A stretch of DNA of 53,206 bases from Alphaproteobacteria bacterium (GTDB lineage: Bacteria; Pseudomonadota; Alphaproteobacteria; Bin95): positions 1 to 53,206 of the forward strand of contig JAJDVH010000115.1 in the NCBI GenBank assembly GCA_022826185.1, written 5' to 3'. Made by a program: the position numbers and the translations under genes. Positions 1-53,206 of this stretch are shown piece by piece (position 1 is the stretch's first letter; every line of letters starts with the position of its first letter). Under the pieces are notes generated by a model. It saw only the letters and a program-made list of their open reading frames with translations. It made no database searches and was not told where the DNA came from.

Positions 1-325
1 GGAGCGGGGGCAGGTTCTGGCGCGTCCGGGTTCGATCCGCCCGCACACGAAGTTCCATTGCGAGTGCTATGTTCTGACGAAGGACGAGGGGGGTCGTCAC
101 ACGCCGTTTTTCTCGAACTACCGTCCCCAGTTTTACTTCCGCACGACGGATGTTACGGGGACGGTTGAGTTGCCCGAAGGTGTCGAGATGGTGCTTCCGG
201 GTGACAACATTTCGATGGGCGTGAACCTGATTGCGCCGATAGCGATGGACGAGGGATTGCGGTTTGCGATCCGCGAGGGCGGGCGCACGGTCGGCGCCGG
301 CGTCGTCGCTTCAATCGACGACTGA
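1..325 (+). CDS. tuf: Elongation factor Tu, C-terminal part (5' end outside window)
   Basis: The first 325 bases read in one frame (from base 2) into the last 107 residues of EF-Tu, the GTPase that delivers aminoacyl-tRNA to the ribosome. The segment is the end of domain II and all of domain III: it contains [25 protein letters not shown] and the closing [12 protein letters not shown], all near-invariant in the family. The GTP-binding domain lies outside the window. The stop codon is 43 bases before rpsJ, the usual str-to-S10 junction, so the gene is probably co-transcribed with the ribosomal genes downstream. Confidence 0.98.
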
Positions 326-368
326 GAGCCGGACACCGCCGGGCCGCTGGAACGAGAGACCGAGTGCC

Positions 369-677
369 ATGGATCATCAGAACATCCGCATACGCCTGAA
401 GGCGTTCGACCACCGGGTTCTCGACCAGTCCACCGGTGAGATCGTGAGCACGGCGAAGCGCACCGGCGCGCGCGTGCGCGGGCCGATCCCGCTGCCGGTG
501 CGCATCCAGCGCTATACCGTGCTGCGCGGTCCGCATATCGACAAGAAGAGCCGCGAGCAGTTCGAGATGCGCACCCACCGCCGGGTGCTCGATATCGTCG
601 ACCCGACTCCGCAGACCGTGGACGCGCTGATGAAGCTCGATCTCGCGGCCGGCGTCGATGTCGAGATCAAGGTCTGA
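369..677 (+). CDS. rpsJ: 30S ribosomal protein S10
   Basis: Encodes a 102-residue S10, the usual length. S10 belongs to the 30S head and in many bacteria also binds NusB in antitermination. The protein starts [19 protein letters not shown] and carries the conserved segments GPIPLP and [12 protein letters not shown]. The frame is open further upstream to base 264, but the ATG at 369 is the start that matches the family. It is the first gene of the S10 block and is followed after 16 bases by rplC. Confidence 0.97.
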
Positions 678-693
678 GGGAGGCTCGGGGTCG

Positions 694-1407
694 ATGCGAA
701 CCGGCGTGATTGCCCGCAAGCTCGGCATGATGCGCGTCTTCGCGGAAACGGGCGCGCATGTGCCGGTGACGGTGCTGTCGCTCGACAGCTGCCGCGTCGT
801 CGCGCAGCGCCGCCGGGAGCCGGACGGCTACACCGCGCTGCAGCTCGGCGCCGGCATGGCCCGCACGAAGCGGGTCACGCAGCCGATGCGCGGCCATTAC
901 GCGAAGGCCAAGGTCGAACCGGCGCGGCGCCTGGCCGAGTTCCGGGTGTCGGAGGACGCGCTGGTAGAGGTAGGCGCCGAGCTTTCCGCAGACCATTTCG
1001 TCAAGGGCCAGCATGTCGATGTCTCCGGCACGAGCATCGGCAAGGGCTTCGCCGGCGCGATGAAACGGCACAATTTCCGCGGCCTCAGAGCGTCCCACGG
1101 CGTCTCCATTTCGCACCGTTCGCACGGCTCCACCGGCAACAGCCAGAATCCGGGCAAGGTCTGGAAAGGCAAGAAGATGGCCGGCCATATGGGCGATGCG
1201 CGCGCGACGGTGCAGAACCTGGAAGTGGTCGATACCGACGCCGAGCGCGGCCTCATCATGGTGAGGGGCGCGGTGCCGGGCGCGAAAGGCGGCTGGGTGC
1301 TGGTCTCGGACGCGCGCAAGCGCAAGCTTCCGGAAGGCGCGCCGTTCCCGGCCGGCCTCAAGGGGCCGGACGAGGCGGAACCGGCCGCCGGCGAGAGCGG
1401 GGAGTAG
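694..1407 (+). CDS. rplC: 50S ribosomal protein L3
   Basis: Encodes a 237-residue L3, an early 23S rRNA binder that reaches towards the peptidyl transferase centre. The central loop [20 protein letters not shown] is typical, and its Gln aligns with the residue methylated by PrmB in E. coli L3. The ATG at 694 gives the standard [16 protein letters not shown] start; the reading frame runs on upstream inside rpsJ but without family similarity. The C-terminus is about 25 residues longer than in E. coli and acidic, ending in an Ala/Glu-rich tail. Confidence 0.97.
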
Positions 1408-1411
1408 GAAC

Positions 1412-2032
1412 ATGCAGCTCCCGGTCAGGGATTGGGACAACCGCGAGACCGGCAGCATCGAGCTCGCCGACGGCGTGTTCGGCGGCGAGGTGCGCCGCGA
1501 CCTGCTGACCCGCGTGGTGAACTGGCAGCGCGCGAAGAAGCGGGGCGGAAACCACAAGGTCAAGGAGCGCAGCGAGGTCGCGCGGGTCAAGTCCAAGATC
1601 TATCGCCAGAAGGGCACGGGCCGGGCGCGCCACGGCGCAGCCACGGCGAACATCTTCCGGGGCGGCGGCGTCGTGCACGGGCCCAGGGTTCGCAGCCACG
1701 CGCACAAGCTTCCGAAGAAGGTCCGGGCGGCGGGACTGCGCGCGGCGCTGGCGTCCAAGAGCCAGGCCGGCAAGCTGGTCGTGGTCGAGGATCTCGCACT
1801 GGAAAGCGGGCGCACGCGCGACCTGGTCAAGCGCCTGCAGGACATGGAACTCGCTTCGGCGCTGATCGTCGGCGGCGAGACGGTCGACGAGAATTTCCGG
1901 CGGGCCGCGGCCAATATCATCGGTATCGATGTGCTGCCGCGCATGGGCGCCAATGTCTACGACATACTGAGGCGCGACGTGCTGGTGCTGACCCGGGACG
2001 CCGCCGCCCATCTCGAGGAGCGCCTGTCATGA
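1412..2032 (+). CDS. rplD: 50S ribosomal protein L4
   Basis: Encodes a 206-residue L4 that binds 23S rRNA domain I and lines the exit tunnel. Visible signatures are [20 protein letters not shown], the tunnel loop GTGRARHGA and the C-terminal [15 protein letters not shown]. It starts four bases after the rplC stop, with GGAGTAGGA just upstream, and its stop overlaps the rplW start as ATGA, which suggests translational coupling. In E. coli L4 represses its own operon; I saw no leader here to test this. Confidence 0.97.
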
Positions 2033-2361
2033 GCCGCGCCCGCGCCATCGGGCGGCCCGCGCCGCGGATCGGACGCGAACGCATGCTGGCCGTGCTGCGA
2101 GCCCCTGTCGTGACGGAGAAATCGACCCTGATCGGCGAGCATAACCAAATCACCTTCCGGGTGGCGATGGACGCCACCAAGCCGGAAATCCTCCAGGCGG
2201 TGGAAGGGCTGTTCTCGGTGAAGGTGAAGAAGGTCAACACGCTCAGGGTCAAGGGCAAGACCAAGCGGTTCCGCGGCATACCGGGCAAGCGGCCCGATTG
2301 GAAAAAGGCGGTCGTGACGCTCGAAGAGGGTCACTCGGTCGACGTGACCACGGGGATCTGA
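2029..2361 (+). CDS. rplW: 50S ribosomal protein L23
   Basis: Encodes a 110-residue L23, the tunnel-exit protein that docks signal recognition particle and trigger factor. The core [11 protein letters not shown] through [16 protein letters not shown] is typical. The start at 2029 overlaps the rplD stop as ATGA; an internal ATG at 2083 would remove an Arg-rich 18-residue extension ([17 protein letters not shown]) and give the more usual length, so the first residues are uncertain. The next gene, rplB, begins four bases after the stop. Confidence 0.95.
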
Positions 2362-2365
2362 GGCG

Positions 2366-3205
2366 ATGGCGCTCAAGCATTACAAGCCGACTTCGCCGGG
2401 ACGCCGCGGGCTGGTGCTCGTGGACCGCGCCGGACTGCACAAGGGCAAGCCGGTCAAGGCGTTGACCGAGGGGCTGACCGGAACCGGCGGGCGCAACAAC
2501 CACGGACGTACGACCGTGTTCTGGCGCGGCGGCGGCCACAAGCGCAAATACCGCCGGATCGACTTCAAGCGGCGCAAGTGGGACCAGTCGGCGGTCGTCG
2601 AGCGTCTGGAATACGATCCCAACCGCACGGCTTTCATCGCCCTCATCCGTTATGAGGACGGCGAGCTTTCCTACATCCTGGCCCCACAGCGCCTCCAGCC
2701 GGGCGACACTGTGACCGCCGGCCGGGAGGTGGATGTGAAGCCCGGGAATGCGATGCCGCTGCGCCGGATTCCGATCGGGACCATCGTCCATAATGTCGAG
2801 CTGAAGCCGGGCAAGGGCGGCCAGGTGGCGCGCGCCGCCGGGACCTATGTGCAGCTCGTCGGGCGCGATGCCGGCATGGCGCGGCTGCGCTTCAAGTCCG
2901 GCGAGACGCGCATGGTGCCGCATGAGTGCATGGCGTCCATCGGCGCAGTGTCGAATTCGGACCACGGCAACCAGACGCTCGCCAAGGCGGGGCGCAACCG
3001 CTGGCTCGGCCGGCGCCCGCATGTGCGCGGCGTGGTGATGAACCCGGTGGACCATCCGCATGGCGGCGGCGAGGGGAGGACCTCGGGCGGGCGCCACCCC
3101 GTGACCCCCTGGGGCAAGCCGACCAAGGGCCGCCGGACGAGGAAGAAGAAGGCGTCCGACAAGATGATCCTGCGCAGCCGGCACCGCGCCAAGACGAGAG
3201 GCTAG
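2366..3205 (+). CDS. rplB: 50S ribosomal protein L2
   Basis: Encodes a 279-residue L2 needed for subunit association and peptidyl transferase assembly. The family hallmark [14 protein letters not shown] near the C-terminus, containing the His equivalent to E. coli His229, is intact, as are TGGRNNHGR and [20 protein letters not shown]. Length is normal. The start ATG at 2366 lies four bases after rplW, preceded by GGGATCTGAGG as a weak ribosome-binding site. Confidence 0.98.
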
Positions 3206-3209
3206 GCCC

Positions 3210-3488
3210 ATGTCGCGTTCGGTTTGGAAAGGCCCCTTCGTGGACGGCTATCTGCTGAAAAAGGCGGAGGCGGTGCGCGGATCGGGGCGCAAGGAGGTGA
3301 TCCGCACCTGGTCGAGGCGGTCGACGATCCTGCCGCAGTTCGTCGGGCTCACCTTCGGCGTCCACAACGGGCAGAAGTTCCTCCCCGTGCTGGTGACCGA
3401 GGACATGGTCGGCCACAAATTCGGCGAGTTCGCGCCGACCCGGACCTTCTACGGGCACGCGGCGGACAAGAAGGCGCGGCGGGGCTGA
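3210..3488 (+). CDS. rpsS: 30S ribosomal protein S19
   Basis: Encodes a 92-residue S19, a protein of the 30S head near the decoding and intersubunit region. It starts [20 protein letters not shown] and contains [34 protein letters not shown] and the closing GEFAPTRTF. Length and motifs are standard. It lies four bases after rplB and four bases before rplV, in the invariant S10-operon order. Confidence 0.97.
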
Positions 3489-3492
3489 GGCG

Positions 3493-3921
3493 ATGGGCAA
3501 ACCAAAGGCAGAACCCCGTCTGGCCGAGAACGAGGCGCTGGCCTACGTGAAATATATCCGCACGAGCCCGCGCAAGCTGAACCTCGTCGCCCAGAGCATT
3601 CGCGGCCTGAGCGTCGAGGCGGCGCTCGACACGCTCGCCTTTTCGAAGAAGCGCGTGTCGGAGGATGTCCGCAAGGCCGTGCAGTCCGCGGTCGCGAATG
3701 CGGAGAACAACCATGAGCTTGACATCGACCGGCTGGTCGTGGCCGAGGCGACAGTCGGGAAGACGATCGTAATGAAGCGGATGCGGCCCCGCGCCAGGGG
3801 CCGGGTCGGACGGCTCGAAAAGCCGTTCAGCAATCTTCGCGTCGTGGTGCGGGAAATGCCGGACGAGGACGACCTGTTCCTTCCCGAAGACGACGACGAT
3901 GCGGTCGAGGAGCGTGTGTGA
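3493..3921 (+). CDS. rplV: 50S ribosomal protein L22 with acidic C-terminal tail
   Basis: Encodes a 142-residue L22; E. coli L22 is about 110 residues. L22 contacts all 23S rRNA domains and its beta hairpin lines the exit tunnel. The core ([51 protein letters not shown]) is normal. The extra length is a C-terminal tail rich in Asp and Glu ([18 protein letters not shown]), unusual on a ribosomal protein that otherwise binds RNA. The stop codon shares one base with the rpsC start (TGATG). Confidence 0.96.
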
Positions 3922-4604
3922 TGGGCCACAAAGTCAATCCGATCGGGCTTCGGCTCGGCATCAACAGGACCTGGAACTCGCGCTGGTATGCGGACCGCGA
4001 CTATGGCGACCTCCTGCACGAGGACCTGCAGATCCGCGAATTCCTGGAAAAGCGCCTCCAGAATGCCGGCCTCTCCAAGATCGTCATCGAGCGCCCGGCG
4101 AAGAAGGCGCGCGTCACCATCCATACTGCCCGGCCGGGCGTGGTGATCGGCAAGAAGGGCGCCGATATCGAGCGGTTGCGCACGGCGCTCGGGCGGATGA
4201 CGAACAGCGACGTCAATCTGAACATCGTCGAGATCCGCAAGCCCGAAATCGATGCCCGGCTGGTGGCCGACAATATCGCCCAGCAGCTTGAGCGCCGGGT
4301 TGCATTCCGGCGCGCGATGAAACGGGCCGTCCAGTCGGCGATGCGCCTCGGCGCGCTCGGCATCCGCATCAATGTCGGCGGGCGGCTCGGCGGGGCGGAG
4401 ATCGCGCGCACCGAATGGTACCGCGAGGGCCGGGTGCCGCTGCACACGCTCAGGGCGGATATCGACTATGGCGAGGCGACCGCGAACACGACCTACGGCT
4501 CCTGCGGGGTCAAGGTGTGGGTGTTCAAGGGCGAGATCATGGCGCACGACCCGATGGCGCAGGACAAGCGGCTCGCGGAAGAGCGCGCCGCGATGGGCCG
4601 CTGA
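3921..4604 (+). CDS. rpsC: 30S ribosomal protein S3
   Basis: Encodes a 227-residue S3 of the 30S head, part of the mRNA entry site and helicase activity. The type II KH domain is visible with its GKKG loop at about residues 77-80 ([16 protein letters not shown]), followed by the S3 C-terminal domain with [26 protein letters not shown] at 3918 could also serve as start, but the ATG at 3921 gives the family start [13 protein letters not shown]. Confidence 0.97.
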
Positions 4605-4616
4605 GGAGGCCGGGCT

Positions 4617-5030
4617 ATGCTGCAACCGAGGCGCACGAAATACCGCAAGCGGCAGAAGGGGCGCATTCACGGCATGGCCAAGGGCGGCACCGCGCTGACC
4701 TTCGGCAGCTACGGACTCAAGGCGGCGGCTCCGGCCCGGATTACTGCGCGGCAGATCGAGGCCGCCCGGCGCACGATCACCCGCCGGATGCGGCGCGCGG
4801 GCAAGGTGTGGATCCGCATCTTCCCGGATGTGCCGGTTTCGACCAAGCCCGCCGAGGTGCGCATGGGCAAGGGCAAGGGATCGCCGGAATACTGGGTGGC
4901 GAAGGTCAAGCCCGGACGGATCATGTTCGAACTCGACGGCGTGCCGGAAACCGTGGCGCGGGACGCCTTCGCGCTCGCGTCCGCAAAGCTGCCGATCGCG
5001 ACCCGCGTGGTCGTTCGCGAGGGGATCTGA
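4617..5030 (+). CDS. rplP: 50S ribosomal protein L16
   Basis: Encodes a 137-residue L16, which organises the A-site side of the 50S subunit. It begins [19 protein letters not shown] and contains [10 protein letters not shown]-like sequence and [20 protein letters not shown], including the loop that in E. coli carries hydroxylated Arg81. Length is normal. It follows rpsC after 12 bases with a GAGGAGG ribosome-binding site and precedes rpmC by five bases. Confidence 0.97.
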
Positions 5031-5035
5031 GCGCC

Positions 5036-5239
5036 ATGAAAGCCATCGACGTGCGCGCCCGCACCGCGGACGAACTCTCGGAACTCCTGGAAGACCTCCA
5101 GAAGACAGCATTCAACCTGCGCTTCCAGAAGGCGTCGGGACAGCTTGAAAACACCGCGGAGATCCGCCAGGTGCGCCGCGACATTGCCCGCATCAAGACG
5201 GTCCTCGGCGAGAAGAGCCGCGCGGCGGCCGGAGCCTGA
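5036..5239 (+). CDS. rpmC: 50S ribosomal protein L29
   Basis: Encodes a 67-residue L29, a small two-helix protein beside L23 at the tunnel exit. The sequence [20 protein letters not shown], then [19 protein letters not shown] and [14 protein letters not shown] is typical. The frame is open far upstream within rplP, but the family start is the ATG at 5036. The position between rplP and rpsQ is the invariant order. Confidence 0.96.
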
Positions 5240-5252
5240 GGACGACACCGCC

Positions 5253-5519
5253 ATGCCGAAACGAATCCTGCAGGGCGTCGTGGTCAGCGACAAGATGGAC
5301 AAGACGATCATCGTCCGCGTCGACCGCCGCGTTCGCCATCCGCTCTACAAGAAGTTCATCACGCGCTCGAAGAAGTTCGCCGCGCATGACGAGGAAAACC
5401 GCTACCGCGAGGGCGACACGGTGCGGATCGAGGAACACCGCCCGATCTCCCGGCGCAAGCGCTGGATGGCGCTTGGCCGTGTGGGCGAGGAGCAGGCGTC
5501 CGGGGAGGCCGGGGCATGA
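5253..5519 (+). CDS. rpsQ: 30S ribosomal protein S17
   Basis: Encodes an 88-residue S17, an OB-fold primary binder of 16S rRNA. Motifs are [38 protein letters not shown] and [18 protein letters not shown]. The start at 5253 follows rpmC by 13 bases; the upstream open frame overlaps rpmC and is not coding. The stop overlaps rplN as ATGA. Confidence 0.96.
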
Positions 5520-5884
5520 TCCAGGTCGAGACCAATCTCGACGTCGCGGACAACTCCGGAGCCCGGCGGGTGCAATGCATCCGGGTGCTCGGAGGGACCG
5601 GACGGCGTACGGCTTCCGTTGGCGACATCATCGTCGTCTCGGTCAAGGAGGCGATCCCGCGCGGCCGGGTCCGCAAGGGCGAAATCCGCCGCGCCGTCGT
5701 GGTGCGCACCAAGAAGGAGGTGACGCGGCCGGACGGCACGGCGATTCGGTTCGACCGCAATGCGGCGGTCATCCTGAGCCCGCAGAACGAGCCGGTCGGG
5801 ACGCGCATTTTCGGCCCGGTGACGCGCGAGCTGCGCGCCAAGCGGTTCATGAAGATTATCTCGCTCGCTCCGGAGGTGCTGTGA
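5516..5884 (+). CDS. rplN: 50S ribosomal protein L14
   Basis: Encodes a 122-residue L14 that forms part of an intersubunit bridge. It begins [20 protein letters not shown], as nearly all bacterial L14 proteins do, and contains [21 protein letters not shown] and [13 protein letters not shown]. Length is exact. Start overlaps the rpsQ stop by four bases and the stop shares one base with rplX, so this trio is translationally coupled. Confidence 0.98.
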
Positions 5885-6201
5885 TGGCGGCGCGTATTCG
5901 CAAGGGCGACCGGGTGGCGGTGCTGGCCGGCCGCGACCGGGGCAAGCGCGGGGAAGTGCTGCGCGTGCTGCCGGACAAGGAGCGCGCAGTGGTGCAGGGC
6001 GTCAACATGGTCGTCAAGCACCGGCGCGGCAGCGCGCAGGGGCCCGGCGGGGTCGACGAGATCGAGGCGACCGTCCACCTCTCCAACCTCGCCCATATCG
6101 ACCCCGAGACCGACAAGCCGACCCGCGTGGGGTTCCGCAAGCTGGACGACGGCCGCAAGGTCCGTTTCGCACGCGGCTCCGGCGCGGTCATCGACCGCTA
6201 G
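5884..6201 (+). CDS. rplX: 50S ribosomal protein L24
   Basis: Encodes a 105-residue L24, an assembly initiator that binds the 5' part of 23S rRNA. The N-terminal KOW motif is clear ([22 protein letters not shown]), followed by [13 protein letters not shown] and [20 protein letters not shown]. The ATG at 5884 shares its first base with the rplN stop. The longer open frame upstream is noncoding shadow. Confidence 0.96.
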
Positions 6202-6214
6202 GAGGAGGCGCATC

Positions 6215-6754
6215 ATGGCTCGTCTCCAGGACATTTACCGCGAGACCGTGCGCCCGGCTCTGGTCGAGCAGTTCGGCTACACCAACCCGATGCAGGTGCC
6301 GGCGCTCGAGAAGATCGTGCTGAACATGGGCGTGGGCGAAGCCGTGGGCGACAGCAAGAAGATCGAGGCTGCGGTCGCCGACCTGACGGCCATCTCGGGC
6401 CAGAAGCCCGTCGTCACCCGCGCGCGGAAGTCCATCGCCGGCTTCAAGCTGCGCGAGGGCATGGCGATCGGCTGCAAGGTCACGCTGCGCCGGACGCGGA
6501 TGTGGGAGTTCTTCGACCGCTTGACGACGGTTGCTTTGCCGCGCGTGCGGGACTTCCGCGGCGTGTCGGCGAGAGCGTTCGACGGCCGCGGGAACTATTC
6601 GCTCGGGATCCGGGAGCAGATCATCTTTCCCGAGATCTCCTATGACAGGGTCGACGCGATTCGCGGCATGAACATCGTGATCTGCACCACGGCCCGCACA
6701 AACGAGGAGGCGCGAGCGCTGCTCGGCGGCCTCAATTTGCCGTTCGAGCGGTAA
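6215..6754 (+). CDS. rplE: 50S ribosomal protein L5
   Basis: Encodes a 179-residue L5, which binds 5S rRNA and contacts P-site tRNA. Motifs include [40 protein letters not shown] and the [14 protein letters not shown] segment. A strong ribosome-binding site, AGGAGGAGG, precedes the ATG. Length and position in the spc block are normal. Confidence 0.97.
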
Positions 6755-6778
6755 GAGCGAGGAAGGACAGGAACGCCC

Positions 6779-7084
6779 ATGGCCAAGGTCAGCATGGTGG
6801 AACGGGACAAGAAGCGCCGCCGGCTCGTGTCGCAATATGCAAATCGACGGGCGGCTTTGCGGGCTGCGGTGCGCGACACGTCGCTGGCGCCGGACGAACG
6901 CTTCGCCGCGTCCCTGAAACTTGCGGCCATGCCGCGCAACGGCGCCAAGGTGCGGTTGCGCAACCGTTGCGAGGTGTCCGGGCGGCCGCGCGGCTATTAC
7001 CGCAAATTCCGGCTGTCGCGCATCGCGCTTCGCGAACTGGCGTCGCGGGGGCAGGTCCCCGGCGTCGTGAAGGCGAGCTGGTAG
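6779..7084 (+). CDS. rpsN: 30S ribosomal protein S14, zinc-independent type
   Basis: Encodes a 101-residue S14 of the 30S head. The C-terminal half [20 protein letters not shown] is diagnostic. Only one cysteine is present where zinc-binding S14 proteins have two CxxC pairs, so this is the long zinc-free form, the usual type in Proteobacteria. A ribosome-binding site GAGGAAGGA precedes the ATG. Confidence 0.97.
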
Positions 7085-7103
7085 GAAAGGAGGCGGCCAT
7101 CCC

Positions 7104-7499
7104 ATGTCGATGAGCGATCCCCTCGGCGATATGCTCACCCGCATCCGCAACGGGCAGCGGGCCGGCAAGCCGCATGTCGTGTCGCCGAAGTCCAAGCTGC
7201 GCATGAACGTGCTCCAGGTGCTCGCGCGCGAGGGCTATATCCGCAGCTATGCGGAAAGCCATGAAGGCCCGGCCGGCGAGCTGCGCATCGAGCTCAAATA
7301 TTACGAGGGCCAGCCGGTCATCCGCTCGATCCAGCGGGTGTCGAAGCCGGGCCGGCGGGTCTATTCCCGGATCAAGGACCTCAAGCCCTTCAACAACGGG
7401 CTCGGGATCCAGATCCTGTCCACGCCGCGGGGCGTCATGTCGGACCATGAGGCGCGGTCCTTCAATGTCGGCGGCGAAGTGCTCTGCCAGGTGTTCTGA
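7104..7499 (+). CDS. rpsH: 30S ribosomal protein S8
   Basis: Encodes a 131-residue S8, a central-domain 16S rRNA binder. It carries [14 protein letters not shown] near the N-terminus and the family-typical C-terminal block [28 protein letters not shown] lies upstream. The ATG at 7104 (MSMSDPLG) and an in-frame ATG at 7110 (MSDPLG) are both possible; they differ by two residues. The stop shares one base with the rplF start. Confidence 0.97.
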
Positions 7500-8035
7500 T
7501 GTCCCGCGTAGGCAAGAATCCCGTCGCGATCCCCGATGGGGCCGAGGTCCGCTACGAAGGCGCCGTGTTAAGCGCGAAGGGCCGGCTCGGCGAACTCAGT
7601 TTCCCGGTTTCGGAAGACCTGGTCGAGGTCGAACTGGCCGACGGCCGGATCACGGTGCGGCCGCGCGACGAGTCGAAGCAGGCCCGCGCCATGTGGGGCA
7701 CGACCCGGGCGCTCGCGCAGAATATCGTCACGGGCGTCAGCCAGGGCTTCACGCGCAATCTCGAGATCACCGGCGTCGGCTACCGCGCGGAAGTGAGGGA
7801 CCGCGTTCTGGTGCTGTCGCTCGGCTACAGCCATCCGATCGAGTTCCCGATTCCGGAAGGCATCGAAATTGCCTGCGAGCGTCCGACGGCGATTTCGGTG
7901 AGCGGCGCCGACCGGCAGCGCGTCGGCCAGGTCGCGGCCGAAATCCGCGCCTGGCGCAAGCCCGAGCCCTACAAGGGCAAGGGAGTGCGGTACCAGGGCG
8001 AATATGTCTTCCGCAAGGAAGGCAAGAAGAAGTAG
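7499..8035 (+). CDS. rplF: 50S ribosomal protein L6
   Basis: Encodes a 178-residue L6, located near the sarcin-ricin loop and the GTPase centre. The start [16 protein letters not shown] and the C-terminal signature [18 protein letters not shown] are typical, with two tandem L6 folds between. The ATG overlaps the rpsH stop by one base. Length is standard. Confidence 0.98.
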
Positions 8036-8044
8036 GGACGGGCG

Positions 8045-8404
8045 ATGCTGACCACACGGGAACTTTTCGAGCGGCGCCGGCGGCGCGTGCGCTACGGCCT
8101 GAGGAAGGCCGGCGACGGGCGTCCGCGGCTGTCGGTGTTCCGTTCCAACCGCTATATCTACGCCCAGATCGTGGACGACCGGGAAGGCAGGACGCTGGCG
8201 GCCGCCTCTTCGCTGGAAAAGGACCTGCGTGAAGGGTCCGGCACAGGCAACCGCGAGGCGGCCCAGGCCGTCGGCGCGAGGCTGGCCGAACGTGCAGTTG
8301 CGGCGGGGGTGAAGGAAGTCGTCTTCGACCGCAGCGGCTACAAATATCATGGGCGGGTCAAGGCGCTCGCCGACGCAGCCCGCGAGGGCGGCCTCTCGTT
8401 CTGA
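8045..8404 (+). CDS. rplR: 50S ribosomal protein L18
   Basis: Encodes a 119-residue L18 that packages 5S rRNA into the central protuberance. Features are the basic N-terminus [35 protein letters not shown] and the C-terminal [20 protein letters not shown], which is near-invariant. Start ATG follows rplF after nine bases with TAGGGACGGG upstream. Confidence 0.97.
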
Positions 8405-8444
8405 CGGGAGGGACGGACAGGAGCGCAGGAGGAAGGCGGGCAGC

Positions 8445-9032
8445 ATGGCACGGGGACCGAGATCGGACCGCGGACGAGACCGCGAAGAGAGCGAGTTCAT
8501 CGAGAAGCTGGTCTCGATCAACCGCGTCGCCAAGGTGGTGAAGGGAGGCCGCCGGTTCGGCTTCTCGGCGCTCGTCGTGGCCGGCGACGGCCAGGGACGG
8601 GCGGGCGTCGGCGCGGGCAAGGCGCGCGAGGTGCCCGAGGCGATTCGCAAGGCGACCGAACGGGCCAAGCGCACAATGCGCCGCGTGCCGCTGAAGGACG
8701 GGCGCACCCTCCATCACGATGTGCGCGGGCGTTTCGGCGCCGGCCGGGTGGTTCTTCGCGCGGCGCCGCAGGGCACCGGGGTGATTGCCGGCGGCCCGAT
8801 GCGGGCGGTCTTCGAGGCGCTCGGCATTCAGGATGTCGTCGCAAAGTCGCTCGGCTCCTCCAATCCGCACAATATGGTGAAGGCGACTTTCGAGGCGCTT
8901 TCCCGCACGGCGAGCCCGCGCATGGTCGCCCAGCGGCGGGGCAAGCGTCCGTCGGACCTGTTCGGGCCGCGCGAACCCGCAAGCGAAGCCGCGGAGGCGG
9001 ATGCGCCGGTGGAGGCCGCGGGCAATGAATGA
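8445..9032 (+). CDS. rpsE: 30S ribosomal protein S5
   Basis: Encodes a 195-residue S5, which together with S4 governs decoding accuracy and sits at the mRNA entry site. The double-stranded-RNA-binding-like domain is seen as [20 protein letters not shown], and the C-terminal S5 fold as [20 protein letters not shown] with [15 protein letters not shown]. The ATG at 8445 gives the family start; GGAGGAAGG lies upstream. A C-terminal tail of about 25 residues is rich in Glu and Ala. The stop region overlaps the rpmD start by eight bases. Confidence 0.97.
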
Positions 9033-9222
9033 CGGCGCCGCGAAACGTGTGAAGGTCACGCAGACCGGTTCGCCGATCCGGCGGCCCAAGGTGCAGCGCG
9101 AGACGCTGATCGGCCTCGGGCTGAACAAGATGAACCGTTCGCGCATCCTGGAGGACACGCCGGCCGTCAGGGGCATGATCGCCAAGGTGCGGCACATGGT
9201 GCGGGTGGAAGAGGTTGAATGA
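9025..9222 (+). CDS. rpmD: 50S ribosomal protein L30
   Basis: Encodes a 65-residue L30. The protein reads [20 protein letters not shown] and then [19 protein letters not shown], the characteristic L30 core, ending with [12 protein letters not shown]. Its ATG lies inside the last codons of rpsE (eight-base overlap), implying coupled translation. Position between rpsE and rplO is standard. Confidence 0.96.
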
Positions 9223-9268
9223 GGGCTGCCCGCCTCCGAATTGAGGGGTGAGCGAGGACGAAGATGCG

Positions 9269-9748
9269 ATGAAGCTGAACGAACTCTCGGACAATCCGGG
9301 CGCACGCAGGACGGCCAAGCGGGTCGGCCGCGGAATCGGCTCCGGAAAGGGCAAGACCTCGGGGCGCGGCGTCAAGGGCCAGAAGTCCCGCAGCGGCGTG
9401 GCCCTCAACGGTTTCGAAGGCGGGCAGATGCCGCTTTACCGGCGGCTGCCGAAACGGGGTTTCAACAACCACCGCTTCCGCGCCCGCTACCAGGCGGTCA
9501 ATCTCGGCCGGCTCCAGATCGCCGTGGATGCCGGCAAGCTGAATCCGGCGGAGCCGGTGGACGCCGCCGCACTCGTCGCCTCCGGCGTCGTGCGCCGTGC
9601 GCGCGACGGGGTCAGGCTGCTTGCGGGAGGCGAGCTCAAGACGGGGCTGGAACTCCGGGTGGCCGGCGCCTCGAAGGCGGCAATTGCGGCGGTCGAGGCT
9701 GCGGGCGGCAGCGTTACGGTGCTCAACGCCGTTCCGGCGGAAGGGTAG
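9269..9748 (+). CDS. rplO: 50S ribosomal protein L15
   Basis: Encodes a 159-residue L15, a late assembly protein of the 50S subunit. The N-terminal [20 protein letters not shown] and Gly-rich [15 protein letters not shown] extension are diagnostic, as is [22 protein letters not shown] at 9248 would add seven unconserved residues; the ATG at 9269 fits the family. secY follows after eight bases. Confidence 0.97.
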
Positions 9749-9756
9749 CGGGAGCC

Positions 9757-11111
<1,355 letters not shown>

Positions 11112-11115
<4 letters not shown>

Positions 11116-11786
11116 TCCTGATCCTGCTGGGTCCGCCCGGCGCGGGCAAGGGCACACAGGCACGACGGTTGACGGAAGGACGCGGGCTCCCCCAGCTCTC
11201 CACCGGCGACATGCTGCGCGCGGAGATTGCCGGCGGCGGGGAGCTCGGCAGGCAGGCCGCCGCAGTGATAGAAGCGGGTCGGCTGGTGCCGGACGAGATT
11301 GTGATCGGCATTATCTCCAGGCGGATCGACGCGCAGGACTGCGTCGGCGGCTTCATTCTCGACGGCTTCCCGCGCACCGCCGCCCAGGCCGAGGCGCTCG
11401 ACGCCCTTCTGGCCGGCAAGGGAATGGCGCTCGACGCCGTGGTGCTGCTGCAGGTGGATGAGGAGGCGCTGGTTGCGCGCATTTCCGGCCGGTTCACCTG
11501 CAGGAACTGCGGCGAGGGTTACCACGACCGGTTCAAGCAGCCCGTCGAGACGGGCCGCTGCGACAAATGCGGCAGCACGGATTTCGAACGTCGACCCGAT
11601 GACAGCGCCGATACGGTCCGGGAACGGCTCAGGGTCTATCGCGGCCAGACGGAGCCGATCCTTCCCTACTACGAAACGAAGGGCCTGTTGCGGCGGGTTG
11701 ACGGCATGGAGCAAATCGGCGAAGTTGCCGCACAAATCGATATGGCGCTTGGCGGGGAAGCCGGCGGCCGGCCTTCGGGCGGTTGA
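11112..11786 (+). CDS. adk: Adenylate kinase with tetracysteine LID
   Basis: Encodes a 224-residue long-type adenylate kinase (ATP + AMP to 2 ADP). The P-loop GPPGAGKGTQ is at residues 7-16, and GFPRTAAQAEAL and the LID domain are present. The LID holds two CxxC pairs, C130/C133 and C150/C153, the zinc-binding version common in Gram-positives and found in some alphaproteobacteria; E. coli Adk lacks it. The start overlaps the secY stop by four bases. Its stop codon lies inside a promoter-like sequence for the rpsM genes. Confidence 0.97.
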
Positions 11787-11811
11787 CGATTTCCGCTGCC
11801 CGGCGTATGTT
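11783..11811 (+). promoter_or_regulatory. Candidate sigma-70 promoter for rpsM-rpsK-rpoA-rplQ
   Basis: TTGACG at 11783-11788 and TATGTT at 11806-11811 are separated by exactly 17 bases. The first box overlaps the adk stop codon and the second lies 39 bases before the rpsM start. It is the only sizeable intergenic gap (64 bases) in this part of the block, so a separate promoter for the alpha operon is plausible. Seen as a pattern only; readthrough from upstream is also expected. Confidence 0.5.
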
Positions 11812-11850
11812 GCGCTGTTTCAGCGGTCCAGCCCATGAGGAGTCCCAGGA

Positions 11851-12219
11851 GTGGCGCGAATTGCCGGCGTCAACATTCCGACGCAGAAGCGGGTTGAGAT
11901 TTCCCTGACCTACATTCACGGGATCGGGCGCGCCAAGTCGCGGGAGATCTGTGAGAAGGCAGGGGTGCCTCTCGAGTACAGGGTCAACCAGTTGACCGAG
12001 GACCAGGTCATTCGCATCCGCGAGACCATCGACCGCGACTATATGGTCGAGGGCGATTTGCGGCGCGAGGTCGCGATCAACATCAAGCGCCTCATGGACC
12101 TCGGCTGCTACCGCGGGCAACGGCACCGCAAGGGGCTTCCCGTGCACGGTCAGCGCACCCACACCAATGCGCGCACCCGCAAGGGCAAGGCGCGGCCGAT
12201 CGCCGGCAAGAAGAAATAA
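11851..12219 (+). CDS. rpsM: 30S ribosomal protein S13
   Basis: Encodes a 122-residue S13, which bridges to the 50S subunit and contacts P-site tRNA. It starts at GTG ([20 protein letters not shown]), contains [10 protein letters not shown] and ends with the basic tail [17 protein letters not shown]-like sequence. Ribosome-binding site AGGAGTCCCAGGA precedes it. It opens the alpha operon behind a candidate promoter. Confidence 0.97.
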
Positions 12220-12241
12220 ACGAAGAAGGAGCCGGTCGAGG

Positions 12242-12634
12242 ATGGCGAGGCCAGCTGCCGCTCGCGTGCGCAGGCGCGAGCGCAAGAACATTTCCTCGGG
12301 CGTCGCGCACGTGAATGCGACGTTCAACAACACGATGATCACCATCACCGATGTCCAGGGCAATGCGATCGCCTGGTCGTCGGCGGGCGGGCAGGGCTTC
12401 AAGGGTTCTCGCAAGTCCACCCCGTTCGCAGCCCAGATCGCGGCCGAGGACTGCGCCCGCAAGGCGCAGGAACACGGCGTGAAAACGCTTGACGTCAATG
12501 TGCGCGGGCCGGGTTCGGGACGCGAATCCGCACTGCGCGCGCTTCAGGCGGCCGGCTTCACGATCACATCGATTCGCGACGTGACGCCGATACCGCATAA
12601 TGGCTGCCGCCCGCCGAAGCGCCGGCGCGTGTGA
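12242..12634 (+). CDS. rpsK: 30S ribosomal protein S11
   Basis: Encodes a 130-residue S11 of the 30S platform near the E site. Motifs are [38 protein letters not shown] and the C-terminal [18 protein letters not shown], which is near-invariant. AGAAGGAG precedes the ATG. No rpsD (S4) gene follows, which is the usual arrangement in alphaproteobacteria; rpoA comes next after 59 bases. Confidence 0.97.
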
Positions 12635-12693
12635 TTGCAGCACCCGATCGACACCAGCGCGCCGGCTCTCCCGGCAGGGATTGAAACGAGACG

Positions 12694-13722
12694 ATGACCA
12701 CATCGTTCACGCACAAAAACTGGCAGGCTCTCATCAAGCCCGGCAAGCTCGACCTGCAGGCCGGGGGCGATCCCGGCCGGTCGGCGGTCATCTCGGCCGA
12801 ACCGCTTGAGCGGGGCTTTGGAATCACGCTCGGCAACGCGCTCCGGCGGATCATGCTGTCCTCCCTGCAGGGCGCGGCCGTCACGCGGGTGCAGATCGAC
12901 AGCGTGTTGCACGAGTTCTCCTCGATTCCCGGCGTGCGCGAGGACGTCACCGATATCGTCCTCAACGTCAAAGGGCTTGCGCTGCGCAAGCATTCCGACG
13001 GTCCGAGACGGATGGTGCTGGATGCGACCGGGCCGGGCGTGGTGACCGCTGGACGCATCCAGGCGGGCTCCGACATCGAGATCATGGATCCCGACCATGT
13101 CATCTGCACGCTGGACCGGGGCGCCAGCCTGCGCATGGAAATGACCGTCGAGAACGGCAAGGGCTATGTCCAGGCGGCCGATAACCGGCCGGAAGACGCG
13201 CCCATCGGCATGATCCCTGTCGATGCCATCTACAGCCCGGTGCGCCAGGTGTCGTACCGGGTCGAGCAGACCCGCGTCGGGCAGGCCACGGACTATGACA
13301 AGCTGCTGCTCGACGTGCAGACCGACGGGTCCGTCTCCCCGGAAGATGCTGTCGCCTACGCGGCGCGCATTCTGCAGGACCAGTTGCAGTTGTTCGTGAA
13401 TTTCGAGGACCTGCAGCAGTCGCAGCCCGACGGCCGTGCGGTCGATCTGCCGTTCAACGCCCACCTGCTGCGGAAGGTGGAGGAACTGGAGCTGTCGGTC
13501 CGCTCCGCGAACTGCCTGAAGAACGACAACATCATCTATATCGGCGACCTGGTGCAGAAGACCGAGAACGAGATGCTCCGTACGCCGAATTTCGGCAGGA
13601 AGTCGCTGAACGAGATCAAGGCGCTGCTGAAAACGATGGAGCTCGACCTCGGCATGGAGGTGCCGAACTGGCCGCCGGACAATATCGAAGAGCTGGCCAA
13701 GCGGCTCGACGAGCCGTTCTGA
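12694..13722 (+). CDS. rpoA: DNA-directed RNA polymerase alpha subunit
   Basis: Encodes a 342-residue RNA polymerase alpha subunit. The N-terminal dimerisation and assembly domain shows [20 protein letters not shown] and the C-terminal DNA- and activator-binding domain shows [20 protein letters not shown], where the Arg aligns with E. coli Arg265, then [12 protein letters not shown]. Length is slightly above E. coli (329). The ribosome-binding site is weak. It is flanked by rpsK and rplQ as expected. Confidence 0.98.
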
Positions 13723-13740
13723 GCGGGGAGGGGCAAGGCG

Positions 13741-14169
13741 ATGCGCCATCGCAAACAGGGCCGGAGGCTCAACCGGAGCTGGGCCCATCGCAAGGCGATG
13801 TTCTCCAACATGGCGAACGCGCTCATCAAGCATGAGCAGATCCGGACCACGCTGCCCAAGGCGAAGGAATTGCGGCCCGTCGTCGAGCGCCTGATCACGC
13901 TTGCCAAGCGTGGCGACCTGCACGCTCGCCGGCAGGCTTTCGCCCGGCTCAGGGACGACGCCATGGTCGGGAAGCTGTTTTCGACCCTGCGGGAGCGGTA
14001 TGCGGATCGGCCGGGCGGCTATACGCGCGTGCTCAAGGCCGGCTTCCGCAAGGGCGATATGGCGCCGATGGCGCTGATCGAATTCGTGGACCGGGATGTC
14101 GCCGCCAAGGGCCAGGACAGCGGTCCGACCCAGGAGCGCGAGGACGCCGCCCTGGACGACGCCGCGTAA
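13741..14169 (+). CDS. rplQ: 50S ribosomal protein L17
   Basis: Encodes a 142-residue L17 at the tunnel-exit side of the 50S subunit. It begins [20 protein letters not shown] and contains [21 protein letters not shown] and [21 protein letters not shown] short acidic tail ends in DDAA. GGGGAGGGG lies upstream. It closes the ribosomal block; the next gene begins 37 bases later with no visible terminator between. Confidence 0.97.
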
Positions 14170-14206
14170 CGGCCGGTCGGGCCGGGGTAACGCCGTCCGG
14201 CCTCCC

Positions 14207-15082
14207 ATGCATTCGCACTATGCACGAGGGCTTGCGCTGACCTTTGTCGGCGTCCTCGTCGTCACACCCGATACATTGCTGGTGCGGCTGGTCGATGCCG
14301 ATCCATGGACGCTGGTGTTCTGGCGGGGGCTGGGCATTGCCGGCGCGCTTGGCGTGATCGTTTGGGCGGTCGAGGGGCGGGAGGGCGTGCGCAACATCTT
14401 CCGCTTCGGCCCGCGCCGCTTGCTGGGGGCCGCACTGCTGGTTGCGGTCAGCCATTGCTTCATCTGGGCGCTCGCGCTCACCGCCGCCGCGAACGTGCTG
14501 GTGGTGCTCGCCGGCTCGCCGCTGGCCGCCGCGATTATCGGCCGCCTTTTCCTCGGCGAGCCGGCGCCGGTCCGCACCTGGATCGCAGCGGTTGCGGTGG
14601 CTGGCGGCGTAGCCGTGATTTTCGCCGACGACCTGCAGGGCGGTCGCTTCGCCGGCAATCTCTGCGCCGCCATCGCGACGGTCGGGCTCGCCGCCTATTT
14701 CGTGCTGCTGCGCTCGATCCGGGCCGCAAGCACGCTGCCCGTGCCGATCTGGGGCAATCTGGCGGCGGCAGCGGTGGCGCTGCCGTTCGCTTCGCCCTTC
14801 TCGGTTCCGGAAACGGGGGTGCTCTGGCTGGCGCTCATGGCCTGCCTGTTGCTGCCGGCGGGGATCGGCCTCATCAGCACGGGCCCGCGATATATACCGG
14901 CGGCGGAAGTGGGGCTCCTTTTGCTCCTTGAGACCCTGCTCGGGCCGCTCTGGGTATGGCTCGGCACCGGCGAGACGCCGACGACGGCCGTGCTGGCCGC
15001 AGGCGCGGTGATCGTCGCGGCGCTCGCCATGAACTCGGCTCTTGGGCTACGCTCCGCCGCCCGCAGGGAGATGCCGCCATGA
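14207..15082 (+). CDS. EamA/DMT-family membrane transporter
   Basis: Encodes a 291-residue protein made of about ten hydrophobic helices in two repeats, the layout of the drug/metabolite transporter (EamA) superfamily of inner-membrane exporters. The first repeat starts GLALTFVGVLVVTPDTLLVR and the second includes AVAGGVAVIFADDL and LEVGLLLLLETLLGP-like sequence. The substrate cannot be told. The stop overlaps the start of the gamma-glutamyltransferase-family gene as ATGA, so the two are likely co-translated; export of an amino acid or gamma-glutamyl compound is a guess from that pairing. The ribosome-binding site is poor. Confidence 0.85.
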   Translation: MHSHYARGLALTFVGVLVVTPDTLLVRLVDADPWTLVFWRGLGIAGALGVIVWAVEGREGVRNIFRFGPRRLLGAALLVAVSHCFIWALALTAAANVLVVLAGSPLAAAIIGRLFLGEPAPVRTWIAAVAVAGGVAVIFADDLQGGRFAGNLCAAIATVGLAAYFVLLRSIRAASTLPVPIWGNLAAAAVALPFASPFSVPETGVLWLALMACLLLPAGIGLISTGPRYIPAAEVGLLLLLETLLGPLWVWLGTGETPTTAVLAAGAVIVAALAMNSALGLRSAARREMPP

Positions 15083-16686
15083 CCCGGCCCGCCATGATCG
15101 TCGCCGCCCAGCCGGAAGCCGCCGAAGCCGGCGCCCGCGTGCTGCAGCGCGGCGGCAACGCCGTCGATGCCGCCATCGCCGCGGCGCTCGTGCAGGGGGT
15201 CGTCGATCCGCAGATGTGCGGCATAGCGGGCTTCGGCTCCTGCCACCTCTACCTGCCGTCGAAGGGCGTGCATTGCTGCATCGACTTCCACGGCAAGACG
15301 CCGCTCGCTGCGCATCCGGCGATGTGGGAGGACCGGCTCGAAGGCGAAACGCGCGACGGTTTCGGCTTCATCCTGAAGGGCCGCGTCAACGATCTCGGCT
15401 ACCAGGCCATCACCACGCCGGGCGCGCTCAAGGCCTATTTCGAAGCCGTGACCGAGTTCGGCAGCTGGGACTGGGCCGACATCTGCGCGCCTGCCGCGGC
15501 CCGGGCGCGCGAGGGTTTCATCGTGCGTCCGCATGTCGATTTCTGGTGGCGGCAGACGGAGCAGCTCGGCCGCACGGCCAACCGCGAGCGCAACGCCTTC
15601 TCGGCCACCGGGCGGGCTGTTTATTTCCACGAGGACGGACGGTTGAAAGGCCTGGGCGAGCGGGTCGTCAATCCGGACCTTGCCCGCACGCTGGAGCGCA
15701 TCGCCGAGAGCGGCGCGGACATCTTCTACACGGGCGAGATCGCAGAGGAAATCGACGCGGACATGCGCGCCAATGGCGGGCTGATGACGGCCGCCGACCT
15801 CGCCGCCTACCGCACGACCCGCGCGGAGCCTATCTGGACCGGCTATCGCGACTGGCGGGTTGCCTCCAACCGTCCGCCGGGCGGCGGCGTGCAGGTGTTG
15901 CAGATACTGAACCAGCTCGAGCATTTCGACCTGGCGGCCATCGGCCACAACAGCACCGAATATCTGCGCGTCGTCTGCGAGGCGATGAAGCGGGCGACCC
16001 GCGACAAGGACGCCCATGTCGGAGACCCCGCCTTCTACGACGTGCCGCTGGACTGGCTGCTGTCCAGGGAATATGGCGCGGAGCTCGCGGCCGAGATCGG
16101 GCGCGGCGAGCGGGCGGAGGTGACGCGGGTCGCGACCGAGCCGCCGGACACCACCCATGTCGTGGCCGTGGACCGGGAGGGCGGAATCGTCACCATGACC
16201 CACTCGCTCGGCATGCCGTCCGGCGTCATCACGCCGGGGCTGGGTTTCATGTACAACGGCTGCATGGCGGTCTTCGATCCCCGCCCCGGCCGGGCAGGGT
16301 CGATCGCGCCCGGCAAGAGCCGGTTCTCCTCGCTCTGTCCGACCATCGTCTTCGAGGGCGACCGGCCTTCCCTCGCATTGGGCGCGCCGGGCGGCACGCA
16401 GATCGCGATGGGCGTCACGCAAGCGATCGTCAATGTCCTCGACCACGGCATGACCATGACCGAAGCGGTGTCGGCGCCGCGCTTTTCCTCGACCTCGAAC
16501 GCCATCGACATCTCGAACCGCATTCCGGGCTATGTCGTGGAGCCGCTGGAACGCATGGGCTATGAGATCGTCCGCAGCCCGCTCACCTTCGGCTTCGCGG
16601 CGGTGCATGGCATAAGACTGCCGGCCGACGGCAGCCTCGACGGCGGGGCCGATCCGGGCCATGACGGCGTGGCGCTGCAGGTCTGA
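15079..16686 (+). CDS. Gamma-glutamyltransferase-family Ntn hydrolase
   Basis: Encodes a 535-residue member of the gamma-glutamyltransferase family. The N-terminal signature ARVLQRGGNAVDAAIAAAL is intact. The residue expected to be exposed by autocleavage as the catalytic nucleophile is Thr358 in DTTHVVAVDREG, and GAPGGTQIAMGVTQAI and DHGMTMTEAVSAPRF follow as in the small subunit. No signal peptide is seen, unlike periplasmic Ggt proteins, so a cytoplasmic role is likely. It is coupled to the upstream transporter and followed after 53 bases by the glutamate-synthase-like genes; a role in gamma-glutamyl amide turnover is inferred from this context. The exact substrate is unknown. Confidence 0.85.
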   Translation: MTRPAMIVAAQPEAAEAGARVLQRGGNAVDAAIAAALVQGVVDPQMCGIAGFGSCHLYLPSKGVHCCIDFHGKTPLAAHPAMWEDRLEGETRDGFGFILKGRVNDLGYQAITTPGALKAYFEAVTEFGSWDWADICAPAAARAREGFIVRPHVDFWWRQTEQLGRTANRERNAFSATGRAVYFHEDGRLKGLGERVVNPDLARTLERIAESGADIFYTGEIAEEIDADMRANGGLMTAADLAAYRTTRAEPIWTGYRDWRVASNRPPGGGVQVLQILNQLEHFDLAAIGHNSTEYLRVVCEAMKRATRDKDAHVGDPAFYDVPLDWLLSREYGAELAAEIGRGERAEVTRVATEPPDTTHVVAVDREGGIVTMTHSLGMPSGVITPGLGFMYNGCMAVFDPRPGRAGSIAPGKSRFSSLCPTIVFEGDRPSLALGAPGGTQIAMGVTQAIVNVLDHGMTMTEAVSAPRFSSTSNAIDISNRIPGYVVEPLERMGYEIVRSPLTFGFAAVHGIRLPADGSLDGGADPGHDGVALQV

Positions 16687-16739
16687 CCGGGAGGCCCTAT
16701 ACTGGCGCTGCGGCGCGACCTGCAGGAGAGGAGGACGCC

Positions 16740-17645
16740 ATGTGCGGCATCGTTGGGCTCTATCTGAAAAACCCCGCCCTGCGCCCGCATCTGGGCCGTC
16801 TCTTCGCGCCGATGATGGACGAGATGACCGAACGCGGTCCCGACAGCGCAGGCTTTGCCGTCTATCGCGAGAAAGGCGGGCGGGACGAGGCGAAAGTCAC
16901 CGTGTGCAGCATGACGCCCGGTTACGACTGGTCCTGCCTTGCGCGGGAAGCGGGCGAAGAGCTGGGCACGGAGGCCCTGGCGGAGCCGGCGTCCAACCAT
17001 GCGGTGCTGAGCGCGTCCGTCGATGCGGCTGCGCTTCGGGACTGGGTCGAGGCCCGGCATCCCGAGCTCCGCGTCACGAGTTCCGGCGCCGCGCTCGAGA
17101 TCTACAAGGATATCGGCCTGCCGGCGGATGTCCTGGGCCGGTTCGGGGTCGCCCAGATGGCGGGCTCGCACATGATCGGCCACACCCGCATGGCGACCGA
17201 GAGCGCGGTGACGACCGAGGGCGCGCACCCGTTCAATACCGGCGACGATCTCTGCCTCGTCCATAACGGTTCGCTCTCCAACCATCACCGCCTGCGGGAC
17301 TGGCTCAGGGACCGGCAGGGCGTGCGTTTCCAGACCGACAATGACACCGAGGTCGCCGCCGGCTACCTGACCTGGCGGATCGGCGAGGGCGCCAGCATCG
17401 CCGAGGCGCTCGAAGCCGGCATCGCGGACCTGGACGGCTTCTACACCTTCGCGGTCGGCACGCGGGACGGCTTCTCGGTGCTGCGCGACCCGATCGCCTG
17501 CAAGCCCGCCGTGATGGCGGAGAATGACGACTGGGTCGCCATGGCCTCGGAGTTCCGGGCGCTCGCATGCCTGCCGGACGTGGAGGCTGCATCGGTCTGG
17601 GAACCCGAGCCGGGCAAGGTCTATTCCTGGGGCGGCAGCGCATGA
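16740..17645 (+). CDS. glxB: Class II glutamine amidotransferase subunit (GlxB/MgsA-like)
   Basis: Encodes a 301-residue stand-alone glutaminase domain of the type found in glutamate synthase. It starts MCGIVGLYL, and Cys2 is the expected catalytic nucleophile after Met removal; GHTRMATESAV, GAHPFNTGDDLCLVHNGSLSNH and NDTEVAAGYL complete the site. In rhizobia this protein is GlxB and in methylamine users it is the A subunit of N-methylglutamate synthase. GGAGAGGAGGA precedes the ATG. The stop overlaps the next gene as ATGA. Whether ammonia or methylamine is the transferred group is not decidable here. Confidence 0.85.
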   Translation: MCGIVGLYLKNPALRPHLGRLFAPMMDEMTERGPDSAGFAVYREKGGRDEAKVTVCSMTPGYDWSCLAREAGEELGTEALAEPASNHAVLSASVDAAALRDWVEARHPELRVTSSGAALEIYKDIGLPADVLGRFGVAQMAGSHMIGHTRMATESAVTTEGAHPFNTGDDLCLVHNGSLSNHHRLRDWLRDRQGVRFQTDNDTEVAAGYLTWRIGEGASIAEALEAGIADLDGFYTFAVGTRDGFSVLRDPIACKPAVMAENDDWVAMASEFRALACLPDVEAASVWEPEPGKVYSWGGSA

Positions 17646-18331
17646 CGGTCGAGACCATCGACCTCGACGCGGCGGGCGTCCGGGCGCTCAACCGCCGTTT
17701 GCAGGGCCGCGACGGGCCGGTCGCAGGCGGCCGCTTCGTCGTGACGAACGCCAAGGGCCGCCATGCGCTGGCCGTCGGCCTGACGGAGGCGATGGATGTC
17801 CGGATCCGCGGCCATGTCGGCTACTACTGCGCCGGCATGAACCAGAAGGCGGACGTGACGGTGGAAGGCAATGCCGGCACGGGCGTCGCCGAGAACCTGA
17901 TGTCCGGCACGGTCCGCGTGACGGGCGACGCCAGCCAGTCCGCCGGCGCGAGCGGGCATGGCGGGCTTCTGGTGATCGAAGGGTCCGCGAGCGCGCGCTG
18001 CGGCATCACCATGAAGGGCGTCGATATCGTGGTGGGCGGCTCCATCGGGCACATGTCCGCCTTCATGGCGCAGGCGGGCCGGCTCGTCGTCTGCGGCGAT
18101 GCGGGGGCCTATCTCGGCGACTCGATCTACGAGGCCGAGCTGTTCGTCCGGGGACGGGTCGAGAGCCTCGGCGCGGACTGCGTCGAGAAGGACATGAACG
18201 GAGAGGACGCCGCGCGTCTGGATGCGTTGCTGGCCGAGGCCGGCATGGCCGCCGATGCGGCCCGGTTCCGCCGCTACGGATCGGCCCGCCAGCTTTACAA
18301 TTTCCGCGTGGACAATGCGGCGGCCTACTGA
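17642..18331 (+). CDS. glxC: Glutamate synthase C-terminal-like subunit (GlxC/MgsB-like)
   Basis: Encodes a 229-residue protein matching the GXGXG beta-helix domain found at the C-terminus of the large glutamate synthase subunit, here as a separate chain. Stacked turns such as VTVEGNAGTGVAENLMSGTV, RVTGDASQSAGASGHGGLLV and RLVVCGDAGAYLGDSIYEA are visible. It would be a structural partner of the amidotransferase upstream (ATGA overlap) and the FMN/Fe-S subunit ten bases downstream. Confidence 0.83.
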   Translation: MTVETIDLDAAGVRALNRRLQGRDGPVAGGRFVVTNAKGRHALAVGLTEAMDVRIRGHVGYYCAGMNQKADVTVEGNAGTGVAENLMSGTVRVTGDASQSAGASGHGGLLVIEGSASARCGITMKGVDIVVGGSIGHMSAFMAQAGRLVVCGDAGAYLGDSIYEAELFVRGRVESLGADCVEKDMNGEDAARLDALLAEAGMAADAARFRRYGSARQLYNFRVDNAAAY

Positions 18332-18341
18332 GGGTTGAGTC

Positions 18342-19655
18342 ATGTCAGGCAATCGACCGGAACGGTCCTGGGCGACCTTCCCCCCGCATGTCATCTCGGA
18401 GATCCACCGCGCGGCGGACCAGGGCCTCTACTACATCCGGGGGGCCGGCGCGTGGCGGGCCGTGCCCTCCTTCGACGATCTGGTGTTTCTCGGGGCGTCG
18501 GTCTCGCGCTACCCGCTGGAGGGCTACCGGGAGCGCTGCGACACCGATGTGACCATCGGCGCCCGCTTCGCGTCGAAGCCGGTGGAACTCAAGATTCCGG
18601 TCACGATTGCAGGCATGAGCTTCGGCGCGCTCAGCGCCAACGCCAAGCGCGCCCTCGGCCTCGGCGCCAGCGCCATGGGCACGAGCACGACGACCGGCGA
18701 CGGCGGCATGACGATGGAGGAGCGGGAGGCGTCCGAGACCCTCGTCTACCAGGTCCTGCCGTCGCGCTACGGCATGAACCCGGACCATCTCCGCGCCGCC
18801 GACGCGATAGAGGTCGTGGTCGGGCAGGGCGCCAAGCCCGGCGGCGGCGGGATGCTGCTCGGCCAGAAGGTGACCGAGCGGGTGGCGGACATGCGCACCC
18901 TGCCGGCCGGCATCGACCAGCGCAGCGCCTGCCGGCATCCGGACTGGACGGGGCCCGACGACCTTGCGATCAAGATCCAGGAGCTGCGCGAGATCACGGA
19001 CTGGGAAAAGCCGGTCTATGTGAAGGTCGGCGCGACCCGCACCCAGTATGATGTGGCGCTTGCGGTCAAGGCGGGCGCCGACGCCGTGGTGGTGGACGGC
19101 ATGCAGGGCGGCACGGCCGCCACGCAGGAAGTCTTTATCGAGGATGTCGGCATCCCGACGCTTCCGGCGGTGCGGCTCGCGGTGGAGGCGCTCAAGGAAC
19201 TCGACGTCCACCGCAAGGTGCAGCTCATCGTCTCGGGGGGCATCCGCACGGGCGCCGATGTCGCCAAGGCGCTGGCGCTCGGCGCGGACGCCGTCTCTAT
19301 CGGCATGGCCGCGCTGATGGCGCTCAACTGCAACGCCCCGCTCTATCTGGAGGACTATGAGGCGCTCGGCACCCGTCCGGGCGCGTGCAACCTCTGCCAG
19401 ACGGGCCGCTGCCCCGTCGGGGTGACGACCCAGGACCCGGTGCTGGAGGCGCGGCTCGACCCCGAAGAAGGCGGGCGCCGGGTGCGCAACTACCTGTCCA
19501 CCCTCACCATGGAATGCCAGACCCTCGCCCGGGCCTGCGGCAAGAGCCATGTCCACAATCTGGAGCCGGAGGACCTTGCCGCCCTCACCGTCGAGGCGGC
19601 GGCCATGGCGCAGGTGCCGCTCGCGGGGACCGGCTGGATTCCGGGCCGGTCCTGA
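18342..19655 (+). CDS. glxD: FMN/Fe-S glutamate synthase-like subunit (GlxD/MgsC-like)
   Basis: Encodes a 437-residue protein with the central FMN-binding barrel of glutamate synthase. ITIAGMSFGALSANAKRAL-like sequence, GQGAKPGGGGMLLGQKV, DGMQGGTAATQE and SGGIRTGADVAKALALGADA form the FMN and substrate site. Cysteines C349, C352 and C357 (CNLCQTGRCPVG) match the Fe-S cluster ligands. With the two preceding genes it makes a complete three-subunit enzyme of GlxBCD or MgsABC type, producing glutamate or N-methylglutamate. The electron donor is not encoded nearby. Confidence 0.85.
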   Translation: MSGNRPERSWATFPPHVISEIHRAADQGLYYIRGAGAWRAVPSFDDLVFLGASVSRYPLEGYRERCDTDVTIGARFASKPVELKIPVTIAGMSFGALSANAKRALGLGASAMGTSTTTGDGGMTMEEREASETLVYQVLPSRYGMNPDHLRAADAIEVVVGQGAKPGGGGMLLGQKVTERVADMRTLPAGIDQRSACRHPDWTGPDDLAIKIQELREITDWEKPVYVKVGATRTQYDVALAVKAGADAVVVDGMQGGTAATQEVFIEDVGIPTLPAVRLAVEALKELDVHRKVQLIVSGGIRTGADVAKALALGADAVSIGMAALMALNCNAPLYLEDYEALGTRPGACNLCQTGRCPVGVTTQDPVLEARLDPEEGGRRVRNYLSTLTMECQTLARACGKSHVHNLEPEDLAALTVEAAAMAQVPLAGTGWIPGRS

Positions 19656-19665
19656 CGGCGTGACC

Positions 19666-19694
19666 GTGACAGGAATGCCGGGCGGTCGTAGCAT
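19666..19694 (+). promoter_or_regulatory. Candidate promoter ahead of the Uma2-glnT pair
   Basis: GTGACA at 19666-19671 and TAGCAT at 19689-19694 are 17 bases apart and lie 30 bases before the Uma2-family start, in the 69-base gap after glxD. The match is moderate; the genes could also be read through from upstream. Confidence 0.3.
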
Positions 19695-19724
19695 GGCGCG
19701 GCATTGGCGACCGGAGAGGACGGC

Positions 19725-20303
19725 ATGAGCGCGCGGCGGGCGTTGCGGCGGCGGGTCCCGGCCCGCAAGGCGACCTATCGGGATGTGCTCGATGCGCCGC
19801 CGCACATGGTGGCCGAGATCGTCAAGGGCGCGCTGCATACGCAGCCGAGGCCGGCCAGCCGGCACGCGCTGGCGGGTTCGTCGCTCGGCGACGAGCTGGT
19901 CAGCCCGTTCCAGAAGGGCCGGGGCGGACCGGGCGGCTGGTGGATCGTCGATGAGCCGGAGCTTCATTTCGGCGAGGATATCCTGGTGCCGGACCTCGCC
20001 GGCTGGCGCCGCGAGCGGATGCCGGACTACCCCGATACGCCCTATTTCACCCTGGCGCCGGACTGGGTGTGCGAGATTCTCTCTCCTTCCACGCGAACCT
20101 TCGACCTGGAGGAGAAACGCCCGATCTATGCGCGGGAGGGCGTCGGCCATCTCTGGTTCGTCGATCCGGCGGCAAGGACGCTGGAGGCGTTTACCCTGCA
20201 GGACGGCGCCTGGACGCCGGCCGGCTCGGCGCGGGAGGACGAACCGGTGTCCCTCCCGCCCTTCCAGGCGGTGACCTTCCCGCTGGACGCCCTCTGGCCC
20301 TGA
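19725..20303 (+). CDS. Uma2-family (DUF820) putative restriction-endonuclease-fold protein
   Basis: Encodes a 192-residue protein of the Uma2/DUF820 family, which has a PD-(D/E)xK nuclease-like fold and no settled function. Visible are HMVAEIVKGAL near the N-terminus, the core FGEDILVPDLAGWRRERMPD with the conserved Asp, VCEILSPSTRTFDLEEKRPI with Glu and Lys, and VGHLWFVDPAARTLEAF. The ATG at 19725 has GGAGAGGA just upstream; a TTG at 19704 is the alternative. Its place between glxD and the GlnT-type ligase is unexpected because this family is usually found scattered; it may simply have been inserted there. Confidence 0.8.
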   Translation: MSARRALRRRVPARKATYRDVLDAPPHMVAEIVKGALHTQPRPASRHALAGSSLGDELVSPFQKGRGGPGGWWIVDEPELHFGEDILVPDLAGWRRERMPDYPDTPYFTLAPDWVCEILSPSTRTFDLEEKRPIYAREGVGHLWFVDPAARTLEAFTLQDGAWTPAGSAREDEPVSLPPFQAVTFPLDALWP

Positions 20304-20333
20304 CGGCCGTGCGCCCCTTCTAGACCCGAAAGG

Positions 20334-21644
20334 ATGACCATGACCGGCAAGCTGGAAGCCTTCGCGAAGGCGAACGATGTCAGGTATTTCCTGTTCAACT
20401 TCACCGACATACGCGGTATGCAGCGCTCCAAGCTGGTGCCCGCGGCCGCCGCCCCGGCGATGGAGGAAGCGGGCGCGGGATTTGCGGGCTTCGCCACCTA
20501 TCTGGACATGACGCCCGCCCATCCCGACATGCTGGCGGTCCCCGACACGGCGAGCGTCATCCGGCTTCCCTGGCAGCCCGACGTGGCGTGGGTCGCGGGC
20601 GACCTCGTCATGGACGGCCGGCCGGTCGAGCAGGCGCCGCGGGTCGTGCTGAAGAACCTCGTCGCCCGGGCCGCCGCCGAGGGGCTGCGGATGAAGACCG
20701 GCGTCGAGGCCGAATACCACCTGATCGACGCCGACGGGACCGGCATTTCGGACCCGCGCGATATCGACGCGAAGCCCTGCTACGACCAGCAGGCGCTGAT
20801 GCGCCGCTACGACGTCGTGTCCGAGATCTGCGACGCCATGCTCGCGCTTGGCTGGGGCCCCTACCAGAACGACCATGAGGACGCCAACGGCCAGTTCGAG
20901 ATGAACTGGGACTATGACGACGCGCTGGTGACGGCCGACCGGCACGCCTTCTTCAAGTTCATGGTGAAATCCATCGCCGAGAAACACGGGCTGCGCGCCA
21001 CCTTCATGCCGAAGCCCTTCCTCAGCCTGACGGGCAACGGGTGCCACGCGCATGTGTCGGTGTGGGATGCGGACGGCAAGACCAACCTGTTCCACGATCC
21101 GGATGCAGAGCTGGGCCTCTCGGAGCTTGCCCTGCATTTCCTCGGCGGCGTGCTCCACCATGCCGAAGCGCTCTGCGCCGTCACCAACCCGATCGTGAAC
21201 TCCTACAAGCGCATCAACGCGCCGGTGACGGCCTCGGGCGCCACATGGTCGCCCAACACCGTCACCTGGACGGGCAACAACCGCACCCACATGGTGCGCA
21301 TCCCCGATGAGGGCCGCTTCGAACTCCGGCTCGCCGACGGCGCGGCCAATCCCTACCTGCTGCAGGCGGCCTGTCTGGCGGCCGGCCTCGACGGCATCGC
21401 CAACGAACGCGATCCGGGCAGGCGCAGCGATCTCGACATGTATGCCGAGGGCCACAGGCGCCGGGTCAGACGGCTGCCGAACTACCTGCTCGACGCCGTC
21501 CGCGCCTTCGACCGCAATGCGGTGCTGAAGGAAGCGCTGGGGGCGGAATTCTCGTCTGCCTACGTGAAGCTCAAGATGCAGGAATGGGACGCCTATTCCC
21601 GCCATCTGAGCGACTGGGAGCGGGAAACCTCGCTGGACATCTGA
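20334..21644 (+). CDS. glnT: GlnT/GmaS-type glutamine synthetase family ligase
   Basis: Encodes a 436-residue member of the glutamine synthetase superfamily. The ligase core is clear: KTGVEAEYHLID with the two Glu metal ligands, NGQFEMNWDYDDAL, the ATP-site LTGNGCHAHVSVWD, and substrate-site NNRTHMVRIP with RFELRLADGAANPYL. Length is as for GlnT of rhizobia and gamma-glutamylmethylamide synthetase (GmaS) of methylamine users, which are homologous and often adjacent to the glxBCD/mgsABC genes, as here. The methylglutamate dehydrogenase genes that would settle the GmaS reading are not in the window. A second in-frame ATG lies at 20340. Confidence 0.85.
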   Translation: MTMTGKLEAFAKANDVRYFLFNFTDIRGMQRSKLVPAAAAPAMEEAGAGFAGFATYLDMTPAHPDMLAVPDTASVIRLPWQPDVAWVAGDLVMDGRPVEQAPRVVLKNLVARAAAEGLRMKTGVEAEYHLIDADGTGISDPRDIDAKPCYDQQALMRRYDVVSEICDAMLALGWGPYQNDHEDANGQFEMNWDYDDALVTADRHAFFKFMVKSIAEKHGLRATFMPKPFLSLTGNGCHAHVSVWDADGKTNLFHDPDAELGLSELALHFLGGVLHHAEALCAVTNPIVNSYKRINAPVTASGATWSPNTVTWTGNNRTHMVRIPDEGRFELRLADGAANPYLLQAACLAAGLDGIANERDPGRRSDLDMYAEGHRRRVRRLPNYLLDAVRAFDRNAVLKEALGAEFSSAYVKLKMQEWDAYSRHLSDWERETSLDI

Positions 21645-21677
21645 ACCGGCGGTCCGGGGCGGTTTCGGGGCAACGGC

Positions 21678-22427
21678 ATGGACCGGACGGAGCGCGAATA
21701 CGGGCCGGGCGGCTGGATCGGGGTCGGCGTGCCGCAGGCGAACCCGACGGTCGAGGCGGAGATGCGCCGGCTCCTGCCGCAGGATGCCGAGCTTCTGACG
21801 AGCCGCCTGGTCAGCCGGGCTCCGACCTCCGTGGAGCGGCTGGTCGACTATTTCGACGGGCTCGACCGCACCCTGGACAGCTACGATGTCCTGCGTCCCG
21901 ACGTTTACGGCTTCGCCTGCACCGGGTCCTCCTACCTGGTCGGCGCCGGGCGGGAGGCGGAAATCGTGGCCGAAGCGCAGGCGCGGCTCGGATGCCCGTT
22001 CGTCACGGCCGCGCAGGCCATCCTGGATGCTCTGGAGGCCATCGGCGTCGTGCGCGTCGCGCTGCTGGCGCCTTATCCTGCCGGCATCGTCGAGGCGGGC
22101 GTCGCCTACTGGCAGGCGGCGGGGCTGTCCATCGTCCAGGTCATGTCCGTCGATATCGGGTCGCAGGACACGCGCCGGATTTACGGGCTGCGGAGCGCCG
22201 ACGCCCTTGCCGCGCTGGACAGCGGCGTGTCCGACGGGGCCGAGGCGCTGCTGATGAGCGGCACCGGCATGCCGACCCTGGCGGCGCTGGCGCCTGCGGC
22301 GGACCGGATCGGCAGGCCCGTGCTGTCGTCCAACTACTGCCTCGCCTGGGCGCTGCGCCGGGCTCTGGGCGAGGATGCAAGCCCCTGGTCCGCCGCCGGC
22401 CCCGGACTTTTGCAGGCCGGTTCCTGA
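21678..22427 (+). CDS. Asp/Glu racemase superfamily enzyme (maleate isomerase/arylmalonate decarboxylase-like)
   Basis: Encodes a 249-residue protein of the aspartate/glutamate racemase superfamily. Two cysteines sit where the paired acid/base residues belong: C81 in GFACTGSSY and C221 in SSNYCLAWAL. The start GGWIGVGVPQANPTVEAEM and the SGTGMPTLAAL segment match the maleate isomerase and arylmalonate decarboxylase branch. It ends the glutamate-related cluster (34 bases after the ligase), so an amino-acid or dicarboxylate substrate is plausible, but none can be named. Confidence 0.75.
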   Translation: MDRTEREYGPGGWIGVGVPQANPTVEAEMRRLLPQDAELLTSRLVSRAPTSVERLVDYFDGLDRTLDSYDVLRPDVYGFACTGSSYLVGAGREAEIVAEAQARLGCPFVTAAQAILDALEAIGVVRVALLAPYPAGIVEAGVAYWQAAGLSIVQVMSVDIGSQDTRRIYGLRSADALAALDSGVSDGAEALLMSGTGMPTLAALAPAADRIGRPVLSSNYCLAWALRRALGEDASPWSAAGPGLLQAGS

Positions 22428-22500
22428 CGCGCCGTTCGATCCGGTTGCCTCCCTGGACAGCCGGCGGCCGGGGCGCGGTCGCCGGGACACGCCGGAAGTG

Positions 22501-22626
22501 TCATGTTGTGTCATGTTCCTCATGCTCAGGGCGCATATTCGATTGCCCGTTCCGGCATGGCGCCCTCCTTTCGGGCGGAGGTTCCGGGTATTCCACCCGG
22601 TTCCGGCGCCGGTCCGTCTTCGGCAT
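22501..22626 (-). CDS. Possible 41-residue basic peptide in element A
   Basis: An ATG at 22626 (minus strand) follows GAGAGGAGGAACCT, a very good ribosome-binding site, and opens a 41-residue frame starting MPKTDRRRNRVEYPEP. A second start, MPERAIEYAP (22558-22526, ten residues) also has a good site, GAAAGGAGGGCGCC. The matching place in the second copy has a different 20-residue frame behind AGAAAGGAG, so the peptide sequence is not conserved though the start signals are. Either the frames are incidental or translation itself matters. Confidence 0.25.
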   Translation of the reverse strand: MPKTDRRRNRVEYPEPPPERRAPCRNGQSNMRPEHEEHDTT

Positions 22627-22674
22627 AGGTTCCTCCTCTCGCTCCGGTTTCGTTTTCGCCGGCCGGTCGGCGGC

Positions 22675-22872
22675 GGGTCCCTTTTCCGCGCGCAATCGCG
22701 CGGGGGCGCGGGCGGGTGTCGGCGCCGGCGCGGTTCGCGCACCTGATTGCGCGCGCGAGACCGCGGACGCACCTCGCCCGTCCGTTCCCGCCGGGGTCTT
22801 TTTCGCGGCTCCGGCCATCGCTTTCTGCAGAAACGCCGAAAGGCGGCCCCGGAAGCCGCCTCTCTCTACTTT
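22675..22872 (-). ncRNA. Candidate structured RNA of element A
   Basis: If transcription starts a few bases after the TATGAT box, the transcript would open with GUAGAGAGAG and fold into successive hairpins: GGCGGC-loop-GCCGCC, then UUUCUGCAGAAA (self-complementary), then GCCGGAGCC/GACCCCGGC around a GCGAAAAA loop (imperfect here, complete in the second copy), then CGCGC-rich stems. Conservation with the other copy is higher here than in the flanks. The RNA end is not clear; no U-tract was seen. It could be an sRNA or a long leader for the short frames after it. Confidence 0.4.
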
Positions 22873-22873
22873 C

Positions 22874-22900
22874 ATCATACACCATATGGGGGAATGTCAA
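22874..22900 (-). promoter_or_regulatory. Promoter-like boxes of element A
   Basis: On the minus strand TTGACA (22900-22895) and TATGAT (22879-22874) are 15 bases apart. The second repeat copy has TTGACA and TAGAAT with the same 15-base spacing. The spacing is shorter than the usual 17, so either the boxes are used at reduced strength or only one is real. The upstream bases are AT-rich. Confidence 0.4.
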
Positions 22901-22987
22901 GCCTGAGAAGAGAATTATTTCAGATAATCACGATCAAATAGAGGATATTGTCAATTCTCGCGCCCCGGCCGCCGGGCGGGTCGGCCT

Positions 22988-24217
22988 CTATATCACCCCG
23001 CGTTCCCTGAGGCCGGCCAGAGCCGCCGCATCGAGATCGAGGAGCCGTCCGAAGACCTCGCAATTGTGGTGGCCGAGCTGCGCGCCGCCTTCGAGCTTCG
23101 GCAGGTCGCCGCCGGAGAACTTCACCGGGAACCCGGAGACGATGCCGCGTTCCACCGGCTCGTCCGAACCCTGGCGGTACATGGGCTTGAGGGTGCCGCG
23201 CGCGCGAAAATGCTCGTCCTCGACGGCTTCCCGGATGGTGCGCACCCGCGCGACCGGAATGCCCGCCCCCTGGAGCAGGGCGATGCCTTCCTCGCAACTG
23301 TGTCTGCCGAGGCGGGCCTGGATCTCCTTGCGCAGACTGCCGATGTTCGCTTCCCTGCTTTCCGCGGTGGCGAAGCGCGCGTCCTCCAGAAGCCCGGAGG
23401 CGCCGAGCGCGCCGAGCAGGGCCTTGAAGCGCAGCGAGAGGCCCACCGTGATAATCACGTCGCCGTCCCTGAGGCGGTAGAGGCCGGTCACGTCGTTGCG
23501 GCTGTCATTGCCGGCGCGGACCGGCTGCCCGTCCTTCAGCACATATTCCATGGGCTCCATGAACATCAGGGTGGCAAGCGTGTCGATCATGGAGGCGTCG
23601 AGATATTGCCCCTCGCCTGTCTTCTCCCGGTGGCGGAGCGCGCCCAGGATCGAATAGGCGGCGTAGAGCGGCGTCACGAGGTCGCCGACGAAGACGCCGA
23701 TCCGCGTCGGCGGGCCGTCGGCCGCGCCGTTCATGTCCATGATGCCGGACATGGCCTGGATCTGGTGGTCGTGCGCGGGCAGGTCCTTGTAGGGGCCGGT
23801 CTGGCCGTAGCCGGCGATCGAGCAATAGACGATGCCCGGATTGACGGCGGCGATGTCCTCGTAGCCGAGGCCCATCCGCTTCATGGAGCCGGGCGAGAGG
23901 TTCTCGATCACCACGTCGGATTGTTTCGCCAGCTCCAGGAACATGCCCCGCCCTTCCGGGTCCTTGAGATTGAGGGTGACGCTCTTCACGCCTTCCGAGC
24001 GTTTCAGGAACCGGACCGAGAGGTCGTCCTCCGTCTGCCGCTCCGCATTGATCCCCTTCGGTCCGTGAAAGGGGCCGGCGCTGCGGATCGGGTCGCCCGC
24101 CCCCGGCGCTTCGACCTTGATGACCTCCGCGCCGAAGCGGGCGAGCGTCATGCTGAGGAAGGGGCCGGCCAAGAACACCGTAACCGAGAGCACGCGAATG
24201 TCGTCGAGGGGCTTCAT
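22988..24217 (-). CDS. CaiB/BaiF family (class III) CoA-transferase
   Basis: Encodes a 409-residue class III CoA-transferase. It starts MKPLDDIRVLSVTVFLAGPF and has ARFGAEVIKVEAPGAGDPIR for CoA binding; the expected catalytic aspartate is D179 in IGVFVGDLVTPLYAAYSILG. The substrates of this large family range from formate to carnitine and aromatic acids, and sequence reading does not choose among them. The gene stands alone: a lower-GC island bounds it upstream and element A lies beyond its end. Confidence 0.9.
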   Translation of the reverse strand: MKPLDDIRVLSVTVFLAGPFLSMTLARFGAEVIKVEAPGAGDPIRSAGPFHGPKGINAERQTEDDLSVRFLKRSEGVKSVTLNLKDPEGRGMFLELAKQSDVVIENLSPGSMKRMGLGYEDIAAVNPGIVYCSIAGYGQTGPYKDLPAHDHQIQAMSGIMDMNGAADGPPTRIGVFVGDLVTPLYAAYSILGALRHREKTGEGQYLDASMIDTLATLMFMEPMEYVLKDGQPVRAGNDSRNDVTGLYRLRDGDVIITVGLSLRFKALLGALGASGLLEDARFATAESREANIGSLRKEIQARLGRHSCEEGIALLQGAGIPVARVRTIREAVEDEHFRARGTLKPMYRQGSDEPVERGIVSGFPVKFSGGDLPKLEGGAQLGHHNCEVFGRLLDLDAAALAGLRERGVI

Positions 24218-24247
24218 AACAGGGAGCGCAATGCAGGACTTATGTTC

Positions 24248-24274
24248 GGGGGCTTATACGCATAGCTAGCCGGG
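24248..24274 (+). repeat. Left inverted repeat of the island
   Basis: GGGGGCTTATACGCA plus the next twelve bases pair with the inverted sequence at 26031-26005 with 21 of 27 identities. It lies 31 bases upstream of the CoA-transferase start codon, so it could also affect that gene's promoter. Confidence 0.5.
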
Positions 24275-24291
24275 CGGACAGGCCAGCCCGC

Positions 24292-24708
24292 CTAGCAGGC
24301 AGCGCAGAACTTGGTCTTTAGCGATAGGTCCTGCGCGCACTTCCGCTCCACCTTTTTCCGCTCTGGCCCCGCCGGCAGACATGCGACGGGCAGCACGATA
24401 TCCGCGTGGTAGGGGTTACACGGCCGTATGGGTGAGGCAACTACCTGGCACCCCGCCTGCTCCACGGCGGCTGCGGTAAGGACATGCCATCCGTGGAAGG
24501 GTTGCGCCGGCCCAATAGTGCGACGGACGACCTCCACCATCTCTTCCTTTGGAGCAAATCCTAGCCGGTCAACAGATAACTCACACTCCTCCTTTCGCGG
24601 CAGGAAGTCACTGACGCGCGAACGACCCTTCTTAGCTCGTGTCCTGGAACTTTCACGACGCCCGAGCCGGTGCTCGGGCGCTATCTGTTCGGGTGGGTCG
24701 TCACTCAC
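24292..24708 (-). CDS. Unknown island protein, 138 residues, cysteine-containing
   Basis: I do not recognise this protein. The N-terminal third is strongly basic and polar (RRESSRTRAKKGRSR), followed by DFLPRKEECELSVDRLGF, and the C-terminal half has five cysteines including CQVVASPIRPC and the final FCAAC. No membrane segment or signal peptide is evident. Its start overlaps the stop of the preceding 234-residue gene as ATGA, so it is the last gene of a coupled trio. Base composition is lower in GC than the window average, which suggests recent transfer. Confidence 0.65.
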   Translation of the reverse strand: MSDDPPEQIAPEHRLGRRESSRTRAKKGRSRVSDFLPRKEECELSVDRLGFAPKEEMVEVVRRTIGPAQPFHGWHVLTAAAVEQAGCQVVASPIRPCNPYHADIVLPVACLPAGPERKKVERKCAQDLSLKTKFCAAC

Positions 24709-25409
24709 CGGATGCCAGCCTCCGCTAGCAGTCCAAGGCTCCCCTCCGCGATGACATCCTCAGCCCGCGCCGCCTGCATCTGTGCGCTGGTGCCTCGTGT
24801 GCGTGCGATGCAAGCTACCCCGCCCGTAGCTTCCGCGACGAAGAGGACGCCGTAAGGCTCGTCCGGGTTGCGGAGGTCGACAGCAATCTCGCCGTCCGGC
24901 ATGGGGTATACGTCGGGGGCCTCTGCAACGTGCGTTGCGAGACGGCGAAGCACGATATCTGCTGCTGCCAGTGCATACTTGGACGGCTCGCGTAGCCCTT
25001 CTTCGCTCGCCTCTGCTGGGCAGCCCTCTAGAACTGCCAGGGCCTCGATCAACCATTGGCCCCTAGCTTGCTGGCTCGGCGCGTGTGTCGGGGCCCCGGT
25101 GTCGTAATCAAACAACACCCTGCTTGTTCTCACCGAGTACGCATCCCCGGTGCCCATAATGGACTGTTCCGCCGCCATGGCCTCTATATGAGAGGGCAGA
25201 TGCTGCCAGCGCGGAAGACCCTTAGCGAGCACCACGTTGGCCCCCTCTGGGTCTATGGCAAAGGTTCCATGCTGAGCCATGCCTGGGAATGCTGGAAAGA
25301 CCGGCTGACTTTGGTTGTCGCTCGACGCGTACACGAAGGGGCCACTATCCGCCAAGTCGCGCTTCACCGCGTCCTGGTACGGGTAGTCTGCTCGTGTGGC
25401 GAGCCTCAC
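24705..25409 (-). CDS. Unknown island protein, 234 residues
   Basis: Middle gene of the trio, coupled by ATGA overlaps on both sides. The first half is polar without a motif I can name (GPFVYASSDNQSQPVFPAFP). The second half has a helical stretch (YALAAADIVLRRLATHVAEA) then APDVYPMPDGEIAVDLRNPD and GVLFVAEATGGVACIARTRG, a compact beta-rich ending. I recall a similar proline-pdG-acidic pattern in uncharacterised bacterial proteins but cannot name a family. No catalytic motif, transmembrane helix or signal peptide was seen. Confidence 0.7.
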   Translation of the reverse strand: MRLATRADYPYQDAVKRDLADSGPFVYASSDNQSQPVFPAFPGMAQHGTFAIDPEGANVVLAKGLPRWQHLPSHIEAMAAEQSIMGTGDAYSVRTSRVLFDYDTGAPTHAPSQQARGQWLIEALAVLEGCPAEASEEGLREPSKYALAAADIVLRRLATHVAEAPDVYPMPDGEIAVDLRNPDEPYGVLFVAEATGGVACIARTRGTSAQMQAARAEDVIAEGSLGLLAEAGIR

Positions 25410-25732
25410 TCTACTGGCTCCTCTGCTTCCGGTGGGGGGGTACCCGAGAACTTCTCATGCACGTCATTCATCGTCGGTATGGCGAGTTGCATCCGTCCCT
25501 CAAAATCGAGGATCAACCCATTTAGGTGTACGGCCAACGTCTTCGCCGTGATGAACGGCATACGAACGGCTTGCTTGGGCGTGGTGCCCTGATAGAAGGT
25601 AATCCCGACGTCCGACAGTGATCGGTCTAGACTGACCGAGTTGCAGTACAGGGTCGGCACTGCATCGTCGGGCTCGTCGATGATGACCAGCCCCTCGGGT
25701 CCGGGGTTATCGGATGTCGGCGACTCGGGCAT
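25406..25732 (-). CDS. Small DUF3467-like island protein
   Basis: Encodes 108 residues from the ATG at 25732, which has GCGAGG six bases upstream; a longer start at 25861 would add 43 residues without clear signals. The stretch PTLYCNSVSLDRSLSDVGIT, then RMPFITAKTLAVHLNGLILD resembles the uncharacterised DUF3467 family, small proteins with the pattern Y-N-x(n)-F followed by a conserved P-x-x-AK-x-L helix. The match is by eye and only moderate. It is the first gene of the coupled trio. Confidence 0.65.
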   Translation of the reverse strand: MPESPTSDNPGPEGLVIIDEPDDAVPTLYCNSVSLDRSLSDVGITFYQGTTPKQAVRMPFITAKTLAVHLNGLILDFEGRMQLAIPTMNDVHEKFSGTPPPEAEEPVE

Positions 25733-25797
25733 GTCGCACCTCGCGCATGACGATATGAAGGGAAGAGTAGGGCGGTTACGGTTCGGTCGCAAGCATC

Positions 25798-26037
25798 CTA
25801 ACTTGCAGAACTCCCACCCCTGAAGGCAGTAAGCCGCATCGACCCAAGACGAATGATCCATCCGCCGGCCCCGTTGAGTGCCGACGTCCTATCGTCCGTC
25901 AGGCTCAGGAAGACTGTGTACAGGCCGTCGTCCCGGCGGACGGTCTCGTACGACCAGATACCATAGCAGTAGCTCAGCAAGGCGTAGAACAGTACGCGAC
26001 GAGTCTCGGCTGGTCGTGCGTATAAACCCCCAATCAA
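25798..26037 (-). CDS. Possible 79-residue frame at the island's right end
   Basis: An open frame from TTG at 26037 reads MIGGLYARPAETRRVLFYAL and then YCYGIWSYETVRRDDGLYTV. Its composition looks protein-like (aromatic and charged residues alternate) and it lies upstream of the trio on the same strand, but the only start is TTG, the first codons coincide with the inverted repeat, and a stop precedes it. It may be the tail of a gene truncated by the event that formed the island. Confidence 0.35.
   Translation of the reverse strand: MIGGLYARPAETRRVLFYALLSYCYGIWSYETVRRDDGLYTVFLSLTDDRTSALNGAGGWIIRLGSMRLTAFRGGSSAS
26005..26031 (-). repeat. Right inverted repeat of the island
   Basis: Read on the minus strand this is GGGGGTTTATACGCACGACC followed by AGCCGAG, the partner of the left repeat. 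It overlaps the beginning of a possible small gene on the minus strand that starts at TTG 26037. Confidence 0.5.
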
Positions 26038-26125
26038 TAATCATCGGCATCATTCGAGAATTTCCAGTAGAGGAGAGACTGCGCTCAGGCGCAACGGCAG
26101 TCCGACGGTCTACCATGGAATGCGG

Positions 26126-27013
26126 TTATGCCGGCTGCGCGACGCGCGCCGGGTCGCTGGTGTCCAGCGTCGTGACGCGGCGCATCTCCCGGCGGTAAAC
26201 CGTGTCTTCGTAGGGGCAGGCGCGGTGCATGGTGGCGCGGTTGTCCCAGATGACGAAATCGCCGTTCCGCCAGGAGTGGCGATAGACAAGCTCGGGCCGG
26301 GTCGCATGCTCGGTGAGCTCGCGGAGGATCAGCCGGCCTTCCGGCACCGGCCGGTCGAGTATCCGCGAGGCGTGCGAGGCGAGATAGAGCGCGCGCCGCC
26401 CGGTCCGCGGGTTGGCCAGCACGAGCGGGTGGACCGCGCCCTTCAGCCGGTCGCGCTCCTCCTCGGAGAACTCGAAGCCGAGCGTCATGCGCGAATGCGC
26501 GATGGAATGATGCACGCGCAGGCCCTCCAGCCCCGCCTTCGTCTCCTCCGGCAGCGTGTCGTATGCGGTGCGCATGTCCGCGAACTCGGTGTCGGCCGGC
26601 ACCGGCGGCACCACGAGGGCGGCGAGCATGGAGTAACGGCCGCGCGGGTCCTGGAATGAGGCGTCCGTGTGCCAGAGCCGGTTGCCGAGGCTGTAGAGGC
26701 GCCGGCGGCTGTCCGCTTCCACGACCTGCCCGTCCGCTTCGACATTCGAGACATCGGAGAGCGCCTCGTCGCCGAAGCGGTTCTTCTGCAGAACGCTGAA
26801 GCCGGTCTTGCGGTGGAGCTCCCCGTCGAGCCGCGCGGCGAAATCGAGCTGCTCCTCGCCCGAGAACGCCTGGTCCCGGAAGACGAGCACGGCATGTTCG
26901 TCCATGGCCGCCCGGATGCGTTCGAGCCTCTCCTCGTCATGCACCGTGCGGAGGTCGACCGGACCCGCCTCGGCGGCGAAATGCGGGTGAAGCTTGCGGA
27001 ATTGAAGGGTCAT
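26126..27013 (-). CDS. TauD/TfdA-family Fe(II)/2-oxoglutarate dioxygenase
   Basis: Encodes a 295-residue dioxygenase. The iron ligands are visible as H115 and D117 in RLWHTDASF and H263 in DNRATMHRACPY; the Arg for 2-oxoglutarate lies in YRREMRRVT at about 275-279. The layout resembles TfdA and alkylsulfatase-type members more than taurine-specific TauD, so the substrate is open. The start overlaps the stop of the upstream sulfurtransferase gene as ATGA, which suggests a shared role, perhaps in organosulfur use, although that is inference. Confidence 0.88.
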   Translation of the reverse strand: MTLQFRKLHPHFAAEAGPVDLRTVHDEERLERIRAAMDEHAVLVFRDQAFSGEEQLDFAARLDGELHRKTGFSVLQKNRFGDEALSDVSNVEADGQVVEADSRRRLYSLGNRLWHTDASFQDPRGRYSMLAALVVPPVPADTEFADMRTAYDTLPEETKAGLEGLRVHHSIAHSRMTLGFEFSEEERDRLKGAVHPLVLANPRTGRRALYLASHASRILDRPVPEGRLILRELTEHATRPELVYRHSWRNGDFVIWDNRATMHRACPYEDTVYRREMRRVTTLDTSDPARVAQPA

Positions 27014-27945
27014 GACTCGCTCCGGCGCTGCGACGGCTGTTGCGGGCCCGTTTCTATCGGCAGGCCGGGGTCCGGGGCCCAGTCTCCCATCGAGCCGTCA
27101 TAGAGGGTGAGGTCGTCATAGCCGAGCTGGTGCATAAGGAACAGGCCGACAGTCGCTGAGATGCCGCCGCCGCAATAGGCGACGACATGGCGGTCCCGGC
27201 CGATCCCGGCTTCCTCGTGCAGCCGCCGCGCCTCGTCGAGCGCCACGAAGGCCCCGTTGGTCGGGTCGAGCAGGCTGGCCGCCGGCACGTTGAGGCTTCC
27301 GGGTATGCGGCCGGGCCTGCCATAGCGGCTCGGCCCCTCGCCCAGATGGAAGGCGGGCGCGAGCGCATTCACCATGACGGTGCCGGTGTCGTCCAGCCGG
27401 GAGAGCACATGGTCCCTGTCCACGAACCGGCCGGGCGCGGGCGCGGCGGTAAAGCGCGCCGGCGGGTATTGCGCGGGCTCGGCGGATACCGGGCGGCCCT
27501 CCGCCTTCCACTTCTCCCAGCCGCCGTCGAGCACGGCCGCCCCTTCGAAGCCGAAGGCGCGCATCATCCACCAGACCCGGGTCGCCCACATGATGCTGCC
27601 GGCCGAATAGAGCACCACGCGGGATGCGTCGCCGATGCCGAGCCCGCCCATCGCGTCCGCGAAGCGCTCGGCCGACGGCGCCATGAATTTAAGGCGCGTG
27701 CCGGGATCGGAAGCCGTTCCCTGCAGGTCCAGGAACACGGCGCCGGGGATATGCGCCTCGTCATATTCCGTCCGGCCAGGCACGACGCGGTAGGGGGCGT
27801 CGTCTCCGGGCTCCGCCGGCCTCAGCCATGTGGTGCAGTCCACGATGCGCAGCTCCGGCGCGCCCAGGCTCGCCTCCAGTTCACCGGTCTCGATCAGCGC
27901 CCCGGGCTCGCGCCATTGCGAAAGGTCGGTGCGGGCTTCGGTCAT
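27010..27945 (-). CDS. Two-domain rhodanese-type sulfurtransferase
   Basis: Encodes 311 residues from the ATG at 27945, which has AGGGGAG upstream; an earlier in-frame start at 27999 adds 18 unlikely residues. Two rhodanese domains are present. The first lacks the catalytic cysteine (YSAGSIMW), and the second has C258 in VVAYCGGGISATVGLF, the loop used for persulfide formation. This matches the SseA / thiosulfate or 3-mercaptopyruvate sulfurtransferase group. It heads a two-gene unit with the dioxygenase. Confidence 0.9.
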   Translation of the reverse strand: MTEARTDLSQWREPGALIETGELEASLGAPELRIVDCTTWLRPAEPGDDAPYRVVPGRTEYDEAHIPGAVFLDLQGTASDPGTRLKFMAPSAERFADAMGGLGIGDASRVVLYSAGSIMWATRVWWMMRAFGFEGAAVLDGGWEKWKAEGRPVSAEPAQYPPARFTAAPAPGRFVDRDHVLSRLDDTGTVMVNALAPAFHLGEGPSRYGRPGRIPGSLNVPAASLLDPTNGAFVALDEARRLHEEAGIGRDRHVVAYCGGGISATVGLFLMHQLGYDDLTLYDGSMGDWAPDPGLPIETGPQQPSQRRSES

Positions 27946-28014
27946 CGGCAGTCTCCCCTGGTGCGTCGGCAGCGGTCTCCGGAGGTGCATCATTACCACG
28001 AAGCGCCGGTCCGA

Positions 28015-28043
28015 TTTACGGTTCGCGGCGCCGATTGTAGGAT
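28015..28043 (+). promoter_or_regulatory. Candidate promoter for the cupin gene
   Basis: TTTACG at 28015-28020 and TAGGAT at 28038-28043 are 17 bases apart, 25 bases before the cupin start codon and in the divergent gap next to the sulfurtransferase gene. GGAGG lies between the box and the start. Confidence 0.45.
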
Positions 28044-28067
28044 TGCCCGCAGCAAACGGAGGACGCC

Positions 28068-28481
28068 ATGACCGACAATTGGGAATTTGCGCACAACAGG
28101 GCCGCGGAGGCCGTATGGACGGAGGGCCTGCGCGAGATCTTCGAATATCGCGACCTCGGCATCAAGGCGGCGACCAGGGGCGACTATGTCGCCCATATCG
28201 TCAAGGCGAACGGCAAGGAGATGAAGGACGAGGTGCAGCACTGGCATGTCCATGACTGCACCTTCCAGTTCGTCATGGTGCTGAACGGCTGGGCCGAGTT
28301 CGAATATGAGGGCCAGGGTGTCAGGCGCATCGAGAAGGGCGACTGCATCAACCAGCGCCCCGGCATCCCGCATCGCGAAATCGCCTGCTCGAAGGACTTC
28401 GAGGTGCTGGAAATCGTGGCGCCCGCTGACTTCGCGACCCGGATCGTGGAAGCGCCGGTCTCCGCGGAAGCCGCCGAGTAG
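28068..28481 (+). CDS. Cupin-domain protein
   Basis: Encodes a 137-residue single-domain cupin. The metal-site pattern HWHVHDCTFQFVMVLNGWAEF and the later GDCINQRPGIPHREIACS form the two cupin motifs with three His ligands possible. No signal peptide is present. It is transcribed divergently from the sulfurtransferase gene and converges with phnN seven bases away. The function of this cupin is unknown; similar small cupins sit near catabolic genes as regulators or isomerases. Confidence 0.85.
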   Translation: MTDNWEFAHNRAAEAVWTEGLREIFEYRDLGIKAATRGDYVAHIVKANGKEMKDEVQHWHVHDCTFQFVMVLNGWAEFEYEGQGVRRIEKGDCINQRPGIPHREIACSKDFEVLEIVAPADFATRIVEAPVSAEAAE

Positions 28482-28487
28482 GAGGCC

Positions 28488-29042
28488 TTATCCCGCAAAC
28501 GAGCGGAGCATTTCCACAAAGGCTTCGACTGCGGGTTCCAGCGGACCGTCATTGACGAGGGTGCGGACGTCCGGGCCCTCGATGCCGGCGGGCAATTGCC
28601 GGGCGAGGCGGCCGGCCCGGTCCTGCCGCGATTCCCGGCCCCTCTCGCCGAGGCGGCGCGCGAGCGTCTCCCGGCTTGCCGTGACCTGGATGACGCCGAC
28701 GCGCGCGAACCGGCTCCGGGCCTCGGCGACGACGGTTCGCGACACGTTGGCCACGACGATGCGTCCCTCCGCGACAAGGCCGCCGACGGTTCCGGGGAGC
28801 GCGTAGCCGAGGCCGTGCGCGCGCCAGACCAGGCTGAATTCGCCGGCCCGCTCGCGCGCGCGGAATTCCGCCTCCGTCAGGGCGATATGATCCTCATGCG
28901 GGTCCCCGGCGGGCCGCGTGATGTAGCGCCGCAGGAAGCAGAAACGCGCGTCCGGCCTCAATTCGGCTGCGGCCCGCCGGAGCAGCGTGTCCTTGCCGGC
29001 GCCGCTCGGGCCGACGGTGAGCACGAGGCAGCCGACGGTCAA
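28488..29042 (-). CDS. phnN: Ribose 1,5-bisphosphate phosphokinase PhnN
   Basis: Encodes a 184-residue P-loop kinase that turns ribose 1,5-bisphosphate into PRPP, the last step of the C-P lyase pathway. The P-loop GPSGAGKD is at residues 11-18, and RRYITRPAGDP and VVANVSRTVVAEA are typical. The start is TTG and overlaps the stop of the HD gene (TTGA), so it is the last gene of the phn operon by coupling. Confidence 0.9.
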   Translation of the reverse strand: MTVGCLVLTVGPSGAGKDTLLRRAAAELRPDARFCFLRRYITRPAGDPHEDHIALTEAEFRARERAGEFSLVWRAHGLGYALPGTVGGLVAEGRIVVANVSRTVVAEARSRFARVGVIQVTASRETLARRLGERGRESRQDRAGRLARQLPAGIEGPDVRTLVNDGPLEPAVEAFVEMLRSFAG

Positions 29043-29584
29043 TTCCGGAGCGCGGCTTCGATGCAGGGACGGTAGCGGTCGAGGCCCGGCGTCACGGCCC
29101 CGGGGTCCTTGGCCTGCTCGTCCCAGCGGCGCACGGCCACCGCCTCATGCGCATGGGGCCTTGCGATGAACGCCGCCGCCCCGGTCTCCGTGAACGGGCC
29201 GCCCTGCAGCTCCAGGCTCCGCACGGAAGCCGGCGACAGGGTGTCGAAATAGGCCGGATCGGTCGCGCAGAGCCAGCGCTTGGCATCGACATGCAGGCCC
29301 ACCGGCGCGGTCACGTCCTCCTCGAACCAGCGGGCCAGATATTTGCGCCCCAGCGTCTCGTGGCGGTCGTCGATGCCCCTCGCGGCGGCGTCTTCGCCGA
29401 GCTTGTGGATCAGGTGGCCGATATCGTGCAGCAGCGCCGCGACCACAAGCGAATCGGACGCGCCGGAGCATTCCGCAAGATGCGCGCATTGCAGCGCGTG
29501 CTGAAGCTGGCTGACGGCCTCGTCCCCATATTGCGCCGCGCCGCTCGTCTCCAGGATGTCCAGAATCCGGTCCGCTGCCGACAT
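29039..29584 (-). CDS. PhnZ-like HD-domain phosphonate oxygenase
   Basis: Encodes 181 residues from the ATG at 29584. It has the mixed-valence diiron ligand set of PhnZ at matching spacing: H29, H53 and D54 in ALLHDIGH, H75 and H98; Y19 and E22 in QYGDE match the lid pair described for PhnZ, and K102 follows H98. PhnZ cleaves 2-amino-1-hydroxyethylphosphonate oxidatively, and this family also occurs as the phosphonate-associated HDIG proteins. It lies between phnM and phnN in the same operon. No PhnY partner is adjacent. Confidence 0.8.
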   Translation of the reverse strand: MSAADRILDILETSGAAQYGDEAVSQLQHALQCAHLAECSGASDSLVVAALLHDIGHLIHKLGEDAAARGIDDRHETLGRKYLARWFEEDVTAPVGLHVDAKRWLCATDPAYFDTLSPASVRSLELQGGPFTETGAAAFIARPHAHEAVAVRRWDEQAKDPGAVTPGLDRYRPCIEAALRN

Positions 29585-29601
29585 GGTCTCCCCGCTCCCG
29601 C

Positions 29602-30741
29602 CTAGACGACCCTCTGTCCTTCGCGCCATGTGCCGCGCACGACGGCGACGCCCTCGACTTCCCTGACGCGGACGAAGTCCGCCCGCTTGCCGGCGGCGAC
29701 CTCGCCCCGGTCCTCCAGCCCGATCGCCTCCGCCGGATTGGCCGTCGCCACCGCGGCCGCGCGCGGAAGCGTCATCTCCGGAATGCCGTCGCGCAGCAGG
29801 AACACGCCCTGGAGGGTGCTCGACGGCACATAGTCGGACGACAGCATGTCCAGCAATCCGGATGCCGCCAGGTCGAGGGCCGAGGCGTTGCCCGAATGGG
29901 AGCCGCCGAGCACCAGGTTGGGCGCGCCCATCAACACGGCGAGGCCGCGGCGCCGCGCCGCCTCGGCGGCTTCGAGGCGGGTGGGGAACTCGGCGATGGC
30001 GACGCCGTCGCGCACCGACTCCTCGATATGCTCGACCGTGGCGTCGTCATGGCTGGCGAGCGCGATATCCCGGCCCTCCAGCGCCTTGACGACCAGCGAC
30101 CTGTGGCGGGCGCTGAACTGCTGCTGGGCCTGCTGCTTGGCCTTCACATAGTCGTCCATCTCACCGTCGCTCAGGCCGTAGCGGCCCTGGTAATATTCGC
30201 GGTGCTTGCCGAGATCGACGAATTGCCTTTGTCCCGGCGTGTGGTCCATCAGCGAAACCAGCCGGACCAGGGGGTCGTCCATGAAGGGCGAGAGGCGCTC
30301 CATCAGGTCCGGGCTGGAGACCTCGCAGCGCAGGTGCAGGAAATGCTCCGCGCGCAGGACGCCCCATCGCATCGCCCTCTTCACGGCATCCGCCATGCCC
30401 GAGAGATGGTCCGGGCGGGCCTTGTCGCCGCCGCCGATCCGCACGGTATCGAGCGCCGTCGTGATCCCGGCGGCGGCGAGCTGGCTGTCATGGGCCAGCA
30501 CTGCGGCCTCCGCCGGCCACGCGACGCCGGGGCGCGGCGTGAACTGGCGCTCCAGATTGTCGGTGTGGAGCTCGACGAGGCCGGGCAGCAGGTAGTCGCC
30601 CTCGAAGTCGAGCGCCGCGCCGGCGCGGACGGAGCCTTCGCCGACCTCCGAGAACCGGCCGTCCGCCACCTCGACGGCGCCGGAAACGACCTCGTCCCGC
30701 ATGACGATCCGGGCGTTGGTGATCGTGAGGTCCGTCATCAT
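29602..30741 (-). CDS. phnM: Alpha-D-ribose 1-methylphosphonate 5-triphosphate diphosphatase PhnM
   Basis: Encodes a 379-residue amidohydrolase that removes pyrophosphate from the triphosphate product before C-P cleavage. The metal-binding start LLPGLVELHTDNLE is intact, followed by GITTALDTVRIGG, DHTPGQRQF and SHDDATVEHIEES. Two adjacent ATG codons at 30741 and 30738 are possible; the first overlaps the phnL stop as ATGA. An open frame continues upstream inside phnL without meaning. Confidence 0.93.
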   Translation of the reverse strand: MMTDLTITNARIVMRDEVVSGAVEVADGRFSEVGEGSVRAGAALDFEGDYLLPGLVELHTDNLERQFTPRPGVAWPAEAAVLAHDSQLAAAGITTALDTVRIGGGDKARPDHLSGMADAVKRAMRWGVLRAEHFLHLRCEVSSPDLMERLSPFMDDPLVRLVSLMDHTPGQRQFVDLGKHREYYQGRYGLSDGEMDDYVKAKQQAQQQFSARHRSLVVKALEGRDIALASHDDATVEHIEESVRDGVAIAEFPTRLEAAEAARRRGLAVLMGAPNLVLGGSHSGNASALDLAASGLLDMLSSDYVPSSTLQGVFLLRDGIPEMTLPRAAAVATANPAEAIGLEDRGEVAAGKRADFVRVREVEGVAVVRGTWREGQRVV

Positions 30742-31436
30742 GCGGCCTCCCTTGCGGCGGTGAGCGGAACGGTCCGCGTCGCCACCGCGTCCCGCACCTC
30801 GGCATCGTGGAAAATCCCGACAATCGCCGCGCCCCGCCCGGCGGCCTCCCGGATGAGCTCGAACACGACATCCCGGTTTTCCCTGTCGAGGGATGCGGTC
30901 GGCTCGTCCAGCAGCAGCACGGGATAGTCCGCGACGAAGACCCGCGCGAGATTGACCCGCTGCTGTTCGCCGCCGGAGAAGGTGGCCGGCGCCAGCCGGT
31001 GCAGCGCGGCCGGAATGTTGAGGCGCCGGAGCATGCGGCGCGCCGCTTTCGTTGCAGCTTCCGGGTCCGCGCCGCGCCCGCGAAGCGTCTCGGCGACCAC
31101 GTCCTCCGCGGCGACGCGCGGGACCGCGCGCAGGAACTGGCTGACATGGCCGACGGTTTCCCTGCGAACGGCGAGTATCCGGCGGGGATGCGTGGCCGCC
31201 ATGTCCACGGTCCCGTCCCGGTGCCGGACGAGGATGCGCCCCCGGTCGGCCCTGTAGTTGGCGTAGATGCAGCGGAGCACCGTGCTCTTGCCGATGCCGG
31301 AGGGACCGTGAAGCGCCACGCATTCGCCCGGCTCCACGACGAGGTCGAAGCCCGCCAGCACGGGAAGGCGCACGCCGCCCTGGTTGTGCAGGGTGAAGGA
31401 TTTCGCCAGGCCCCCGATTTCGATTGCCGCCGTCAA
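30738..31436 (-). CDS. phnL: C-P lyase complex ATP-binding protein PhnL
   Basis: Encodes a 232-residue ABC-type ATPase. Walker A is GPSGIGKST, the signature is FSGGEQQRVNLAR and Walker B is PVLLLDEPTASLD. Pairing with PhnK upstream and PhnM downstream identifies it as PhnL, which is needed with PhnGHI for forming the phosphonate-nucleotide bond rather than for transport. The start is TTG, 19 bases after the phnK stop. Confidence 0.9.
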   Translation of the reverse strand: MTAAIEIGGLAKSFTLHNQGGVRLPVLAGFDLVVEPGECVALHGPSGIGKSTVLRCIYANYRADRGRILVRHRDGTVDMAATHPRRILAVRRETVGHVSQFLRAVPRVAAEDVVAETLRGRGADPEAATKAARRMLRRLNIPAALHRLAPATFSGGEQQRVNLARVFVADYPVLLLDEPTASLDRENRDVVFELIREAAGRGAAIVGIFHDAEVRDAVATRTVPLTAAREAA

Positions 31437-31455
31437 TGGCTGTGGCCCCTTGCCC

Positions 31456-32238
31456 TCACGGATGGATTACCGAAGACACGAGAAGCTGCGAATAGGGATG
31501 CTGCGGGTCGTCGAGGACCTGGTCGGTCAGGCCGGACTCCACGACCTCGCCGCGACGCATGACGAGCAGGCGGTGCGACAGCAGGCGCGCGACGGCCAGG
31601 TCGTGCGTGACGATGACGGCCGCCAGCCCGAGATCGGACACCAGGCCGCGCAGCAGGTCGAGCAGCCGCGCCTGGACGGACACGTCGAGCCCGCCCGTGG
31701 GTTCGTCCATGAACACGATGCGCGGCGCGGTCACGAGGTTGCGCGCAATCTGGAGCCGCTGCTGCATGCCGCCCGAAAAGGTGAAGGGCAGGTCGTCCAT
31801 GCGCCCCGTATCCATCTCGACCTTGTCGAGCCAGTCGGTGGCGGCCTGCCGGATATTGCCGTAATGGCGCGCGCCCACCGCCATCAGGCGCTCGCCGATA
31901 TTGGCGCCCGCGCTCACCCCCATGCGCAGCCCTTCGCGCGGGTTCTGGTGGACGAAGCCCCAGTCGGTGCGCATCAGCAGGCGCCGGGCCGGCTCGCTCA
32001 TGCGGTAGATGTCCGCCGGGCCGTCATGGCGCGTGGCGTATTCGACGGTTCCCGAAGTCGGCTCCAGGCGCGCGGAAATGCAGTTCAGCACCGTCGTCTT
32101 GCCGGAGCCGGATTCCCCGACAATGCCCAGAACCTCGCCCGGCCAGACCTCGAATGACACATTCCGGCAGCCGGGAATGCCCTCATAGTATTTCGTCACG
32201 CCCCGGGCGGAGAGGAGCGGCGGCGCCTCCGGCATCAT
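31456..32238 (-). CDS. phnK: C-P lyase complex ATP-binding protein PhnK
   Basis: Encodes about 260 residues with Walker A GESGSGKTT, signature FSGGMQQRLQIAR and Walker B RIVFMDEPTGGLD; it ends with an HPYSQLLVSS region typical of PhnK. PhnK binds the C-P lyase core complex. The start is one of two adjacent ATG codons at 32238 and 32235; the longer frame to 32283 seems less likely. It is separated from phnJ by 223 bases containing a long inverted repeat. Confidence 0.9.
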   Translation of the reverse strand: MMPEAPPLLSARGVTKYYEGIPGCRNVSFEVWPGEVLGIVGESGSGKTTVLNCISARLEPTSGTVEYATRHDGPADIYRMSEPARRLLMRTDWGFVHQNPREGLRMGVSAGANIGERLMAVGARHYGNIRQAATDWLDKVEMDTGRMDDLPFTFSGGMQQRLQIARNLVTAPRIVFMDEPTGGLDVSVQARLLDLLRGLVSDLGLAAVIVTHDLAVARLLSHRLLVMRRGEVVESGLTDQVLDDPQHPYSQLLVSSVIHP

Positions 32239-32298
32239 GCCGGTGTACCGGAGTTGAAGTGCGTTGCATTGCAGAACGGCCATCCCGGCGTCCCCGTC

Positions 32299-32386
32299 CC
32301 GTCATGCCCGGACTTGTTCCGGGCATCCATTTTCGCCGCCGCGCCTGCCTCGAGGGAGATGCCCGGAACAAGTCCGGGCATGACGG
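32299..32386. repeat. Perfect 29-base inverted repeat (REP-like) between phnJ and phnK
   Basis: Bases 32299-32327 (CCGTCATGCCCGGACTTGTT and so on to GCATC) are repeated exactly in reverse complement at 32358-32386, with a 30-base loop. Each arm is itself an imperfect palindrome, TGCCCGGA...TCCGGGCA. The same arms occur at 49957-49984 and 50015-50042. This is a typical dispersed alphaproteobacterial palindrome and in the phn mRNA would form a very stable hairpin. Confidence 0.85.
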
Positions 32387-32461
32387 AGGGCGCGCGCAGA
32401 CGTGACGGAAGAGCAGTCAGGCGCTCCGAACCGGAACGACGCAAACTTCGCAGACACGACA

Positions 32462-33340
32462 TTACGCCCCGCTTCCTTCCGGGTCCCGCGTGGCGGGGCC
32501 GGTGTGGCCGGCTTCGCGGCGCCTGCCGCAATAATCGGTGTCCGAGCACACGAACATGCGCCCGCCCCGGTCGTCGGTGACGATCTCGTCGAGGAAACTC
32601 TCGCCCGACCCGCAAAGCGCGCACACATCCTCCCATTTCTGGACCTCGAACGGGTGGTCGTCGAAATCGAGGCTCCGCACCCCGGTATGCGGAGGGATGG
32701 CGTAGATGCGTTTCTCGCGGCCCGCGCCGAACAATTGCAGCGCCGGCGAGCGGTCCATCTTCGGATTGTCGAACTTCGGAATCGGCGAGGGCCGCATCAG
32801 GTAGCGGCCGTTCACCCGCACGGGATAGTCGTAGGAGGTGGCGATATGCCCGAACCGCGCGATGTCCTCATAGAGGCGGACATGCATCACGCCGTATTCC
32901 TCGAGCGCGTGCATCTTGCGCGTCTCCGCCTCCCTCGGCTCCAGCCAGCGCAGCGGCTCCGGGATGGGCACCTGGTAGACGAGGATCTGGCCGGGCCCGA
33001 GCGGCGTTTCCGGTATCCGGTGCCGGGTCTGGAGGATGGTGGCGTCCTCGGTGCGCTCCGTCGTCCCGACGCCGGCCGTCCGCGCGAAGAACTTGCGGAT
33101 GCTGACGGCGTTGACCGTATCGTCGGCGCCCTGGTCGATGACCTTGAGCGTGTCGTCGCGGCCGATAATGCTGGCCGTGACCTGGATGCCGCCGGTGCCC
33201 CAGCCGTAGGGAAGCGGCATCTCCCGGCTGCCGAACGGCACCTGGTAGCCCGGAATGGCGACGGCCTTGAGAATGGCCCGGCGGATCATCCGCTTGGTCT
33301 GCTCGTCCAGATAGGCGAAATTGTAGCCGTCCTCAGCCAT
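32462..33340 (-). CDS. phnJ: Alpha-D-ribose 1-methylphosphonate 5-phosphate C-P lyase PhnJ
   Basis: Encodes a 292-residue PhnJ, the radical-SAM-like enzyme that breaks the carbon-phosphorus bond. The cysteine motif CX2CX21CX5C is present exactly (C240, C243, C265, C271), at nearly the same positions as in E. coli (241, 244, 266, 272). It starts MAEDGYNFAYLDEQTKRMIR. The downstream gap to phnK carries the inverted repeat. Confidence 0.95.
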   Translation of the reverse strand: MAEDGYNFAYLDEQTKRMIRRAILKAVAIPGYQVPFGSREMPLPYGWGTGGIQVTASIIGRDDTLKVIDQGADDTVNAVSIRKFFARTAGVGTTERTEDATILQTRHRIPETPLGPGQILVYQVPIPEPLRWLEPREAETRKMHALEEYGVMHVRLYEDIARFGHIATSYDYPVRVNGRYLMRPSPIPKFDNPKMDRSPALQLFGAGREKRIYAIPPHTGVRSLDFDDHPFEVQKWEDVCALCGSGESFLDEIVTDDRGGRMFVCSDTDYCGRRREAGHTGPATRDPEGSGA

Positions 33341-33346
33341 CGGCGC

Positions 33347-34456
33347 CTATTCCGCCGCCTCGGCGGGCGGGTCTTCGAACTCCGCCCGGAGCTTCCGCAG
33401 CAATTCGAGCTCCGACTGGAAATCGACATAGTGCGGCAGCTTCAGATGCTGCACGAAGCCGGACGCCTCGACATTGTCGCTGTGGTAGAGGACGAACTCC
33501 TCGTCCTGCGCGGGAGAGGCCGGCGCCTCGTCGAGTTCGGCGCATCTGAGCGCGCGGTCCACCAGCGCCATCGACATGGCCTTGCGCTCCTGGTGGCCGA
33601 AGACGAGCCCGTAGCCGCGCGTGAACTGGGGCGGCGTGCGGGCATTGCCCGTGAACTGGTTGACCATCTGCACCTCGGTCACCTCGATCTCGCCGATCTC
33701 GATCGCGAAGCCGAGCTCCTCGGGCACGATCTCGACCGCGACCGCGCCGTAGCGTATTTCGCCGGCGAAGGGGTGGTTGTTCGAGAAGCCGCGCTGGGTC
33801 GAATAGCCGAGCGCCAGCAGGAAGCCCTCGTCGCCGCGCGCGAGCGCCTGGAGCCGGGCGTCGCGGTCCGCCGGGAAGCGGAGCGGCTCCCTCGTGATGT
33901 CCGCCGGCGGCGCCCCGCCGGTTTCCGGCGCGCTCTCCTCCTCGATCAGGCCTTCGCGGCCCAGAATGTCCACGACGCGGGGGACCGGCTCCTCGGCCGC
34001 CGGCCCGCGTTCCGCCTCCGGCGCGGGGTTCCGGTCCCGGCTCCCGCCCTCATCGGCGAGGCGGAAATCCAGCAGGCGGTGGGTGTAGTCGTAGGTCGGA
34101 CCCAGGATCTGGCCGCCCGGAAGGTCCTTGAAGGTCGCGGAAATCCGCCGCCGGATCGCCATGCGCCCCGTATCGACGGGCTCGCTGTTGCCGAGGCGGG
34201 GCAGGGTGGTGCGGTAGGCGCGCAGCAGGAAGACGGCCTCGATCAGGTCTCCCTGCGCCTGCTTGATCGCGAGCGCCGCAAGCTCCCTGTCGTGCAGCGA
34301 GCCCTCGGCCATCACCCGGTCCACGGCAAGCCCGAGCTGCTCCGCTATCTGGCGCGTCGAGAGCTCGGGGACGCCGGGGTCGCCGCGCCGGGCCGAGTCC
34401 AGAAGCCGGTGCGACGCTTCGATGGCCTTCTCGCCGCCCTTGACCGCTACATACAT
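33347..34456 (-). CDS. phnI: C-P lyase subunit PhnI
   Basis: Encodes a 369-residue PhnI, the nucleosidase-type subunit of the C-P lyase core that helps attach phosphonate to ribose. It starts MYVAVKGGEKAIEASHRLLD, as PhnI proteins do, and contains SHDREL-like and GYSTQRGFSNNHPFAGEIRY sequence. Spacing to phnH is one base and to phnJ six bases. Confidence 0.94.
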   Translation of the reverse strand: MYVAVKGGEKAIEASHRLLDSARRGDPGVPELSTRQIAEQLGLAVDRVMAEGSLHDRELAALAIKQAQGDLIEAVFLLRAYRTTLPRLGNSEPVDTGRMAIRRRISATFKDLPGGQILGPTYDYTHRLLDFRLADEGGSRDRNPAPEAERGPAAEEPVPRVVDILGREGLIEEESAPETGGAPPADITREPLRFPADRDARLQALARGDEGFLLALGYSTQRGFSNNHPFAGEIRYGAVAVEIVPEELGFAIEIGEIEVTEVQMVNQFTGNARTPPQFTRGYGLVFGHQERKAMSMALVDRALRCAELDEAPASPAQDEEFVLYHSDNVEASGFVQHLKLPHYVDFQSELELLRKLRAEFEDPPAEAAE

Positions 34457-34457
34457 C

Positions 34458-35063
34458 TCAAAGCCCTATCTGCGTCGAGCGCGGCACGGCCGCCAGGCTG
34501 GCCCCGGAGGCGAAGAGCAGGTCGACGCCCAGCGGGAACAGGCGTTCCAGGTCGCGCCGCTGCTTCCAGAAATCTTCCGCGAGGCCGGCCGCGCGGAACG
34601 CGCGGCGGTCCTCGATGCCGGGTCCTCTGAGGTCGACCGCGTCCCCCGCTTCGAGGGATGCGGCCTGGACGACCAGGGTCGCGCTTTCGTCGGGATAGGC
34701 TTCCGAGCCCAGCCGGAAGCCGGCCAGGGGCGGCGCCGCCTCGGGCCGGGCCAGCACGGCGAAGCGCGCGCCGTCCGCCTCGCCCGCCAGCGGGCAGCCG
34801 CAATGGAACCGGAGCCAGGCCCGCGTGTCGTCATTGTCCGCCGCGGCGTCCAGCCAGACGGGCGTCTCGAAGTCGAGCAGGGTCAGGCAGACCGCGGCGG
34901 TCGCCGGGTCGAGCGGCGCCGGCGGGGTCAGGGCGATCGCGATGTCCTGCACGGCGCCCGGCTCCGACATCGCCGCCAGCACGCGGCGGAACACCTGCTG
35001 GCTATCCGGGACCGGCGCGGCGAAGCCCGGTCGAAGCGCCGGTCCGTTGAGCGTCGCCGCCAT
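34458..35063 (-). CDS. phnH: C-P lyase subunit PhnH
   Basis: Encodes 201 residues from the ATG at 35063. PhnH is a structural subunit of the C-P lyase core. The pattern QQVFRRVLAAMSEPGAVQDI, LDFETPVWLD and GPGIEDRR is typical. The long open frame upstream is a shadow in phnG. Five bases separate it from phnG. Confidence 0.92.
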   Translation of the reverse strand: MAATLNGPALRPGFAAPVPDSQQVFRRVLAAMSEPGAVQDIAIALTPPAPLDPATAAVCLTLLDFETPVWLDAAADNDDTRAWLRFHCGCPLAGEADGARFAVLARPEAAPPLAGFRLGSEAYPDESATLVVQAASLEAGDAVDLRGPGIEDRRAFRAAGLAEDFWKQRRDLERLFPLGVDLLFASGASLAAVPRSTQIGL

Positions 35064-35068
35064 CGGTG

Positions 35069-35536
35069 TCAGTCCTGCCCGCGGACCATGGTGAAGAACT
35101 CGACCCGCGAGCGGTCCGCGTTCGCGCGCTCCCGTTCGCGCCGGGCGCGCTGGGAGGCTTCCAGCGGCGCAATCACCGTCTCTTCCAGCCTCTCCCTGAG
35201 GCCGGGCTGCTGGAGCAGCGCGTCGAACGCCGCCGCCAGCTCGGCATGGCGCGCGCTGCGCCCCGCCACATAGGCGATGCCGACCTGGCCGCCTTCCAGC
35301 TGGACGGCGCAGCGCGTCGCGCTCATCTCGCCCATGTTGAAGGCGCTTCCGGTGCCGCCCGCGCGGCCGCGAACCATGACGAGGCCCGTCTCCGGCGGCC
35401 GCAGGCAGCGGTATCCGGGCCTGTCGGCGAGACCGTCCCAGGCGGCCTCCAGCGCGCCGTCCTCCGCCTTGGCCAGAACGGCCATCCATCGCTGCCGCGC
35501 CGCAGTCTCAGGGTCTGTCCCGGTCGAGGTCGGCAT
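35069..35536 (-). CDS. phnG: C-P lyase subunit PhnG
   Basis: Encodes 154 residues from the ATG at 35536, which suits the family start (TAARQRWMAVLAKAED); an earlier ATG at 35569 adds 11 residues. Conserved parts are PETGLVMVRGRAGGTGSAFN and GEMSATRCAVQLEGG, GIAYVAGRSARHAELAA. PhnG is a small subunit of the C-P lyase core. It is the first structural gene of the operon, 162 bases after phnF. Confidence 0.92.
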   Translation of the reverse strand: MPTSTGTDPETAARQRWMAVLAKAEDGALEAAWDGLADRPGYRCLRPPETGLVMVRGRAGGTGSAFNMGEMSATRCAVQLEGGQVGIAYVAGRSARHAELAAAFDALLQQPGLRERLEETVIAPLEASQRARRERERANADRSRVEFFTMVRGQD

Positions 35537-35698
35537 GTCGCCTGCCGCTCCAGCTTGCCCGGCGCCCATGAGAGCAAAGCCGGGTGACGCTTTTGTGACC
35601 CGGTTAGCCGGGGCCTTCCCGCCTTGTCAAGGCGAGGGCGGCGTTCTGCTGCCGGACGGCGGCGGCGCAGATGCCCCTCCGCCATGTCCTGACCGTCT

Positions 35699-36481
35699 CT
35701 ATCCGGCGGCCTGTGTCGTGTAGCTGAAGCCGATGGGCGAAACGCAAATGCGGTCGGTGTAGACGACCGGCCTGTCGCCCCTGGAAAAATGCTTCTGCGA
35801 GAGCATGAGCAGCGCCCGGCCGCCTTCGGCGTTCAACAGCCTCGCCTCGCTGGAATCGGGATCGGCAGGCTGAATTGTGGTTTCGATCCGGTCGATCCTG
35901 AAGCCGAGATTTTCTTCGACCAGAAGCTCCTCGGTCGGCGCCCGGTCCAGGGCTGACGTGTCGAACCTGGGAAACACGTCCGGAGGAAAGAAACAACTCT
36001 CCGCCTCCACGGCCTCGTCCCCGATAAACCGCAGCCTTTCCAGCACGAAAACCGGTTCGTCCGACTCGATATTCAGCGCTCTCGACACGTCGGACGGCGC
36101 TTTCTTCCGACCGAATGCCATCAGCCGGTAGGTGACGTCGTCCTCCCCCGGCGCGGTCCCGTCGTCGAACGCCGGCAGGCTGTGCATGTCGACGCTGAAA
36201 TCCGGGTCCGCCGCCTGTCCGCCGCCGGAACGGGCCGCCCCGGTGCTGGCGAAGGTGCCCCTGCCCGGAAACCGCTCGATCCAGCCCTCCCATGCCAGCC
36301 GGGACATGGCGAACTGCACCGTCGCGCGGCTGACGCCGAACATGACCGCAATATCGGCTTCCGTGGGAAGCTGTTCTCCGGTTTCGATCCGCCCCTGCCG
36401 AATCCGTTCGGAGAAATGATCGTAGATGCGGGAGTGAGCTGGCGCCGGTCTTTCCAACCTTCCGACCCCCTCGCGTTCCAA
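35699..36481 (-). CDS. phnF: GntR-family (UTRA) regulator, PhnF-like
   Basis: Encodes a 260-residue regulator with an N-terminal winged helix (GEQLPTEADIAVMFGVSRAT) and a C-terminal UTRA ligand domain (EPVFVLERLRFIGDEAVEAE, ending GFSYTTQAAG). Position in front of phnG marks it as PhnF, the local repressor of phosphonate genes. The only start in the open frame is TTG at 36481. A palindrome close upstream (36508-36529) could be its own operator. Confidence 0.87.
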   Translation of the reverse strand: MEREGVGRLERPAPAHSRIYDHFSERIRQGRIETGEQLPTEADIAVMFGVSRATVQFAMSRLAWEGWIERFPGRGTFASTGAARSGGGQAADPDFSVDMHSLPAFDDGTAPGEDDVTYRLMAFGRKKAPSDVSRALNIESDEPVFVLERLRFIGDEAVEAESCFFPPDVFPRFDTSALDRAPTEELLVEENLGFRIDRIETTIQPADPDSSEARLLNAEGGRALLMLSQKHFSRGDRPVVYTDRICVSPIGFSYTTQAAG

Positions 36482-36507
36482 CCACTTTGTCGATGCCGGA
36501 CTCTAGA

Positions 36508-36529
36508 CATTGTACACTGAATGACAATG
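36508..36529. promoter_or_regulatory. Candidate operator near phnF (palindrome CATTGT/ACAATG)
   Basis: CATTGT at 36508-36513 and ACAATG at 36524-36529 form an inverted repeat with ten bases between. On the minus strand the sequence TTGTCATTCAGTGTACAATG contains a TACAAT box 22 bases before the phnF start and TGTCATTCAG, which recurs at 36797-36806. It could be a PhnF site, or a weak Pho box for PhoB; the sequence does not decide. Confidence 0.45.
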
Positions 36530-36785
36530 GAATTTCCCCACTTAACGGATTGTAATACAAACATTTTTTGCTGCATCTACTTGTCCTATTCCGAGTGAAT
36601 TGATACCTTCAGGACAGTCTGATTTGCTCCCGCTCCGGCGCTGGATCGGCGTGGACATCCCGAAGCCTCCCGTACACCTTCGCAGCCCTGACGCACGCGA
36701 GGCCGGAGCGGTAGGCGAAGTGGCGGCAGCTTGCGGCGCGAACTTCGCGGCCGGTCCCGATCCGTCCCGAAACAGGCCGGCCGCT

Positions 36786-36828
36786 GCATTGTACGATGTC
36801 ATTCAGACTGTCTAATATTGCACAATGC
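36786..36828. promoter_or_regulatory. Second related palindromic site upstream of the FAS1 gene
   Basis: GCATTGT at 36786-36792 and ACAATGC at 36822-36828 are perfect inverted heptamers; between them lie TACGATGTCATTCAG and CTGTCTAATATTG. CATTGTAC and TGTCATTCAG are shared with the site near phnF, so one regulator may bind both and control both genes. Confidence 0.4.
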
Positions 36829-36847
36829 GAGTCCGATGACGTGCATA

Positions 36848-36876
36848 TTGACCATGTGTCTTTGAGATGGCATATT
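36848..36876 (+). promoter_or_regulatory. Candidate promoter of the FAS1 gene
   Basis: TTGACC (36848-36853) and CATATT (36871-36876) are 17 bases apart and lie 70 bases before the ATG at 36946, just downstream of the second palindrome, a suitable place for repression or activation. Confidence 0.45.
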
Positions 36877-36945
36877 CATTTATTGTCAACCGGCGCGGCC
36901 GACACCCGGTGGAGCCGCGCACCGGAGCGAGAAAGGAAACGCGCA

Positions 36946-37734
36946 ATGCCTATCCCCCCTGTAATTCCATCCGATGAGAGGATCCGCTCGCGCAGGTTGC
37001 TGGGCGGCTTCGTTGGCGCCTCCGCCCTGGCGTGCCTGGCCTTCGCAACGCCGGCTGCGGCCCAGACGCAGGCCAAGGCGGCCGAGGCCGAACAGATGGA
37101 AGCCCAGGTCTGCATGCTGGCGGGCATCGAGGTCGAGAAGGCCGAGGGCGCCGACTGCCCGACCGACGTGCTCTCCACGCTTCGCGTCTACTCATATGAA
37201 TATGAGGCGCCCAAGCTCGACGAGAACGGCAGCCCGGTTCTGGATCCCGAGACCGGGGACGTGGTGCTTGAGGTGCGGAGGGAGACCTTCACGCTCATGG
37301 CGACGCTCCTGGAGGCGGCGGGCTTCGGCAGCGCGGTCACGAGCGCGCCGGCAACCGTGTTCGCGCTTCCCGACTCCGTCCTGGCCCCGATCGTGGCGGC
37401 GCTTTCCGAGGCGATGAAAAACGAGGACATGCGCGACGCGGTCGTAGCCCAGATCGCTCCGGCGGTCGGCTCTCATTTGCTGAACGAACCGATGGCGAAG
37501 CGGGCCTTCCAGAACGCCAATGGCCGGGTGTGGACGCTCGCCGGCGGCTGGCAGACGGCGGCCGCGCCGCTTTCGTTCTACGCGCTCAGCGGCGACGGCA
37601 GCGTCAGGGTCAACGGCGTCGTGCTGGAACGGATGCTCACCGCGCCGGACGGCAGCGTGATTCACACCATTTCAACCCCCCTCGTGGCCCTGTCCCAGCC
37701 CGCCATGGAGGAGATGGCCGAAAAGAGCAGCTGA
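36946..37734 (+). CDS. Exported fasciclin (FAS1)-domain protein
   Basis: Encodes 262 residues. The N-terminus has a twin-arginine-like signal (SRRLLGGFVGASALACLAF then TPAAAQ), so export is likely. The rest resembles a divergent FAS1 domain: FTLMATLLEAAGF, TVFALPDSVLAPIV, VGSHLLNEP, and the closing VRVNGVVLERMLTAPDGSVI with HTISTPLVAL. FAS1 proteins act in adhesion or binding. GAAAGGAAA precedes the ATG. The gene faces away from phnF, sharing its regulatory region. Assignment is by pattern and moderately sure. Confidence 0.7.
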   Translation: MPIPPVIPSDERIRSRRLLGGFVGASALACLAFATPAAAQTQAKAAEAEQMEAQVCMLAGIEVEKAEGADCPTDVLSTLRVYSYEYEAPKLDENGSPVLDPETGDVVLEVRRETFTLMATLLEAAGFGSAVTSAPATVFALPDSVLAPIVAALSEAMKNEDMRDAVVAQIAPAVGSHLLNEPMAKRAFQNANGRVWTLAGGWQTAAAPLSFYALSGDGSVRVNGVVLERMLTAPDGSVIHTISTPLVALSQPAMEEMAEKSS

Positions 37735-37743
37735 CGGCGCTCC

Positions 37744-37788
37744 GGGCGGCCGGATGGAGAGGCGTCGCCTCCCCGTCCGGCGCCGCCC
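37744..37788 (+). terminator. Long GC hairpin after the FAS1 gene
   Basis: GGGCGGC at 37744-37750 pairs with GCCGCCC at 37782-37788, with further pairing inside (GAGGCG/CGCCTC). No T-run follows, so it could be a weak or factor-assisted terminator or an RNA-stabilising 3' end. Confidence 0.4.
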
Positions 37789-37828
37789 CTCTCATACCTT
37801 CCATACGCCATGACATGAGGAATACCCG

Positions 37829-38527
37829 ATGACTCTCTCCGCCTTGCGCAAATGCGCCTTTGTCCTTCCCGCCGCGGCGTTCGCGCTTGCGCTCGCCGGA
37901 TGCAAGGCCGGAGGCGGGCCCGACGCTCCGGCGAAGGCGCAAAAGGCCGCATGGAACCCCGCCGCCAAGGTTGAAACCGCGCCCGCCAAGGCCGCAACCC
38001 TGCCTCCGGGCGTGCGCAGGGCGCCGGCGGTCGGCGACAAATCCGTCTGGAAGCAGCGGGGCGGCAAGGAACTGGCCTGGAAAACCGTGAAGCTCGACGG
38101 CTCCATTGCGGAGATCCACGGCTCAAACGGGTGCAAGGCCGTAACCGACCGGTCGACCTACGCCCCCACGCTGGGTTGGCGCAATTGTTCGGGAAGTACC
38201 GCTTCCCAAAAGGTAGAGAAACAGGCCGGCCGCCTGTTCCCGCTTGCCGTGGGCAATACCGAGTACTGGTCGTTCAGCGGCCGGAGCGACAAGGGGAACA
38301 GCTGGTCCGGCACGAGGAGCTGCAAGGTGGCGGGAACGGCCAATGTCACGGTTCCGGCAGGCAATTTCGACGCCTATCACGTGATCTGCAGGGAAAGCTC
38401 CGCGCGTTACGACTACTGGTTCGCGCCCGAGCTGGGATACACGGTCATATCCTCCAAGGCGCCGCTGCCGGGCAAGAAGAGCAGCCGCTACCATCGGGAA
38501 CTCATCCGTGTGGAGCCCGGCGCCTGA
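37829..38527 (+). CDS. Putative lipoprotein of unknown function
   Basis: Encodes 232 residues with a lipoprotein signal: the lipobox LAGC places the lipidated cysteine at residue 25. A Pro/Ala/Lys-rich linker (about 26-65) leads to a folded domain with paired cysteines (GSNGCKAVT, WRNCSGS, GTRSCKVAG, YHVICRES) and many aromatic residues, ending YDYWFAPELGYTVISSKAPL. I do not recognise the domain; it looks like a periplasm-facing beta-rich domain. GAGGAAT precedes the start; a clear terminator follows. Confidence 0.75.
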   Translation: MTLSALRKCAFVLPAAAFALALAGCKAGGGPDAPAKAQKAAWNPAAKVETAPAKAATLPPGVRRAPAVGDKSVWKQRGGKELAWKTVKLDGSIAEIHGSNGCKAVTDRSTYAPTLGWRNCSGSTASQKVEKQAGRLFPLAVGNTEYWSFSGRSDKGNSWSGTRSCKVAGTANVTVPAGNFDAYHVICRESSARYDYWFAPELGYTVISSKAPLPGKKSSRYHRELIRVEPGA

Positions 38528-38559
38528 CCGCGCCGCATTCGCACGGGAAGCCTGCGAAG

Positions 38560-38585
38560 CCCCGGAGGGTCGCCTCCGGGGTTTT
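38560..38585 (+). terminator. Rho-independent terminator after the lipoprotein gene
   Basis: CCCCGGAGG at 38560-38568 pairs with CCTCCGGGG at 38573-38581 across a four-base loop and is followed by TTTT. It lies 33 bases after the stop codon. Confidence 0.85.
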
Positions 38586-38662
38586 CCGTCCCCGCTTCCC
38601 TTTCCGCCGCCGGCGCGATATCGGTTCCGCCGTTCCGCGCCCGTTGCCCGGAGGGGAGAGGC

Positions 38663-39880
38663 ATGTACGACCTGCTGGAAGGCCTGCGCATCGTGGAGGG
38701 GTCGGCCTTCGTGGCGGCGCCGCTCGGCGGCATGGCGCTCGGCCAGCTCGGCGCCGACGTGATCCGCTTCGATGCGCTGGAGGGCGGACTCGACTACCGG
38801 CGCTGGCCGGTGACCGACAGGGGCGACAGCCTCTACTGGGCCGGGCTCAACAAGGGCAAGCGGTCCTTCCGCGTCGATATCCGCAGCCCGCGCGGGCGCG
38901 AACTGGTGCAGGCGCTGATTACCGCGCCGGGGCCGGAGGGCGGCATTTTCCTCACCAACCTGCCGGCGCGCGGCTGGATCGGCTACGAGGCGCTCTCGGC
39001 CCTGCGGGCGGACCTCATCCTGCTGAACGTGACCGGCGCGCGCAGCGGCGCCCCGCAGGTGGACTACACCGTCAACGCCTCGGTCGGCTTCCCCTATGTC
39101 ACCGGACCGGAAGGCCGCGAAGGACCCGTCAACAACGTGCTCCCCGCCTGGGATATCGCAACCGGCATGACCGCCGCCGCCGGCCTGCTGGCGGCCGAGC
39201 GCCGCCGGGCGCGCACCGGCGAGGGGCAATCGATCCGCCTGCCGCTTCTCGATGTCGCGCTCTGGGCCACCGCGACGCTCGGCTATGTCGGCGAGGCGGT
39301 GGTCAATGGCCAGGACCGGCCGCGCGTCGGCAACCACATATACGGCACCTTCGGGCGCGACTTCCGCACCGCCGACGGGCGCGATGTGATGGTGTGCCTG
39401 TTCACCTCCCGCAACCTGCGGGGCATCGCCGAGGCGGCCGGTCTCGGGCCCGCCTTCAGCCGGATCGAGGCGGAGCACGGCGCGGACCTGGAGGACGAGG
39501 CGGACCGCTGGCGCGTGCGCGAGGAGATCGCGGCCGCGGTCGAGCCGTGGATCGCCGCGCGCCCGTTCGCCGAGGTCGCACGCTCGTTCGACGCGGGCGG
39601 GGTGCTCTGGGGCCCCTACTGCACGTTTCGGGAGATGGCGGGCGATCCGGCGCTGGTCGAAGACAATCCCCTCTTCCGGCGCATCGAGCAGCCCGGCATG
39701 GGAAGCTGGCCGGTGCCGGGCTCGCCGCTCGACTTCGAGGGGCTGGCGCGCGGCTCGCCGCTGCCGGCCCCGCGGCTCGGCGAGCACACGGACGAGATTC
39801 TCGCCGGCATACTCGGCCTGCCGGACGGCGAGATCGGCCGCCTGCACGATGCAGGCGTGGTCAGGGGTCCGGACGGCTAG
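38663..39880 (+). CDS. 2-methylfumaryl-CoA isomerase-like class III CoA-transferase
   Basis: Encodes a 405-residue CaiB/BaiF-family protein. Sequence features such as LRIVEGSAFVAAPLGGMALG, GLDYRRWPVTDRGDSLYWAG, LTNLPARGW and NNVLPAWDIATGM closely follow my recollection of mesaconyl-C1-CoA:C4-CoA transferase (Mct) of the 3-hydroxypropionate pathway; D164 sits where the catalytic Asp165 of that enzyme lies. GGAGGGGAG precedes the ATG. No other genes of that pathway are in the window, so the role may be in C5-dicarboxylate or mesaconate use. Confidence 0.72.
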   Translation: MYDLLEGLRIVEGSAFVAAPLGGMALGQLGADVIRFDALEGGLDYRRWPVTDRGDSLYWAGLNKGKRSFRVDIRSPRGRELVQALITAPGPEGGIFLTNLPARGWIGYEALSALRADLILLNVTGARSGAPQVDYTVNASVGFPYVTGPEGREGPVNNVLPAWDIATGMTAAAGLLAAERRRARTGEGQSIRLPLLDVALWATATLGYVGEAVVNGQDRPRVGNHIYGTFGRDFRTADGRDVMVCLFTSRNLRGIAEAAGLGPAFSRIEAEHGADLEDEADRWRVREEIAAAVEPWIAARPFAEVARSFDAGGVLWGPYCTFREMAGDPALVEDNPLFRRIEQPGMGSWPVPGSPLDFEGLARGSPLPAPRLGEHTDEILAGILGLPDGEIGRLHDAGVVRGPDG

Positions 39881-39894
39881 ACGCGGCGGAAGTC

Positions 39895-39923
39895 TTGGCC
39901 GGCAATGCGAAGGGCGCTATATT
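39895..39923 (+). promoter_or_regulatory. Candidate promoter of the IalB-rlmN-argG genes
   Basis: TTGGCC at 39895-39900 and TATATT at 39918-39923 are 17 bases apart and lie 43 bases before the IalB-family start. The three following genes overlap or abut, so this box may serve all of them. Confidence 0.5.
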
Positions 39924-39966
39924 TCATCACCCGGCCGGTGCGGAAATCTGAATCGGATTGTCGAGA

Positions 39967-40463
39967 ATGTTGGCACGCCTGCTAATCGTGTTGTCGATAC
40001 TCCTGGCCTTTCCGGCCATGGCCCAGGAGCCGAAGCGCCTGTCCACGCACCATGACTGGACGGCCTATGTGTACGGCTCGGGCAAGGAGAAGATCTGCTA
40101 CATCGCCTCCAGCCCCAAGAGCCACAAGCCCAAGGGCATCAACCGCGACCCGGCCTTCTTCAAGGCGGCCCATTTCCCGGGCCGCGGGCTCACGGGCGAA
40201 ATCCATGTCGATGTCGGCTATCCGCTGAAGCCGAACAGCCGGCCCCGCGCGCGCGTCACGGTGAAGAAGAAGACGCAGGACTACCGCTTCTTCGTGAAGG
40301 ACAGTTCCGCCTGGGTGGAGGACCAGAAGAACGAGCCCGTCGTGGAGGCGATGAAGGCCGGCAGCACGATGGTCTTCACGGCCACCTCGGCGCGCGGCAC
40401 GGTCGTTTCCGACAGCTACTCGCTCAAGGGCTTTACCGCCGCCTACAAGGCGATCACCAGGGC

Positions 40464-40476
<13 letters not shown>
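39967..40476 (+). CDS. IalB-family (invasion-associated locus B) exported protein
   Basis: Encodes 169 residues from the ATG at 39967. A signal peptide ([19 protein letters not shown]) is followed by [20 protein letters not shown], typical of the IalB family of alphaproteobacteria, with the later [20 protein letters not shown] and [12 protein letters not shown]. The name comes from a Bartonella locus; in other species the role is unclear. The stop overlaps the rlmN start by 13 bases. Confidence 0.85.
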
Positions 40477-41605
<1,129 letters not shown>

Positions 41606-41609
<4 letters not shown>

Positions 41610-42817
41610 GCGAGGGTGAGGTCAAGCGGGTGGTGCTCGCCTATTCGGGCGGCCTCGACACCTCCGTCATCCTGCACTGGCTGCGCGAGACCTATCGCTG
41701 CGAGGTCGTGACCTTCACGGCCGATCTCGGCCAGGGCGAGGAGCTGGAGCCGGCCCGCGCCAAGGCCGAGACCATGGGCGTGGAGCAGATCTATGTGGAC
41801 GATCTGCGCGAGGAGTTCGTGCGCGATTTCGTCTTCCCGATGTTCCGGGCCAATGCGCTCTATGAGGGGCAGTATCTGCTCGGCACCTCGATCGCGCGCC
41901 CGCTGATCGCCAGGCGCCAGATCGAGATCGCGCGCGAGACCGGCGCGGACGCCGTCTCCCACGGCGCGACCGGCAAGGGCAACGACCAGGTGCGTTTCGA
42001 GCTCTCATACTATGCGCTGGAGCCGCGCATCCGCGTGATCGCCCCCTGGCGCGAATGGGATTTGGGCTCCCGCAACCGGCTGATCGCCTATGCCGAGGCG
42101 CGCCAGATTCCGATTGCGCGCGGCAAGCGGGGCGAGCCGCCCTATTCCACCGACGCGAACCTGCTGCACATTTCCTATGAGGGCCGCGCGCTGGAGGACC
42201 CCTGGATCGAGCCGGACGAGGAAATGTTCACCCGCACCGTCTCGCCGGCGGCCGCGCCGGACGAGCCCCAATATGTCGAGATCGACTTCGAGCGGGGCGA
42301 CCCGGTGGCGGTGGACGGCGCCCGCCTCTCGCCGGCGGCGCTGCTGGAGCGATTGAACGGGATCGCCGGCCGGCACGGCGTCGGCCGGCTCGACCTGGTA
42401 GAAAACCGTTTCGTCGGCATGAAGTCGCGCGGCGTCTATGAGACCCCCGGCGGTACGCTGCTGCTGGCGGCCCGGCGCGCGCTGGAGAGCGTCGTGCTCG
42501 ACCGGGGCGCGGCGCACCTCAAGGACGAGCTCATGCCGCGCTATGCGGAGCTCATCTATAACGGCTTCTGGTTCTCGCCGGAGCGGCGCATGCTCCAGGC
42601 GGCCATCGACGAGAGCCAGGACCGGGTGTCGGGCCGTGTGAGGATGAAGCTCTTCAAGGGCGCCTGCTGGGCTGTCGGGCGGCAGTCGCCCAACTCCATC
42701 TACCATGAGGGCTTCGCCACCTTCGAGGAAGACGCGGTGTACGACCAGCGCGACGCCGAAGGCTTCATCAAGCTGAACGCGCTGCGCCTGCGCCTCGAAG
42801 GCCTGATGGGGCGCTGA
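41606..42817 (+). CDS. argG: Argininosuccinate synthase
   Basis: Encodes a 403-residue argininosuccinate synthase that joins citrulline and aspartate with ATP in arginine synthesis. The PP-loop [12 protein letters not shown] is near the N-terminus, followed by [27 protein letters not shown] and [20 protein letters not shown]. Length is standard. It is coupled to rlmN by a four-base overlap; the rlmN-argG neighbourhood recurs in alphaproteobacteria. Confidence 0.97.
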
Positions 42818-42901
42818 CGGGGACGGCGCACGCTTCCCGGCCGCCGGCCGGCATCCTATATTGAGGCATGGTTCCCCGCCGTTCCCCGGCAGGAGGCTCC
42901 C

Positions 42902-43186
42902 ATGGACGCGACTGCGGACTACATCCGGGAAGGGCTCGGCAGGCTCAAGGGGCTGCCGGCCCCGGTCGCCGACTGGCGCGTCCGGACCGGGGAAGACTGG
43001 GTGGGCGACCCCGCCGTCTGGGTCTGGCCGGTGCTTGCCGATGAGGACACCGATTTCGACACCTGCGCGGTATTGCGCGAGCAGGTGCGCGACGAAGTAT
43101 CTAGGTTGACGCGCGCCAGGACCGGCGAGCCCCTTTGGGCGTTCGTCCGCTTCCTCTGGCCGTCGGATATCGAGGATGGCGCTTGA
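42902..43186 (+). CDS. Small acidic protein, possible partner of the HEPN protein
   Basis: Encodes 94 residues, MDATADYIREGLGRLKGLPA then DPAVWVWPVLADEDTDFDTC and LWAFVRFLWPSDIEDGA. It is acidic, with alternating hydrophobic strands and one helix. I do not recognise a domain. GGCAGGAGG precedes the ATG. The stop overlaps the start of the HEPN-like gene (TTGA), so the two are translated together, as in toxin-antitoxin pairs; this one would be the antitoxin by position and charge, but that is inference. Confidence 0.65.
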   Translation: MDATADYIREGLGRLKGLPAPVADWRVRTGEDWVGDPAVWVWPVLADEDTDFDTCAVLREQVRDEVSRLTRARTGEPLWAFVRFLWPSDIEDGA

Positions 43187-43695
43187 GCCTTCATACCGAC
43201 CTGCTGGAGCAGGCTGAGCATCTGGCCGGACGGGAGCGGAGACGACCCAGGCAGGCCAGCCTGCGCCGGTCCGTTTCGGCGTCCTATTACGCGGTTTTCC
43301 ACATGCTGATCGACGAAGCGGTGGGCCGCATGTTTCGCGGCAGTGGCCGGGAAGCGCTCCGGGACTGCATGGCGCGAGCCTTCAGCCACCGCGACATGCT
43401 CGGGGTCGCCAGGCAGTTTGCGAGCAACGGCGTCGCGCCGAAACTCGATCCCGCCCTGAACGGCCTTTCGCTCCAGCCCGAACTCGTGGCCGTGGCAAAG
43501 GCCCTTCTCGACCTCCAGCAGGCCAGGCACGAGGCCGACTACGACCGTGCGGCCCGCTTTACCCGCCCGCAGGCTTTCGAACTCTTCCAGCAGGCGCGCC
43601 AGGCGTTTTCGGACTGGCGGCAAGTACGTGGCAGTCCCCAAGCCGATGCTTTTCTGGCGGCGCTTCTGGCTTACGGCTCCCTCCGCGGCGGCTGA
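43183..43695 (+). CDS. HEPN-like protein (UPF0332 type)
   Basis: Encodes 170 residues from a TTG at 43183; the frame is open further upstream in the other gene. The helix SVSASYYAVFHMLIDEAV and the later QQARHEADYDRAARFTRPQA match the HEPN fold of UPF0332 proteins, many of which are RNase toxins or their derivatives. The standard R-x(4-6)-H active motif is not clean here; R-H-E-A-D-Y is the nearest form. It is coupled to the small upstream gene. Function as a toxin is only a possibility. Confidence 0.65.
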   Translation: MSLHTDLLEQAEHLAGRERRRPRQASLRRSVSASYYAVFHMLIDEAVGRMFRGSGREALRDCMARAFSHRDMLGVARQFASNGVAPKLDPALNGLSLQPELVAVAKALLDLQQARHEADYDRAARFTRPQAFELFQQARQAFSDWRQVRGSPQADAFLAALLAYGSLRGG

Positions 43696-43705
43696 CCGCC
43701 CGCAC

Positions 43706-44353
43706 TCAGCCGCCCTCCTCCCTTAGCACGATATCGCCGTAGCGGGCGCGGGCGCGCTGGCGGCTGTTGTCGGCGTCGGTCATCACGGCGACGCCTTCCA
43801 GCTCGTCCACCTCACGGCCGAACAGGCGGCGGAAATCCTCGCGCACATTGCGGCGGTAGCGGCGCCATTCGCCGGCGTGGGCCGAACCGGACTCGACCGC
43901 CACCATGCGGACCTTCGAGGTGAACGGGTTGGGCCAGTCGTCGCCCACGTCCGCGCTGCCGGCCCAGACATAGGAGATCGCGATCGGCAGCGCGAACATT
44001 CCCTCGCCCGGCGCCACGGCATAGACCCGGGCCGCGAAATCGTCGCCGGCCTTGAGGCGCTCGTCGGCAACCGCCAGCGGCGCCTCCACCCGCCAGCGCC
44101 ATTCGAGCACCGGTCGCGCCGCAAGGTCGATCTCGCGCTCCAGATAGAAGCTCGACGCCGCGCCGTCGCTTTCAGCCTCCAGCACCCTGGTCCCGCCGTC
44201 TTCGACGATCCGGTAGCGCGTCTCGCCCTCGAAGTGCCGGAGCCGCCAGCCTTCCGTGTCGCCGGCGGAGAAGCGCCCCAGCACGAGCGGCTCCGCGCAA
44301 AGCGGCAGGGCGGCGAACAGCGCAGCGGCCAGCAGGGCAAGACGGACGGTCAC
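43706..44353 (-). CDS. DUF3047 exported protein
   Basis: Encodes 215 residues with a signal peptide (LALLAAALFAALPLCAEP). The body shows SFYLEREIDLAARPVLEWRW, KAGDDFAARVYAV, AISYVWAG and the ending VMTDADNSRQRARARYGDIV, all characteristic of DUF3047. The function of the family is unknown; it is periplasmic by prediction. It converges with the HEPN gene and faces away from gloB. Confidence 0.85.
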   Translation of the reverse strand: MTVRLALLAAALFAALPLCAEPLVLGRFSAGDTEGWRLRHFEGETRYRIVEDGGTRVLEAESDGAASSFYLEREIDLAARPVLEWRWRVEAPLAVADERLKAGDDFAARVYAVAPGEGMFALPIAISYVWAGSADVGDDWPNPFTSKVRMVAVESGSAHAGEWRRYRRNVREDFRRLFGREVDELEGVAVMTDADNSRQRARARYGDIVLREEGG

Positions 44354-44487
44354 CGCGCCTCAATATCGCAGCCCGGAGCCGGCGTCACGCGGCTGCGGCA
44401 AAGCGGTCCGCCCGGCATCGGGTCCTTCCGCCACCCGGTATTTCCCATTAGCATCGGAGGGACCCTGTGCCGGAGGTGCCGCGCCCC

Positions 44488-45252
44488 ATGTTCGAGATCG
44501 AGATCGTCCCCGCGCTGTCGGACAATTACGTCTATATCGCCCACGATGCCGCCGCCGGCGCGACCGCTGTGGTGGACCCGGCCGAGGCCGGACCCGTGCT
44601 CGCGGCGCTGGAGCGGCGCGGCCTGCAGCTCACCCACATCCTCAACACCCACCACCATCTGGACCATATCGGCGGCAATGCCGAACTGGTGGAACGCTAC
44701 GGCGCGCCGGTGATCGGGCCGCGGGCGGATGCGGCGCGCATCCCGGGCCTCGATGTCGAGGTCGGCGACGGCGACAGCTACACGGTCGGCGCCGAGACCG
44801 CGCGGGTCTTCGACGTTCCCGGCCACACCAGCGGCCATATCGCCTTCTGGTTCGAGGAGAGCCGCGCGCTGTTCTGCGGCGACACGCTGTTCGCGCTCGG
44901 CTGCGGGCGGATGTTCGAGGGCACGCCGGAGCAGTTCTGGTCCTCGCTCAGCAAGCTGCGCGCCCTGCCCGACGACACCCGCGTCTATTGCGGGCACGAA
45001 TACACCCAGTCCAATGCGCGCTTCGCCCTTTCGGTGGACCCGGACAACGAAGCGCTCAAGGCCGCGTCCCGGCGCATCGACGAGCTGCGCTCGCGCGGCG
45101 AACGCACCGTCCCGTCCGAACTCGGCGAGGAGAAGGTGGCCAACCCCTTCCTGCGCGCGGACGACCCGGCCATGCAGCGCCTGGTCGGCATGGAAGGCGA
45201 GCCGCCCGAGGCCGTCTTCGCGGAAATCCGCCGCCGCAAGGACAGCTTTTAG
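44488..45252 (+). CDS. gloB: Hydroxyacylglutathione hydrolase (glyoxalase II)
   Basis: Encodes 254 residues from the ATG at 44488 (MFEIEIVPALSDNYVYIAHD); a GTG at 44467 with a closer ribosome-binding site would add seven residues. It is a metallo-beta-lactamase-fold thioesterase that hydrolyses S-lactoylglutathione. The metal motif NTHHHLDHIGG is intact, with VFDVPGHTSGHIAF, LFCGDTLFALGCGRMFEG and VYCGHEYTQSNARFAL. The C-terminal ASRRIDELRSRGERTVPS substrate domain is present. Confidence 0.95.
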   Translation: MFEIEIVPALSDNYVYIAHDAAAGATAVVDPAEAGPVLAALERRGLQLTHILNTHHHLDHIGGNAELVERYGAPVIGPRADAARIPGLDVEVGDGDSYTVGAETARVFDVPGHTSGHIAFWFEESRALFCGDTLFALGCGRMFEGTPEQFWSSLSKLRALPDDTRVYCGHEYTQSNARFALSVDPDNEALKAASRRIDELRSRGERTVPSELGEEKVANPFLRADDPAMQRLVGMEGEPPEAVFAEIRRRKDSF

Positions 45253-45266
45253 CCGGCGCCCGGCCA

Positions 45267-45740
45267 TTGTCCGGAACCGGCCCCGTCCTGTTCGACGCGG
45301 TGCTGACGCCGCACCGCTCCCTGCCGCCTGCGGGCTTCCGGCTGCTGATCGGCGCGCTCGTCCTGATCGGCCTGGGAGCGGGAATCGCGTTTCTGGCGCT
45401 GGGCGCCTGGCCGGTGCTGGGCTTCTTCGGCCTCGATATCGCGCTGCTCGCCTGGTGCTTCCATGTGAACTACCGCCAGGGGCGTCAACGTGAGCGGCTC
45501 CGGCTCACACCCGACGCCCTGACGGTCGAGCGCATGAGCCCCGGCGGCGCGGTCGAGCAGGTGCGCCTGCCGCCCTGGTGGCTCCGGGTCGAGATCGACC
45601 AGAGCGGCGCCCGGCCGGGACCGCTGACCCTGGCGACGCACGGCCGCCGCGAGATCGTGGGCGCATTCCTGGCGCCTTGCGAGCGCGTCGAGGTCGCGGA
45701 CGCGCTCCGGCGCGCGCTCGCCCCGCTCCGGGCCGGATGA
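45267..45740 (+). CDS. DUF2244-family membrane protein
   Basis: Encodes 157 residues from TTG at 45267, giving MSGTGPVLFDAVLTPHRSLP, which fits the DUF2244 family start. Two hydrophobic helices (LLIGALVLIGLGAGIAFLAL and LGFFGLDIALLAWCFHVNY) are followed by a soluble beta domain (LTPDALTVERMSPGG, RVEIDQSGARPG). The function is unknown. It follows gloB by 14 bases and precedes an alpha/beta hydrolase. Confidence 0.82.
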   Translation: MSGTGPVLFDAVLTPHRSLPPAGFRLLIGALVLIGLGAGIAFLALGAWPVLGFFGLDIALLAWCFHVNYRQGRQRERLRLTPDALTVERMSPGGAVEQVRLPPWWLRVEIDQSGARPGPLTLATHGRREIVGAFLAPCERVEVADALRRALAPLRAG

Positions 45741-45777
45741 CCGCCGCAAGACGCCACCGACACCGAACCGAGGCCCG

Positions 45778-46650
45778 ATGACCGATCCCGGACCGATCCC
45801 GCCGCGCTTCGAGCGCTTCGAAGGCGCCGAAGGGCTTTCGCTCGCCGCCGACATACTGGGCGACGACGACCGGCCGACCGTGCTGCTCGCGCATGGCGGC
45901 GGGCAGACGCGCCATGCCTGGGGCGGGGCCGCGCTGGCGCTGGCGCTCCGCGGCTGGCGGGCGGTGAGCCTCGACCAGCGAGGCCACGGCGACAGCGACC
46001 GCTCTCCCGAAGGACATTACCTGATCGGGCATTTCGGGGCGGACCTGCGCGCCGTCGCCCGGCAGTTCGACCGTCCGGTCGCAGTCGGCGCCTCGCTCGG
46101 CGGCATCGCCTCGCTGATCGCCGAGGGCGAGTCTCCGGAGCCCGTGCTGCGCGCCGTCGTGCTGGTGGACATCACCCCGCGAGTCCGCCCGGAAGGCGCG
46201 GCCCGCGTCGTCGAGTTCATGAAGGCCCATGTCGAGACCGGCTTCGGCTCGCTGGAGGAAGCCGCCGACGCGGTCGCCGCCTACCTGCCGAACCGCAAGC
46301 GCCCGCGCGACCTCTCGGGCCTGCGCAAGAACCTCCGCGAGGGCGGGGACGGCCGCTGGTACTGGCACTGGGACCCCGCCTTCGTCACGGATGTGCGCGA
46401 CCGGCAGGAGGACCGCGACCCGGAGCGGCTGGAGGCCTGCGCGCGGGTGCTGGCCCGCCGGCGCACGCCCGCCCTGCTGGTGCGCGGCGGCAGCAGCGAC
46501 CTTGTGACGGAGACCGAGGCGCGCGCCTTTCTCGACCTCGCGCCCCATGCGCGCTTCGTCGATGTCTCCGGCGCGGGCCACATGGTCGCCGGCGACCGCA
46601 ACGACGCCTTCAACACCGCCATCATCCGCTTCCTGCGCGATTTGCCCTGA
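45778..46650 (+). CDS. Alpha/beta hydrolase
   Basis: Encodes 290 residues of alpha/beta hydrolase fold. The nucleophile is S106 in VAVGASLGG; the oxyanion region is LLAHGGGQTRHAWGG; D66 in SLDQRGHGDSD marks the standard turn, and the catalytic His lies in GAGHMVAGDRND. No signal peptide. Substrate unknown; the fold includes esterases, epoxide and C-C hydrolases. It is 37 bases after the DUF2244 gene and 61 before the aminotransferase gene. Confidence 0.88.
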   Translation: MTDPGPIPPRFERFEGAEGLSLAADILGDDDRPTVLLAHGGGQTRHAWGGAALALALRGWRAVSLDQRGHGDSDRSPEGHYLIGHFGADLRAVARQFDRPVAVGASLGGIASLIAEGESPEPVLRAVVLVDITPRVRPEGAARVVEFMKAHVETGFGSLEEAADAVAAYLPNRKRPRDLSGLRKNLREGGDGRWYWHWDPAFVTDVRDRQEDRDPERLEACARVLARRRTPALLVRGGSSDLVTETEARAFLDLAPHARFVDVSGAGHMVAGDRNDAFNTAIIRFLRDLP

Positions 46651-46711
46651 GCCGCCTGACGGGGTTGAATGCGTCCCGCAGCCAGCGGCAGCCATCCCCG
46701 GAGACACGCCC

Positions 46712-48028
46712 ATGCCGGATACACCCGTCGAACGCACCAATTTCGACCTGACCGCCGCGCTGGAGGACGCCGAGGCCCGGTTCGCCGAGGCCAACCCCAC
46801 CAGCGCCGGCCTCTATGAGCAGGCCTGCCGCGCCATGCCGGGCGGCAACACCCGCACCGTGCTCTACTACCCGCCCTTCCCCGTCTCGCTCGCGCGCGGC
46901 GACGGCTGCTATGTCGAGGACGCCGACGGCCACCGCTATGCGGATTTCGTCGTCGAGCAGACCGCCGGCATTTACGGCCACTCGGAGCCCGCCATCCAGC
47001 GCGCGATCTCCTCCGCGCTCGCCCAGGGCATCACGCTTGGCGGGCCGACGCCGCGCGAGGGGCGGCTGGCGGAGATCATGTGCGCGCGCTTCCCCTCGCT
47101 CGACATGGTGCGCTTCACCAACTCCGGCACCGAGGCGAACCTGATGGCGCTGAGCGCGGCCCGCGTCTTCACCGGGCGCACCGGCATTCTCGCCTTCGAG
47201 GGCAGCTACCATGGCAGCGTGCTCTCCTTCGGCGCCTATGGCAGCCGCATGAACGTGCCCTTCGAGTGGGTGATGGGGCGCTACAACGACATGGAGGGCA
47301 CGCGCGCGCTCATCGAGGAGCACAGGGACAATCTGGCCGCCATCATCATCGAGCCGATGACCGGCAGCGGCGGCTGCATCCCGGCGGCGCGCGAATTCCT
47401 GCAGATGCTGCGCGACGCGGCCGACGAGCACGGCATCCTGCTGCAGTTCGACGAGGTGATGACCTCCCGCCTCGGCCCCGGCGGCCTGCAGAAGGAGCAT
47501 GGCGTCACGCCGGACATGACCTCCTTCGGCAAGTATATCGGCGGCGGGCTGACCTTCGGCGCGTTCGGCGGCAAGGCGGAGGTGATGTCGCGCTTCGACC
47601 CGCGCGAGGCCGGGCATTTCGGCCATGCCGGCACCTTCAACAACAATGTGCTGACCATGCAGGCCGCGATCGCGGGCATGAGCGAGGTGTTCACCGAGCA
47701 GGCGGCGGTGGAGATCAACGCCGAGGGCGACCTGCTGCGCCAGCGCCTCAACGGCGCCATCGAGGCCCGCAGCCTGCCCGCGCAGGTGACCGGCTTCGGC
47801 TCGATGATGATGTTCCACCCGACGGATGCCGAGCTCACCGGCCCGGCCGATACGGATGCCGCGCCCGGGGAGGCCCGCGCCCTCTTCCACCTGGAGATGA
47901 TGGCCCGCGCCCACTATGTCTCGCGCCGCGGCATGATGGTCCTCTCGCTCCCCATGGGCCCCGACGAATTCGACGGCCTGACGGCGGCTTTCGAGGACAT
48001 CCTCGATACCTACGGGGCGCTTTTCTGA
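46712..48028 (+). CDS. Class III PLP-dependent aminotransferase (glutamate-1-semialdehyde aminomutase-like)
   Basis: Encodes 438 residues of the class III aminotransferase family. The PLP lysine is K274 in MTSFGKYIGGG; LLQFDEVMTSRLGPGG supplies the Asp for the pyridine nitrogen, and GSYHGSVL and MRFTNSGTEANLMALSAARV-like sequence bind phosphate. The closest overall plan is glutamate-1-semialdehyde aminomutase, but the N-terminal region (MPGGNTRTVLYYPPFPVSLA) is that of the many HemL-like enzymes with other substrates, so a role in heme synthesis is not claimed. Confidence 0.87.
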   Translation: MPDTPVERTNFDLTAALEDAEARFAEANPTSAGLYEQACRAMPGGNTRTVLYYPPFPVSLARGDGCYVEDADGHRYADFVVEQTAGIYGHSEPAIQRAISSALAQGITLGGPTPREGRLAEIMCARFPSLDMVRFTNSGTEANLMALSAARVFTGRTGILAFEGSYHGSVLSFGAYGSRMNVPFEWVMGRYNDMEGTRALIEEHRDNLAAIIIEPMTGSGGCIPAAREFLQMLRDAADEHGILLQFDEVMTSRLGPGGLQKEHGVTPDMTSFGKYIGGGLTFGAFGGKAEVMSRFDPREAGHFGHAGTFNNNVLTMQAAIAGMSEVFTEQAAVEINAEGDLLRQRLNGAIEARSLPAQVTGFGSMMMFHPTDAELTGPADTDAAPGEARALFHLEMMARAHYVSRRGMMVLSLPMGPDEFDGLTAAFEDILDTYGALF

Positions 48029-48054
48029 GGGACCGCCCCGGCGGCCGATAAACG

Positions 48055-48294
48055 TCAGGGAAGCCCCGCCGCCTTTCGGAGCGCATCGTTGATGCGGGTC
48101 TGCCATCCGGGCCCGCCGGAGCGGAAGGCGGCAAGGACATCGGGATCGAGACGGAGCGTGGTCCGGACTTTCGTCACGGCGGATTTCGGCCGGCCGCGGC
48201 GCAGCGGGGCGCTCGCGAACTTCGCCTGCCATTCGGGTGTGCTGAAATCCGGCAGGTCATCGTCGGAATCGGGATGCAAAGAGCTCTCGTTCAC
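48055..48294 (-). CDS. brnA: BrnA-like antitoxin
   Basis: Encodes about 79 residues from GTG at 48294. The C-terminal part KVRTTLRLDPDVLAAFRSGG then PGWQTRINDALRKAAGL is the ribbon-helix-helix signature of BrnA antitoxins. An acidic, Ser-rich N-terminus (HPDSDDDLPDFSTPEW) precedes a Lys/Arg-rich stretch. The upstream position normally occupied by the BrnT toxin holds only a decayed remnant, so this may be an orphan antitoxin or a relic. Confidence 0.82.
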   Translation of the reverse strand: MNESSLHPDSDDDLPDFSTPEWQAKFASAPLRRGRPKSAVTKVRTTLRLDPDVLAAFRSGGPGWQTRINDALRKAAGLP

Positions 48295-48418
48295 GGGCGT
48301 TGGCCTTGTCCCATGCTGATGATCCGGCGGGCGCCCTCTCGCGGAGTCCACGCCACGAACACCATTCGGTCGGCAATCGAGGACCTCACGTCTCATACCA
48401 GCGGTCGTTGACAGGAAC
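48240..48418 (-). pseudogene. brnT: Decayed BrnT toxin remnant upstream of brnA
   Basis: Reading upstream of brnA on the minus strand, broken frames give RWYET, then after a shift SIADRMVFVAWTPREGARRI and ISM, then after another shift DKANARERELF. Together these follow the C-terminal pattern of BrnT (strand with RMVFVAWTPRxxxRRIISxRKANxRE). The first two thirds of the gene are missing; repeats begin about 20 bases further on. At least two frameshifts and an in-frame stop are needed, so this is not a working toxin. Confidence 0.6.
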
Positions 48419-48440
48419 CCACGCCGCCAGCCGCCGGAAG

Positions 48441-48575
48441 TCTCCTCCCCCGCTTGCGGGGGAGGCCGGGTGGGGGTCCGCTTTCGCGCCAGCGGAAGCG
48501 GCGGGCGAAGCCCGGCAAAGGTCTGTACCCACCGAGAGGGCCCTCCCCCGACCCCTCCCGCAAGCGGGAGGGGAG
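48441..48575. repeat. REP-like palindrome pair (CTCCCCCGCTTGCGGGGGAG type)
   Basis: CCTCCCCCGCTTGCGGGGGA at about 48444 and the related inverted CCCTCCCGCAAGCGGGAGGG at about 48553 form two palindromes facing each other about 90 bases apart. Such pairs are dispersed intergenic repeats in many alphaproteobacteria. They lie just upstream of the broken brnT. Confidence 0.7.
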
Positions 48576-48733
48576 AAAACCGGACGGCCTCGACATGATA
48601 TCAGCGGCATCGACTTCGGACTCATGAGAAGACTACGGCCTATATCGTCGCCCCGGCCCGGGGGCCGGAGCGACCGTGGGGGTGGCTCCGTTATCGGTTC
48701 CGGTCAACGATCGTTGGTATCGGCCCGCCTCTT

Positions 48734-49132
48734 TCAATCGCCGGGCGGGGAGGGCCGCGAGAGGACGAAGACTGCCGATGCGGTGAGCGCTACCGCCTGC
48801 ACCGCGAGCACGACCGGGTCCACATCGAGGGCCACGGACAGCGCCATGACCGCCGCCATCGACGCGACGCCGACGATCTTGGTGCGCCGGTCTATGGCCC
48901 GGTGCCGGCGCCAGTTTTCGATCATCGGCCCGAACACGCGGTGGGAATGAAGCCAGGCGTGCCAGCGTTCCGACGACCGCGCGAAGGCGAAGGCGGCGAC
49001 CAGCAGGAAGGGCGTCGTCGGCAGCAGCGGCAGCGCGACGCCCAGCGCGGCGAGCGCCAGCGCGGCAAAGCCGACAGCCATCCACACCGCCCGCGCAGGG
49101 CTCTTTCCCGAACGTCCCGTTTCGCGGGTCAT
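48734..49132 (-). CDS. YbaN-like DUF454 inner-membrane protein
   Basis: Encodes 132 residues from the ATG at 49132; an alternative ATG at 49198 would add 22 residues. The protein has two or more hydrophobic helices and the DUF454 signature LGVALPLLPTTPFLLVAAFA then RSSERWHAWLHSHRVFGPMI. Family members (E. coli YbaN) are inner-membrane proteins of unknown function. No good ribosome-binding site was seen for either start. Confidence 0.82.
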   Translation of the reverse strand: MTRETGRSGKSPARAVWMAVGFAALALAALGVALPLLPTTPFLLVAAFAFARSSERWHAWLHSHRVFGPMIENWRRHRAIDRRTKIVGVASMAAVMALSVALDVDPVVLAVQAVALTASAVFVLSRPSPPGD

Positions 49133-49305
49133 TGCCGACCGTTGCGCAAGTTCGTCCCCGATGTCCAGCGATACCGGCGGTCCCGACCCGGGCCTCATTG
49201 CGAGGACTGCGGGTCGGGATGAAGGGAAAACCTGCGGTTGTCCTGCCGGTTCAACGAGTTGCAAGAAAATTACCGGGAATTTTCTTTTTTTGTTCCCAAC
49301 CGGGC

Positions 49306-49332
49306 TTGACATTTGGCGGTATGGTGTAGAAT
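49306..49332 (+). promoter_or_regulatory. Promoter-like boxes of element B
   Basis: TTGACA at 49306-49311 and TAGAAT at 49327-49332, 15 bases apart, at the same relative place as in element A. Upstream lies an AT-rich stretch (GGAATTTTCTTTTTTTGTTC at about 49276). The boxes are conserved although the bases between them differ between the copies, which favours function. Confidence 0.45.
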
Positions 49333-49333
49333 G

Positions 49334-49530
49334 AAAGTAGAGAGAGGCGGCTTCCGGGGCCGCCTTTCGGCGTTTCTGCAGAAAGCGACCGGCTGGGGGC
49401 CGCGAAAAAGCCCCCGGCGGGAACGGACGGGCGAGGTGCGTCCACGGTCTCGCGCGCGCAATCAGGTGCGCGAACCGCGCCGGCGCCGACACCCGCCCGC
49501 GCCCGCACGCGATACGCGCGAAACAGGGAC
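49334..49530 (+). ncRNA. Candidate structured RNA of element B
   Basis: The predicted transcript has the same hairpins as in element A: GGCGGC/GCCGCC (about 49347-49365), UUUCUGCAGAAA, and then GCUGGGGGC/GCCCCCGGC with nine pairs (one G-U) around a CGCGAAAAA loop. The third stem differs from element A at several positions; here every pair is formed, while element A keeps seven of nine. No known RNA family was recognised. Confidence 0.4.
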
Positions 49531-49698
49531 ACCCTGTCCCGCCCTTTGCCTGGAAGGAGATGGCACCGATGACTGTGAACAACCCCGTCCCGAACTGGCG
49601 GCGATGCCGGCCGCAAGGCTGCCGCCCGCCGCCGAAGCCCTCACCTTGGCCCTGCCGGATTCACGCCTCTTCGTCCGGCGGCATTCCATTGCCTTCAT

Positions 49699-49853
49699 CC
49701 GTCGCCCCGGACTTGATCCGGGGCCCAACTTTGGTTCTGGCAGCAGCCCCGGATCGGGGTCCGGGGCAGGCCCCGGCGGTCGATCCCGTTCTTCACCGGC
49801 TGCGGCGGTGGCGCGGGTCAGGGATGGCCCCCGGATCGGGGTCCGGGGTGACG
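49699..49853. repeat. REP-like palindromes (CCCCGGACTTGATCCGGGG type)
   Basis: CCCCGGACTTGATCCGGGG starts at about 49705; the inverted partners are CCCCGGATCGGGGTCCGGGG at 49747-49766 and a similar one at 49829-49848 followed by TGACG. They resemble the TGCCCGGACTTGTTCCGGGC palindromes in this window and seem to be a diverged subfamily. Confidence 0.7.
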
Positions 49854-49900
49854 CAAGAGGCGGGCGAATCTCCGATCGCGAGAGGACGGTTACGACAAAA

Positions 49901-49917
49901 CATGACAATTCATGACA
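49901..49917 (+). promoter_or_regulatory. CATGACA heptamer pair 1
   Basis: CATGACAATTCATGACA: two heptamers with ten-base period, followed by TCC. Related pairs occur at 50083, 50300 and, on the minus strand, at 22515-22499. Ten bases is one helical turn, as in sites for head-to-tail protein dimers; a role is not known. Confidence 0.45.
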
Positions 49918-49956
49918 TCCTCGCAGGGGGCCCCGTCGCCGCCCCGGCCCTCCTCT

Positions 49957-50042
49957 CGTCATGCCCGGACTTGTTCCGGGCATCTCCATCGGGGCCATTG
50001 CGGTGGCGGAAATGGATGCCCGGAACAAGTCCGGGCATGACG
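49957..50042. repeat. Inverted repeat pair with the same arms as the phnJ-phnK repeat
   Basis: 28-base arms at 49957-49984 (CGTCATGCCCGGACTTGTTC onward) and 50015-50042 are exact reverse complements, with a 30-base loop of different sequence from that at 32328-32357. The arms are identical to those between phnJ and phnK, so only the stems are conserved. Confidence 0.85.
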
Positions 50043-50082
50043 GAAAGGAGACGGGCGGCAAGCCATGACCGGAACACCGCCC

Positions 50083-50099
50083 CATGACAATTCATGACA
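50083..50099 (+). promoter_or_regulatory. CATGACA heptamer pair 2
   Basis: CATGACAATTCATGACA followed by TCCCCGCAAGGG; pair 1 has the very similar TCCTCGCAGGGG after it, so the two are a local duplication of about 180 bases separated by the palindrome pair 49957-50042. Confidence 0.45.
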
Positions 50100-50219
50100 T
50101 CCCCGCAAGGGTTCCCCCTAACCGCCGCTCCCTCGATACGCGCGGCAAAGGGAACCCGCCGCCGGGAGGAGCCGGCGGCGGCAACGAAACGGAACGCGGC
50201 GAAGAAAGGAGCTGCCCCC

Positions 50220-50282
50220 ATGAACGTCCCCCGCCCCGCCGGTTCGCTGCGGCGGCATGCCGGAACCGGATACAGCATATGA
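50220..50282 (+). CDS. Possible 20-residue peptide in element B
   Basis: ATG at 50220 follows AGAAAGGAGCTGCCCCC and reads MNVPRPAGSLRRHAGTGYSI. It occupies the place of the 41-residue frame in element A, behind a similar ribosome-binding site, but the peptides are unrelated. Listed only because start signals are conserved in both copies. Confidence 0.2.
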   Translation: MNVPRPAGSLRRHAGTGYSI

Positions 50283-50299
50283 ACCCACTGCATGCGAAA

Positions 50300-50316
50300 C
50301 ATGACAGAACATGACA
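50300..50316 (+). promoter_or_regulatory. CATGACA heptamer pair 3
   Basis: CATGACAGAACATGACA followed by TCCC and a third imperfect copy, GTGACA. It ends element B and aligns without gaps to the pair ending element A, including the preceding ATGCCGGAAC about 44 bases before. Confidence 0.45.
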
Positions 50317-50498
50317 TCCCGTGACACATCGCATGAGGAGCCCGGCGGATGCGGACGCCGTCACCGGCAACGACCCGCGACCGCCGGCATCAGCCCGCCG
50401 GCAGCCCTCTACCTCCCGAAGCGGGCAACAGCTATGAAAACCGTCTGCCCCCGGCATGACTTCGGGGGACGGCATTTCGCGAACCGGGCGGGCAGGCC

Positions 50499-51677
50499 AT
50501 GAAATATGACGTCATCATCATCGGCGGCGGGCTGCATGGCAGCAGCACGGCCTGGCATCTGGCCGTCCGCGAGCCGGGGCTCCGCATCGCGGTGGTCGAG
50601 CGCGACCCGGCCTATGAACATGCCGCCTCGATCCGCTCGACGGCCGGCGTGCGCGTCATGTTCTCGCAGGAAGAAAATGTGCGCATGTCGCAATACGGCC
50701 ACGAGTTCTACCAGGGCTACGAGCGGACGATGACGGTGGACGGCGAGGAGGCCACCGTATCCTTTCGCCGTCAGGGCTATCTGCACATCGCGACTTCGCC
50801 CGATATGGCCGAGAGCATGCGCGCCAATCATGCGCTCCAGAGACGCCTCGGCTGCCATGTCGATCTTCTCGACGCGGCCGGAACGGCGGCCCGCTTTCCC
50901 TCGCTCCGCATGGACGATGTGATCTGCGCGACCCACTCCCCGGACGACGGATGGATCGATTCGCACGGCGCGCTGATGGCGCTCAGGCGCAAGGCGCGGG
51001 CGCTCGGCGTCAGCTATATCGCGGACTCCGCCGCCGCGCTGAATGTCTCCTCCGGCCTCGTCCGTTCGGCCGCGCTCGAAAGCGGCGAGGCGCTGGAGGG
51101 CGATTGGGTCGTCAACAATGCCGGCGCCTGGGCGCACGAGGTCTCCGCGATGGCCGGCTTCGACATTCCGGTCCGCCCCATGCCGCGCACGACCTGGTTT
51201 TTCGACTGCCGGGCGGAGATCGAGCCGCTGCCGCTCACCACGGACGCCGCGAACGGCCATTCGATCGGGTTCCGGCCCGAAGGCGCGGGCTTCATCGCAG
51301 GCATATCCGACTACGCCCGCACCGGAGATTTCGACTGGGAGCCGGACCTGGAGGGGTTCGAGAGCGAGGCGTGGCCGCGCCTTGCGCACCGCGTGCCCGC
51401 GTTCGAGGCGATCCGGCTCAGGAACGCCTGGGCCTGCCACTACGCCTACAACATCTTCGACGGCAACATGATCATCGGCGCATGGCCGGGCGCGCCGGAG
51501 AATTTCCTCATCGCGACCGGGTTTTCCGGCCACGGGCTCCAGCACGCGCCTGCGGCCGGGCGGGCGCTCTCGGAACTGATCCTCGACGGCGGCTTCGCGA
51601 CCATCGACCTCGACCGCTTCCACTGCCGCCGCGTTCCGGAAAACAGGCGCGAGCCGGAACGGGGCGTGACGGCCTGA
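50499..51677 (+). CDS. FAD-dependent oxidoreductase (DAO family)
   Basis: Encodes a 392-residue flavoprotein of the D-amino-acid/sarcosine oxidase type. The FAD-binding start VIIIGGGLHGSSTAWHL (GxGxxG form) is at residues 5-21, with ERDPAYEHAASIRSTAGVR next and the C-terminal FLIATGFSGHGLQHAPAAGR closing the FAD site. The segment GVRVMFSQEENVRMSQYGHE resembles FOXRED1-like members. The substrate is probably an amine or amino acid but not known. It is read towards the HAD hydrolase gene on the other strand. Confidence 0.88.
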   Translation: MKYDVIIIGGGLHGSSTAWHLAVREPGLRIAVVERDPAYEHAASIRSTAGVRVMFSQEENVRMSQYGHEFYQGYERTMTVDGEEATVSFRRQGYLHIATSPDMAESMRANHALQRRLGCHVDLLDAAGTAARFPSLRMDDVICATHSPDDGWIDSHGALMALRRKARALGVSYIADSAAALNVSSGLVRSAALESGEALEGDWVVNNAGAWAHEVSAMAGFDIPVRPMPRTTWFFDCRAEIEPLPLTTDAANGHSIGFRPEGAGFIAGISDYARTGDFDWEPDLEGFESEAWPRLAHRVPAFEAIRLRNAWACHYAYNIFDGNMIIGAWPGAPENFLIATGFSGHGLQHAPAAGRALSELILDGGFATIDLDRFHCRRVPENRREPERGVTA

Positions 51678-51700
51678 TGCAGCGCCGCCATTCCCGCCTT

Positions 51701-52330
51701 TCAGAACAGCGAATGGCCGAGCGCGGCCTCCAGCTCGGCAAGCGCCTGGGCCTCGCTCTCGACCTTGATCGTGGTCATGCCCATGGCGCGGGCGGGCTTC
51801 AGGTTGATGCCGAGATCGTCCAGGAAGATGCAGGCCTCCGGCGCCACCCCCAGCCGCTCGCAGGCGAGGCGGTAGAAGGCCGGCTCCGGCTTGCGGAGGC
51901 CGGCCTCGCGCGATTCGACCACCGCATCGAAGACCGCCATCGCCTCGGCGATCTCCCGGGCGCGCGGACTGTCCCCGCCGGGCGCGCGCATATTGTTGGT
52001 AAGGCAGGCCGTCCGGTAGCGGGCCGCAACGGCCCTGAGCGCCGCCACCATGCGCGGGCGCACCGGGCCCTGGATGAGGTCGAGGATTTCGCCGGCGTCC
52101 AGCCGGTAGCCGAGCGCCGCCGCCTCGGCCTCGAAGCGGCGGCAGAACTCCCCCCGGCCGACCTCGCTGCGCTCGAACAGCGCCCAGGCATTGCTGTCGG
52201 GATTGCGGCTGTTGATACGCCGGACCGCGCCTTCCGGCAGCCCGTTGGCGCGCTCGTAACGGGCGAAGGCGTCGAAGGGGCTTTCCGTCACCACGCCGCC
52301 GAAATCCCAGAGCACCGCCTCGACCGTCAC
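51701..52330 (-). CDS. HAD-superfamily hydrolase
   Basis: Encodes 209 residues from GTG at 52330. Motif I is VLWDFGGVVTESPFDAF, with the nucleophile Asp followed by Phe-Gly-Gly as in the epoxide-hydrolase N-terminal/YihX branch of HAD phosphatases; motif II is TACLTNNMRAP, motif III lies in GLRKPEPAFYRLA and motif IV is CIFLDDLGINLKPARAMGM. It is a likely phosphatase of a small sugar or nucleotide phosphate. The start overlaps the stop of the upstream FAD oxidoreductase (GTGA), so the two are translated together. Confidence 0.87.
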   Translation of the reverse strand: MTVEAVLWDFGGVVTESPFDAFARYERANGLPEGAVRRINSRNPDSNAWALFERSEVGRGEFCRRFEAEAAALGYRLDAGEILDLIQGPVRPRMVAALRAVAARYRTACLTNNMRAPGGDSPRAREIAEAMAVFDAVVESREAGLRKPEPAFYRLACERLGVAPEACIFLDDLGINLKPARAMGMTTIKVESEAQALAELEAALGHSLF

Positions 52331-53206
52331 GACGCCTCTCCGCGCAAGCGGGCGGGACTCAGCGCCGGCTCCTCCAGGCCCAGATCGTCGAGCTCCGTCG
52401 GCCACCCGTCTCCCGCGGCCAGCGCCGCCACCGCCCGGCCCATGGCCGGCGCGGTCTGGATGCCGTAGCCGCCTTGCCCCGCACACCAGAAGAAACCGGG
52501 GATATCGGGGTCGAAACCGGCCACGAGCGTCTTGTCGGCAACGAAGCTGCGCAGCCCCGCCCAGCGCCGCTCGATGCGGCGGATCGCGAAGACCGTCGCC
52601 CGCTCGATCCGGTCCACCGCCATCGCCACGTCGATCTCCTCCGGCTGCGCATCGCAGGGCGGCGAAGGCGTCTCGTCGGCGAGCGAACCCAGCACGCGGC
52701 CCGATTCCGGCTTGAAGTAGAACTGCTCATCGACATCGACCGCCATCGGCCAATCGCCGGTTTCCGCCTCGAAGGTGAAGGCGGTCCGCCGTTTCGGCAC
52801 CAGCCCGATGGGCGCGGCCCCTGCAAGCGCCGCGATTTCGTCCGCCCAGGCGCCGGCGGCGTTCACGACGATGCGGGCCTCGATTTTCTCGCCGCCCCGG
52901 AGCGCCACCCGCCAGCCGCTTCCGCTCCGTTCGAGCCCTTCCACCTCCGCATTGCGCCTGAGCGGCACGCCGCTGAGGAAGCCCCGGTGCAGGGCGTGAA
53001 TGTCGATATCCGAAGCCTCCGGCTCGAAGACGCCCCCGGCTACATAGTCCGGCCGGAGCGCGGGTATCAGCCGGCAGACCTCGCCGCTGTCCAGCATCCG
53101 GATCTCCGGGACGAACCGCCGGCCGTCGCGGAAGGCGCCTTCCAGCGAGTCCGACTGGTCGGCGCGCCCGAACAGGACCAGGCCGCGGGGCGTCAGCAGC
53201 GGCACG
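52327..53206 (-). CDS. FAD-dependent oxidoreductase, DAO family (N-terminus outside window)
   Basis: The last 292 residues of a flavoprotein related to glycine/sarcosine oxidases; the FAD-binding GxGxxG start is beyond the window edge. Visible are RIVVNAAGAWADEIAALAG, the active region DEQFYFKPESGRVLGSLADE, the IERRWAGLRSFVADKTLVAG segment, and the closing GFFWCAGQGGYGIQTAPAMG for the flavin. The gene is co-translated with the HAD hydrolase. Substrate not known; D-amino acids or N-methylated amino acids are typical. Confidence 0.85.
   Translation of the reverse strand, partial: VPLLTPRGLVLFGRADQSDSLEGAFRDGRRFVPEIRMLDSGEVCRLIPALRPDYVAGGVFEPEASDIDIHALHRGFLSGVPLRRNAEVEGLERSGSGWRVALRGGEKIEARIVVNAAGAWADEIAALAGAAPIGLVPKRRTAFTFEAETGDWPMAVDVDEQFYFKPESGRVLGSLADETPSPPCDAQPEEIDVAMAVDRIERATVFAIRRIERRWAGLRSFVADKTLVAGFDPDIPGFFWCAGQGGYGIQTAPAMGRAVAALAAGDGWPTELDDLGLEEPALSPARLRGEAS

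Follow-up and report, generated by a model that had tools for sequence, protein, structure and literature searches.

The DNA analysed here, referred to throughout as the window, is a stretch of 53,206 nucleotides from an alphaproteobacterial contig, and its minus strand carries a C–P lyase operon in the order phnG-H-I-J-K-L-M-HD-phnN, where HD denotes a gene for an HD-domain protein (Table 1). The products of phnH, phnK, phnL, phnM and phnN exceeded the curated NCBIfam cut-offs and those of phnG, phnI and phnJ exceeded the Pfam ones; the phnH ORF is open to position 35489, with the PhnH domain occupying residues 155–340 of that ORF. A first-pass annotation had placed the HD gene between phnM and phnN and coupled it to phnN, and the layout agrees: 17 bp separate the phnM stop from the HD start, and the HD stop and the TTG start of phnN share four nucleotides (TTGA), which makes joint transcription of phnM, HD and phnN likely, together with translational coupling between HD and phnN. 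The HD gene, which is the sole TIGR03276 match in the window's genome, starts with an ATG preceded by a GGGGAG stretch that, judged by eye, resembles a Shine–Dalgarno sequence, and the protein is encoded on the minus strand; a plus-strand reading of the same interval does not give it. A Pho-box pattern matched the window four times, with three mismatches each, versus 1.38 matches expected, and none of the four lay upstream of phnG.

The gap between phnJ and phnK contains a perfect 29-nt inverted repeat with a 30-nt loop (window positions 32299–32386). A 21-nt core of this repeat recurs in both arms at 49962–50037, and genome-wide counts of a 23-nt core were 79 in forward and 75 in reverse orientation, compared with none for the backwards-read control. 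The repeat is thus a dispersed palindromic element of ~80 genome copies, one of which lies inside the phn operon.

Table 1. Genes of the phn operon and its neighbours in the window
Feature	Position	Strand	Evidence and remarks
TauD-family 2-oxoglutarate dioxygenase gene (neighbour)	26126..27013	minus	no TmpA-model match
rhodanese / mercaptopyruvate-sulfurtransferase-like gene (neighbour)	27010..27999	minus	4-nt overlap with dioxygenase start
cupin gene (neighbour)	28068..28481	plus	PF07883; separates phn operon from next minus-strand unit
phnN	28488..29042	minus	TIGR02322, 189.1 bits (cut-off 156); overlaps HD stop by 4 nt
TIGR03276 HD-domain oxygenase gene (predicted, PhnZ/TmpB-like), 181 aa	29039..29584	minus	NCBIfam, PDB sequence and fold matches
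phnM	29602..30738	minus	TIGR02318, 486 bits (cut-off 390.6)
phnL	30738..31436	minus	TIGR02324, 310.6 bits (cut-off 256.3)
phnK (start provisional; domain at residues 8–259 of the stretch)	31456..32241	minus	TIGR02323, 394.9 bits (cut-off 302.9)
phnJ	32462..33340	minus	PF06007, E 2.1e-150; no NCBIfam match
phnI	33347..34456	minus	PF05861, E 2e-166; no NCBIfam match
phnH (start approximate)	34458..35070	minus	TIGR03292, 194.3 bits (cut-off 91.5)
phnG	35069..35569	minus	PF06754, E 5.4e-54

The HD protein matched the NCBIfam model TIGR03276 with 234.6 bits, above the curated cut-off of 214.6 (E 5.4e-70). It scored below the cut-off of 300 for both the TmpB equivalog (NF049941, 170.2 bits) and the hydroxymethylphosphonate (HMP) dioxygenase PhnZ1 equivalog (NF052439, 160.7 bits), and because both of these models failed, a different substrate or chemistry is possible for the protein. 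When PDB sequences were searched with phmmer, the matches at E < 0.1 comprised three PhnZ entries and one TmpB entry (E 7.6e-32 to 3.5e-31, the lower value being for PhnZ), with the next matches at E 0.13 and 0.25. The predicted fold gave the same picture. An AlphaFold model (mean pLDDT 90.9), computed from the window protein along with 14 relatives, had ten Foldseek matches in the PDB at E ≤ 0.001, all of them PhnZ or TmpB chains with TM scores of 0.85–0.90 on the query, and the next match was at E 0.34. Since both searches returned PhnZ and TmpB alone as significant matches, with no phosphodiesterase-type HD protein among them, assignment to that type is unlikely.

Alignment to PhnZ placed every candidate active-site residue at its counterpart. 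The first-pass annotation had listed H29, H53, D54, H75 and H98, together with the Y19/E22 pair, at the spacing of PhnZ, and these aligned with H34, H58, D59, H80 and H104 and with Y24 and E27, respectively. The five residues had been described as the full ligand set; all five stand, but a sixth ligand, D155 (D161 in PhnZ), had been omitted and is present too, such that no ligand is lost. The substrate loop reads Y19-G-D-E22. Further aligned positions are K102, S120 and R152 (108, 126 and 158 in PhnZ numbering), whose counterparts are presumably pocket residues in the PhnZ structures, and Q127 is also present. The window protein therefore has both the H..HD..H..H..D ligand set and the YxxE loop. 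These two features are given as marks of phosphonate HD oxygenases in passages of PMC8177086, which also describe YxxE as absent from MIOX.

Across the 30 C–P-lyase-linked rows of the alignment (the window plus 29 loci), Y19, H29, H53, D54, H75, H98, K102, S120, Q127, R152 and D155 were kept in all 30, and E22 was kept in 25, with Ser in four and Gln in one. The ligand set plus Y19 was broken in 7 of the 105 aligned rows (the window, PhnZ, TmpB and 102 loci), none of which was C–P-lyase-linked. Four linked proteins (L048, L063, L066 and L077) have YxxS in place of YxxE, and the genes for the first three of these sit upstream of phnG; the YxxS proteins may be a subtype that acts on substrates lacking an amino group. 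A separate TIGR03276-like group (L100, L101 and L102) has a Cys aligned at the last ligand Asp and sits on a long branch.

The arrangement in the window is no one-off but a recurrent accessory of C–P lyase operons in Alphaproteobacteria. We surveyed 385 genomes of this class, which contained 72 phnM loci above the PhnM cut-off (in 67 genomes) and 100 TIGR03276 places (in 87 genomes), counting places whose best piece reached at least 136 bits, excluding weaker matches and treating two pieces on G099:C270 as a single place. The HD gene immediately followed phnM, in the same orientation and no more than 700 bp away, at 18 of the 72 phnM loci, in 18 genomes spanning 13 family labels, a count that leaves out two contig-edge cases (G007:C19 and G004:C58). 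At the level of predicted gene content, the earlier suggestion that radical and oxidative routes of C–P cleavage share one operon is supported, and the pairing recurs. In three further genomes the HD gene preceded phnG in the same orientation, in two it was close to phnM and oppositely oriented, and in two (L056 and L130) it came after phnL with no adjoining phnM. In these last two loci the HD gene is followed by genes of one cluster (L056:8109-8903 and L130:9579-10412), the L056 member of which belongs to the inositol-monophosphatase family. A counted HD gene was present in 51 of the 67 genomes with phnM versus 36 of the 318 without, although, with genomes that share kinship, the Fisher p (4.5e-26) makes the association look stronger than it is. 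The other 16 of the 67 C–P lyase genomes had no counted HD gene, and the protein is therefore at most accessory to C–P lyase. The codon-scored gene caller that we used on the loci missed HD in 5 of 103.

A quick tree of the 105 rows placed the window protein in a group of 27 (SH-aLRT 94), composed of 21 C–P-lyase-linked rows, five others and PhnZ, the last on a long branch (2.1) that makes its placement unstable. Most TmpA-linked rows (20 of 25) lay in another part of the tree, with TmpB among them, and the remaining five adjoined the window's group. Nine C–P-lyase-linked rows lay outside that group. The C–P-lyase label was clustered on the tree, requiring 11 changes compared with a mean of 26.1 in shuffles, and the linkage was probably gained or lost more than once. 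A single clade of 19 C–P-lyase-linked rows, chosen after the first tree had been viewed and tested after removing 22 long, odd or near-duplicate rows, was not rejected (p-AU 0.906) and had a likelihood better by 34 than that of the free search. The AU test rejected a constraint that grouped the window row with 21 TmpA-linked/TmpB rows (p 0.0002), a result to which we give no weight because the TmpA-linked rows do not form one clade in the free tree (seven changes). Together, the family model, the full ligand set with its YxxE loop, the tree and the predicted fold bear out the original call of a PhnZ-like oxygenase, and assignment to the PhnZ/TmpB enzyme class is well supported at the level of sequence and predicted structure.

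Passages of PMC8177086 describe PhnZ and TmpB as partnered with 2-oxoglutarate hydroxylases, and the HD protein might likewise make up a complete oxidative pathway together with a hydroxylase encoded elsewhere, be it a PhyH paralogue, a gamma-butyrobetaine-dioxygenase-like protein or the TauD-family dioxygenase downstream of the operon. The last of these had been singled out as a 2-oxoglutarate dioxygenase gene 2 kb downstream on the same strand, and it was indeed found 2.03 kb past the HD gene. Its assignment to the TfdA/TauD branch also held insofar as the protein is TauD-family, but this branch is a weak argument against a partnership, given that TmpB's partner TmpA is itself TauD-family (PF02668). 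Other evidence leaves the proposed link unsupported. The gene lies outside the operon and, because the plus-strand cupin gene and the rhodanese gene intervene, is probably not transcribed with the phn genes; its product matched 2,4-D dioxygenase-like structures and had no match to the TmpA model at E ≤ 1e-3. Of the 29 C–P-lyase-linked HD loci, three had a dioxygenase of this type, all of them in the window's genus, and L123 had one of 32% identity, encoded on the other strand. Given this layout, the rarity of such genes at the other linked loci and the lack of a TmpA-model match, the TauD-family gene is an unlikely partner. The set of rhodanese, TauD-family and plus-strand cupin genes recurs at L105, L106 and L107, three other loci from the genus, and the rhodanese and TauD-family genes are possibly a small unit of their own.

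A wider search for a neighbouring hydroxylase gave a similar outcome. With one TmpA, nine PhyH proteins from the window's own genome and the gamma-butyrobetaine-dioxygenase-like protein as tblastn queries (E ≤ 1e-6, >45 bits), the surroundings of HD at the 29 linked loci, taken out to 9 kb or to where the contig ended and without counting the window, yielded no relative of TmpA or PhyH. We also assigned Pfam families to 106 other proteins neighbouring HD (180–420 aa, from 27 loci, after excluding established phn clusters as well as the cupin, rhodanese and TauD clusters of the window type). Neither TauD nor PhyH was among the 25 families listed of the 127 found, and each therefore had at most two members among these neighbours. 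In 25 rows from the class, HD was directly preceded by a same-strand TmpA-cluster gene, and the one cluster member that we scanned was TmpA (NF049936, 542.8 bits; cut-off 400). In a named genome collection, the window protein retrieved 40 loci, of which 25 had a TmpA relative and six had C–P lyase genes (five from the window's genus and one from a Burkholderiales MAG).

In favor of a distant hydroxylase, the window's genome (4.5 Mb) has 23 PhyH matches (on C40, C144, C173, C207 and other contigs), the one gamma-butyrobetaine-dioxygenase-like gene (on C93) and a best TmpA-model match of 259.9 bits, below the cut-off of 400. However, the 19 PhyH proteins that we scanned of the 23 (the set without both copies on C276, the second of those on C207 and a C140 fragment) matched no phosphonate-hydroxylase model at E ≤ 1e-12 in NCBIfam, which may hold no PhnY* model, and met no curated NCBIfam cut-off at all. 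Weighing these genes against the hydroxylase-poor neighbourhoods of the linked loci, we consider a complete pathway with a remote hydroxylase rather unlikely.

The position between phnM and phnN raises another possibility, namely that the HD protein is a phosphohydrolase acting between the PhnJ and PhnN steps. In E. coli the opening of 5-phosphoribosyl 1,2-cyclic phosphate, which precedes PhnN, is the job of PhnP. We take DUF1045 (TIGR03223/PF06299) to be a 2H-phosphodiesterase that presumably opens the same cyclic phosphate as an alternative to PhnP. A 2H-phosphodiesterase gene in operons lacking phnP is proposed for the PhnP step in passages of PMC10574752. The window's operon showed neither a PhnP nor a DUF1045 gene, PhnP was not found in the window's genome (the one genome in which it was sought; best match 38.4 bits, cut-off 272.25), and the DUF1045 match of that genome, located outside the window, reached 207.8 bits, under the curated cut-off of 248.95. 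Against these points, DUF1045 was found at 141 bits or more in all 67 phnM genomes (40 above its own cut-off), including all 18 with HD next to phnM (15 above the cut-off), and in the fetched stretch of 15 of the 29 C–P-lyase-linked HD loci. An HD protein standing in for PhnP or DUF1045 where both are missing does not fit the presence of DUF1045 in 18 of 18 phnM-HD genomes, so HD need not replace DUF1045 and is probably not needed for opening the cyclic phosphate. Considering also the YxxE loop and the matches to PhnZ and TmpB alone, we regard a PhnP-like role as highly improbable.

We therefore favor a reading in which the window protein is probably a PhnZ/TmpB-type oxygenase with a mixed-valent diiron (Fe2+/Fe3+) site, an orphan member of a phnM-linked subfamily that would act on ready-made (R)-1-hydroxy(amino)phosphonates. 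The substrate would most likely bind at K102, S120 and R152 and at the diiron site, whereupon the Y19..E22 loop would move and open the O2 site, and the C–P bond would be split to yield phosphate and a carboxylate (glycine, in the case of 2-amino-1-hydroxyethylphosphonate). Because no dedicated hydroxylase was found nearby, the 1-hydroxyphosphonates would arrive ready made, at a time when C–P lyase is also being produced, and because E22 is kept, they would probably bear an amino group. More tentatively, the C–P-lyase-linked HD proteins may be a distinct hydroxylase-free subfamily that handles 1-hydroxyphosphonates either unusable by the lyase or generated within the pathway, such that one operon would provide radical and oxidative cleavage for complementary substrates.

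A substrate-specific gene inside a C–P lyase operon is already in print, and in the passages of literature that we searched, which included few subscription journals, we found neither the phnM-HD-phnN order nor an assay of such a protein. TIGR03276 proteins that lack an evident partner hydroxylase are an acknowledged puzzle, with passages of PMC11203657 calling the function of those near phosphonatase genes a conundrum. The linkage to phnM (18 genomes, 13 families) restricts the candidates to substrates imported and encountered alongside those of C–P lyase. It also carries a caution for surveys, in that not every phnZ-like gene marks a 2-aminoethylphosphonate pathway, a point already argued in passages of PMC8316502 for phnZ subclades, of which there are several, with the original alone specific for 2-aminoethylphosphonate.

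Of the characterized enzymes, the HMP dioxygenase PhnZ1 of the methylphosphonate oxidation pathway matches the window protein over nearly its whole length, but at a score well short of its equivalog cut-off. TmpB (6NPA), which is paired with TmpA, shares the fold, the ligands and the loop, yet the window protein misses the TmpB equivalog cut-off, the sole dioxygenase gene nearby lacks a TmpA-model match, and TmpB sits among TmpA-linked rows of the tree, apart from the window row. PhnZ (4MLM, 4MLN and 4N71), a 2-amino-1-hydroxyethylphosphonate dioxygenase, has the same fold, the six ligands, YxxE and the Lys, Ser and Arg positions; it differs in being 35–38% identical to the window protein, beside whose C–P-lyase-linked relatives no PhnY*-type gene was detected. 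The remaining comparison is with the TIGR03276 protein PhnHD. Passages of PMC11203657 report that Achromobacter PhnHD near phosphonatase operons keeps all conserved residues and that pseudomonads with TIGR03276 proteins and PhnWX have no PhnY*. Although the window protein is encoded within a C–P lyase operon, between phnM and phnN and not beside phnX, it resembles PhnHD in exceeding the curated cut-off of the family, in keeping all of the ligands and in having phosphonate genes adjoining it.

Follow-up and report, generated by a model that had tools for sequence, protein, structure and literature searches.

Array-bearing loci in the window

Two loci with tandem CATGACA heptamers lie in the window, the whole 53,206-nucleotide stretch of alphaproteobacterial DNA analysed here, one on the forward (locus A) and one on the reverse strand (locus B). 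Both comprise a conserved core or leader, an open reading frame (ORF) led by a Shine-Dalgarno (SD) sequence and one or more arrays (Table 1), with each window array found downstream of a core copy on the same strand. The four CATGACA-N3-CATGACA pairs listed in an earlier note are exact (that of array 3 spans 50300-50316), against a shuffle expectation of 0.00, and the lone heptamer occurs twelve times in the window versus 3.4 expected. The third unit of array 3 (CGTGACA; 50320-50326) is in register with the first two. The ORF of locus A is a rearranged copy of a ~200 amino acid family with the family start MT[A/V][T/N][D/N]P, and its stop codon (50085-50087) falls within array 2. The only strong Rfam e-values, for miRNA families at the REP-like hairpin of 49956-50043, are spurious, and a permissive Rfam search near the element returned mainly miRNA matches to this hairpin.

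Table 1. Features of the two array-bearing loci of the window
Feature	Locus	Position	Strand	Basis or remark
Block missing from relative G004	A	49169..50392	+	Flanks adjacent there, 4-bp gap
Conserved core/leader	A	49300..49545	+	At least 40 genome copies, 89-97% identity
Promoter-like TTGACA -15 bp- TAGAAT, start of core	A	49306..49332	+	Sequence; conserved in >30 aligned copies
SD-led ORF, 172 aa, start MTVNNPVPNWRR	A	49569..50087	+	SD AAGGAG at 49554-49559
Array 1, CATGACA-ATT-CATGACA	A	49901..49917	+	Exact match
REP/BIME-like near-perfect inverted repeat between arrays 1 and 2, not part of array	A	49956..50043	+	Sequence
Array 2, CATGACA-ATT-CATGACA	A	50083..50099	+	Exact match
Array 3, CATGACA-GAA-CATGACA-TCC-CGTGACA	A	50300..50326	+	Third unit degenerate
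Conserved core/leader	B	22677..22903	-	Copy precedes the array
SD-led ORF, 41 aa, MPKTDRRRNRVEYPEP...HEEHDTT	B	22501..22626	-	Stop codon 22501-22503 in array
Array, CATGACA-CAA-CATGACA	B	22499..22515	-	Exact match

Abundance and period of the arrays

Using pattern searches and sampled sequence stretches, on which all genome-wide figures are based, 259 pairs were counted in the 4.48-Mb assembly, inclusive of the four in the window (136 on the forward and 123 on the reverse strand), and the reversed-pattern control gave none in the same genome. The pairs form chains of two to five units exactly 10 bp apart, with ~150 arrays per genome and more than one hundred dispersed copies of the array-bearing element. 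The strict ten-base period claimed for the window extends to the genome, with the next exact heptamer at +10 in 77 cases and at +8, +9, +11, +12 or +13 in none. Six congener species hold 177, 192, 228, 210, 53 and 104 pairs, respectively. An eighth member of the genus (G001) contains one pair, which looks incidental, and no core, and the pair was absent from the 87 other genomes among the 95 searched. No prior description of the heptamer, or of such repeats in sponge Rhodospirillaceae, was found in a literature search.

Placement relative to the core and neighbouring genes

The arrays are not placed at random. Among all sampled loci with at least 1.5 kb of upstream sequence, in a sample heavily weighted to array-bearing contigs, 189/219 arrays follow a core on the same strand, at a distance of 27 to 1331 bp (median 183), and two have a core on the opposite strand. 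An unbiased 545-kb genome sample contains 18 arrays, 17 of them intergenic; 14 have over 400 bp of contig upstream, and a same-strand core precedes 13 of these. That an array always follows a structured core, which the earlier note put forward for testing, is true of most arrays but not all, and "structured" is without covariation support. The 5' end of the core carries TTGACA, a 15-bp spacer and TAGAAT or TATGAT, and conservation is strong for ~250 bp, yet the core was not retained as a structured RNA family: it did not match Rfam at the gathering threshold and none of ten predicted pairs changed on both sides among fifty sequences. Beyond the genus, a core model searched under strict filters had no match in a sample of 288 genomes of the class. 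The cassettes formed by core, ORF and array lie 3' of co-oriented genes in 59/80 cases, and a disproportionate number are found between convergent genes (26/80 vs 94/695), which suggests that cassette transcription is contained.

In their intergenic location the arrays resemble the REP/BIME elements, known as targets of mobile elements (PMC1525189); both number hundreds of copies in intergenic DNA, with a preference for sites downstream of genes, and both serve as targets for mobile elements, in the present case a group II intron. However, REPs are imperfect palindromes, whereas CATGACA units are repeated directly and form no palindrome. The palindrome at 49956-50043 is separate from CATGACA-N3, and real REP-like palindromes adjoin arrays within the same elements.

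The cassette ORF and its termination in the array

The SD-led ORF is situated between core and array; several species have complete copies, of ~190-210 amino acids (MTATDPRPALAAMLAARLAP...). The family has a dN/dS of ~0.5 over the first 72 codons, and many copies are shortened or broken by REP-like and other insertions. Searches yielded no significant match in Pfam and NCBIfam, no relatives in phages, plasmids and IMG/VR, and a weak similarity to PHROG 31793 (best 5e-5), the function of which is unknown. A low-confidence AlphaFold model (pLDDT 63; pTM 0.27) predicts a helix hairpin and two strand-strand-helix units. One match to the family, in G004 (C230, near 72028), coincides with an open frame of 24115 amino acids that is probably an artefact of masked sequence.

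Since the period of ten places TGA in all three frames, the ORFs usually stop inside the array (44/64 cassettes, in every frame, with the endings HDKT*, HDIS*, HDIA* and GPA*). The M-T-x-H-D start put forward as the other reading of the pairs is automatic for any CATGACANNNCATGAC and carries no independent information; what endures of it is that the cassette ORF so often ends in the array. A function in RNA or translation can be envisaged, in which the array would be a frame-independent stop and restart: its overlapping ATGA would end upstream ORFs and permit re-initiation (MTxHDxx-stop mini-ORFs), after which Rho would terminate the untranslated RNA. This is consistent with the supply of both TGA and ATG in three frames, with the SD-led ORFs that stop in the array and with heptamer variants at positions 2 and 7, which retain the start codon and Thr. 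Nevertheless, we consider such a stop and restart rather unlikely, for reasons that emerge from the bases under constraint and from a second lineage.

Constraint on heptamers and spacers

Twenty single-mismatch units are paired with an exact heptamer, sixteen differing at position 7 and four at position 2, and C1, T3, G4, A5 and C6 are invariant. Judged from these units, a start/stop function alone is insufficient to explain the heptamer, as it would confine constraint to ATGA and leave C1 and C6 free. The spacers are 80% A/T in a genome of 32% A/T, a bias with no codon meaning, and comprise 26 different triplets among 542, usually ordered with AAA first, followed by TTC, TTT or TCC.

The observation that spacers vary (ATT, ATT, GAA and CAA in the window) and heptamers do not was reproduced among orthologous loci, where heptamers are kept, spacers differ and whole 10-bp units are gained or lost; the array of locus B, for instance, has three units in G003, an exact 10-bp difference, and two in G007. 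Most loci of the relatives were chosen for containing exact heptamers. The 22.5-kb locus alone was chosen by flanking similarity, and its four orthologues show one heptamer change versus 5-20% divergence in the surroundings. The heptamers of a core-less array behind an enoyl-CoA hydratase gene are intact in both G000 and G002 (91.6% identity). The copies share descent, and conservation between them is thus partly homology. Taken together with the change of unit number in 10-bp steps, this shared descent could also point to a functionless residue, namely a recently amplified 10-bp tandem repeat that was copied along with the cassette. We hold this to be quite unlikely, given that spacers vary while heptamers do not, that the core-less array retains its heptamers, and that the second lineage has the array alone in common.

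Helical phase

Outside one array, consecutive exact heptamers are separated by gaps of 11, 20-21, 30-34, 40-44, 54 and 65-66 bp, and none by 12-19, 22-29, 35-39, 45-53 or 55-64 bp. After removal of gaps with internal degenerate units and collapse of similar sequences to eight conservative classes, the remaining gaps (21, 32-33, 43, 54 and 65 bp) were phased at 10.9 bp (R=0.99; p=0.001), as opposed to R 0.33 at the codon period, and the control heptamers tested gave no signal. The phasing was lost (p=0.96) when all degenerate CRTGACV units were counted, a set that also takes in REP ends and ORF start codons. Helical phasing of the exact heptamers is therefore suggestive, not decisive. The earlier idea of a protein binding half-sites on one face of the DNA is strengthened by the heptamer constraint, the A/T-rich spacers and the ~11-bp multiples, which have no codon meaning for an RNA element, and is weakened by the loss of phasing with degenerate units and by an orientation that would fit RNA as well.

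Directly repeated heptamers separated by 3-4 bp, with a 10-11 bp period, are also a property of the operators of SARP regulators (PimR/pimM), in which monomers need at least two heptamers to bind cooperatively (PMC5930380). Both systems combine conserved heptamers with short, less conserved spacers, and the classical SARP unit of 11 bp has a 10-bp counterpart with a 3-bp spacer (PMC5930380). However, a SARP operator is a single site upstream of, or at the -35 of, one promoter, whereas the ~150 arrays lie downstream of a promoter and leader, in intergenic cassettes, and have a different heptamer.

Turnover of the cassettes and a group II intron

Since the block at 49169-50392 is missing from G004 and the 22.5-kb element is common to G003 and G007, copies of the element turn over. 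Such presence/absence polymorphism, found at one locus, is a property of transposons and MITEs, and the arrays could be arm-type or transposon-end sites at which a recombinase or transposase moves the cassette, with degenerate copies keeping only the ends needed for mobility. The large number of dispersed copies, many with a decayed ORF but an intact core and array, and the position of the array as usually the last conserved part would accord with this. On the other hand, inspection by eye showed neither an inverted terminal counterpart at the left end nor a target-site duplication at the one empty site (the boundaries being approximate), several arrays occur per element, some arrays have no core, and no recombinase is linked. 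Terminal sites of this kind are thus, in our assessment, unlikely. No second clean empty site was found at further loci, because there the genes are arranged differently or the contigs end at the element. Directly behind one core/array element of G004 (L145:1250-1480), a C-terminal helix-turn-helix fragment resembling a serine recombinase was seen by eye.

A group II intron lineage with the 5' end GAGCGCCAGGCTAACTGGTG starts inside an array in 13 of 18 clear copies from the array-bearing genomes of the genus (L038, L049, L133, L208, L215, L219, L220, L223, L228, L229, L230, L233 and L234), with the insertion point CATGACAnYYC|GAGCGCC. Around twenty group II intron copies are present in G004, many of them at contig ends. 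The arrays can thus be occupied as homing sites, but that they are the homing sites of an intron lineage and were spread together with it is highly improbable: they are just as frequent in G002, G005 and G007, where such introns are few or absent, most are empty, and their distribution is not explained by the intron. It is more likely that the intron exploits the array than that the array was spread by the intron.

A second lineage with arrays

When triple arrays were sought across 84,980 species genomes, the matches were mostly to Alphaproteobacteria and Rhodospirillaceae metagenome-assembled genomes, which we take to be sponge-associated. Five of the genomes (G299-G303) constitute a second lineage, with 44-56 pairs each. 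No core was found in the sampled loci of this lineage, nor did the cassette ORF family match in the five genomes, although the same alignment did match the genus of the window in a separate search. The core is not essential to the array, which is separable from it and forms the part shared by the two lineages.

The arrays of the second lineage lie downstream of a promoter with GAACATTATATGAACA, a LexA-box-like motif present in 14-22 promoter copies per genome (e.g. L291, L292, L296, L299, L311 and L245) and absent from the tested genomes of the genus of the window. About half of these promoters precede CATGACA arrays on the same strand, and among the GAACATTANATGAACA sites listed for G299, G300 and part of G301, 30/52 are followed by an array no more than 435 bp away, in every case on the same strand. 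Array orientation is hence fixed relative to transcription behind two different promoters, as it also would be for an RNA or translation element, but some arrays of the second lineage are only 33-48 bp behind the promoter, without an evident ORF for such an element to terminate. The alphaproteobacterial LexA box is GTTC-N7-GTTC (PMC3323433). The motif of the second lineage, GAAC-N7-GAAC, is its reverse complement and, as in LexA-regulated promoters, overlaps promoter-like sequence, so that SOS control of these promoters appears likely; among the genomes tested, the motif is confined to this lineage. Promoter and array may together form a multicopy SOS-controlled unit. A further motif, AGAC-N-GGTCTGTCTTA-like and reminiscent of a palindromic TetR operator, is found upstream of arrays in L245, L286 and L296, and adjoins TATATA in L245 and L296.

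Period-10 arrays also occur in Dyadobacter, of an unrelated phylum (CATRACA-A[CT]N; up to 8-10 units; L239, L240, L249 and L252). The genome of L239 contains fourteen exact pairs, with spacers that differ from those of the sponge symbionts, and the L239 array is a short distance upstream of an apparent gene start.

A putative array-binding protein

The reading we favour, and to which we give an even chance, is that the arrays are tandem sites at which a single putative protein binds nucleic acid, most likely DNA, cooperatively and with one monomer to each 10-bp turn, and that they form the downstream module of a multicopy transcription unit. This dispersed unit would consist of promoter, leader, small ORF and, at its downstream end, the array, and the ligand of the putative protein would be DNA in helical phase. 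With less certainty, the bound array may be a polar roadblock or a repressor by which transcription started at the cassette promoter is ended or insulated, and the TGA stops in three frames may clear ribosomes at the same place. Such a polar role would explain the fixed orientation of the arrays and the tolerance of convergent neighbours. Plasmid partition systems offer a parallel in their centromere and iteron arrays (reviewed in PMC5016525), which too consist of tandem direct repeats and for which the small protein that binds them cooperatively can also be a repressor. These are plasmid loci of contiguous repeats with one to few copies per replicon, unlike the chromosomal, dispersed arrays tied to a transcription unit described here.

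A more far-reaching version, which we regard as rather doubtful, is that each genome of at least two sponge-symbiont lineages has ~150 polar, protein-bound arrays that end or gate transcription from dispersed promoters, tied to the SOS response in one of the lineages, by means of a dedicated binding protein of an undescribed kind. Should the binding-site reading hold, the arrays would represent abundant and precisely built protein-binding sites without a known partner. They would be linked to multicopy expression cassettes and conserved between species even as their surroundings turn over. The array could then be used as an affinity probe, giving direct access to its protein partner in sponge symbionts that have not been cultured, and would also show clearly how a host repeat is exploited by a group II intron.
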